Source of the DNA: Deltaproteobacteria bacterium HGW-Deltaproteobacteria-1
GTDB taxonomy: Bacteria > Desulfobacterota > Syntrophia > Syntrophales > Smithellaceae
Assembly (NCBI GenBank): GCA_002840635.1
Contig: PHBN01000003.1
Coordinates: 1-38,116, forward strand
DNA: 38,116 nucleotides
Direction: 5' to 3'
Shown here: in pieces, positions 1 through 38,116 of the stretch
Layout of the letters: each line of letters opens with the position of its first letter
Position numbering within the stretch: the first letter of the stretch is position 1
Made by a program: the position numbers and the translations under genes
Notes under the pieces: model-generated
Told to the model about the DNA's origin: nothing
The model's database searches: none
What the model saw: the letters and a program-made list of their open reading frames with translations, nothing else

Positions 1-298
1 TCGATGAATTTTGACGAGGGTTGCAAAGAATTGATTTTCTGCCGCATCAGCATTTTTCTTGCCCTTGGCGCTGAGTGCTTTGGCAAATGACATGCGGACT
101 ATCTTTTCATCCTTCTGCTTCACCCACTTGAGAATGGGAGTGACGTCCTTAGCATCCATGGCCTTTCGGGCATCTTGAATTACGGGTCCATCCAAAGTGT
201 CGCAGTGAGCGGCGGCAAAGCTGTACATTCCGAGAGTCAATGCCGCGATGATGACGGCAAACAAAAACATCTGTGTCCAAACGGATTTTTTCTTCATG
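1..298 (-). CDS. DUF6448-like small secreted/periplasmic protein, 3' end cut by window edge
   Basis: Reverse translation from the ATG at 298 gives MKKKSVWTQMFLFAVIIAALTLGMYSFAAAHCDTLDGPVIQDARKAMDAKDVTPILKWVKQKDEKIVRMSFAKALSAKGKKNADAAENQFFATLVKIHR, open to base 1. Signal peptide plus the HCDTLDGPV motif. Not in the ORF track because it has no stop in the window. Confidence 0.7.
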
Positions 299-307
299 GT
301 ACCCTCC

Positions 308-696
308 TCATTTTATGGCATCGAAGGACTTCTTTAACTTTCCTCCTACTTCCTCCGAAACTTTCTTAAGTTTCGCATTATCAACCATCTGCATGGCTGC
401 AGTTGGTCGTATAACGGATAGCGCCGTCCTGCTGCCCTTTTCATAAACAATAACGTTGCAGGGGAGCAACAATCCGATGTTTTCCTCTATAAGGATCGCT
501 TGATAGGCGTTCGGAGGATTGCAGGCACCCAGAATAATGTATTTGCTCATATCAATGCCCAGCTTTTCTTTCATTTTTTCCTGGACATCGACTTGAGTCA
601 GTATTCCGAATCCTTCTTTTTTCAGCGCATCTCTACCAGCTCAATGAATATCCCATAAGGGACATTCAGCTCCTTGGTGAAACCGTAATTGATCAT
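308..696 (-). pseudogene. DUF302 family protein interrupted by a frameshift
   Basis: N-terminal part MINYGFTKELNVPYGIFIELVEM (ATG at 696) and C-terminal part (ORF 308..574, GACNPPNAYQAILIEENIGLLLPCNVIVYEKG) are in different frames. Joining at about 625-640 gives ...DALKKEGFGILTQVDVQEKMKEKLGIDMSKYIILGACNP, a normal DUF302 protein. Confidence 0.75.
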
Positions 697-871
697 GACT
701 ATTCTCCTTCTGTAAAGGCATCTCCTCTCCATCTTTGTGAAGACGTGTAACGAAGCAATTTGATCCCCTTCAGAAGTTCCGCTGGCCGATGGCAGTGATG
801 AATTCGGTACCGCACGCATACCTCAAGCTTTGGGGTATGCGTGTGAATACTGAATGATATTGTGCCCTAGA

Positions 872-1324
872 TTAGCTCCTGACGAGCAAGACCTGACACT
901 TGGCTCTTTTCATAACTTTATCGACAACGCCGCCCATTAAATTTTTCAAAATGCCTGTTTTTCCATGGGATGCAATGACGATCAAATCAATGCCTTTTGC
1001 TTCTTGTTTTTTGAGGATCTCTTCGGATGGGACGCCTCTTATGGTGTCATAAACAATTTCTATACCGGCGTGGTTGTCAGTGATCTTTTTGGCTTCCTGG
1101 TGCAGTTTATCTTTCGCATTTTTTATGCTGTCTTTATAAATTTTCTGCACAGCTCCTTCGTCTATGCAATAATCAACCGCACATTGTTGAAAGCCGTCAT
1201 CAATAACGTGGAAAAGAAATATTTTTGATTTGTTTTGCTTGGCAATGTCGATCGCCTGTTTTAACGCGTTATCCGCATAAACTGAAAAATCCGTCGGTAC
1301 TAAAATTTTCTTTGGTGCAAACAT
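872..1324 (-). CDS. Universal stress protein, UspA family
   Basis: MFAPKKILVPTDFSVYADNALKQAIDIAKQ...GIDLIVIASHGKTGILKNLMGGVVDKVMKRAKCQVLLVRS, classic Usp domain; the internal Met at 1324 is a better start than 1369. Confidence 0.93.
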   Translation of the reverse strand: MFAPKKILVPTDFSVYADNALKQAIDIAKQNKSKIFLFHVIDDGFQQCAVDYCIDEGAVQKIYKDSIKNAKDKLHQEAKKITDNHAGIEIVYDTIRGVPSEEILKKQEAKGIDLIVIASHGKTGILKNLMGGVVDKVMKRAKCQVLLVRS

Positions 1325-1455
1325 GATGTCCTCCTTCGCTGTATTTTGATTTGACTGCTGGGTTGGCATTCTTTCTCTATCTATTTGAACCGGACATTAA
1401 CCTAATTGTCCGTAACAAATTCATGATGAATTATACACCTCTTCGAGAGTCGCAT

Positions 1456-1638
1456 TCACTCACCTGTTTCCTGGAGTTCGTTCTGATGATGCCCGGATGA
1501 CATCTCCAGAAGGGCGATGAAGCGCGGCTTGTATTCGATACTCTGCACATTGCTGGCGAGCGCCTGGCTAAAAACGCTCTCAATGTTTGTCTGGATCTGC
1601 TGCCATCCCTGATCTGAGTTCTGCTTATCCATGTTCAT
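1456..1638 (-). CDS. Small hypothetical protein (60 aa)
   Basis: Open frame MNMDKQNSDQGWQQIQTNIESVFSQAL..., preceded by a purine-rich RBS-like stretch and by palindromic operator-like sites at 1697-1766. No recognised domain. Confidence 0.4.
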   Translation of the reverse strand: MNMDKQNSDQGWQQIQTNIESVFSQALASNVQSIEYKPRFIALLEMSSGHHQNELQETGE

Positions 1639-1696
1639 TGCCTCCCTTTCTTAAATATAGATTCTGGCTATACCCGGTATACTTGGAACTCTTGTC

Positions 1697-1766
1697 GGTT
1701 CAAGTTTTCGACTTGAACCTCTCGGATTGACACGGAGCATTATGGTTCAAATCATATATTTGAACC
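1697..1766. promoter_or_regulatory. Two 23-bp inverted repeats, GGTTCAA-type operator candidates
   Basis: GGTTCAAGTTTTCGACTTGAACC (1697-1719) and GGTTCAAATCATATATTTGAACC (1744-1766), each with 9-bp arms. Confidence 0.55.
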
Positions 1767-2307
1767 AACCTATGAGCGCTGCGTCGAGTTCATTTTTGCT
1801 CGGCATCCGCTTACCGTCGCCCCCTGCGATGGTAGAAGCCCCGTAAGGTGAACTTCCCGTCATTTCGTCAATTCGCATCTGCCCTGCAAAGGTATAGGGG
1901 TAGGCCGACGATGATCATCCCATGGTGCAAAAGTGTGAAGTGAAAAGAAAGAATCGTCGATTCCTGCCCGCCATGCTGCGTTGCACTGGAGGTGAAAACA
2001 CTTCCCACTTTGCCAACAAGAGCGTTTTTGGACCAGAGTCCGCCGGTTGAATCGAGAAACTGCCGCATCTGACCACACATGTTGCCGAAGCGGGTTGGGG
2101 TGCCGAAGATAATTGCATCCGCTGAGGTCAGATCCTCTAATTTACAAACAGGCACATTGGCTTGCGCTTTTTGTGAGTCCAGTGCACCCATCTTTTGCAG
2201 AACTTCTTCCGGGAGCGTTTCCGGAACACGAAAAACGCTGACAACAGCACCGCTCACGCCGTCCCTTTCTTGACAGACTCCGCCATACGGTAGATATGGC
2301 CGTACAT
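1746..2307 (-). pseudogene. wrbA: WrbA-like NAD(P)H:quinone oxidoreductase remnant, frameshifted and truncated
   Basis: [15 protein letters not shown] / [120 protein letters not shown] / [40 protein letters not shown] lie in different frames. Confidence 0.85.
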
Positions 2308-2347
2308 TGAGTATTAGACTATTGACACATTCATAAGACATTTCCTT
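2305..2347 (-). repeat. 43-bp repeat, copy 1 (RBS, ATG and first 12 codons)
   Basis: cattgagtattagactattgacacattcataagacatttcctt; 42/43 identical to 3797-3839. Confidence 0.9.
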
Positions 2348-2418
2348 CTATCAAAACAGAAAAATCCTTCATCTCTTGCCTTCTGTTCCGGCGAATCGTG
2401 CCTTTTCCCCGCCCGACC

Positions 2419-2580
2419 CTACCCTTCCTTCACGAACTCGCTTTTCTGGGCGCCGCAAACGGGGCAAGTCCAGGAATCAGGCAGATTTTCAAAAGCCGTG
2501 TCTGGATTGATTTCCTGGGTTGAGTCGCCCAGGGCGGGATCATAGATATAGCCGCAAATCGTGCATCTGTACTTTGCCAT
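2419..2580 (-). CDS. Rubredoxin
   Basis: [53 protein letters not shown]; CxxCGY and CPxCG iron ligands. Below the ORF-track size cut-off. Confidence 0.95.
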
Positions 2581-2659
2581 TGTCTCTCCTTTCTATCTTT
2601 CCGGGTAAGCAGTTATTATCCAATAATGCTTTTTTTATAACGCATTGAAGTTGGTCTGC

Positions 2660-2974
2660 TTACTTTGCAAAGCCGTCACGACAGAAATAGCCGGCAGGTA
2701 ATCCCGCAGCCAGGTTGAATTGGCTAAAAATAGCGCAGCCACCACAGATGCAGGATTGTTTGGGATCGAGGTCTTTGCATGTTGCAGTACCCGTTGAACA
2801 ATATACTCCTGGAATATCCTCGCGAATCAGAGATGTCTTGGCCAGGGCATCCTTTATGGATGTGAGCTTGCCGCTTACGCACTGGCTCTTTGCCTGTACA
2901 GGACACTTGGGACACATGCACTTGCCGACATTCGTCGAATTAAACGGGATCTTGGTACCAACAGTCTCGTTCAT
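2660..2974 (-). CDS. DUF2769-like cysteine-rich protein
   Basis: CMCPKCPVQAKSQC...GVYCSTGTATCKDLDPKQSCICGGCAIFSQFNLAAGLPAGYFCRDGFAK, cysteine pattern of DUF2769. Confidence 0.75.
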   Translation of the reverse strand: MNETVGTKIPFNSTNVGKCMCPKCPVQAKSQCVSGKLTSIKDALAKTSLIREDIPGVYCSTGTATCKDLDPKQSCICGGCAIFSQFNLAAGLPAGYFCRDGFAK

Positions 2975-3101
2975 CTTGTGTTACCTCCATCAATTTTATT
3001 TTACCACCAAAAACCTGATCTGTTTTTGAACACTCATTCCTGTTGTCACATAACTTCATATTCACAATAAGCTGACACACTGCCTTTTCAGTCACGCCCT
3101 G

Positions 3102-3332
3102 TCAGTGCCAATAGTTGTTGGCAGCGGCAATCGTTGCAAACTCGAGCGCGACGACTTGGGCGGCCGCGATTAGTGAGTCCGGTTCTTTGCTGTACTTCAA
3201 CCGCCCGGCTTTGAGTACCTCCACGTCCGGCTGAATCGCGTGGATCGAATGCCGTGCGAGCAGCACCGCGAGGGCTCGGCCTTCCTCCGGTGTTTTTGTG
3301 ATCAACGAATTTCCGGGCACCAGTTCCATCAT
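3102..3332 (-). CDS. Hexameric tyrosine-coordinated heme protein (HTHP)-like
   Basis: SLITKTPEEGRALAVLLARHSIHAIQPDVEVLKAGRLKYSKEPDSLIAAAQVVALEFATIAAANNYWH; the TPEEG start and SLIAAAQVVA..F.TIAAANNYW end match my memory of the HTHP family. Confidence 0.7.
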   Translation of the reverse strand: MMELVPGNSLITKTPEEGRALAVLLARHSIHAIQPDVEVLKAGRLKYSKEPDSLIAAAQVVALEFATIAAANNYWH

Positions 3333-3488
3333 ACTCTCCTTTCAATCGAATTGATAAGAACTTCCTTTTTACTGGCGGCAGTGTAAGAAATGTTCTCTCT
3401 TAATGATAACCATTTGTAATGTGCAAAAAAGCATGGTCAATTGGCCCTGCCTTTTTCATTCCATGGTAAGAACCATGGTTTTAAAATC

Positions 3489-3833
3489 CTATGAAAACGG
3501 ATTTATTTCTGAATCTTTCTTCTGACACCTGCCAATCCAAGTAATCCAAGACCGAAACAGCATGGTGGCGGGTTCCGGAACGGCATTGTTAGAAGCGGGG
3601 GTGTAGTTGATAGCCAACACTGATTGATCGATATAAAAATCCCCAAACAATGACGCTGATCCGAGTTTCACCTGGAATATGCCGTAGTACAAGTAATCAA
3701 CGTTGACACCGTAGGCGTAGTCTTCGGTATCAACTTCGCCAAAATCCCATGTGCCGCTTTCCGTCCATCCAAAACCTAACTCGCCAATGAACCTATCATT
3801 GAGTAATAGACTATTGACACATTCATAAGACAT
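3489..3833 (-). pseudogene. PEP-CTERM protein fragment, 5'-truncated and frameshifted in the sorting signal
   Basis: NNAVPEPATML in frame; the following TM/Arg tail FGLGLLGLAGVRRKIQK is only recovered in the next frame. The N-terminus is the 43-bp repeat-encoded [12 protein letters not shown]. Confidence 0.8.
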
Positions 3834-3839
3834 TTCCTT
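3797..3839 (-). repeat. 43-bp repeat, copy 2
   Basis: cattgagtaatagactattgacacattcataagacatttcctt, one mismatch to 2305-2347, same orientation. Confidence 0.9.
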
Positions 3840-4033
3840 TCCTGTTGAAAAATTCTATCTTTATTTGGATGATTACAAAATCCTAACAATAGAATTGTAC
3901 TAGCAATTAGCCTGCCAATAGCCGAAGGTAAAGCAGAAGGTTGGATTCATTCTTTAATAACGGGTGATTGCGTGAATAGGAGAGCCCCGTCTCCCCAAAT
4001 ATAAACATTTATTACGCCTCAACATTTGGCGGG

Positions 4034-4051
4034 CCCTCAATATATTGAGGG
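4034..4051. repeat. 18-bp perfect palindrome
   Basis: CCCTCAATATATTGAGGG. Confidence 0.7.
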
Positions 4052-4491
4052 ATACTTTGGACGAGGGGTGCACAGTCTAATCTGGTCCTTTTGTCTCAGG
4101 CCGAGCTATCCCGAGTTTATTGAACATTGTTTGAAACAAAGTTGTCGGTGAAAAATGCCAGATGCTTTGTTACAGGAAGGCAGCCGCCGCCAGTAGAAGC
4201 GGAAAATCAGTTATCACCCGTTCGCATCTTTCATCCCAAATTTGTGGATGATTCTGAAGAAAAAATAGAGCCACCTATTGCTGGGGATGCGGGTGGGCGT
4301 GGAGTGAGAAAAATTTGATTTACGCCGCAGAATTCTTTTCAGGCAATTTGTTTTTTTATTTTGGTAATCCCACGGGGGCTTGAACGCCGGTATCCGGCGT
4401 GAGAGTTGATATAAATAAATAATTTTATTTACATAATATGTTTTCCCGAGAAGCACAAACCTTTTGATTTAGACTATCACTTACTGCATGA

Positions 4492-4743
4492 TCACCCGTG
4501 CACTGCATCAATCTTTTTCAAAACAGGATCATCAGCCAGAAATATATTGGTGGTTTCCGTTTCATCATCATAAACTAGAACCGCCGATCCACTTTCAAGT
4601 TTGGATTTTACCTGCCTGATGCTTGTTTCCAGGGAAGCCTCAATTCCGCCGTAATCAGTTCCGCTCCTGGAAATGAATTCCTCCATGACTCCCTGCAGGG
4701 CCTTCGCGCTGAGTTTATTTACGGGAATTATATGGATTGACAT
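4492..4743 (-). CDS. YheU/UPF0270-like small protein
   Basis: HIIPVNKLSAKALQGVMEEFISRSGTDYG..EASLETSIRQVKSKLESGSAVLVYDDETETTNIF resembles YheU (IPW..L...TL..LIE.FVLREGTDYG...SLE.KV..V..QL.SGEA.LV.....ET.NI). Confidence 0.7.
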   Translation of the reverse strand: MSIHIIPVNKLSAKALQGVMEEFISRSGTDYGGIEASLETSIRQVKSKLESGSAVLVYDDETETTNIFLADDPVLKKIDAVHG

Positions 4744-4793
4744 TTGAACCTGCTCCGTAAATAAAGACGTGATGTAATCACCATATCATTTCT

Positions 4794-5036
4794 TTAATTC
4801 CCATCATAATACTCGATTGCTGAGTCCATAAGCTTCAGAAAACAAGCCGGATCATCCAAACAGGAAATCCGTTGTTCTAGTTTGACAAAATGTTTATTCT
4901 CCCTGAAAAATCGGTCAACCCATTGTTCATATCGCATTTTCGCACGTTTTGAAACGATCCTGTCCTTGGAGTTCAGGTATTTCTGGAGATCAATAACCGC
5001 TTCCTTAATTTCGTAAATTGATTCTATGGGCGTCAT
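4794..5036 (-). CDS. Hypothetical protein (80 aa)
   Basis: Intact frame, charged composition, in series with neighbouring minus-strand genes. Confidence 0.5.
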   Translation of the reverse strand: MTPIESIYEIKEAVIDLQKYLNSKDRIVSKRAKMRYEQWVDRFFRENKHFVKLEQRISCLDDPACFLKLMDSAIEYYDGN

Positions 5037-5048
5037 GATGGAGAACTC

Positions 5049-5225
5049 TTATGTTGATCGCTTCTGCATAGACAATTGAACCTGTTTCATTTCTTCTAAT
5101 AACTCTTGCTTGGATATTAATCCCTTTCTATCAAGAAGATTGATCAGCGCCTCCGATTGAATTACTTCCGACATGAGCAATTCTTTGAAATCGACGGTCT
5201 GTTTCTGGTCTAGTTTCTCGGCCAT
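5049..5225 (-). CDS. Small hypothetical protein (58 aa) containing an iteron-identical sequence
   Basis: MAEKLDQKQTVDFKELLMSEVIQSEALINLLDRKGLISKQELLEEMKQVQLSMQKRST; shorter than the ORF-track cut-off. Confidence 0.55.
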   Translation of the reverse strand: MAEKLDQKQTVDFKELLMSEVIQSEALINLLDRKGLISKQELLEEMKQVQLSMQKRST

Positions 5226-5266
5226 AGCTCTTAATTCCTTCTATAATGTATCTGATATGTATTAAG

Positions 5267-5821
5267 TTAATCCCCACCACTCACTTTAAGTCTTTTACGG
5301 AAATTCCTCGGCCGCTCATAGTCCGGGATTAACCATATACCTTGATTGGCTTTTCTTGCTTCCTGCTCTGATTCAAGGAACTGTGTCCGGTATGGCGGTT
5401 TTAAATATTCAATGAATGCTTCCGCATACCCTTCCCTCACCATTTCAATGTTAATATTGCGGTCATCCAGCCAGACCATGCACACCGCACGTCGATACTT
5501 ATCAAATTCGATAATATCCACTTTCACTTGTTTGCCCATGATTTTATCTTGAAGTGCCTTCCAGGATTCATCTCCATGTGGCTGACCGGGTTTGTTGACC
5601 CGTCCCGTGCGGTTGCTGATCTTAGGCGTTTCTGGTGCGTCGATGCCATACAGCCTGACTTTTAACTTGGTCTGTTCCTGTGTGCTTATGTGAATCGAAT
5701 CGCCGTCTGAGACCTTAATTACTGTACCGGTAACTGTCCGGATGGCGCTGTGGCCGACCGGAATAGTTATCAAATGCAGAAGTATCAATATTGCAGCAGC
5801 GGCCAAATATATTCTTTTCAT
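5267..5821 (-). CDS. Thermonuclease/SNase family secreted nuclease
   Basis: VTGTVIKVSDGDSIHI...KVRLYGIDAPE...WLDDRNINIEMVREGYAEAF..., SNase catalytic motifs; signal peptide MKRIYLAAAAILILLHLI. Confidence 0.93.
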   Translation of the reverse strand: MKRIYLAAAAILILLHLITIPVGHSAIRTVTGTVIKVSDGDSIHISTQEQTKLKVRLYGIDAPETPKISNRTGRVNKPGQPHGDESWKALQDKIMGKQVKVDIIEFDKYRRAVCMVWLDDRNINIEMVREGYAEAFIEYLKPPYRTQFLESEQEARKANQGIWLIPDYERPRNFRKRLKVSGGD

Positions 5822-6068
5822 AAAATGGAGCATCCTTTTAAAATACAAGCAAATTTAGTTAGCTTATATTTGCCCACTTATCAGGCAATCTGCTATTTAT
5901 TGATTGATGTGAAGCTATTGCGTCATCAAATAAACACAATGCGTGCGGGTTGTAAACATTATCTGTTGATAATTGAACTCTATTCAAATCTCCTTCAAAA
6001 AGTGACCTCTTAAAATCGTTTATAATGAGACTTTTTTAAAGACATATCAATTGTCGGGCCAAAAACCA

Positions 6069-6818
6069 TTATTTTACAAAAAAGACAGACAACGCCCACA
6101 ACACTGCCAAATGTGCCGGATAGAAATAATAAAACACGTGCCTAAAACGTGGAATTTTGAAATCAATATATTGTGAGGCAAAAACTATTGGTAAAACAGC
6201 CATAGCCCAAAAATTGCCGTTGATGATGTATAGTAAGGCGGTCGAAACAATCAAAAAGGCAAAAGGCAGCAGCCCCGGAGATTTGCAATACCACCAGGCA
6301 GCCAGACAGAAAGCCAACGCAAACCACCAATACTCGACAAAAGCTCCGCCAACTAAAAATAGTAAGCCAGCCAGGAATATAGATAATATGCCGCCCTTTT
6401 CTATAAAGGATATTATTGCTGCGGCCAGTAAAAGCATAAACATAATATTGAGAGGCCAGAAGCCAAAGGCAATATTTCGGCCACCTAATATTATATAGAA
6501 GGGTGAAGCAATAAGCCCGAAAACAGCCAAACGTCTAATGATGCGCATATAGCCGCCGCTTTGTATGATTCCCGGTCGGGCAAGATTGTAAGCAAGAATA
6601 AAACCGAAAAGTGGCATGGACAGCCGCCCAAGTTCATAAAGGACGGACAAACGATCAAGAAAATAATATTTATTGATATGTGCCAGCACCATTAAAATCA
6701 TCGCCGTCCACTTCAACGCCTCTATGGTTCCGTCAGATACGTCTATACGAGGGAATTTTATGTTTTTCATAAGCGATAAACCATAATTGGTAAAAAGTTG
6801 AAGCACGGTTAAGGCCAT
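6069..6818 (-). CDS. traX: TraX-family conjugal transfer acetylase-like membrane protein
   Basis: ALKWTAMILMVLAHINKYYFLDRLSVLYELGRLSMPLFGFILAYNLAR..., multiple TM segments, TraX signature. Confidence 0.85.
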   Translation of the reverse strand: MALTVLQLFTNYGLSLMKNIKFPRIDVSDGTIEALKWTAMILMVLAHINKYYFLDRLSVLYELGRLSMPLFGFILAYNLARPGIIQSGGYMRIIRRLAVFGLIASPFYIILGGRNIAFGFWPLNIMFMLLLAAAIISFIEKGGILSIFLAGLLFLVGGAFVEYWWFALAFCLAAWWYCKSPGLLPFAFLIVSTALLYIINGNFWAMAVLPIVFASQYIDFKIPRFRHVFYYFYPAHLAVLWALSVFFVK

Positions 6819-6909
6819 GCCCTGCCATTACCAGTGGAGACATGGCCTTAACCGTTAGTGAGGGTAAGAATGACTAATTTTCCGCCGCCTTTGGTGAGGC
6901 CAAGAAAGA

Positions 6910-7161
6910 TTAGATTTTCGCCCCACTTATTTTGCCCGCCGTTTTATTTTGAGTCCGGAATTTTTTAAATGATTGATCCCTATTCAAAAATGCCTCTAGC
7001 ATCTTCGGCCCAAGAACCTCGACGGTTGATTTTACACCATACGATGACTCGTAAGCATCGACATACAGTAACAATGAATCGTAAATACTTTGTTTTACTT
7101 TAAATCTCAAAGGCACTTCTTTTTCATCCTCAATTTTAGGCAGACTGACTTTATTACTCAT
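6910..7161 (-). CDS. DUF2274 protein (trbI-linked)
   Basis: LPKIEDEKEVPLRFKVKQSIYDSLLLYVDAYESSYGVKSTVEVLGPKMLEAFLNRDQSFKKF; sequence pattern and position after trbI. Confidence 0.75.
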   Translation of the reverse strand: MSNKVSLPKIEDEKEVPLRFKVKQSIYDSLLLYVDAYESSYGVKSTVEVLGPKMLEAFLNRDQSFKKFRTQNKTAGKISGAKI

Positions 7162-7188
7162 AATGATGATCTCCTTCTTTTAGATATA

Positions 7189-8616
7189 TTAAGATTTATA
7201 CGGCCTTAAAATCATATCCTTATTAACAAAGACGTTGAATTTAAAACCAGGTCGGATTTCAAGAGTTGGTTGCACGTTTAGATTTTTTTCAACTATTTTC
7301 GATCCGACTTTGTTAATATCTTCCGCTGCGCCCGATACGGCCAACTGGCCATAATCTGCCGTCCCTGAATCGTAATTACCCGCTGCAATTTTTGCTGAAG
7401 TTGAAAGTGTTGTGCTGAGGATAACGCCCAGGAGCAATTTAGCGAAATGATTATTAACCTGATCTGATAAGCCAGAATAACCAGACAGATCCGCGCCATT
7501 CATGCCTTCTAAATTAATCGAATCGCCATTCGGAAAAATCATCCGTGTCCAGACGATTAATACTCTCTCCTGGGCATAGGCAACTTTTGAGTCGTATTCG
7601 CCAATCACGCGAGTGCCTTGGGGGATCAATAAATGCTCCCCTGTCACAGTGTCATAAACATTCTCTCGAACTTGGCCAACAATGCCACCAGGAAGATCGG
7701 AATTTATACCGGTGATCAAAAGACCAGGAATAATGGAACCCGCTTTTACTTCATAGGGAGAAATTGCTTCTAGTAAGGAGTTTTTTAGGTAGGCCTCTTT
7801 ATCTTTTGATTCCTTTTGATCTTTTATGAATTTTCGTTTCTCTGTTTGTAAATTCTGATCATCTTTGGTTCCGCCACCCAAGCCGCCTGCGCTGCCTAAA
7901 ACCGAAGATATCATCGCTTCCCTACTACTAATAGCTTGTTGGACACTCTCCGCGCCTGCATTCTCGGATTTTGTTTGTGAACGTGATTGTGAGGTTTGGC
8001 TGGAAGAAAATCCTATTGGGCTTTTACGAGCCGCCTGCAACTCTTTTTCAATCTCCACCTGCCGCGGGTCGATCTGTCTCTTGCTGGTATCAGCTGGATT
8101 TATTTTGTCATTCGCTTGGGCGTTACTTATGTTACCTCCACTATATGATTTTATTGCGTCGTTAGATATGTCTTTTATGCTTCCGATTTGCCCCGACACA
8201 GTCCCTTGTCGCATATCTCGTACTCTTTGCGCCTTTAATCTATTCTCTTCTTCGAATTTAGCGACCTCGCTATATTTACCGGGGACCGCCGTCACTGAAT
8301 CAGGCGTTTTTTGAAGATATGTTTTACTATCGTCCTTCTTCCCTTCCAAAGCCGCCGCCTCTGCTATTTCTTGCGGGGTTAAATGTTTTTTCGGTTGCAA
8401 AGCATGCAGCATGGCAAAAAATGAAATCAAGACAATCACAGCGCTAATCGAAATAATAACTTTCCGGTTAAATCGTGTTCCTGTGGGTGGTGTTGTATTA
8501 AGAAGGCTCCCGGTTGCAGACACACCCATTGGTTCTTCTTTGGGTGGAAGATCATTTTTTACAGGCTGCCTCTCAGAGCCCGGCCTTTTTCTAATTTCAA
8601 ATCCCAAAAACTTCAT
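7189..8616 (-). CDS. trbI: TrbI/VirB10
   Basis: Single TM, then SPYEVKAGSIIPGLLITGINSDLPGGIVGQVRENVYDTVTGEHLLIPQGTRVIGEYDS, VirB10 core. Confidence 0.97.
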   Translation of the reverse strand: MKFLGFEIRKRPGSERQPVKNDLPPKEEPMGVSATGSLLNTTPPTGTRFNRKVIISISAVIVLISFFAMLHALQPKKHLTPQEIAEAAALEGKKDDSKTYLQKTPDSVTAVPGKYSEVAKFEEENRLKAQRVRDMRQGTVSGQIGSIKDISNDAIKSYSGGNISNAQANDKINPADTSKRQIDPRQVEIEKELQAARKSPIGFSSSQTSQSRSQTKSENAGAESVQQAISSREAMISSVLGSAGGLGGGTKDDQNLQTEKRKFIKDQKESKDKEAYLKNSLLEAISPYEVKAGSIIPGLLITGINSDLPGGIVGQVRENVYDTVTGEHLLIPQGTRVIGEYDSKVAYAQERVLIVWTRMIFPNGDSINLEGMNGADLSGYSGLSDQVNNHFAKLLLGVILSTTLSTSAKIAAGNYDSGTADYGQLAVSGAAEDINKVGSKIVEKNLNVQPTLEIRPGFKFNVFVNKDMILRPYKS

Positions 8617-8627
8617 TTAATTCCTCC

Positions 8628-9572
8628 TTATTTAGAAGCTTTACCGCTACGAGTAATGACAACGGTCTCTTTCATTCCATTCCGTAGCTCGGCCTGATTG
8701 AAAATGCGGTCAACCACATAGTAATTATCTTTGACTCGATAATTAACTAGATTTACTTGGCCATCATCCTTAATAAATAAAGCCGGCGCTTCCCCGGCTT
8801 TCATACCGTCTGCCATTTGAATATAGGTTTTTAAGCCATCGTCAAAAACCATTTTAGGCAACCAGGAATACGGTTGGCCAAACCAGGAATGTTGAGATTC
8901 AATAGAATATGCAAAGCATAGCTTATCAGGTGATATGTTCCCGGAGATGTTATGTTTTTTCTCTTTTGCTTGTCTTCTTAAGTAGGTCATTTTTTCTTCA
9001 TGAGAATAAAGCCAACCTATAAAGGGATTATAAAAATTGGATGCTTTGGCTTGAATTTGATAAGAATGTTTATCGGTCATAATGACAAAATTAGTGGTTA
9101 TTTTATTTTTAAGAGGCTTAACGAGCACATGCCATTGCTTGGCCTCCCCTGCCCCGGATTGTGCTTTATCAATCACCCATCGTAAGGTATCCCCGCCGCC
9201 TACAAATAGAAGTTCTTCGCCCGGTTGTAACTGAATATCCGTGATGTGCCCCTCTTTGCAGAACATCTCGTAGATCGCCGTTGTGGTATAATTAAAAAAT
9301 ACTTTCCCCTGCAGCGTCACAAGATCATCAAACTCCTGCATTGCATCCTCTGTCGCTTTTCGGACAACTCTTTTTGCCTTCGCCTCTCTGCGGATCTCTT
9401 TTGGGGTCATTGAAGCAATAACTATCTTTTTCTTTACGTATTGCGGTTTGATAGACTCCAAGTCGCTGGTTGATAATGTCTGTGTCCCCTGCCCGTCCGG
9501 AACAGTTTGAGAACCAGCCACTGAAGCAAGGAATAAGACTAGAATTATGGAAATATAAATTATGCGATACAT
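8628..9572 (-). CDS. trbG: TrbG/VirB9
   Basis: Signal peptide; DIQLQPGEELLFVGGGDTLRWVID...HVLVKPLKNKITTNFVIMTDKHSYQIQ, VirB9/TrbG. Confidence 0.96.
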   Translation of the reverse strand: MYRIIYISIILVLFLASVAGSQTVPDGQGTQTLSTSDLESIKPQYVKKKIVIASMTPKEIRREAKAKRVVRKATEDAMQEFDDLVTLQGKVFFNYTTTAIYEMFCKEGHITDIQLQPGEELLFVGGGDTLRWVIDKAQSGAGEAKQWHVLVKPLKNKITTNFVIMTDKHSYQIQAKASNFYNPFIGWLYSHEEKMTYLRRQAKEKKHNISGNISPDKLCFAYSIESQHSWFGQPYSWLPKMVFDDGLKTYIQMADGMKAGEAPALFIKDDGQVNLVNYRVKDNYYVVDRIFNQAELRNGMKETVVITRSGKASK

Positions 9573-9602
9573 TATAATGCCTCCTTAAAATGATAAAATG
9601 TT

Positions 9603-10295
9603 TTAAATCTCTTTTGCCCATGCCCAATCTGAAATGTACATTCCGAGCGGATTGTTTAAAATATCCTTCTCGTTCGTCGGTTGTTTAAAATCGACGGTCA
9701 GAACGCCTGTCATTTTGTAGGTTTCTTTCAATCCGCCGCCTTTTTCAAAAACGTCTTCGACCCATCGCACCTGATAGGTTTTTGCTGACATTTTAATCAC
9801 CCCGGTTAATTTGACCGACACAGTTTCTTCTCCAACCTTAGACATGGGGTTTTCCTGTTTTATATATTCGTTCATTTTAATAGCCGCTCTTGGCTTCATA
9901 AATAGGTAAGCGTTAATCCAGTCGTTCTTCTTTACGACAATATCCAAAGGCACTCCCCGGACCTCATGAACCCACTTTCCAAGAAAATATTTAATTTCAT
10001 TGTCCTGGGGAGCCCGGCTTGTTTCAATTGCCTTAACAGAAGATAAGACTTCGCCATCGGGACCAACTTGAACAATATATGGAACTACAGCACTTTTGGT
10101 TGATTGATAAATTAAGCCGAATAAAAGCAATATACATAAACCGAAAATACCGAGAGCCGCTAATCGCCAGTTAGCCGCCTGGACGCGAGCATTGCCAATG
10201 CGGCTGTCCCACTCCTCTTTTGCACGAATATATGGGGAAACCGGCAAGCTGTCGGGCTTCATATTTGCCACAGGTTGTTTAAACTCATCGCTCAT
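9603..10295 (-). CDS. trbF: TrbF/VirB8
   Basis: AKEEWDSRIGNARVQAANWRLAALGIFGLCILLLFGLIYQS...PYIVQVGPDGEV, TrbF pattern. Confidence 0.96.
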   Translation of the reverse strand: MSDEFKQPVANMKPDSLPVSPYIRAKEEWDSRIGNARVQAANWRLAALGIFGLCILLLFGLIYQSTKSAVVPYIVQVGPDGEVLSSVKAIETSRAPQDNEIKYFLGKWVHEVRGVPLDIVVKKNDWINAYLFMKPRAAIKMNEYIKQENPMSKVGEETVSVKLTGVIKMSAKTYQVRWVEDVFEKGGGLKETYKMTGVLTVDFKQPTNEKDILNNPLGMYISDWAWAKEI

Positions 10296-10329
10296 AAAGA
10301 TTTACCTCCCTAAATAGTTATAAATATCA

Positions 10330-11391
10330 TTATGGTTTAGCCGAATTACTGCTTGGAGCCATCCTGGCTGCCGCCGCCGTTGCGTTCATTGAAGCCGCAG
10401 GCGCCATCGCAGGCGGAGAGGCCGAAAATCCGGCAGTCTTCATGGCGCTGGCAACGGAACCGCCGACTAGGTCAGCGTTTTTCTGTGAAGCTCTGCCTGA
10501 CGCACCGGTCAATTTATCAATCATACGGTGCCCCCCTGCTCCCGCTGTACCGGCGGTATAAGCCCCGGCAAGACCAAAACCAGCAGCCGCACCGGGTGTT
10601 AACGATGGATGACCCATGAGGAAACCAGAAGCCATGCCCGGAACGGACCAAGCAAGGAAAGCGATTGCAAGAGAACCCAACAATGTGTGAAAACATTGTG
10701 CGTATGTTGGAGTGGTGGGCAATACCCAAGCGGCAACAATAGGAATCGCAGCGGATGCGATAAAGCTAAGAACCATTAGCTTGATGCCAAATCCAATCAC
10801 AGCGCCAATGGCTTTTTCTCCCAAAAAAGCTGTGTGTTTGAAAGTGCCGAAGGGGATTAAAATTAAGGCAACCGCAGCAATAATGTAAAATTCAAGATAC
10901 GTTAAAAAAATTTGAATTCCGATTACAAAAAAACATAGCACTATTGCAATCCCGGCAAGCCCCATAATTATCATCTTCGGTAGGTTAAGCAATGCCCCAA
11001 GCGTGCTTAAACTATCCAAATATGTGAATATAGGCCCTGCAATAAAAATACCTTTTTCCGAAATCAAAGAAGGATCGGTAAACGCTGCAATAGACAAACC
11101 TCCCCCTCCGGCCTTTAATCCAACCATGGAAAAACTTTTTAAGATTACATTGGTAAGCCACGCATAATTAACAACGATCCAAATGAATAATCCATATTTC
11201 AAGATTTTCTGAATCAGTGTTTTAAGATGATCTTGGTCGTCCAAGTTCATGATAATGGCCAACACAAGGTCCAGGATAATTAATGTCCCCAAAAGCCATT
11301 TGGCATCACCCATTATATTGCCAACACCAGCAGAAAACACATTGCCGAATTGATTCATTAATGATGTTAATATTCCCGCATCAGGTGTCAT
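10330..11391 (-). CDS. trbL: TrbL/VirB6
   Basis: Polytopic membrane protein with Ala/Gly-rich C-terminus, between trbJ/eex and trbF. Confidence 0.93.
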   Translation of the reverse strand: MTPDAGILTSLMNQFGNVFSAGVGNIMGDAKWLLGTLIILDLVLAIIMNLDDQDHLKTLIQKILKYGLFIWIVVNYAWLTNVILKSFSMVGLKAGGGGLSIAAFTDPSLISEKGIFIAGPIFTYLDSLSTLGALLNLPKMIIMGLAGIAIVLCFFVIGIQIFLTYLEFYIIAAVALILIPFGTFKHTAFLGEKAIGAVIGFGIKLMVLSFIASAAIPIVAAWVLPTTPTYAQCFHTLLGSLAIAFLAWSVPGMASGFLMGHPSLTPGAAAGFGLAGAYTAGTAGAGGHRMIDKLTGASGRASQKNADLVGGSVASAMKTAGFSASPPAMAPAASMNATAAAARMAPSSNSAKP

Positions 11392-11393
11392 AA

Positions 11394-11696
11394 TTAATGG
11401 ATCTCCTTAAACCCGATGCCCCTGGAAACTTTCTTGCCCGGATCATCCATACCCGTTATGCCCTTCATAACCCTTTGATTGTCAGCTTTTGACCAGGACA
11501 GGATTGCCGCTTGGCAATCTTTATCGTTTTGCATTGTCGCCGCATCCATCTTCTTGCATTCCTCGATTCTGGCGGATCTTTCGACCTCATGTGTGTCGTA
11601 ATATTCAACGGTGCGTGCTGCTTTGTCCCCACATGCTGAAATGATCATTAGGCTTAGTGCCAGTGCTAAAAATAACAATGTTCTTCTGGTCTTCAT
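11394..11696 (-). CDS. Lipoprotein, probable entry-exclusion (EexN/TrbK-like), with a TrbJ-like C-terminal tail
   Basis: Lipobox LMIISAC; EYYDTHEVERSARIEECKKMDAATMQNDKDCQAAI as in EexN/TrbK-like proteins; tail ADNQRVMKGITGMDDPGKKVSRGIGFKEIH. Confidence 0.75.
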   Translation of the reverse strand: MKTRRTLLFLALALSLMIISACGDKAARTVEYYDTHEVERSARIEECKKMDAATMQNDKDCQAAILSWSKADNQRVMKGITGMDDPGKKVSRGIGFKEIH

Positions 11697-11717
11697 GTTT
11701 CACCTCTCAATAAGTAT

Positions 11718-11736
11718 CCCCCGGCATAACCGGGGG
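11718..11736. terminator. Intercistronic GC hairpin between trbJ and the eex-like gene
   Basis: CCCCCGG-CATAA-CCGGGGG, 7-bp stem, 5-nt loop, no strong U tract on the minus strand. Confidence 0.45.
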
Positions 11737-11757
11737 GTTTACTAAAGATAAACAGCT

Positions 11758-12570
11758 TTAATGAATTTCCTTAAAGCCTTCGCCGCTAGGAGATGCTTTT
11801 AACGGATCATCCATACCGGTTATACCCTTCATAACCCTTTGATTATCCGCCATCGCAATCTCTTTCCGCTGAACTTCTTCGCCGATTTGCGATGCCTGCA
11901 ATCTGTGAGCCGCCGCCAAGAAGGTCTGCATTCGCATCAGTTGGCGTGTGTTTACGGCTCCAAGCTGGTTAGCAACCTGGGCCACTTCGAGCGCCCCTTG
12001 GGCACTGTCGGAATTGCTTAACAAATCTTCGATGTTTCCTGCGTCACTCTCCATTTCCTCGATCATGCCTTGTGTCTTCATGGCATCATAGACAGCATTA
12101 TTTGTCTGCGCCGCGAGATTCTTGGATTGCTTTAACCAATCATCGAATGTCCCTTCCGCATATCCGCCAATATCTTTGTAAAGCTTGCTGTACTTGTCTT
12201 CCATAGCCTCATAACGTAAGGGTAAACCTTTTGCTGAATAGATTGCCCCCTTGATTTTAAAGAGAGTGTCTTTAAATGAAGTAAGGTTTTTAAACGAATT
12301 TGCTATATTCATATTCGCTAAATTTTTCGCTTCATTTTCGAGGCTCTTTACCTGGTTCCCTATACCTTCGATCTGGTTTGCGATCTGCTCGACAGAATTG
12401 ACTTCTGTGAGTAGATTTTCAACAAAGTTAAGGATGGTTGAGGCCAGGTTTGCTATGTCAATGACCGGGATTCCCGCGTGAGCGGGTGGCGCATAAACCC
12501 CGCCAAAGCAAATCACCATAGCCATTATAACGATTATTTTCTTAGCTGATCTTCTCATTCGCTCCTCCAA
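11758..12570 (-). CDS. trbJ: TrbJ/VirB5
   Basis: Signal peptide, IPVIDIANLASTILNFVENLLTEVNSVEQIANQIEGIGNQVKSLENEAKNLANM, TrbJ. Confidence 0.94.
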   Translation of the reverse strand: MEERMRRSAKKIIVIMAMVICFGGVYAPPAHAGIPVIDIANLASTILNFVENLLTEVNSVEQIANQIEGIGNQVKSLENEAKNLANMNIANSFKNLTSFKDTLFKIKGAIYSAKGLPLRYEAMEDKYSKLYKDIGGYAEGTFDDWLKQSKNLAAQTNNAVYDAMKTQGMIEEMESDAGNIEDLLSNSDSAQGALEVAQVANQLGAVNTRQLMRMQTFLAAAHRLQASQIGEEVQRKEIAMADNQRVMKGITGMDDPLKASPSGEGFKEIH

Positions 12571-12644
12571 TCTTAAGATTTATATTTCGTATGTTTTGCC
12601 TGCATAAGGTAAATTTGAAGTCAATGTTCCTCATTGATCTTCAT

Positions 12645-15077
12645 TTATGCCGCCTCCTTTTTCAGAATGTTCAAAAGGGTGTTGTAAAAATCGAGAGCGT
12701 AGGGCAATTTTTTCCACAACCCGAGCCATTGAACATTAAAGTCAACGTCTTTATTGGCTTGATACTCAGAAACCATCTTTCTATCTTCCGGCGAGCTTGC
12801 TGCACAATAAGCCAGGGCAGCCGGGGATAAGGCCAATTCAAAAAGGCGGCAACCAACGGTGGATTTATAATAGTATTGGCGTTTTGGAGCAGCCATTCCG
12901 ATAATTTCAATTTCCCGGTCGTTTAATCCATAGCCCCTATATATTGCCGATATACGCTCATCGAGGGCGTTGTTATTGGGTAAAAATATTTTAGTCGGAC
13001 AGGATTCTTTGATGACCGTGGCAATGGTGCTGTCTTCCACATCGGCCAGACTTTGCGAGGCAAAGACAACGGCAACGTTGGCCTTGCGCAAAACTTTTAA
13101 CCATTCTCTGATTTTTGCCGCGAATATGGGATTATCAAGAAACATCCAACATTCATCGAGGACTAAAATGGTCGGCACCCCGGTGAAGCGCTGCTCCAGT
13201 TTATGAAACAGATATGAAAGTGTTGGCTGTACGGCTGCTTGTAAATTCATGAGTTTTGCCATTTCAAAAACTTGCCATCGCCCATAAGACAGGGTGTCAC
13301 GTGTTGAGTCGAATAACTGCCCGAAAGGGCCGTTGATGGTTGCGGGCTCCAGTGCTTGGCGGAGTTTTGCGTCTTGCAGCAAAAGAGAGAAGCCAGTTAT
13401 TGTCCGTTCTTCCCTGGGCGAAGCCGATAGCGAAAGAAGCGCCGTCCATACGGATTTTTTGACTTCCGGTGTGACCACCACATTTTCCGAAACAAGAAAT
13501 TCGTGTATCCAGCTCGCCGCCCATGCCCTTTCCGAGGCGTTGTCAATCGCGGCTAAAGGCTGAAACGCCAGCGCGGAGCCGTCTCCAGCAAGATCGTAAA
13601 AGTCACCACCCACGCCCGCCGTGAGGGCTTTCACGGATGCATCCTTGTCAAAGTAATAGACTTGTGCGTCCTTATAACGGCGGAACTGAGCTGCTATAAA
13701 AGACAATAAAACCGACTTGCCGGAACCGGTCGGGCCAACAATCATGGTGTGTCCTACGTCGCCGACGTACAGATCAAGCCGGAAAGGGGTATAACCGGAA
13801 GTTTGCGTCTGTATGAGAACAGGCGCATTCAAATGTTTGTTTTTTTCCGGGCCAGCCCATACCGCAGATAGCGGGAAGATATGTGACAGGTTGAGTGTCG
13901 ATAAAATCGGGCGGCGGACATTTGCCCGGCACAAGCCAGGAATGCTGCCAAACCAAGCATCAACCGCGTTCAGCGTTTCATTAATCACCGTAAAGCCCAG
14001 GCCATTAATTGTTTTTTCTAATGCCCTGACCTTTTTTTCAGCCATGTTATAATCCTTATCCATAACAATAGCCGACGCTGTGAAATAACCGTAGCTGACA
14101 ACATCATCTGCCACTTCCTGCAACGCAGAATCGGCATCCATCGCCTTGTTTGTGGCGTCGTTATCAACAATTGCACTCTCCGTGCCGGTAATAGTTTCTT
14201 TAATTAATGTGGCAATCCCCTTGCGTTTGGAAAACCACATTCGCCTATATCTTCCGAGTTCAGCAATGGCTTCCTTTTTGTCGAGTGGTAAAAACCGCGT
14301 CACCCATCGATACTCAAAATTTAGTTTGTTCAGATTATCGAGTATTCCGGGTGTGGTGCTGCCCGGAAAGCCTAATATTGAAACAACCCGCAAATGATAA
14401 TCGCCAAGCCGTGGTTCTAAGCCCGATATTAAGGGCGTATCCGCGATAACGCCATCGAGATACATTGGTGTTTCCGGGGTTTTTACAAAATGATGTTCCG
14501 GCGAGACACAGCTGTGCAAATAAGTTAACGTCTCATCATCATCTAATGGTTGTGCTTCCGGTAATATGTCGGACAGCAGAGAATAGAGCCGGTCACATTC
14601 GTTGATAAATGTCTTTAAATGAGTCTCGTATGTGTCACTCGCGATCGCCTGACCTCTTTCAATAAAAAAGTCTTCTATTTTTTTCTGTTGATCTGCTGGC
14701 GGCAAATAAACCAGTGTTAAATAATATTTACTCTCATAGTGATTGCCGGCAGAGAAAAAAGTCCTTCTTTCTTCGTCGATCATCAGCGTTACCGGATCGC
14801 AAAAGACCGATTCTTGATAGCCCTGGCTTTTAATTCGTAAAGCCTCACAGTAAATCCCCCACCCTCCCCCAAGTCTTTTAATGGCGTTGTTGAGCCGGGC
14901 AGTCACAGACACCAGCTCAGCTTGCGTGGCGCTATCAAGATCGGGCCCACGAAATGAAAATGACCGCTGCATAGAACCGTCTTTGTTTAAAATAACGCCG
15001 GGGGCAATAAGGAAAGCCCAGGGGAGATAATCTGTCAGCTTGTCGGGTTTTTTCTTGTATTCGCTTAAATTTATCAT
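12645..15077 (-). CDS. trbE: TrbE/VirB4 ATPase
   Basis: 810 aa; Walker A GPTGSGKSVLLSFIAAQFRRY; Walker B VLDECWMFLDN. Confidence 0.98.
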   Translation of the reverse strand: MINLSEYKKKPDKLTDYLPWAFLIAPGVILNKDGSMQRSFSFRGPDLDSATQAELVSVTARLNNAIKRLGGGWGIYCEALRIKSQGYQESVFCDPVTLMIDEERRTFFSAGNHYESKYYLTLVYLPPADQQKKIEDFFIERGQAIASDTYETHLKTFINECDRLYSLLSDILPEAQPLDDDETLTYLHSCVSPEHHFVKTPETPMYLDGVIADTPLISGLEPRLGDYHLRVVSILGFPGSTTPGILDNLNKLNFEYRWVTRFLPLDKKEAIAELGRYRRMWFSKRKGIATLIKETITGTESAIVDNDATNKAMDADSALQEVADDVVSYGYFTASAIVMDKDYNMAEKKVRALEKTINGLGFTVINETLNAVDAWFGSIPGLCRANVRRPILSTLNLSHIFPLSAVWAGPEKNKHLNAPVLIQTQTSGYTPFRLDLYVGDVGHTMIVGPTGSGKSVLLSFIAAQFRRYKDAQVYYFDKDASVKALTAGVGGDFYDLAGDGSALAFQPLAAIDNASERAWAASWIHEFLVSENVVVTPEVKKSVWTALLSLSASPREERTITGFSLLLQDAKLRQALEPATINGPFGQLFDSTRDTLSYGRWQVFEMAKLMNLQAAVQPTLSYLFHKLEQRFTGVPTILVLDECWMFLDNPIFAAKIREWLKVLRKANVAVVFASQSLADVEDSTIATVIKESCPTKIFLPNNNALDERISAIYRGYGLNDREIEIIGMAAPKRQYYYKSTVGCRLFELALSPAALAYCAASSPEDRKMVSEYQANKDVDFNVQWLGLWKKLPYALDFYNTLLNILKKEAA

Positions 15078-15099
15078 CTTATCATCCTTTGATTACTTA

Positions 15100-15357
15100 T
15101 CATGTTGAATAATAGCGCTTTTGTTTAATGTGACGCCGGAAGCAGTCAAAAAATTGCGGATCTCGTTTTGTCATGACGACCGCTGCACAATGAAGGGCAA
15201 GACTTATAGGAATTACATAAAATGATTGCAGTCCTATTCCAAAAGCGGCAGCTATGGTGCCGTTTAGTATGGCAATAGTCCTCGGTACACCTGCCATAAG
15301 GATCTGTTCGGTTAATGATCTGTGCAAAGGCATTTCGAATCCTTCAATTTCAATCAT
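15100..15357 (-). CDS. trbD: TrbD/VirB3
   Basis: MIEIEGFEMPLHRSLTEQILMAGVPRTIAILNGTIAAAFG...; canonical order. Confidence 0.95.
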   Translation of the reverse strand: MIEIEGFEMPLHRSLTEQILMAGVPRTIAILNGTIAAAFGIGLQSFYVIPISLALHCAAVVMTKRDPQFFDCFRRHIKQKRYYST

Positions 15358-15368
15358 GAGTCCCCCTC

Positions 15369-15689
15369 CTAAAAACCTAAGCCGCCGCCGTAGCCGAAGA
15401 ACGAAAGGCCGAAAGAAGACGCCGAAAAGGCAATTGACAGGCCAAACACTATGCCCAATATTTTACGCATAAGGCCGCCGCCTTCGCCAAAGGCAAGAGC
15501 GAGGCCGGTAATGCAAATGGCAACGACCCCGGCTATTTTGGCGACCGGTCCGGTGATTGACTCTAAAATGGTTGTTAAAGGTCCCTCCCAGGGCATTCCT
15601 GTCCCGCTTGCAAAAGCAGAACCGGGAATAAGACACAACATGGCAACAAAGGTTAAAATCAAAACTTCTCCAACGTAACTTTTTTTCAT
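15369..15689 (-). CDS. trbC: TrbC/VirB2 pilin
   Basis: Signal peptide plus GTGMPWEGPLTTILESITGPVAKIAGVVAICITGLALAFGEGGGLMRKILGIVFGLSIAF. Confidence 0.95.
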   Translation of the reverse strand: MKKSYVGEVLILTFVAMLCLIPGSAFASGTGMPWEGPLTTILESITGPVAKIAGVVAICITGLALAFGEGGGLMRKILGIVFGLSIAFSASSFGLSFFGYGGGLGF

Positions 15690-15725
15690 CTCTCTAATCC
15701 CCTCTTTCTTCTTTAGTGTTAAATA

Positions 15726-16709
15726 TTAAAGCGGTGCTAGAATATAGTCACCCTCCTTGAACCCTTTAACTTCAACGATTTCTTTAATTCTACGGCTGTA
15801 TTTATATCTTTCGATGTAAACGACGATGTTAATTGCTTCCGCAATCAGGACTTGCTGTGGAGTGGGAACTGCTTCTTGTATGAGTTGTTCCATGCGAAAT
15901 AGCCCACCTTTAGCGCTGTTGGCGTGGACAGATGCGCTGCCTCCACTATGTCCAGTGTTCCAGCTTTTTAGGAGCGTCAAGGCTTCCGGGCCTCTGACTT
16001 CTCCAACAATGATTCTGTCTGGCCGCAGGCGCATGGTTGCCCGCAAAAGGTCATTCATGGAGACATGTTCACGACTTCGTAAAAAAACTACATCCTTTGC
16101 TGAACATTGCAGCTCAAGGGTATCTTCAATGATGATGCAGCGATCATTTGTCTTGGCGATATCGTCAAGAATCGCATTGATAAATGTGGTTTTGCCGCTG
16201 CCTGTTCCGCCGACAACTAAAATATTGTTTTTCTCGACAATGGCTGTCTTGATCTTTTCTTTTTGGATTTCCGTCAAAATACCCTGACTGACGTAATCAT
16301 CAAGCGTAAAAATCATTATTGCTTTTTTGCGGATTGTAAAAACAGGCTGTGCGACAACCGGCGGCAACATACCCTGAAAGCGACTTCCGCTTCCCGGAAG
16401 TTCAGCGGAGACCATCGGGGCGTTGGCATTGCAAACACTCCCGGTAGAACTAGACACAAGCTCCACAACCCTTTGTGCGTCCGCCGGCATAATGATCATG
16501 CCTGTGTCGCTCCGCCCTGTGCCCAGGCGATCAATCCATAGATGACCGTCGGGATTGAGCATGATTTCGACGATTTCATCATCCATCAGAAGTTTGTTGA
16601 TGGTTTCGCCCAACGCTGTTGACAGCATGCACATCAAACGCCCATGTGCGGTATCGATAGATCGAACATTGGATTCCGAGGAAACCATGTACTCACTATT
16701 TGGCTTCAT
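15726..16709 (-). CDS. trbB: TrbB/VirB11 ATPase
   Basis: Walker A VVGGTGSGKTTFINAILDDIAK; IIIEDTLELQC; RPDRIIVGEVRGPEALTLLKSWNTGHSGGSASVHANSA. Confidence 0.97.
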   Translation of the reverse strand: MKPNSEYMVSSESNVRSIDTAHGRLMCMLSTALGETINKLLMDDEIVEIMLNPDGHLWIDRLGTGRSDTGMIIMPADAQRVVELVSSSTGSVCNANAPMVSAELPGSGSRFQGMLPPVVAQPVFTIRKKAIMIFTLDDYVSQGILTEIQKEKIKTAIVEKNNILVVGGTGSGKTTFINAILDDIAKTNDRCIIIEDTLELQCSAKDVVFLRSREHVSMNDLLRATMRLRPDRIIVGEVRGPEALTLLKSWNTGHSGGSASVHANSAKGGLFRMEQLIQEAVPTPQQVLIAEAINIVVYIERYKYSRRIKEIVEVKGFKEGDYILAPL

Positions 16710-17193
16710 ATTTTTTACTTTCCCCTGTAATCTTGCCGATATTCTGCTCAAAATCTTCAGGTGTGAAGATTTTGTCTTCTTGAAGATCTTTAAGCAGGGT
16801 ATCCCCTCCGGATATCTTGCCAGACAAAATTTTCATAAAGGTCATCCATCTCCGGCTCGCTTGCGCCGCCGCGGCCGCCTTTTGGTCGTCTGGCAGTTCA
16901 GGTGATGTGGTTAAGTAACCTCTGATAAAGAGGGCATCCATTTCGGTCAATATCTCAATTTGTTTCAGTAATAATTTTAGGTAACGATCTTGCCGGTCAA
17001 AACGTTTTGCAATGGCTGCTTCTGTCTGAATAGCGGACTCCGGCGAAAAATACTCTTCAATTGCATTGACAATAACTGAATTCATGGACGCCGGCTTTTT
17101 ATTAAGGTACTTATATTCCTTGCATTGAAGATAAAGGTTCTTAGGCATTCTCACTATCGTCGCCACACAATCAGTTTTTTTGTTCTTCCTCAT
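16696..17193 (-). CDS. Putative ribbon-helix-helix (CopG-like) transfer regulator between traG and trbB
   Basis: VATIVRMPKNLYLQCKEYKYLNKKPASMNSVIVNAIEEYF resembles RHH; position matches the CopG-like gene of Tn4371-type elements. Confidence 0.6.
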   Translation of the reverse strand: MRKNKKTDCVATIVRMPKNLYLQCKEYKYLNKKPASMNSVIVNAIEEYFSPESAIQTEAAIAKRFDRQDRYLKLLLKQIEILTEMDALFIRGYLTTSPELPDDQKAAAAAQASRRWMTFMKILSGKISGGDTLLKDLQEDKIFTPEDFEQNIGKITGESKKYEAK

Positions 17194-17196
17194 TGG

Positions 17197-19176
17197 CTAA
17201 AATACCTCTATGGATGAAATTGGTTTATCTGCTTGCCATGGCGGCGGCATATCTTTTGCTGCCGCAAAGTGCTTGAGGTCGTTGACTTTGTCGATTGCAT
17301 CGTCTTTGGGAAAATATTGTTTGTATTCCGGCATTTTTTTAATTTTATCGATATCCGCTCCCGGAAAAGCGTCGTCGATGCTGAAATCAAGGACTAATAA
17401 ATTATCCTTTGGCTTATACATCAGCACATCGCTGTTGATTGGAGCGTCCATGAGTCTTTTGGCAAAGTTTTTATCTCGGAAATAAAAATTAAGATGGGCC
17501 ATTATGGGCGGTCTGCCGCCGACAAATATGATTTCCCGGTCTTTGGGCAATTGTAATACTTCACCTGGGGTCAACAGAGCCCGGCTGATTTGCGTCGTTG
17601 AGATCGATGTTTTGTCCAGCCAGGCGCTAAGCCTGTGGCCGCTGTAACTCTTGTTTTCCACGAGCTGCGTTTTAGTGCCGAGCATTTTTGAAATAAAATC
17701 CGGCGTTGTGCCGTCATTGGGGGTAAACACGACCCGCACATGGCAATTGTCCGTGATGGAATTATTGACACAATAAGTTTTGTTTAATTGGTTCATGGAT
17801 TGAATGACCAACAAAGCCGTAAGGCCATATCCGGCAATGAAGGCCAGGGATGTTTCAAAAGCATCAAGCCGTCCCAGGGCCGGGAATTCATCGAGAAGCA
17901 GCAAAAGACGGTGTTTGTATTGCTTCACAGGTATTCCGTCTTTAAATTGCATCGTTTCGGTAAGACGGCAAACGACCTGGTTGAGTATCATTCTTATCAA
18001 TGGCCTTGTTCTATTGATATCTGACGGAGGCACAAGCAAGTATAATGATACCGGCCGGTCATGGTGCATCAGATCCGCAATGCTGAATTCGCTGACCGCT
18101 GTGTTATATGAAACGACCGGGTCACGATATAACTCTAGGAAAGACATAGCCGTCGATAAAACACTGCTGCGCTCCCTGTCGCTCTTATTCAATAGTTCTC
18201 TGGCCGATTGTGCAACAACAGGATGAGTAAGGGAATTAAAGCCGTAAATCTCTTTGAAGAGGGCTTTGTTAGAAGTATGTTTCGTCTGCATCATTAGGAT
18301 CAGCGTCTGTTCAAAACTCATCACAGGATTTGATAGAAAGGTTGCCATAGCGGATAAAGTAGCCTTATCCTTCATCGTGTATTTCAGATGCAGCATGACG
18401 CCCACAAGCAGGGCGTGGCCCGTTTTGCTCCAATGGTCCAGATCGCCCTTCCCGTGCGGATCAACGAGCATGTCGGTAATGTTCTGCACGTCCCGAACTT
18501 CGTTTTTTGTAGATAGTCTGATTTCGTCCAGAGGGTTGTAACGCACCGAGGATTTATCCATAGAGGTGGGATCAAATTTTAATACTTTATTGCCAAGGCT
18601 GCTTTTTCTGTATCCTGCGGTAATGCCGTAATTTTCGCTTTTGATGTCAGTGATCAACACGCTGTGGGGCCAGCAAAGAAGAGTTGGAATAACGATGGAC
18701 ACGCCTTTCCCGGCACGAGTCGGAGCCATGAGCATAACGTGTTCCGGGCCATTGTGCCGCAAATAGTAACCTTCTTCTGTCTTGCCGAGGATGACCCCCT
18801 CATTGTCCAGCAATCCGGTCTTTTTTATGTCATCCAAGTCTGCCCACCGAGCCGTACCATGTGAAGACAGCTCTTTTGGTTTTCGTGATCGCCAGACGGC
18901 GGCGGCCAATGCAAAGAAAAGGAATAAACCGGTCCCCGCATAAACAGCAATAGCTGCCCGATCAAAGGCTTTTGGCGCTTGTGCGCCATACAAGTACCAC
19001 CAATTTAGAAACTTCGGCGCATAAATGGGCGTTTGATCCATGGAAAAAAGCGGTTTCCCGAATAATGAAGGATAGTGCAGCAAGGCGGCCACCCATTGCG
19101 TGGAGATCCAAACAGAGGATAAGCATAAACAGACCATTGCAATTAAGGATAAGATTAAAACTTTCGTTTTGATCAT
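17197..19176 (-). CDS. traG: TraG/VirD4 type IV coupling protein
   Basis: Walker A-type MLMAPTRAGKGVSIVIPTLL; LLLLDEFPALGRLDAFETSLAFIAGYGL. Confidence 0.97.
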   Translation of the reverse strand: MIKTKVLILSLIAMVCLCLSSVWISTQWVAALLHYPSLFGKPLFSMDQTPIYAPKFLNWWYLYGAQAPKAFDRAAIAVYAGTGLFLFFALAAAVWRSRKPKELSSHGTARWADLDDIKKTGLLDNEGVILGKTEEGYYLRHNGPEHVMLMAPTRAGKGVSIVIPTLLCWPHSVLITDIKSENYGITAGYRKSSLGNKVLKFDPTSMDKSSVRYNPLDEIRLSTKNEVRDVQNITDMLVDPHGKGDLDHWSKTGHALLVGVMLHLKYTMKDKATLSAMATFLSNPVMSFEQTLILMMQTKHTSNKALFKEIYGFNSLTHPVVAQSARELLNKSDRERSSVLSTAMSFLELYRDPVVSYNTAVSEFSIADLMHHDRPVSLYLLVPPSDINRTRPLIRMILNQVVCRLTETMQFKDGIPVKQYKHRLLLLLDEFPALGRLDAFETSLAFIAGYGLTALLVIQSMNQLNKTYCVNNSITDNCHVRVVFTPNDGTTPDFISKMLGTKTQLVENKSYSGHRLSAWLDKTSISTTQISRALLTPGEVLQLPKDREIIFVGGRPPIMAHLNFYFRDKNFAKRLMDAPINSDVLMYKPKDNLLVLDFSIDDAFPGADIDKIKKMPEYKQYFPKDDAIDKVNDLKHFAAAKDMPPPWQADKPISSIEVF

Positions 19177-20960
19177 CTCTCAATTCCTTTATTCATGTCC
19201 TTTAGCTGTTCGATTTGCGCCATGGATATGTGCGCAGGTTCAAATCCGGCCCGCTCGCGCTGCACACCGATTGTCACTTCCAGATTATTCTCCATCGCCC
19301 GCTCCATACCGGTTTGATAGGGAAGAATGGCAACTTCTTTTGAGTCTGTGTTCGCCACAACCGCGTAAGGACCGTCACTCAATCTATCGACCTTAACGAC
19401 ATAGCCGTCGAAAGTTTGACCGGCTTTGAGATCCGCTTTTGTGTATCCTCTGTCTTTGAAAGCTGAGTATATTTTGTTGTGTTCCGCCGCCTCTAATCTA
19501 TTAAAAGTGTCGTATTTTAAGGACGGCTTCCCGGCTCCCGGGGTGTTGGTTAAACCTCTCTCCTGCAGTATTTTAAAGCGTCCCTGCTTAGCGATATGGA
19601 TATCCCTATCGACTGCGGACAATACTTTATCTGCTGGTGCATCGAGCCCGTGTTTTGATATTTCACGGTCTAAATATGTCGGCCCTTCCGCCCTGATTTG
19701 CTCCACAAGAGGTAGTCGCGACAAGGTATGAACTTTGATATATTTGCCTTTAGCCTCAATCGTAACCAGCGATCCCGTTACAACTTCGTACCCTTCCCTT
19801 TCTGAATATTTGGTCAATGGGATGTAATGAGCCTTGTTGTCCGTCGCCTTGACGATGATGTACTTGTCATCTCTCAATTCGTCGGTTAATCCCTGTCCGA
19901 TTACAACGCCCTTTAGCTTGCCAATATTATTGCCCTGATTATAAATTATGCATTCGGGTACTGTACATTCACCTCTCATGCTGGCGTGCATGGCTTTAAT
20001 AATATCTCCGCGTGTGCCAAGCTGTTTCAGCGTTTTTTCAGTTTCGGAGTGGAGTTGCCATTTACCCGGTTCTTTTTCCTCGGCAAGCCCTAATTTGTTC
20101 AAATGAGTGAGCCGTTGGTGCAGATAATCGCGTTGGATTCGCGCCTGCGAATCAGTGGGTGTAATGGATATATCAACAACATTATCTATGCTGGTCCTGA
20201 TCAATTTTTTGTCCAGTTGGGTCAGCCGCTCTTTGTGGATATCATTTTCAATTTGCTTTTCTAGATCAAGAGACGTCCTGTGTCCCAGGTGTTTAGTTGC
20301 AATCTCTTGAGCCCGCACACGGATGCCATTGGCCATGTAATCTCTTTTTATATAAAGGACGTTCCCCTTGTCGTTGACGCCCCGAATAAATAGATGTGTG
20401 TGCGGATTGTCTGTGTTGTAGTGATTAACCGCCACCCAGTCCAACTTCGTATTCATGTCCGTTTCCATGCGGTCAATTACGTCTCGTGTATATTTTTTTA
20501 AGTCCAATTCATGGGCATTTTCCGGCGAGACAATCAGCCGGAAGGAATGTCGATCCTGACCGCATTTGTCGGAAAATTTATTCAGATCTTCTTTTGATAT
20601 TTCTTCCGTTTTTTCATTAAAAGCCCGCGCTTGCTGCCCGTCCATGTCAACGCCGTTTCGTGTGATATAGTTTATGTGTTTACTGATCATTCTGCTGCCT
20701 GGTCTCGACTTCACGACGCGGCTCTTGACTAAAACACGCTGCTGCCCGGGTTTAAATTGCAAACCTCCCCTGCCCTTCCCGCCGCCTGTTGATGACCTGT
20801 GAAATGATCCGTGCAGGCCTCCTCCGAGTCGCTTTAATTCACCATAAAAGGAGCGGTCTGAAGCCCCTTGCTGCCCCCTTTTACTGCCCATACGCGACGG
20901 CTTAAATTTATCGTCGTCTGCTTCGTCCACATTTTTTGGTATGTAGTTTAAATTATTCAT
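19173..20960 (-). CDS. Relaxase with DUF3363 domain (Tn4371 RlxS/TraI type)
   Basis: RVLVKSRVVKSRPGSRMISKHINYITRNGVDMDG; DWVAVNHYNTDNPHTHLFIRGVND (HxDxxHxH-like motif); 4-bp overlap with traG. Confidence 0.93.
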   Translation of the reverse strand: MNNLNYIPKNVDEADDDKFKPSRMGSKRGQQGASDRSFYGELKRLGGGLHGSFHRSSTGGGKGRGGLQFKPGQQRVLVKSRVVKSRPGSRMISKHINYITRNGVDMDGQQARAFNEKTEEISKEDLNKFSDKCGQDRHSFRLIVSPENAHELDLKKYTRDVIDRMETDMNTKLDWVAVNHYNTDNPHTHLFIRGVNDKGNVLYIKRDYMANGIRVRAQEIATKHLGHRTSLDLEKQIENDIHKERLTQLDKKLIRTSIDNVVDISITPTDSQARIQRDYLHQRLTHLNKLGLAEEKEPGKWQLHSETEKTLKQLGTRGDIIKAMHASMRGECTVPECIIYNQGNNIGKLKGVVIGQGLTDELRDDKYIIVKATDNKAHYIPLTKYSEREGYEVVTGSLVTIEAKGKYIKVHTLSRLPLVEQIRAEGPTYLDREISKHGLDAPADKVLSAVDRDIHIAKQGRFKILQERGLTNTPGAGKPSLKYDTFNRLEAAEHNKIYSAFKDRGYTKADLKAGQTFDGYVVKVDRLSDGPYAVVANTDSKEVAILPYQTGMERAMENNLEVTIGVQRERAGFEPAHISMAQIEQLKDMNKGIER

Positions 20961-21095
20961 AATTATAATAGTGATATCATGATTTAATAAATATTATTAT
21001 CCACTTACGCTGTCCGGTGATATCGTCAATAGCCACTTGATATCATGGTAACTATATGATTTAATAACTTAATCCAGATGCGTGATATCGCATCT
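20961..21095. promoter_or_regulatory. Repeat-rich intergenic region, candidate oriT and/or relaxase operator
   Basis: TGATATC at 20972, 21018, 21038, 21083; 12-bp direct repeat ATGATTTAATAA at 20979-20990 and 21056-21067; directly upstream of the relaxase. Confidence 0.45.
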
Positions 21096-21741
21096 TTATC
21101 TTGCTGTCCTTCCTTACGTCGTCCAGTTCCCCTGTTTCTTCCTTCTCTGGGGCTTCATTTTTTACAAAAAAAACAATGCTGTTTGTATGGCAGCTCGGGT
21201 GGCCAACAGCGTTACTGCGGCCAGGGTAATAAACTGAAATATTCGGCTTCTCTTCAATGATGGGAATGTGACCGGTTGCGCCCACTGCTTTCAAAATTTT
21301 ACCGACATATTTTTTACCTTTGTACGGGCTGCCGGTATTGTAACTTGACAATGCTTTCAGCAAGGTCGTATCCGGTTCGTCAGCAGGGGTCTTTAATGAA
21401 TGATCTCTGTAAAAACTTTTCAGGATCTTTGCGCCGACAGATACGTTGTAGCAAGGATCAAAAAGCATGGTGTAGTCAATCCCCGGCCGGTTGAAGTGGA
21501 GCGAGTTGATTTGCATCAAACCGACGTCAAGAGAATGCCCGGCGGAATATAAATATTTTGTCAGATCGATTGCCTCTTCTTTTGATCTTGGGTGGTGCGA
21601 TCTGCCCGTGCTGTTGTCGTTTATCGCCAGCTCGTTGTAGTTGCTTTCTACCTTGATGATTGCATTCAATGTGTCGGGGTGCACCCCTGCTCCGCACTGT
21701 GATAAAAGCATTGAGCCGACAAGTAAGACATTTAAGAGCAT
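21061..21741 (-). CDS. Lytic transglycosylase (VirB1/TrbN-like)
   Basis: GVHPDTLNAIIKVESNYNELAINDN...SLDVGLMQINSLHFNRPGID...NVSVGAKILKSFY, SLT domain. Confidence 0.92.
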   Translation of the reverse strand: MLLNVLLVGSMLLSQCGAGVHPDTLNAIIKVESNYNELAINDNSTGRSHHPRSKEEAIDLTKYLYSAGHSLDVGLMQINSLHFNRPGIDYTMLFDPCYNVSVGAKILKSFYRDHSLKTPADEPDTTLLKALSSYNTGSPYKGKKYVGKILKAVGATGHIPIIEEKPNISVYYPGRSNAVGHPSCHTNSIVFFVKNEAPEKEETGELDDVRKDSKIKMRYHASGLSY

Positions 21742-21757
21742 GCCGCGAAACCTTTCT

Positions 21758-22309
21758 TTAAAATGTGATAAGAGGCTCTGCTACACCCCGGATCGATGTC
21801 AGTGGGACTGCTCCAAAATAGCGTCCGTCGAATGAATTCTTGATGTAAGTGGAAACAGGTAAAAAATGATCTCTGCCGACAACGTGACACCCTGTGATGT
21901 GAGTAATGGGGAGCCCGTGGCTGTCTTTCTCGTGTACCGGTCCGGTATATTGGTTGTTTATGTATAAGTGGTATGATTTGTCGGCCCGGGGCTTAACGCA
22001 ATATGTTTCACCCGCGACGGCTCCGATGTGCTTTAAAAGGGGCCAGCCTTTCGGAAGCCATTGCCTTTCATGAATCAGGTCTGCCGCGGTCTTTGGCGGG
22101 TTAAAGACCACTATGTCCCCTTTATTGAAACCACGGGGCTTTTTTACATGATAAATGCCATAGGGCAGGCTCTGTGAAGCATTGATAAAGTAATGCGACT
22201 GTATATGGGTTGCCGTCATGCCCATGGTTGCAAAAACCGTCAATAAGATGATTATAAACATGATCATTTTCTGCCTTTTATTTAACTTGCGGTTCGCCAT
22301 CTTTGTCAT
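21758..22309 (-). CDS. traF: TraF-like conjugative signal peptidase (S26)
   Basis: INASQSLPYGIYHVKKPRGFNKGDIVVFNPP...GWPLLKHIGAVAGETYCV...DSHGLPITHITGCHVVGRDHFL. Confidence 0.92.
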   Translation of the reverse strand: MTKMANRKLNKRQKMIMFIIILLTVFATMGMTATHIQSHYFINASQSLPYGIYHVKKPRGFNKGDIVVFNPPKTAADLIHERQWLPKGWPLLKHIGAVAGETYCVKPRADKSYHLYINNQYTGPVHEKDSHGLPITHITGCHVVGRDHFLPVSTYIKNSFDGRYFGAVPLTSIRGVAEPLITF

Positions 22310-24284
22310 GGTACCAAACCGTGCATTCTGGATAACGAGTGCATCCCCAAAAATTTTTTTCCTTCCATGTCCGCTTAATTAATTTTCCTTCGTGGCACGC
22401 CGGACAATACATAGCCCGGCTGTTCTCCACCAGCGTTGTCCGGGCCAAACAGCAAATATGACCAATAAATGATCTTTGTTCCTGCATGAAATTATCGAGT
22501 GAATCATTGCCGCTTAGAATCTTGTCAAATGACATTTCCCATGTAGCTGTGGTGTCCGGGTAAGTTAATTCATCAGGTAATGCGGCAATCAGGGAACAAG
22601 CCTCTTCCGAGGGGAGTAAATGTTTTTTGTCTTGAAGGATGAACCCTTTTTTGATGATTTCGGCGATGATATTCGCCCTGGTTGCTTCTGTCCCGATCCC
22701 GTTGGCGTCTTTGAGCCTCTTTTTCAGGTCATCATTTTTTACGTGCAGATGAATTGATTTCATTGCCTGGATCAGGCTAGAAGCGGTGTAACGTTTGGGA
22801 GACGTGGTTGTCTTTTGCACGATGGCGGCATTAATAAACAACAGCTCATCGCCGGTTTTTAAATCAATGGGAAGCGGTGCTGTCTCCGGTACATCCTTAT
22901 CATCACCGTTATGTTCATTATTACCGGTGAATATGCTTTTCCAGCCTTGCTTTAGGTCTATTCTGCCGCTTGTCTGGAAGTTTTCGCCGGCAAAGACAAT
23001 GTCGGACACCGATTTTTTGTAAGTATAATCCGGATAAAATTGAGCAATAAAAGATTGAGCGATTAAAAAATATATATTTTGTTCGGTGTCCGACAGCCTG
23101 CCAAGGTCACAAAAGGTAACCGTTGGAATAATGGCAAAATGGGATGTGATTTTGGCGTCATTCCATGCCCGGCTCATGTTATGCAGTGAGGCACCACTGG
23201 TGGCCCACTTAACCAGGTCGCTGTTTACGGACATGTGCGATAAATTATTTAAAATATTCTCTGAATCAGAAAAGAGGTTTCTCGGCAAATATTGGCAGTC
23301 CGCCCGAGGATACGTTATAAGTTTTTTCTCATATAAAGATTGGGCGGTTTTTAAAACATCCAGAGGATCGTACCCAAATTGCTTCCCGGCAGCAATTTGC
23401 AATGCGGATAAAGAATAAGGCAAGGGCGGCGGCTCTTTTTCTGTTGACGATTGATGTGCTGTAATGAGCGCCTTACCGTTTTTATAAGAATACAGTGATG
23501 CCTTTAAATCGACCGCTGTGTCGCCAGAGGTTAATCGACCGTCAGTATCCAGGCATCGTTGATTATCCTTGGGAAGCCAGGTGGCGGAAAACCCGATTCC
23601 TGCCTGTTCTTTTTTGAACCGGGTGACCACGGAATAATAATTAAGCGGCTTAAAATTTTTAATCTCGTTTTCCCGCCGGACAACAAGTGCAATCGTTGGC
23701 GTTTTTACGCGGCCAATGGGAAATGTCTTTGAATGACCGTTCTTTTTTGCGGCAAGAGTAACTGCCCTGGTTAAATTGTAACCGATAAGCCAGTCGGCCC
23801 ATGATCTGCCCATTGCCGAATATTTTAAATTTTCAAAATTCTTGTTGTCTTGGATATTTCCCAGCGCTCTGTTTATTGTCCGTTCGTCCAAAGCATGGAG
23901 CAACAATCGTTTGACGGGTTTTTTGCAGGCCAAATAATCAAGCAGTTCGTCTACAAGCAGCTGCCCTTCCCTATCTGGATCGCCGGCATGGATAATTTCA
24001 TCAGCCTGGTTGATCAGGCGTTTAATAACCGTGAATTGCCTTTTACATTCGTCGTTGACCAATAATTTCCATGTTTCTGGTATTATCGGTAAATCATCAA
24101 CGCTCCAATTTTTATACTTTATGTCGTAGTGATGGGGCTCCGCTGCGAGCAAAATATGCCCTTGGCACCAGGTTACCAGGCCAGCCGATGTTTCAATGTA
24201 ACCATCTTTTTTGCCGTGCGGGGCCGGCAAACATGCGGCTATTTCCTTGGCCATCGACTGTTTTTCCGCGATGTATAATTTCAC
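22278..24284 (-). CDS. topB: DNA topoisomerase III
   Basis: MKLYIAEKQSMAKEIAACLP; AGDPDREGQLLVDELL; LITYPRADCQYLP; C-terminal CPACHEGKLIKR..CTRYPECT zinc finger. Confidence 0.97.
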   Translation of the reverse strand: MKLYIAEKQSMAKEIAACLPAPHGKKDGYIETSAGLVTWCQGHILLAAEPHHYDIKYKNWSVDDLPIIPETWKLLVNDECKRQFTVIKRLINQADEIIHAGDPDREGQLLVDELLDYLACKKPVKRLLLHALDERTINRALGNIQDNKNFENLKYSAMGRSWADWLIGYNLTRAVTLAAKKNGHSKTFPIGRVKTPTIALVVRRENEIKNFKPLNYYSVVTRFKKEQAGIGFSATWLPKDNQRCLDTDGRLTSGDTAVDLKASLYSYKNGKALITAHQSSTEKEPPPLPYSLSALQIAAGKQFGYDPLDVLKTAQSLYEKKLITYPRADCQYLPRNLFSDSENILNNLSHMSVNSDLVKWATSGASLHNMSRAWNDAKITSHFAIIPTVTFCDLGRLSDTEQNIYFLIAQSFIAQFYPDYTYKKSVSDIVFAGENFQTSGRIDLKQGWKSIFTGNNEHNGDDKDVPETAPLPIDLKTGDELLFINAAIVQKTTTSPKRYTASSLIQAMKSIHLHVKNDDLKKRLKDANGIGTEATRANIIAEIIKKGFILQDKKHLLPSEEACSLIAALPDELTYPDTTATWEMSFDKILSGNDSLDNFMQEQRSFIGHICCLARTTLVENSRAMYCPACHEGKLIKRTWKEKNFWGCTRYPECTVWYHDKDGEPQVK

Positions 24285-24733
24285 ACTGCAATCCTTTCCA
24301 AAATAATAGAATTTTTATTGTTGTGTATGCGGGGTTCCATGTTTGCCCTGAAACGATTACCCGAAGATCGATAATATGCTGGGGTCAGCGAAGAGAGTTC
24401 AGTGTTATTTTTTTTGTGTTTTCTGAGCCACGTTAAAACGCAATCGACGTGTTTTCTGCCTTTTTCCTGGATAAGTATCTCTGCGCCGGGTTTTATAAAA
24501 TCTATTACCCTTCCCTTCTCATATTCATTGAGTGCCCTAAGGATTAAAATCTTGAATCGACGGGTTCCATACGTGCTGTAAGTTTTACTGAGAATGCAAA
24601 ATACGCTGTCGGGCTTGAAACCAGCCAGAGTGTTGTTTTCACCGGGGGTAATCACTTCAAAATCCGGCATTCCGAAAACAAGCTTGTTTTGACCCGAATT
24701 GTTAGAAAATAATTGAACTGTCGTTATAGGCAT
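24281..24733 (-). CDS. DUF2840 protein
   Basis: LVFGMPDFEVITPGENNTLAGFKPDSVFCILSKTYSTYGTRRFKILILRALNEYEKGRVIDFIKPGAEILIQEKGRKHVDCVLTWLRKH...NRFRANMEPR; internal start MPITTVQLF favoured. Confidence 0.72.
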   Translation of the reverse strand: MPITTVQLFSNNSGQNKLVFGMPDFEVITPGENNTLAGFKPDSVFCILSKTYSTYGTRRFKILILRALNEYEKGRVIDFIKPGAEILIQEKGRKHVDCVLTWLRKHKKNNTELSSLTPAYYRSSGNRFRANMEPRIHNNKNSIILERIAV

Positions 24734-24939
24734 GGCATACCTTTCCGTAGTTAATAGTATGTGCTGTGCAAAAGTGATTGTTGGTGAATTAATGATCTGG
24801 GGCGGATATAGAGCAAACCATGTGCCAGGTGAATAATTTGTCTCGCATATTTTATGCAACTTATGAATTATAAATATGAATATTTGATTAATGCCTGCAT
24901 TGTGTTATTTTTTATGGGTAAATAGTAAACATTTTTGAC

Positions 24940-24992
24940 TTACCAAGTAACCGTGTTGGCTTACCTGGTAAGTCCGGAGAGTTATCTAGTAA
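24940..24992. promoter_or_regulatory. Three 11-bp palindromes at 21-bp period, operator candidate for the transfer operon
   Basis: TTACCAAGTAA (24940-24950), TTACCTGGTAA (24961-24971), TTATCTAGTAA (24982-24992). Confidence 0.7.
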
Positions 24993-25118
24993 CTCTGACA
25001 TGCCCCTAGGACGTCGTTTTTTTATAAGGAGCCCTTGGTATTAGAAAATGGCATTAAAGGCCTCTAGGCTTAAAATTTAAAGCCTGAGCCATACAATTGC
25101 ATAATCTCTGGGTCGAAT

Positions 25119-25192
25119 TCCCCGCCGCTCGCGGCGAATAGAATGATAGCTCACGGAGATACCCCGCTGCTTGCGGCGGGGAGTTTCATTTT
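25119..25192. repeat. Paired GC-rich hairpins (REP/BIME-like or terminator)
   Basis: CCCCGCCGCTCGCGGCG and CCCCGCTGC-TT-GCGGCGGGG followed by AGTTTCATTTTTT. Confidence 0.55.
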
Positions 25193-25291
25193 TTATAAAA
25201 ATTACATATCTTATATATCTTTAAAATCTTAAGAGGATTTATTAATCTTCATGTGTTGTAAGTAATTAATATTGATAAAAAATAAACAATA

Positions 25292-25988
25292 AACAGGTTC
25301 AATTGTCACACTTTTCAGGTTTAATTGTCATAATTTTCAGGTTTGATTGTCATAATAAGCAGGTTCAATTGTCTAAAGTTTCAGGTTCAATTGTCTAAAC
25401 TTTATCTATTCCTTCAACAAACAAGGAAAAAGCAGAAAAAAAACAGGTTCAATTGTCTAAACTTTTTTTATCTCTTAAATTATCCCTCTCTCTTGGCTTT
25501 GCTTGTGTGTTATGTGGTATGTAGTTGTATTTATTAATGTTTTTTATATAGATATCTAGTATAATCTAATAATATTAATTCGTTGAGGCGTTGGATGATA
25601 TCTATTCGATCAGTAAAAAGACAGTTAACAGGTTCAATTGTCTAAACTTTTTAGTTGTTTAAATAAAAAATTCAAGACACATTAAAAACATATAAAACAA
25701 CAATAATAATAATAATTTACATATTAAATAGCACCCAGAAACAGGTTCAATTGTCTAAACTTTATTGGAATTCCAATAGAAAGAAACAAATGGATGTAAT
25801 ACAATAAATCATCAATAATTAAGGTTAATTATATATTCAACAGAGCCTGAAAACAGGTTCAATTGTCTAAACTTGTCAGTATTTTTATACCAGGAAGCTA
25901 ATAAGGAAAATAGTTAATATTTTAATAATAAAAGATAGTTATCTATTAATAAGCAGGTGGAAACAGGTTCAATTGTCTAAACATTTTT
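25292..25988 (+). repeat. oriV: Iteron array: 10 copies of AACAGGTTCAATTGTCTAAACTTT-like repeats (probable vegetative origin)
   Basis: CAGGTT(C/T)(A/G)ATTGTC starts at 25294, 25316, 25338, 25360, 25382 (22-bp period), then 25444, 25629, 25742, 25854, 25964. Confidence 0.9.
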
Positions 25989-26912
25989 TAGGGTTTTCAT
26001 GTTTTTCTTTGTCACAATATGATCTTTCTTGTTTATTTTCCCATATTCAAAATACCCCTGCGAATGGAGTTCTTTTAAAGATTTATTAATTTTTTTTCTA
26101 AGTTCAAATTTTTGTTGAGTTTTATCAAGATTAATCGCGTCACATAATTTGTCGATGTGAATTTCAAAACTAACCGGTTGCCCTTCATAAAATCTGTACA
26201 TGGCTTTTGTGATGTCGCCCTTCAAGCCCGCCCGAAAATCAAGATCGATGCTGGTTATCAGGCCTTCTAAATAAATTCCTCCAAAATATTCGTCAATTTT
26301 AATATCAAAATTAAATTTATTGTATTTGACATGGCTCAGGATGTGATTTGATAAGCCTGTTTTAATGGTGTCTTTCGATTTTATTGTGATCTTAACAAAT
26401 GTTCCCGTAAGACGGTCCAGAGAAGACCGCACCGCATTATAAGTGTTTTTGCCGGAAGTTGTTCCCATGATGCCCAAAAGCTCATGGAATGTTGTTGTAT
26501 ACATGAAAGATTTGTTGATGGTTGCAAGTTTTAAAACTCCCAACAGGACGGATTCATCAAACACTGATAAACGTTCACCTTGAAGCTCCATGGTCCCCCA
26601 GGGATTGTTGAACATCTGTTTTACAATAGCCCTGCTCCCCATTTCTGATCTGGACATGGGGGAAAATGGGCTGATACGGGTCATCTCGTTTGGGAGAAAA
26701 GAAAACGTTAATTGTTCATGGGGGCTTTTCTCTATGATTTCTTTTTTTAATTCATTGACGCCTTTTTGGATCAGGATTTTTTCAACGGCCAGGGCCCTTT
26801 CCATTTCCGCCCGCCGCCGGGGGTCGTTAGACAGCAACGTTTTCATATTTTCAATGGATGCAATAATATCGGGGTCAAGTCTTTTCGGGTTGGAGGCGTC
26901 TCTATCCGGCAT
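25977..26912 (-). CDS. Plasmid replication initiator (TrfA/RepA-like)
   Basis: LSVFDESVLLGVLKLA...TTFHELLGIMGTTSGKNTYNAVRSSLDRLTGTFVKI..., winged-helix initiator pattern; adjacent to iterons and parA. Confidence 0.85.
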   Translation of the reverse strand: MPDRDASNPKRLDPDIIASIENMKTLLSNDPRRRAEMERALAVEKILIQKGVNELKKEIIEKSPHEQLTFSFLPNEMTRISPFSPMSRSEMGSRAIVKQMFNNPWGTMELQGERLSVFDESVLLGVLKLATINKSFMYTTTFHELLGIMGTTSGKNTYNAVRSSLDRLTGTFVKITIKSKDTIKTGLSNHILSHVKYNKFNFDIKIDEYFGGIYLEGLITSIDLDFRAGLKGDITKAMYRFYEGQPVSFEIHIDKLCDAINLDKTQQKFELRKKINKSLKELHSQGYFEYGKINKKDHIVTKKNMKTLKNV

Positions 26913-26930
26913 GTTGTTTACCTCAATGAA

Positions 26931-26992
26931 ATAGTATCTATAGTTACCATAATTAGTATAGTAACTATAGTAAACATACTAATAATACTTAT
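26931..26992. promoter_or_regulatory. ATAGTA/TACTAT repeat cluster (operator/centromere candidate), left side of par
   Basis: ATAGTATCTATAGTTACCATAATTAGTATAGTAACTATAGTAAACATACTAATAATACTTA. Confidence 0.6.
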
Positions 26993-27264
26993 TTCTGTTT
27001 AATGGCTTCCTCAATTGCCTCAATGATGTAAGTGTGAATTGATTTGTGTGAATCAAAAGCAATTTGCCGAACCTTTTCGTGCAAGGCTTTTGTCATTTTA
27101 AGAGGAAACTGCACGGGCCCTCGCGGAGCCGTTTTCGGTCTGCCCCGCCTCGCCTGCCCTCCGTCCGCTTTAGCGTTATCAATCCACGTATCAATTTCCC
27201 TGTCGGTCTTATCATCAATCAGCTTTTTTTTCTCTAAAATGTTTTTTTTAAGTGCTATAGCCAT
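26989..27264 (-). CDS. Small ParB/ParG-like partner of ParA (basic, RHH-like C-terminus)
   Basis: RRGRPKTAPRGPVQFPLKMTKALHEKVRQIAFDSHKSIHTYIIEAIEEAIKQK; overlaps the parA 3' end. Confidence 0.7.
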   Translation of the reverse strand: MAIALKKNILEKKKLIDDKTDREIDTWIDNAKADGGQARRGRPKTAPRGPVQFPLKMTKALHEKVRQIAFDSHKSIHTYIIEAIEEAIKQK

Positions 27265-27905
27265 TTCATTAATTCCTCCCATAATGATTTAATTTCAGAA
27301 GCCGCCCTTCCGTCTGCGTCAGAATATTCCGACACACCCATGCCGTCGTTAATGGATCTCTTGTATGCCGTACGATGGTGCAAGACGGTCTTCAATCGTT
27401 CTATTTTTTTGCCGTTGATTTTGAGACCTTCCAGTGCTTCGCCGATGTCTGCAGCGAGCCTTGTCTTAGCGACCACCTGGTTCAGTAAAATTCTGGATTC
27501 GATGGGGATAATCGTGTTGACCTCGCTCAGGGCTGTGATGGTGTCCTCTGTCGCCCAGACATCGTATGGGCTGGGCAGGACAGGTATGATAAAGAGATCC
27601 GCGGCGGTAATTGCACCGCGAAAGGTGCGTGCGTCCCGGCCTCCAGCATCAATCAGCACAAGGTCAAAATCCTTGAAGGTTTTCACATCATGCCGGATGG
27701 TGTCTTTCACGATGGCTACAGCTGAAAATTGAGGCAATATTTCATTATTGCTGCGGATCTCCCGGAACACCATGGACGACGCCTGGATATCCGCGTCAAT
27801 TAAAAGAGTTTTAATTCCCCCCTTAGTGGCCTCAACTGCCAAATTACACGCAATCGTGCTTTTCCCAACGCCTCCCTTACTGCTGCCAATGGTGATGACT
27901 TTCAT
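27255..27905 (-). CDS. parA: ParA-family partition ATPase
   Basis: KVITIGSSKGGVGKSTIACNLAVEA deviant Walker A; LLIDADIQASS; DLVLIDAGGRDAR. Confidence 0.96.
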   Translation of the reverse strand: MKVITIGSSKGGVGKSTIACNLAVEATKGGIKTLLIDADIQASSMVFREIRSNNEILPQFSAVAIVKDTIRHDVKTFKDFDLVLIDAGGRDARTFRGAITAADLFIIPVLPSPYDVWATEDTITALSEVNTIIPIESRILLNQVVAKTRLAADIGEALEGLKINGKKIERLKTVLHHRTAYKRSINDGMGVSEYSDADGRAASEIKSLWEELMKWL

Positions 27906-27927
27906 TTATTGGTCCCCTTTACCCGTT

Positions 27928-28112
27928 AATGTGGTAACAATAGAATTTATAGTAACTATACTAATTATTAATAGTATTGCAACTATAAATAGTATCATTA
28001 TGGTTGCTTTTCATCCGTTTGCCTGACATTTACTTCTTACCTATTCCGATGATTAAACATTAATACTATGATAATCAATGTAATTATAGTATCTATAAAT
28101 ATTAGTATATGT
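27928..28112. promoter_or_regulatory. ATAGTA/TACTAT repeat cluster upstream of parA
   Basis: TATAGTAACTATA at 27948-27960 (identical to 26957-26969); ATAGTATCTATA at 28086-28097 (identical to 26931-26942). Confidence 0.6.
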
Positions 28113-28191
28113 CAAGAAAATAAATTAACGAGGGATAACCGGATAACACCGATCAGCAGATTGTGTTGCATTTTTAGTATGTTGCTGTTAA

Positions 28192-29133
28192 ATGCGATGC
28201 ATTATGCCGACAACAGAAAATGATTATTACCGGAGAATATATCTCCGCTTGAATACAAGGATTCCCCTGCAAATGACGCTGAACATGGATGTCAAGGGAG
28301 CAGGGGAGACGGTTCTCAAAGCATCCCTACTTGATGGTCCATCATCTACGGGGATTGTCATTATTCCAGGACTTACTGTGCCTCGCGAATCCTGTTTCCG
28401 GCTTCTGCATTCGTTTGCACCATATAAAACCCTTTTATATGACATTAGAGGGCAATCCCATTCAGAAGGGGAGGTGGACTTTGAGAAATGCGTTACAGAT
28501 GTCAACACCATCGGCAGGTGGTTCAAAAATAAATATAAGTTAAAACGTCTTATTGGGATAGGTCACAGCTTCAGCGGGATCTGCTTGTTAAAAGCGTCAA
28601 TGGATCGGCAGCACCCTTATGACTTGCGGATAGCTTTGGCCGCACCTTTTGATATGTCCCGTGCAACATCCGGTGTTCCTAAGCGATTTACTAAATTATT
28701 TATATATCTTTATAATACGACCCGTTGGTTGACGTATAAGCCTTACCGGGATGAAATATTCCAGCGCCGACATTTGTACAGACCAAATGAATTTGCCAAA
28801 AACCCTTATGTAGGGGCCCTTAAGCTCAACCGGCATAGTGTCATGAGCAGAATAATAACGCTGACCCCGAAACTAGAGGATTTTATATCTGGCATAGCGT
28901 TGCCGTCATGCTTGGTATATGGCGGCAATGATAAGCGGATTGGCAATGAAGAGTATTTTAAGAAACAATATGCAATAATAAATGACGCCGCGCTGAAGAG
29001 GGGGTTTGGTGTCTGTATCATGCCCGGCCTGTCTCATCGGTTTAATCTGGAGCCTGAAAAAGAATTTGTCCTCTCGTGCAATAACAATGAGATTATCCGG
29101 AAGATTGAAGATATTATTAAGGCCCAGAATTAG
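28192..29133 (+). CDS. Alpha/beta hydrolase (serine hydrolase)
   Basis: GIVIIPGLTVPRESCFRLL..YKTLLYDIRGQSHSEG; nucleophile elbow GIGHSFSGI; C-terminal acid (YGGNDKRIG) and His (GLSHRFN). Confidence 0.88.
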   Translation: MRCIMPTTENDYYRRIYLRLNTRIPLQMTLNMDVKGAGETVLKASLLDGPSSTGIVIIPGLTVPRESCFRLLHSFAPYKTLLYDIRGQSHSEGEVDFEKCVTDVNTIGRWFKNKYKLKRLIGIGHSFSGICLLKASMDRQHPYDLRIALAAPFDMSRATSGVPKRFTKLFIYLYNTTRWLTYKPYRDEIFQRRHLYRPNEFAKNPYVGALKLNRHSVMSRIITLTPKLEDFISGIALPSCLVYGGNDKRIGNEEYFKKQYAIINDAALKRGFGVCIMPGLSHRFNLEPEKEFVLSCNNNEIIRKIEDIIKAQN

Positions 29134-29234
29134 TTGATGACCTTCAATATGTTCAACCAATCTCCAGTGAATGATTAGCATAGTATTAATGAATATTATG
29201 CTGATGATACTTATTATACATATAATACATACTA

Positions 29235-31175
29235 TTATATATTCTTTGTTTCAATAATGCCGTTCTTGATATAAAAATTTGTTGGGGATAGTTTTTCAAT
29301 AATATTAACTATGGGGGTATATTTTGGTGAGTTGTTGATGGCCGCCGCCGTCTGCGCCGCGTTGCCCTTCCACCAGACTTTTAAAGCGCCTCTTTTGTTA
29401 TCCATTAAAATATCAACAGCCGGGTTAGTGATTCTTCCTCCGTCTTGGACTGCTTTTATAGCCTCAGCTAATAATATTTTATCGGCCACGGCCCGCAACG
29501 CTTCATCACACAACCCGAGATTCGTAAACTCCACATCATTGATTGCAATCGACCGCTCTTCGCATTCCCGAAAGGCGTGATCAATCGCAAGAACACAATC
29601 GAGCCTGATCGTCACGTCCTCACAGGACCAGGCTGGATCTTCACTAATACGGGTGATATTGTCAGAAGGACAGGGTTCGTTGTCAATCGAACAGTCGTCA
29701 AGCAATACCCATTTCCCGGCAAATTCCAAATCCTCTTTTCTTATGATATGGCTGCCGCCGTTCCGCCGTGATGCAATGGCCCTGGCCCTGGCATAAAAAT
29801 AACGCAGCTCACGCCAATTACCGTCCCAAAGATTCCCCTGTTTGTTCTCGGTGAGCGATCGCGCAAAACACTCAAGCTCGCCGTCTTGAAAATGCAGTCC
29901 ATCTCTGGTTGCCCATTTTTTCAATGAAATGATCCATTCCAGTGTCCCATCTTTCATTTTGCGCTCTCTCAGCGCCGGCAGTTCCAGGACCCATCCTGCC
30001 AATCGGTGATATAATTCCTTCCGGATGCCTTTTCGGGATTCGGCAGTATGAACAAGATCCCGCAAATCGGAAGTGCTATTGATTTGATTTGTGGCGGCTA
30101 TGATTGAGCAATGCGGGAGTAGGGCAGGGCCCGTGTAGCCGAGAGGCCTTATGCCGTATCCGTCTAAGGCCCGGAGAAGGGCGGCTTCAGCCGAAGGTGT
30201 TAAATCTCCAATCTCATCGAGAAACAGCGTTCCCGGAATAGTATCCGCAAATATGTAGTCCGCCTGTGGACTATCGGTAATGTTGTAAAGGTTATTCATC
30301 AGGACTACATTGTCCACGCTTTTATCCACGTTGTCTTTCGCCATGGCGGCATATTTAATTCGATTGCCGTTGCATGACTCGAGCCATTGCGGGTATGAAG
30401 CAGTAGGTGATGAGTTTGATTTGTTTACTCCTTTGCATTTCCACTTCCAACCGCTGGCCTCAAGAAACAAACCCAGCCTGTGCGCGTGGGCTCCGGTATA
30501 AGCTCCCTGCACATGGCCGAATAATTCCGAAAGCAATAATTCATCATTGACCGCAGCGCAGTTGACGGCCACAAAGGGGCCTTTCCGGAAAGGATTATCA
30601 GGGTGATTGTGTATCAGCCGGGCGATTCCTTCTTTGCCGGTTCCGGTTTCCCCGATCAGAAATACTGGCAGACTGGATGCGGCGACCACCGGGATGAGGT
30701 CATCGACAATTTTGCGGACCCGGATATCTTCAGAATGATAATTTGATCCGGTCATTGTTTTTTTCAGGTGATAATATTGTAATACTTTTTTAGACCAATC
30801 GATTAGTTTTTGTTCCCCGGGTTTTTCAATATGGGCATAAAAACAAGAAGTGGTTTCCATAAATAGTCGAGTTAGCCGTGTTCCCCAGTCGTTGCCAAAG
30901 AAGGCCGATATGACGGCAAGAGGGGCAAAGGGGAATTTATTTAAGGCGATTTTTATAAAGTCATCGCCCCCTGCATTAGCATTTATGGGGTCTTTTACGC
31001 CTATTCTCAAGTCAACGACAAAAGCATCGAAATCATGATCATCTAAGGCGGCAATCGCATCTTCCAGATAGGAATAGGCTTTGACATCATACCCGGAATT
31101 GGTTAGCAGCAGTTCATAATAATCACGCTGGCTGCGTTCATCTTCTAATACGAGAATTAAAGGTCTTCTAAGCAT
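29235..31175 (-). CDS. Sigma54-interacting response-regulator-like AAA+ protein with a large insertion and atypical C-terminus
   Basis: N-terminal REC-like LILVLEDERSQRDYYELLLTNSGYDV...VVDLRIG; AAA+ Walker A IGETGTGKEGIARLIH; GAYTGA loop; Walker B GTLFLDEIGDLTP; LYHRLAGWVLELPALRER. Confidence 0.88.
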   Translation of the reverse strand: MLRRPLILVLEDERSQRDYYELLLTNSGYDVKAYSYLEDAIAALDDHDFDAFVVDLRIGVKDPINANAGGDDFIKIALNKFPFAPLAVISAFFGNDWGTRLTRLFMETTSCFYAHIEKPGEQKLIDWSKKVLQYYHLKKTMTGSNYHSEDIRVRKIVDDLIPVVAASSLPVFLIGETGTGKEGIARLIHNHPDNPFRKGPFVAVNCAAVNDELLLSELFGHVQGAYTGAHAHRLGLFLEASGWKWKCKGVNKSNSSPTASYPQWLESCNGNRIKYAAMAKDNVDKSVDNVVLMNNLYNITDSPQADYIFADTIPGTLFLDEIGDLTPSAEAALLRALDGYGIRPLGYTGPALLPHCSIIAATNQINSTSDLRDLVHTAESRKGIRKELYHRLAGWVLELPALRERKMKDGTLEWIISLKKWATRDGLHFQDGELECFARSLTENKQGNLWDGNWRELRYFYARARAIASRRNGGSHIIRKEDLEFAGKWVLLDDCSIDNEPCPSDNITRISEDPAWSCEDVTIRLDCVLAIDHAFRECEERSIAINDVEFTNLGLCDEALRAVADKILLAEAIKAVQDGGRITNPAVDILMDNKRGALKVWWKGNAAQTAAAINNSPKYTPIVNIIEKLSPTNFYIKNGIIETKNI

Positions 31176-32985
31176 TGCTGTTTATTCCTTCCGCTGTCGC
31201 TTTTTTTACGGGTATGCTGATGGTGGTCTTTACTTTTTCATTTTCCTCGACCCACGAAATTGTGCCCCCGAGGTCTGTTGTCAGGCGTCTGCAGATCCAG
31301 CCGCCTTGCTGCTTTTCTGGAAAATCAGAGTTGACGTCTTTGGGGATGTGCAAATTGCTTAATAACTTTCCTGTATTTGTTAAGGTGAAAATGACGACGC
31401 TTTGCTCCTTATCTAAACAGATATTCATATTTAAGCGGTCATTGTAGCCCTGATTAATCTGTGCCTTGACGGCATTTTGAAATATTTCAGAAAGAATCAT
31501 GAAAATCCGGCCGTCAATTGTCGTGAATTTAATGTTCTCATCAAAGTCTAAGTCCACGATGATGGAAAGGTGTGCGCGTTTTAGTAGATAATCGACAACA
31601 TCCTGGATGGTGATAACAACATCATTTCGGCAGTAATAATTAAGCCCGATCGCAGCCATGGCGGCCACGCCGCAGTTGGAAACAAGACGGTTAAGATATT
31701 CGTTGGTTTTATCGTTTACCTTACCGGATTTTACGGAATTGATGATTAAATTTGAATCCGCGATGGCATTGGCCGACCAGTTACCCAGGCCATGACTGAC
31801 GACGCGCATGACCACCTGGTCTAATTGCCTGACGTAAGCCGATGTTTGTCGGAGTAATTCTGTTCGCTCCTGCACGATATTTTCAAGATTATCACTGTAA
31901 TATTTTAGATCGTCATAGGCTCTATTTTTTTCTTCAATTTCATTTTTTAATCTGTCGTTGGTTTTAAAAAGCTCGTTTAAAAGCGGTATTTTGGCCGAAA
32001 AGGTATAATGAAACTTCCATGCCAGGCGGGCACTTCTTGGTGCTTGGCAAGTAAATTTGAACATAAAACAGGGGGCCTCCATAATAACCCCGTCAAGACA
32101 TATCGGTTCACCCTTGTAGGAAATAGTTTTAGTGATGAGAGTCCCTGTTAGCTGCGCCGCGTCGGATTTCTCGCTTAATGTTTCATGCTTTCCGAGATAC
32201 ATTGACTTGCCGTTTAACTCTGTCCTTGTAAGGATAACTTTTTTGCCGATGGTTTTGGGAGTGTTTGTATTGGGGTCATAGATATTGAGCAAATTACCAT
32301 CCCAAAAGGGTCGAAGATTAAGATGTTTAAAAAATCTTCCGCTATAAAGCTTAATAGGATCATATTGAACCATAAACTGTTCAACCGTTCCTAACGGGAG
32401 CGGTACCCAAGGTTTTAGAATGGAGGCCGGGAAAATATGGGGTATAGACTCAAACAGGCCGAGAATATGGGGATCGCTGCAATAGTCAGAACAAGGATCA
32501 ATGTGCGGATGGAACTTATATTTGAAGATTGCCGTGATTGTATGGGTCAGAGGATTGTATTGTGCCGGCTCTATTATTTCAAATATTTTGGTGTCATTCC
32601 AATCCGGTATAATGTGGGGGATGTAATTCAGCGCCCCTCGAGGCCCGCCCAGAGCACTGGCTATTTGCTGCCAGGAATATAAGCGCCGATTCTTGCCGGC
32701 TGTGCGCCCGCACTTGCGAAAGATGTCTGGATCTCTTGTTAATTCTTTGACTTTCAAATAGCAGTTAACATATGTATCGAGGGAGCTCCATTGAGTTTGG
32801 TCGGTATAGTACTCAAGTGCGTTGGCAAATGTGTTGGGGAAAGGCAATTCAAGCATATCAAAAACATTAATATCTTTTATGCTCAAACCATGTTGTTTCC
32901 CATAATCTTTAAGATATTGCCACATGACGACCATATTCTTATGGTTAACATTATAAATCGACCGCTCATGATGATTATTTATCAT
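31168..32985 (-). CDS. Sensor kinase-like protein with uncharacterised N-terminal region and HATPase domain
   Basis: Coiled coil before VMRVVSHGLGNWSANAIAD (H-box like), ILSEIFQNAVKAQ (N box), GGWICRRLTTDLGGTISW (G2-like); 8-bp overlap with the downstream regulator. Confidence 0.75.
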   Translation of the reverse strand: MINNHHERSIYNVNHKNMVVMWQYLKDYGKQHGLSIKDINVFDMLELPFPNTFANALEYYTDQTQWSSLDTYVNCYLKVKELTRDPDIFRKCGRTAGKNRRLYSWQQIASALGGPRGALNYIPHIIPDWNDTKIFEIIEPAQYNPLTHTITAIFKYKFHPHIDPCSDYCSDPHILGLFESIPHIFPASILKPWVPLPLGTVEQFMVQYDPIKLYSGRFFKHLNLRPFWDGNLLNIYDPNTNTPKTIGKKVILTRTELNGKSMYLGKHETLSEKSDAAQLTGTLITKTISYKGEPICLDGVIMEAPCFMFKFTCQAPRSARLAWKFHYTFSAKIPLLNELFKTNDRLKNEIEEKNRAYDDLKYYSDNLENIVQERTELLRQTSAYVRQLDQVVMRVVSHGLGNWSANAIADSNLIINSVKSGKVNDKTNEYLNRLVSNCGVAAMAAIGLNYYCRNDVVITIQDVVDYLLKRAHLSIIVDLDFDENIKFTTIDGRIFMILSEIFQNAVKAQINQGYNDRLNMNICLDKEQSVVIFTLTNTGKLLSNLHIPKDVNSDFPEKQQGGWICRRLTTDLGGTISWVEENEKVKTTISIPVKKATAEGINSNA

Positions 32986-33080
32986 GTCGTGAAACCTTTC
33001 GTTAATGGGGGAATGATTTTATTTTACATATATTCTTGTTTATTTATCAAAAAATACTATCCAACACCCAAGCCTGAATC

Positions 33081-33854
33081 TTATTTCGGAAATCTAACGC
33101 GTCCATCAGCGAACGCTGAATAAATTAATTCCAGGCAACAATTGATCGATTGTTTTGATACTTTCCATGCAGTTGTATATCTGCCTCCACGTTTTAAATA
33201 GGAACATTCTTCATTCACCCAGTACTTCTCGCGGTGTTCGTCTTCCCGGTTGTTCTCGTTAAAATGTCTCAACTCTGGCATGCCAGACAAAGCGGCCGCT
33301 TTCCTCAACTCGGAGAACAGGGTTATTGTATGCATCGACCAGCCGATTATAAAAAAAGGTTCTTCTTTTATATTCAAGCCCTCAGTCATTATTACGCAAT
33401 CATCAATTTCACGACTGGCAATAATAACGGCTTTTGCCTGATCCGGCTTAACCTGTTCAAACAAGCATCGCCCAAGATTCAATTTGTTTTTATGTTTTTC
33501 AGTGGTTTGTTTTTGTATTTGTTCTTTTTCTTCTTTATATGAAATAGCTTTTTTGTACAATACTTTTACATGATCTTCCGGCAGGGTATCCGATAAAATA
33601 TAGGTTTGTGTTCGGCTATCGTTCTTGCTGCTTATCCATTCAAGATCACCAGCATACTTCACACAAAGTTCTAGAGTATCGATATTGAGAATTATGTACC
33701 TCATGCCTTGTTCGGGGAAGCGATTGCTAATCCCCAAATGTTCAGCCACAACAAAACGCGGTGTATCAAAATCCGCCTGCTGCAATAATGTTCCAATGGA
33801 TAAATTGTTTTTGTCGCTAGAATTAATTGACTTTTCAAGGTGATTTGATAACAT
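33081..33854 (-). CDS. Uncharacterised protein upstream of the kinase gene
   Basis: MLSNHLEKSINSSDKNNLSIGTLLQQADFDTPRFVVAEHLGISNRFPEQGMRYIILNIDTLELC...; no recognised domain; start at 33854 preferred over 33872. Confidence 0.65.
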   Translation of the reverse strand: MLSNHLEKSINSSDKNNLSIGTLLQQADFDTPRFVVAEHLGISNRFPEQGMRYIILNIDTLELCVKYAGDLEWISSKNDSRTQTYILSDTLPEDHVKVLYKKAISYKEEKEQIQKQTTEKHKNKLNLGRCLFEQVKPDQAKAVIIASREIDDCVIMTEGLNIKEEPFFIIGWSMHTITLFSELRKAAALSGMPELRHFNENNREDEHREKYWVNEECSYLKRGGRYTTAWKVSKQSINCCLELIYSAFADGRVRFPK

Positions 33855-33939
33855 CTCTTTGACTCCTTTCACTGGGGGTTATTGTTTCACCAGGGGCGGT
33901 TACTTTGCCGAGTGCCGCCCCTAATTTATTTCTAAGTGC

Positions 33940-35049
33940 TTAAGTTTTTAGCCACTTTTCAAATATTGGATCGACCACCTTCCATCCGTCTTTCTGTTGT
34001 TCGATAAGATCAAGTTTTTTAAGTTTGGATAGGCTGCTTTGAACGCCACCCTGAGAGCCAAGGTGATACTCAACGAGGAATGAATTGCTGAAGATGTTTA
34101 TCGGTCTTGCTTTGGCAATGGCCTGGAGGAGCCGTTTCTGGTTCATGGTCAGATTGATGAAGATGTTCTCGTAATCAGGCGCCTCCATGGCAATGAGAAG
34201 CTCTTGAGTTTCACTAAGGGCATTGCCCTTTGCCTTCATGTCAAAGAACAGCATGGAAAGCTTTTGAATATAGTAGGGGTAGGAGTCGCAGAAAGTGACA
34301 ATCTGTTGTGCCTGTTCCGGGGACAGGGACGTGCCGCCTTTTTTGAAGGTTCTTACAAGAAAGGGTACCATTTCCGTTTCGGGGATTTTCGGTAGTGGCA
34401 TGATATATGCGCTTTTGTAAAAGGGTCGTTTGCGATCCTCAAACATATCTCTGAGAATGGTGCGGCGGCTTCCCAGCATCATAAAAGATACATGCTTTGC
34501 GGCCTGCATGCCCGAACGCAGAAGGGCCTCGATCTTTTTGGAATCCTTCAGGGTGCATATTTCCTGAAATTCATCAAGGATGAGACAGACCTTAATCTTC
34601 TGCTTGGCGCAGTATTCATCAAGGGCGCCGATAACGGTTTCAATGTGGACTACAGCGTTCACATCTCCGAGGGATACTGAAATTTCGGGATTCTTGGTGA
34701 TGGGGTCAAAAGACATGCTCAAGCGCAGGTTTTTGAAAAAGCCCGCAATCCTGGACATTGCGGAGCTATGATCGGCGGCATTGTGTCCGAGGGCCTGCAC
34801 GATGCACCTGTAGAGTTTAGCCGCGACATCCTCATTGGATGTTATGGAAAAGAGATCAACATAGACGCCGACCATCTTTTTTTCCAGCCGACCCATTACA
34901 ACACGGGCAAGGCTGGATTTACCATACCGGCGGGGGGCGTACACAACCGTATGGATGCCGGAAAGCATGTTTTTCATCAGCAGGTCGATTTCTGCGACCC
35001 GGTTGCAGAAGAGGTCGTCTGTGGCTAAGGTAAGTCTAAAAGGGTTCAT
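33940..35049 (-). CDS. Archaeal-type ATPase_2-like AAA ATPase
   Basis: NPFRLTLATDDLFCNRVAEIDLLMKNMLSGIHTVVYAPRRYGKSSLARVVMGRL; VCLILDEFQEI; C-terminal winged helix. Confidence 0.88.
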   Translation of the reverse strand: MNPFRLTLATDDLFCNRVAEIDLLMKNMLSGIHTVVYAPRRYGKSSLARVVMGRLEKKMVGVYVDLFSITSNEDVAAKLYRCIVQALGHNAADHSSAMSRIAGFFKNLRLSMSFDPITKNPEISVSLGDVNAVVHIETVIGALDEYCAKQKIKVCLILDEFQEICTLKDSKKIEALLRSGMQAAKHVSFMMLGSRRTILRDMFEDRKRPFYKSAYIMPLPKIPETEMVPFLVRTFKKGGTSLSPEQAQQIVTFCDSYPYYIQKLSMLFFDMKAKGNALSETQELLIAMEAPDYENIFINLTMNQKRLLQAIAKARPINIFSNSFLVEYHLGSQGGVQSSLSKLKKLDLIEQQKDGWKVVDPIFEKWLKT

Positions 35050-35064
35050 GGGGTTATTGCCTTT

Positions 35065-35106
35065 CAATTATTGAATCTCAATTATTGAATATCAATATAA
35101 TGAAGG
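35065..35106. repeat. Three 14-bp tandem repeats upstream of the ATPase gene (operator candidate)
   Basis: CAATTATTGAATCT / CAATTATTGAATAT / CAATATAATGAAGG. Confidence 0.65.
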
Positions 35107-35118
35107 GGGTTTTGTTTG

Positions 35119-35334
35119 TCAAGGAATACTTTCGGTAGCTTTCCACGATACCAAACCCCATATTGCTAAGGCAAAATAAACAACGAACAGCGCCCCTTGC
35201 TCAATCATCCCTGATTTAAAATTAATAATCGCCCATGCTGCATTTGAAAATATCCAAAAGGCAAACCCTAACCGCTTTTTCTTCACGTTTAAAATAACTC
35301 CTGCTATTGATAATGCTGTTAATATCCAGAGCAT
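35119..35334 (-). CDS. Small membrane protein, PnuC-like fragment fold
   Basis: MLWILTALSIAGVILNVKKKRLGFAFWIFSNAAWAIINFKSGMIEQGALFVVYFALAIWGLVSW. Confidence 0.6.
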   Translation of the reverse strand: MLWILTALSIAGVILNVKKKRLGFAFWIFSNAAWAIINFKSGMIEQGALFVVYFALAIWGLVSWKATESIP

Positions 35335-35354
35335 CTTTATTTCTCCTTATCCGT

Positions 35355-35378
35355 TCCCCGTCATGCCGATAGGACAGC
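35355..35378. repeat. 24-bp intergenic repeat, copy 1
   Basis: TCCCCGTCATGCCGATAGGACAGC; one mismatch to 37123-37146. Confidence 0.75.
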
Positions 35379-35388
35379 GTTTTTAAGA

Positions 35389-35718
35389 TTAAAGAACGTT
35401 GACCGTCCATATCGGTGCTACGACAAAGCCAGTATGAACACGTTTACCCGTATCAACAAACAAGCCGGAAGCAAGCGCAGCCTTCGCAAACGGCTCATTT
35501 TCACTCCACGTTTTAACAAGAATCTCATTTGTCTGTAAATGGATGTGAGGAAGACAAACCGTTAAAGTGCCAAACGGTTCCCCATTTGGTAAACATCCAA
35601 AGATCGCCAGCTGATTTCTTCTTTCATAAAAATCAGTATTCAAAACAACGTCATACTTCTGGCCAAAAACGTCAACCTCTAATAATTTCCCATTTATAAA
35701 ATTTGCCGCATTTTTCAT
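35389..35718 (-). CDS. DUF4313 protein
   Basis: GEPFGTLTVCLPHIHLQTNEILVKTWSENEPFAKAALASGLFVDTGKRVHTGFVVAPIWTV. Confidence 0.8.
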   Translation of the reverse strand: MKNAANFINGKLLEVDVFGQKYDVVLNTDFYERRNQLAIFGCLPNGEPFGTLTVCLPHIHLQTNEILVKTWSENEPFAKAALASGLFVDTGKRVHTGFVVAPIWTVNVL

Positions 35719-35722
35719 TGTT

Positions 35723-35821
35723 TATTTCTCCTTTCGATTTAAAATGGTTTTCCTTACAAAACATTTTTAAAAACCAGCTTCGCATTGGAAGCGGCCCCCA
35801 GGGCGAAAAGGACGCCAGAGG
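35723..35821. repeat. 99-bp direct repeat, copy 1 (leader of DUF4313 gene)
   Basis: tatttctcctttcgatttaaaatggttttccttacaaaacatttttaaaaaccagcttcgcattggaagcggcccccagggcgaaaaggacgccagagg, same as 38018-38116. Confidence 0.95.
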
Positions 35822-35837
35822 GAGGGGCAGGGGATGA

Positions 35838-35855
35838 GGGAAGATATATCTTCCC
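35838..35855. repeat. 18-bp perfect palindrome
   Basis: GGGAAGATATATCTTCCC. Confidence 0.7.
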
Positions 35856-35981
35856 TGGGCTTCCCCGACGAATTTAAAAAGGGGCTGTTTTAAAAGAGAT
35901 TAAATGAAATGGTTTTAAGTCGAAATAATAGCCTCCGTTCCTTGGTAGGGAAGGGCAACGGATTAACGGCTTTAAATTCAA

Positions 35982-36317
35982 TCAGGCAAAAACGACTTCA
36001 AGGTCGGCTGTTTTATGGCGTAGCGGTTTGGACTTAACAACAATCTGAACATCCTGGCCAAGAACAGTGAGAAAACAAATCAGACGCTCAAGAGAAAAAC
36101 CTGATAGATTGCCATTCATAATAGCTGATACTTTAGGTTGAGTTGTTCCCAGTATTTTTGCTGCCTCAATTTGATTAAGATGCTGTTTTTGAATTATTTC
36201 GCTGATTTTTAAAGCAAGCCGTGCTTTTGCCAAACGTTCTTCTGCATCTGGCAACTCAAGATCTGCAAATACATTTCCGCTGCTCATGGTTATTTTATTT
36301 TTCATAACGTCCCTCAT
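35982..36317 (-). CDS. XRE/HigA-type antitoxin
   Basis: LALKISEIIQKQHLNQIEAAKILGTTQPKVSAIMNGNLSGFSLERLICFLTVLGQDVQIVVK; 4-bp overlap with upstream toxin. Confidence 0.9.
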   Translation of the reverse strand: MRDVMKNKITMSSGNVFADLELPDAEERLAKARLALKISEIIQKQHLNQIEAAKILGTTQPKVSAIMNGNLSGFSLERLICFLTVLGQDVQIVVKSKPLRHKTADLEVVFA

Positions 36318-36679
36318 TTATTGAATTGTGAATCATGGTATTCCATAGCTGTTTTTAGTCTGCTATTGATCAAGTCAATTTCTTGTTTTGGTGTTTCACT
36401 GCCAGATTTCGACTTTTTTTTGAAAGCATGCAGAACATAGATTATTCCTTCAAGCTTTGTTGTATATACAATCCTGTATGTATCACCTGAATAATTATCA
36501 ACAATTTCAAGCACTCCAGCCCCGCGAAAACCTTTTAATGGTTTTGCGGCCAGATGTTTGCCTCCAATTTGAGCACAATATAAAGCAAAACCAGCAACAT
36601 CTTTTACCTCAGCCGGAAACTTTATAAGAGATTCTTTGCTGTTGCCTATCCAGATTAACGGCTTTGCATTCGTTTTCAT
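36314..36679 (-). CDS. HigB/Gp49-like RelE-superfamily toxin
   Basis: PLIWIGNSKESLIKFPAEVKDVAGFALYCAQIGGKHLAAKPLKGFRGAGVLEIVDNYSGDTYRIVYTTKLEGIIYVLHAFKKKSKSGSETPKQEIDLINSRL. Confidence 0.92.
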   Translation of the reverse strand: MKTNAKPLIWIGNSKESLIKFPAEVKDVAGFALYCAQIGGKHLAAKPLKGFRGAGVLEIVDNYSGDTYRIVYTTKLEGIIYVLHAFKKKSKSGSETPKQEIDLINSRLKTAMEYHDSQFNK

Positions 36680-36744
36680 TATTTGTATTATACCATATTT
36701 GGGATAATTAACAAGCGGAAATATTATATTCCCTCTCCTGCCGA

Positions 36745-36777
36745 ATTAAAACAACCCTCCGGGGGGGGGCTGGGTTT
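36745..36777. terminator. Hairpin with G-tract, possible terminator
   Basis: AAAACAACCCTCCGGGGGGGGGCTGGGTTTT; arms AAAAC/ACCC with GGGTTTT. Confidence 0.4.
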
Positions 36778-36796
36778 TAAAGATTATTGCAAATAT

Positions 36797-37132
36797 TTAT
36801 AAACCGATAATAAAGGGACCTATCTGTGTCCCAAGTTGCGCCTTGGCCGTAACGTCGGCAATGATTGTGTCTTGTTTTTCTCTAGGCACGCCTTCCGCCG
36901 TCCATTTATCCCGAAGCCTTTTTTCCGCTTTGTCTGCCTGCTTTGTTTTTGGTTCCGTATAGTTTATCGCTTGCATAATTATTGCCTCAACACATCCCTG
37001 CAAGTCGCCCCTGCTCATTTTGTCTTCCGCCTGGTTGTCAATTAAATGTAATACCTTATCTGTCAATTCCATATATTTTTTAAATTTATCTTTTGACATT
37101 TCCACTTTAAAAACTCTCTTTCTCCCCGTCAT
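36797..37132 (-). CDS. Hypothetical protein (about 100-111 aa)
   Basis: MSKDKFKKYMELTDKVLHLIDNQAEDKMSRGDLQGCVEAIIMQAIN...; internal start likely since the 24-bp intergenic repeat covers the upstream ATG. Confidence 0.55.
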   Translation of the reverse strand: MTGRKRVFKVEMSKDKFKKYMELTDKVLHLIDNQAEDKMSRGDLQGCVEAIIMQAINYTEPKTKQADKAEKRLRDKWTAEGVPREKQDTIIADVTAKAQLGTQIGPFIIGL

Positions 37133-37146
37133 GCCGCTAGGACAGC
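37123..37146. repeat. 24-bp intergenic repeat, copy 2
   Basis: TCCCCGTCATGCCGCTAGGACAGC. Confidence 0.75.
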
Positions 37147-37159
37147 TTACAGTGATTAA

Positions 37160-38011
37160 TCAAGCCTCGTTGTGGCAAAGTATAAAATCGGTGGCCTTTT
37201 GTGCTTGTGCAGCGGCCAGGATGACCATTTTCGGGTCGTCTTTTAACTTCTTTAACCATGACTTTATATAGGCCGCACTATTATCAATGGTTTTGTTGTC
37301 TATCTGGCAATGGCCACATAAAAAGGCCGCTCCCATTTCAGCCACAAGTTCTTCTTTGCTATAGTCTTGCGTTCCGAAAGCTGCGATGCCGCTAATAATT
37401 CCTTTTCTATTTAAGCGGCTCTCGTGGCCTGTGCTGTGTGTTAGTTCATGGAAAAGCGTGCTGTAATATTCTTCTGATCCGTCAAAGGTTTCCATCTTAG
37501 GCATATTAACACGGTCTTTTGAGGGGATATAATAAGCTCGTTGGTCGTTGTAAGTAATTTCCGGACGTTTGGGCATGGCCATAACGACGGTTTCGCATTG
37601 TGCCATTTTCTCCAGGTCGTTATATTTAACAGCCATCGCCGGGATCTTACGTTCGTCTAATCCTTCAAGTTGTCCGATATTAAAAACGGTGTAATATCGT
37701 AAAAAAGGAAAATGGTCGGCAGACAGGTTTCCTTCTTCGTCGGTTTTGTTCATCCATTTCCAGAAAATAACGGGAGTTCCTTTTTCTCCTTTTTTCACCA
37801 TGCCGCCAAGCTCAAGCGCTTGTTTGAAGCTCACCCAATAAGGGGAACTGTAACCCATTGCGTTGAGGATGAAAACATTAACCCCTCTGTATTCTTTCTT
37901 TGTGATTAGGTTTTTCGGGGCTTCGCCGCCTGTCCACGGTTTATGCCAAGGAATGGTCCCTTGTTCTAGTTTATCGATAATACGTGCGGTGATGATTTCT
38001 TCGATTTTCAT
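37160..38011 (-). CDS. ardC: ArdC-like antirestriction protein (ssDNA-binding N-terminal and zincin C-terminal domains)
   Basis: IITARIIDKLEQGTIPWHKPWTGGEAPKNLITKKEYRGVNVFIL...; HELTHSTGHESRL zincin motif; ELVAEMGAAFLCGHCQI. Confidence 0.93.
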   Translation of the reverse strand: MKIEEIITARIIDKLEQGTIPWHKPWTGGEAPKNLITKKEYRGVNVFILNAMGYSSPYWVSFKQALELGGMVKKGEKGTPVIFWKWMNKTDEEGNLSADHFPFLRYYTVFNIGQLEGLDERKIPAMAVKYNDLEKMAQCETVVMAMPKRPEITYNDQRAYYIPSKDRVNMPKMETFDGSEEYYSTLFHELTHSTGHESRLNRKGIISGIAAFGTQDYSKEELVAEMGAAFLCGHCQIDNKTIDNSAAYIKSWLKKLKDDPKMVILAAAQAQKATDFILCHNEA

Positions 38012-38017
38012 TTTCTC

Positions 38018-38116
38018 TATTTCTCCTTTCGATTTAAAATGGTTTTCCTTACAAAACATTTTTAAAAACCAGCTTCGCATTGGAAGCGGCCCCCAGGGCG
38101 AAAAGGACGCCAGAGG
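38018..38116. repeat. 99-bp direct repeat, copy 2 (leader of ardC), running to window end
   Basis: Same 99 bases as 35723-35821, offset 2295 bp. Confidence 0.95.

Follow-up and report, generated by a model that had tools for sequence, protein, structure and literature searches.

A predicted plasmid origin with a phased iteron cluster and outlying iterons downstream of a divergent Rep_3/TrfA-like initiator gene

Introduction

One of the closest described counterparts of the locus analyzed here is the origin of the IncP-1 plasmid RK2. It possesses 10 iterons, of which iterons 5–9 form an initiating cluster of five that acts positively, and loss of either of the solitary iterons i1 and i10 raises the copy number about two-fold; i10 is conserved across IncP-1 (PMC6961859). 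The RK2 initiator TrfA prefers at least two binding sites, and it no longer binds cooperatively to sites offset by half a helical turn (PMC4980987). Deletion analysis of the pSN1216-29 minireplicon revealed that iterons together with AT-rich DNA located 3′ of repA constitute a working oriV (PMC6232296). A control iteron set is found 3′ of rep in the F and FIB plasmids, and the FIB set is predicted to handcuff the upstream set (PMC11983097). In the gonococcal IncP-1-type plasmid pEP5289, trfA is followed by eight repeats within 400 bp (PMC2848598).

Here we report ten repeats, their positions and spacing, the homology of the adjoining initiator gene rep, and a layout conserved in its relatives. 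The window, meaning the whole stretch of DNA that was analyzed, comprises bases 1–38116 of a 40,868-base contig. The sequence-only reading that preceded our analysis had taken iteron origins to be normally contiguous, which overlooks RK2; the two-regime layout of clustered and outlying copies is already known in outline from that plasmid. The present locus contributes a divergent replicon whose probable origin can be placed within a few hundred bases. It comes from bacteria for which genetic tools are scarce, and it offers a natural system in which initiating iterons could be told apart from copy-limiting ones.

Ten iterons lie 3′ of the initiator gene

The array is composed of 10 same-strand repeats, five clustered and then five solitary, all located 3′ of rep. 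Iteron-regulated theta plasmids of the Rep_3 superfamily are marked by a winged-helix Rep initiator and, beside its gene, by at least three repeats on one strand phased at about two helical turns; the five clustered copies show this phasing.

25294–25403, plus strand: core cluster of five iterons (25294, 25316, 25338, 25360, 25382) with an exact 22-bp period
25444–25465, plus strand: solitary iteron, 62 bp past the last cluster copy
25629–25650, plus strand: solitary iteron, 185 bp past the preceding copy
25742–25763, plus strand: solitary iteron, 113 bp past the preceding copy
25854–25875, plus strand: solitary iteron, 112 bp past the preceding copy
25964–25985, plus strand: solitary iteron, 110 bp past the preceding copy and overlapping the rep stop codon

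These starts and intervals agree to the base with those claimed from the sequence alone. Read on the rep strand the repeat is GACAATTGAACCTG, and the last iteron, TGTTTAGACAATTGAACCTG, contains GTT TAG, the end of rep with its stop codon. A repeat-family search around rep found neither an iteron nor a second iteron set 5′ of the gene. An identical 19-nt stretch, CAGGTTCAATTGTCTAAAC, is common to all five solitary copies. The clustered copies had been described as the degenerate ones, which is correct for the core of the copies at 25316 and 25338 and incorrect for those at 25294, 25360 and 25382, each with a perfect 14-nt core.

With up to three mismatches allowed, the window contains 17 matches to the repeat versus 4.4 ± 1.9 in shuffled sequences, and none of 100 shuffles reached 17. 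A PWM built from the same 10 array copies that it scores gives them 22–40 bits, and 200 simulated 37-kb sequences never reached 17 bits. Within its own 3.3-Mb assembly, the 14-mer at up to one mismatch occurs on this contig only. A search of GTDB genomes with the 19-mer returned three single-copy matches in Bathyarchaeota MAGs, about the chance expectation and with no arrays, and the 19-mer was found neither in viral contigs nor in 155 other genomes of the order. No known RNA element is indicated, since an Rfam search gave nothing.

The initiator is probably a divergent member of the Rep_3/TrfA group

25977–26912, minus strand: rep, encoding a 311-aa Rep_3/TrfA-like replication initiator, assigned by profile match and homology and transcribed toward the array

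The Rep protein matches PF10134 with an E value of 5.6e-05 and 23.3 bits, under the 27-bit cut-off, and has no match to PF07042 (TrfA) at E ≤ 0.01. Related plasmid initiators are 23–30% identical by tblastn, and the nearest relatives in the alignment, among them annotated plasmid initiators, are 25–31% identical; these relatives match Rep3_N and more distant ones match TrfA models. Judged by the PF10134 match, the plasmid relatives and their own Rep3_N and TrfA matches, Rep is therefore probably a divergent member of the wider Rep_3/TrfA group. A pattern search recovered no close Rep relatives from GTDB genomes or viral contigs, there were no nucleotide relatives among plasmids, and a profile search of the PDB returned no relevant match; the single-sequence structure model has a pLDDT of 35.5.

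Elements beside the cluster

25200–25293: candidate DNA unwinding element (DUE), 94 bp, 16% GC, adjoining the cluster
25116–25185: inverted repeats rich in GC, next to the AT-rich stretch; their right part is a terminator-like hairpin on the plus strand
25651–25961: three AT-rich spacers of 85–88 bp with iterons between them, about 18–25% GC, weakly similar to one another

Placement of the DUE is uncertain because the spacers (18–28% GC) are about as AT-rich as the proposed element (16% GC). DnaA boxes are usual in iteron plasmid origins, although they are neither universal nor strictly defining. A scan of 24600–26000 found no DnaA box at up to one mismatch from TTATCCACA, and exact boxes are present in some of the relatives.

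Comparison with described origins

The locus resembles the RK2/RP4 oriV in its 10 iterons with a five-copy core and outlying single copies, in an AT-rich DUE (here a candidate) beside the core, in the accompanying P-type trb conjugation genes, and in a Rep protein of the wider Rep_3/TrfA group. The repeat has GACA.TTGA in common with the RK2 iteron TGACA(G/C)(A/T)TGAGGGGC; the window sequence AGACAATTGAACCTG is alike in the 5′ half and differs in the 3′ half. Unlike RK2, the window has a Rep without a PF07042 match, iterons directly after rep, no detected DnaA boxes, and five separate outliers with three intervals at about 111 bp. The repA-oriV region of pSN1216-29 similarly has iterons directly 3′ of rep and AT-rich DNA farther downstream, but its four tandem iterons have another sequence, it has three DnaA boxes, and no dispersed copies are described. 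In pEP5289, repeats also follow the initiator gene (trfA), although the initiator is a TrfA/IncP-1 member and the repeat sequence is different. RepFIB and mini-F incC share iterons 3′ of rep, which there act in handcuffing-type copy control (PMC11983097); however, those plasmids have a second, originating iteron set 5′ of rep, and none was found 5′ here.

The nearest named relatives of the Rep protein, encoded by Lawsonia plasmids 1 and 2, Desulfolutivibrio p1 and Solidesulfovibrio pDCAR5 (25–31% identity), come from replicons arranged like the window: the iterons are 3′ of rep, one copy sits at the rep stop codon or runs across it, and there is a 22-bp cluster; the Lawsonia plasmids have solitary copies too. 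In contrast to the window, the four have other iteron sequences, gaps of 118, 132 or 231 bp or none, and no ladder of about 111 bp.

The two-regime layout recurs in related replicons

We ran one repeat finder around rep in 19 replicons with related initiators, the window included. In 14 of the 19 (window included) the array starts within −53 to +21 of the rep stop codon, and its copies follow each other at about 22-bp steps. The array is contiguous at the rep stop in eight of the 14, the Xanthomonas replicon having one more lone copy 425 bp farther along. In the other six, again counting the window, the copy at the stop codon stands apart from the cluster by 44–231 bp or more: 132 bp in Lawsonia plasmid 2, 118 bp in Lawsonia plasmid 1, 231 bp in Desulfolutivibrio, 140 bp in G267 and 44 bp in G145; in the window, four further solitary copies lie between the stop-codon copy and the cluster. 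No array was found around rep in four of the 19 replicons. Trichlorobacter lovleyi pIAE1 has 15 copies of GAACAAAGAGTCGCA at irregular intervals of 22–230 bp, located 5′ of its TrfA-like gene, about 90–1340 bp upstream of the rep start. A 7663-bp contig of another genome (G072) has two iterons at the rep stop; it is suggested to be a complete small circular plasmid because parA is cut at both ends with overlapping sequence.

The iteron sequence differs in most of the 14 replicons, as expected of co-evolving initiator/site pairs; in one neighbor, G225, the iteron core is GACAATTGACCC versus GACAATTGAACC in the window. The well-supported branches of the tree require that replicons switched between a contiguous and a split array three times or more. 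Across these sequences the layout of cluster plus outlier is real and recurrent, with an interval that is free to vary. A practical rule follows from the 19 replicons: the origin should be sought directly after the rep stop codon.

A model for origin opening and copy control

Very probably, the plasmid's own initiator binds these repeats to start replication, and the region is most likely the oriV. The earlier reading of these putative Rep sites as iterons of a Rep-dependent origin is supported. We put at about 0.8 the probability that 25200–25988 is the vegetative origin of a conjugative plasmid, with a predicted Rep-binding core cluster and copy-limiting outliers. Rep binding, melting and copy control are what we infer from this arrangement. 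Rep, encoded just upstream, would bind the repeat, its monomers binding cooperatively at the five helically phased copies of 25294–25403, and the Rep-bound core would melt the neighboring 94-bp stretch. The five outliers, from 25444 to the copy in the rep stop codon, would serve chiefly to sequester Rep (titration) and to form pairs with Rep-bound cores, either on the same plasmid or on a sister plasmid (handcuffing), thereby limiting copy number. A division between opening and copy control had been proposed from the sequence alone; it matches RK2, and the layout recurs in relatives. It is the best reading, and one with precedent, because in RK2 five iterons initiate and i1 and i10 lower the copy number.

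The main competitor, somewhat unlikely in our judgment, accepts the origin and its iterons but regards the scattered copies as mostly debris of a duplicated unit of about 112 bp whose spacers have drifted, with little effect on copy number. The similarity of the spacers and the variable spacing in relatives speak for it.

The three long spacers had been described as dissimilar; however, the global alignment scores of the spacer pairs exceed those of dinucleotide shuffles (P 0.001, 0.025 and <0.001), and the pairs are also more alike than natural AT-rich windows (P 0 to 0.013). This residual similarity suggests a duplicated iteron-plus-spacer unit rather than tuned spacing, and it would explain the even steps between the copies bounding these spacers (S3–S5). 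Three neighboring intervals within 3 bp of each other have a P of about 0.002 under random placement. On the simplest account, a unit was duplicated in tandem, after which its spacers drifted and its iterons were preserved; 25651–25961 is a probable remnant of this, and the regularity of about 111 bp is probably an accident of duplication. That the spacers diverged strongly but changed little in length sits slightly uneasily with this account. The interval itself is not conserved, since the gaps vary among relatives (132 and 149; 118, 82 and 90; 231; 140; 44; 425 bp). The sequence-only reading had named irregular distances in relatives, beforehand, as a finding that would count against it; irregular distances are what the relatives have, and 110–113 bp as a functional period is not supported. 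As a separate point, the intervals of 110, 112 and 113 bp correspond to 10.5–10.8 turns by hand arithmetic and have no consistent helical phase.

Duplication probably accounts for the spacing, but the idea that the copies are debris is opposed by their sequence. The five solitary copies retain the identical 19 nt, whereas little more than random similarity is left between the spacers, so the solitary sites are apparently under selection or homogenized. Isolated outlying iterons are also seen in other replicons, those of Lawsonia and Xanthomonas among them.

The roles might instead be reversed, the dispersed copies with their AT-rich spacers being the active origin and the 22-bp cluster a control locus of the incC/incA type. 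It is in favor of this that the dispersed copies are nearest to the consensus, that the spacers are only 18–28% GC, and that F and FIB plasmids have their control iteron set 3′ of rep (PMC11983097). We nevertheless consider it very unlikely: the 22-bp cluster is constant across relatives and the outliers are variable, binding of the TrfA type requires two or more sites in phase, and there is no second iteron set 5′ of rep. That the repeats are a partition site for an RHH ParB-like protein rather than Rep sites is hardly credible, for although parA and an RHH-like gene are adjacent, a distinct 9-bp-stepped repeat in the par promoter regions is the better candidate, and in relatives whose neighboring genes differ, the arrays are still placed after the rep stop codon.

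The most interesting by-product of the analysis is the conserved iteron at the rep stop codon. It is conceivable, if distinctly unlikely, that this iteron is a general control element of the initiator group, and that Rep bound there may couple rep expression to origin looping, for example as a transcription roadblock; in the plasmid of the window the element would have been extended into a ladder of copy-control sites. We entertain this because the copy stays at the end of rep when the array moves (six replicons, at least three changes). We found no description of a stop-codon iteron as a rule in the open-access literature.

Plasmid setting and minor observations

The contig encodes P-type conjugation genes, including trbE, trbI and trbL types, a coupling protein and a topoisomerase, as well as a relaxase, whose match to the RlxS model falls short of the cut-off. 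Inspection by eye also picked out ArdC-like, SSB-like and HU-like proteins. The contig ends have no terminal overlap that would prove circularity. On the minus strand the gene order is parA, an Arc/RHH-like gene and rep, with the plus-strand repeats next.

26931–26993: 9-bp-stepped ATAGTNNNN units in the interval separating rep from the RHH gene, not iterons
26989–27282, minus strand: gene for a 97-aa Arc-like/ribbon-helix-helix (RHH) protein, with weak PHROG matches and a position after parA
27255–27905, minus strand: parA partition ATPase gene, by profile match
27940–28122 (27940–28000 and 28054–28122): further ATAGTNNNN units in 9-bp steps upstream of parA

The 97-aa protein is a probable ParB-type centromere-binding protein, and the ATAGTNNNN arrays are likely to be its operators or parS. 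Half-sites related to ATAGTNNNN are present at 21047 and at contig position 39791. Segments of about 57–112 bp are repeated with 97–100% identity at window positions 35712–35878 and at contig positions 38005–38270 and 39132–39240. They surround small genes close to the end of the contig and adjoin a run of N, so the assembly there may be unreliable.

Two iteron-like sites, 332 bp apart, are located 20 kb from the origin.

5069–5088, minus strand: exact match to the iteron over 20 bp, located in the 3′ end of a 58-aa ORF (5049–5225, minus strand), of uncertain status
4739–4752, minus strand: iteron-like 14-mer (one mismatch) covering the start codon of a YheU-family ORF (4492–4743, minus strand), uncertain

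Both stand out from the background; for the match at 5069–5088, none of 200 simulations reached 17 bits. Homologous genes nearly spell the match at 5069–5088 through their codons (EMK-R/K-VQ..M), and the match is partly explained by coding, the 58-aa ORF being a conserved small gene. Distal iterons are not a general rule: no copies were present outside the origin in five relative plasmids scanned, four of them whole and the fifth over 50 of its 58 kb.

Three 11-bp near-palindromes (TTACCAAGTAA, TTACCTGGTAA and TTATCTAGTAA), 21 bp apart, occupy window positions 24940–24992. They lie upstream of a DUF2840 gene, which precedes the topoisomerase gene, and are probably operators of some regulator.
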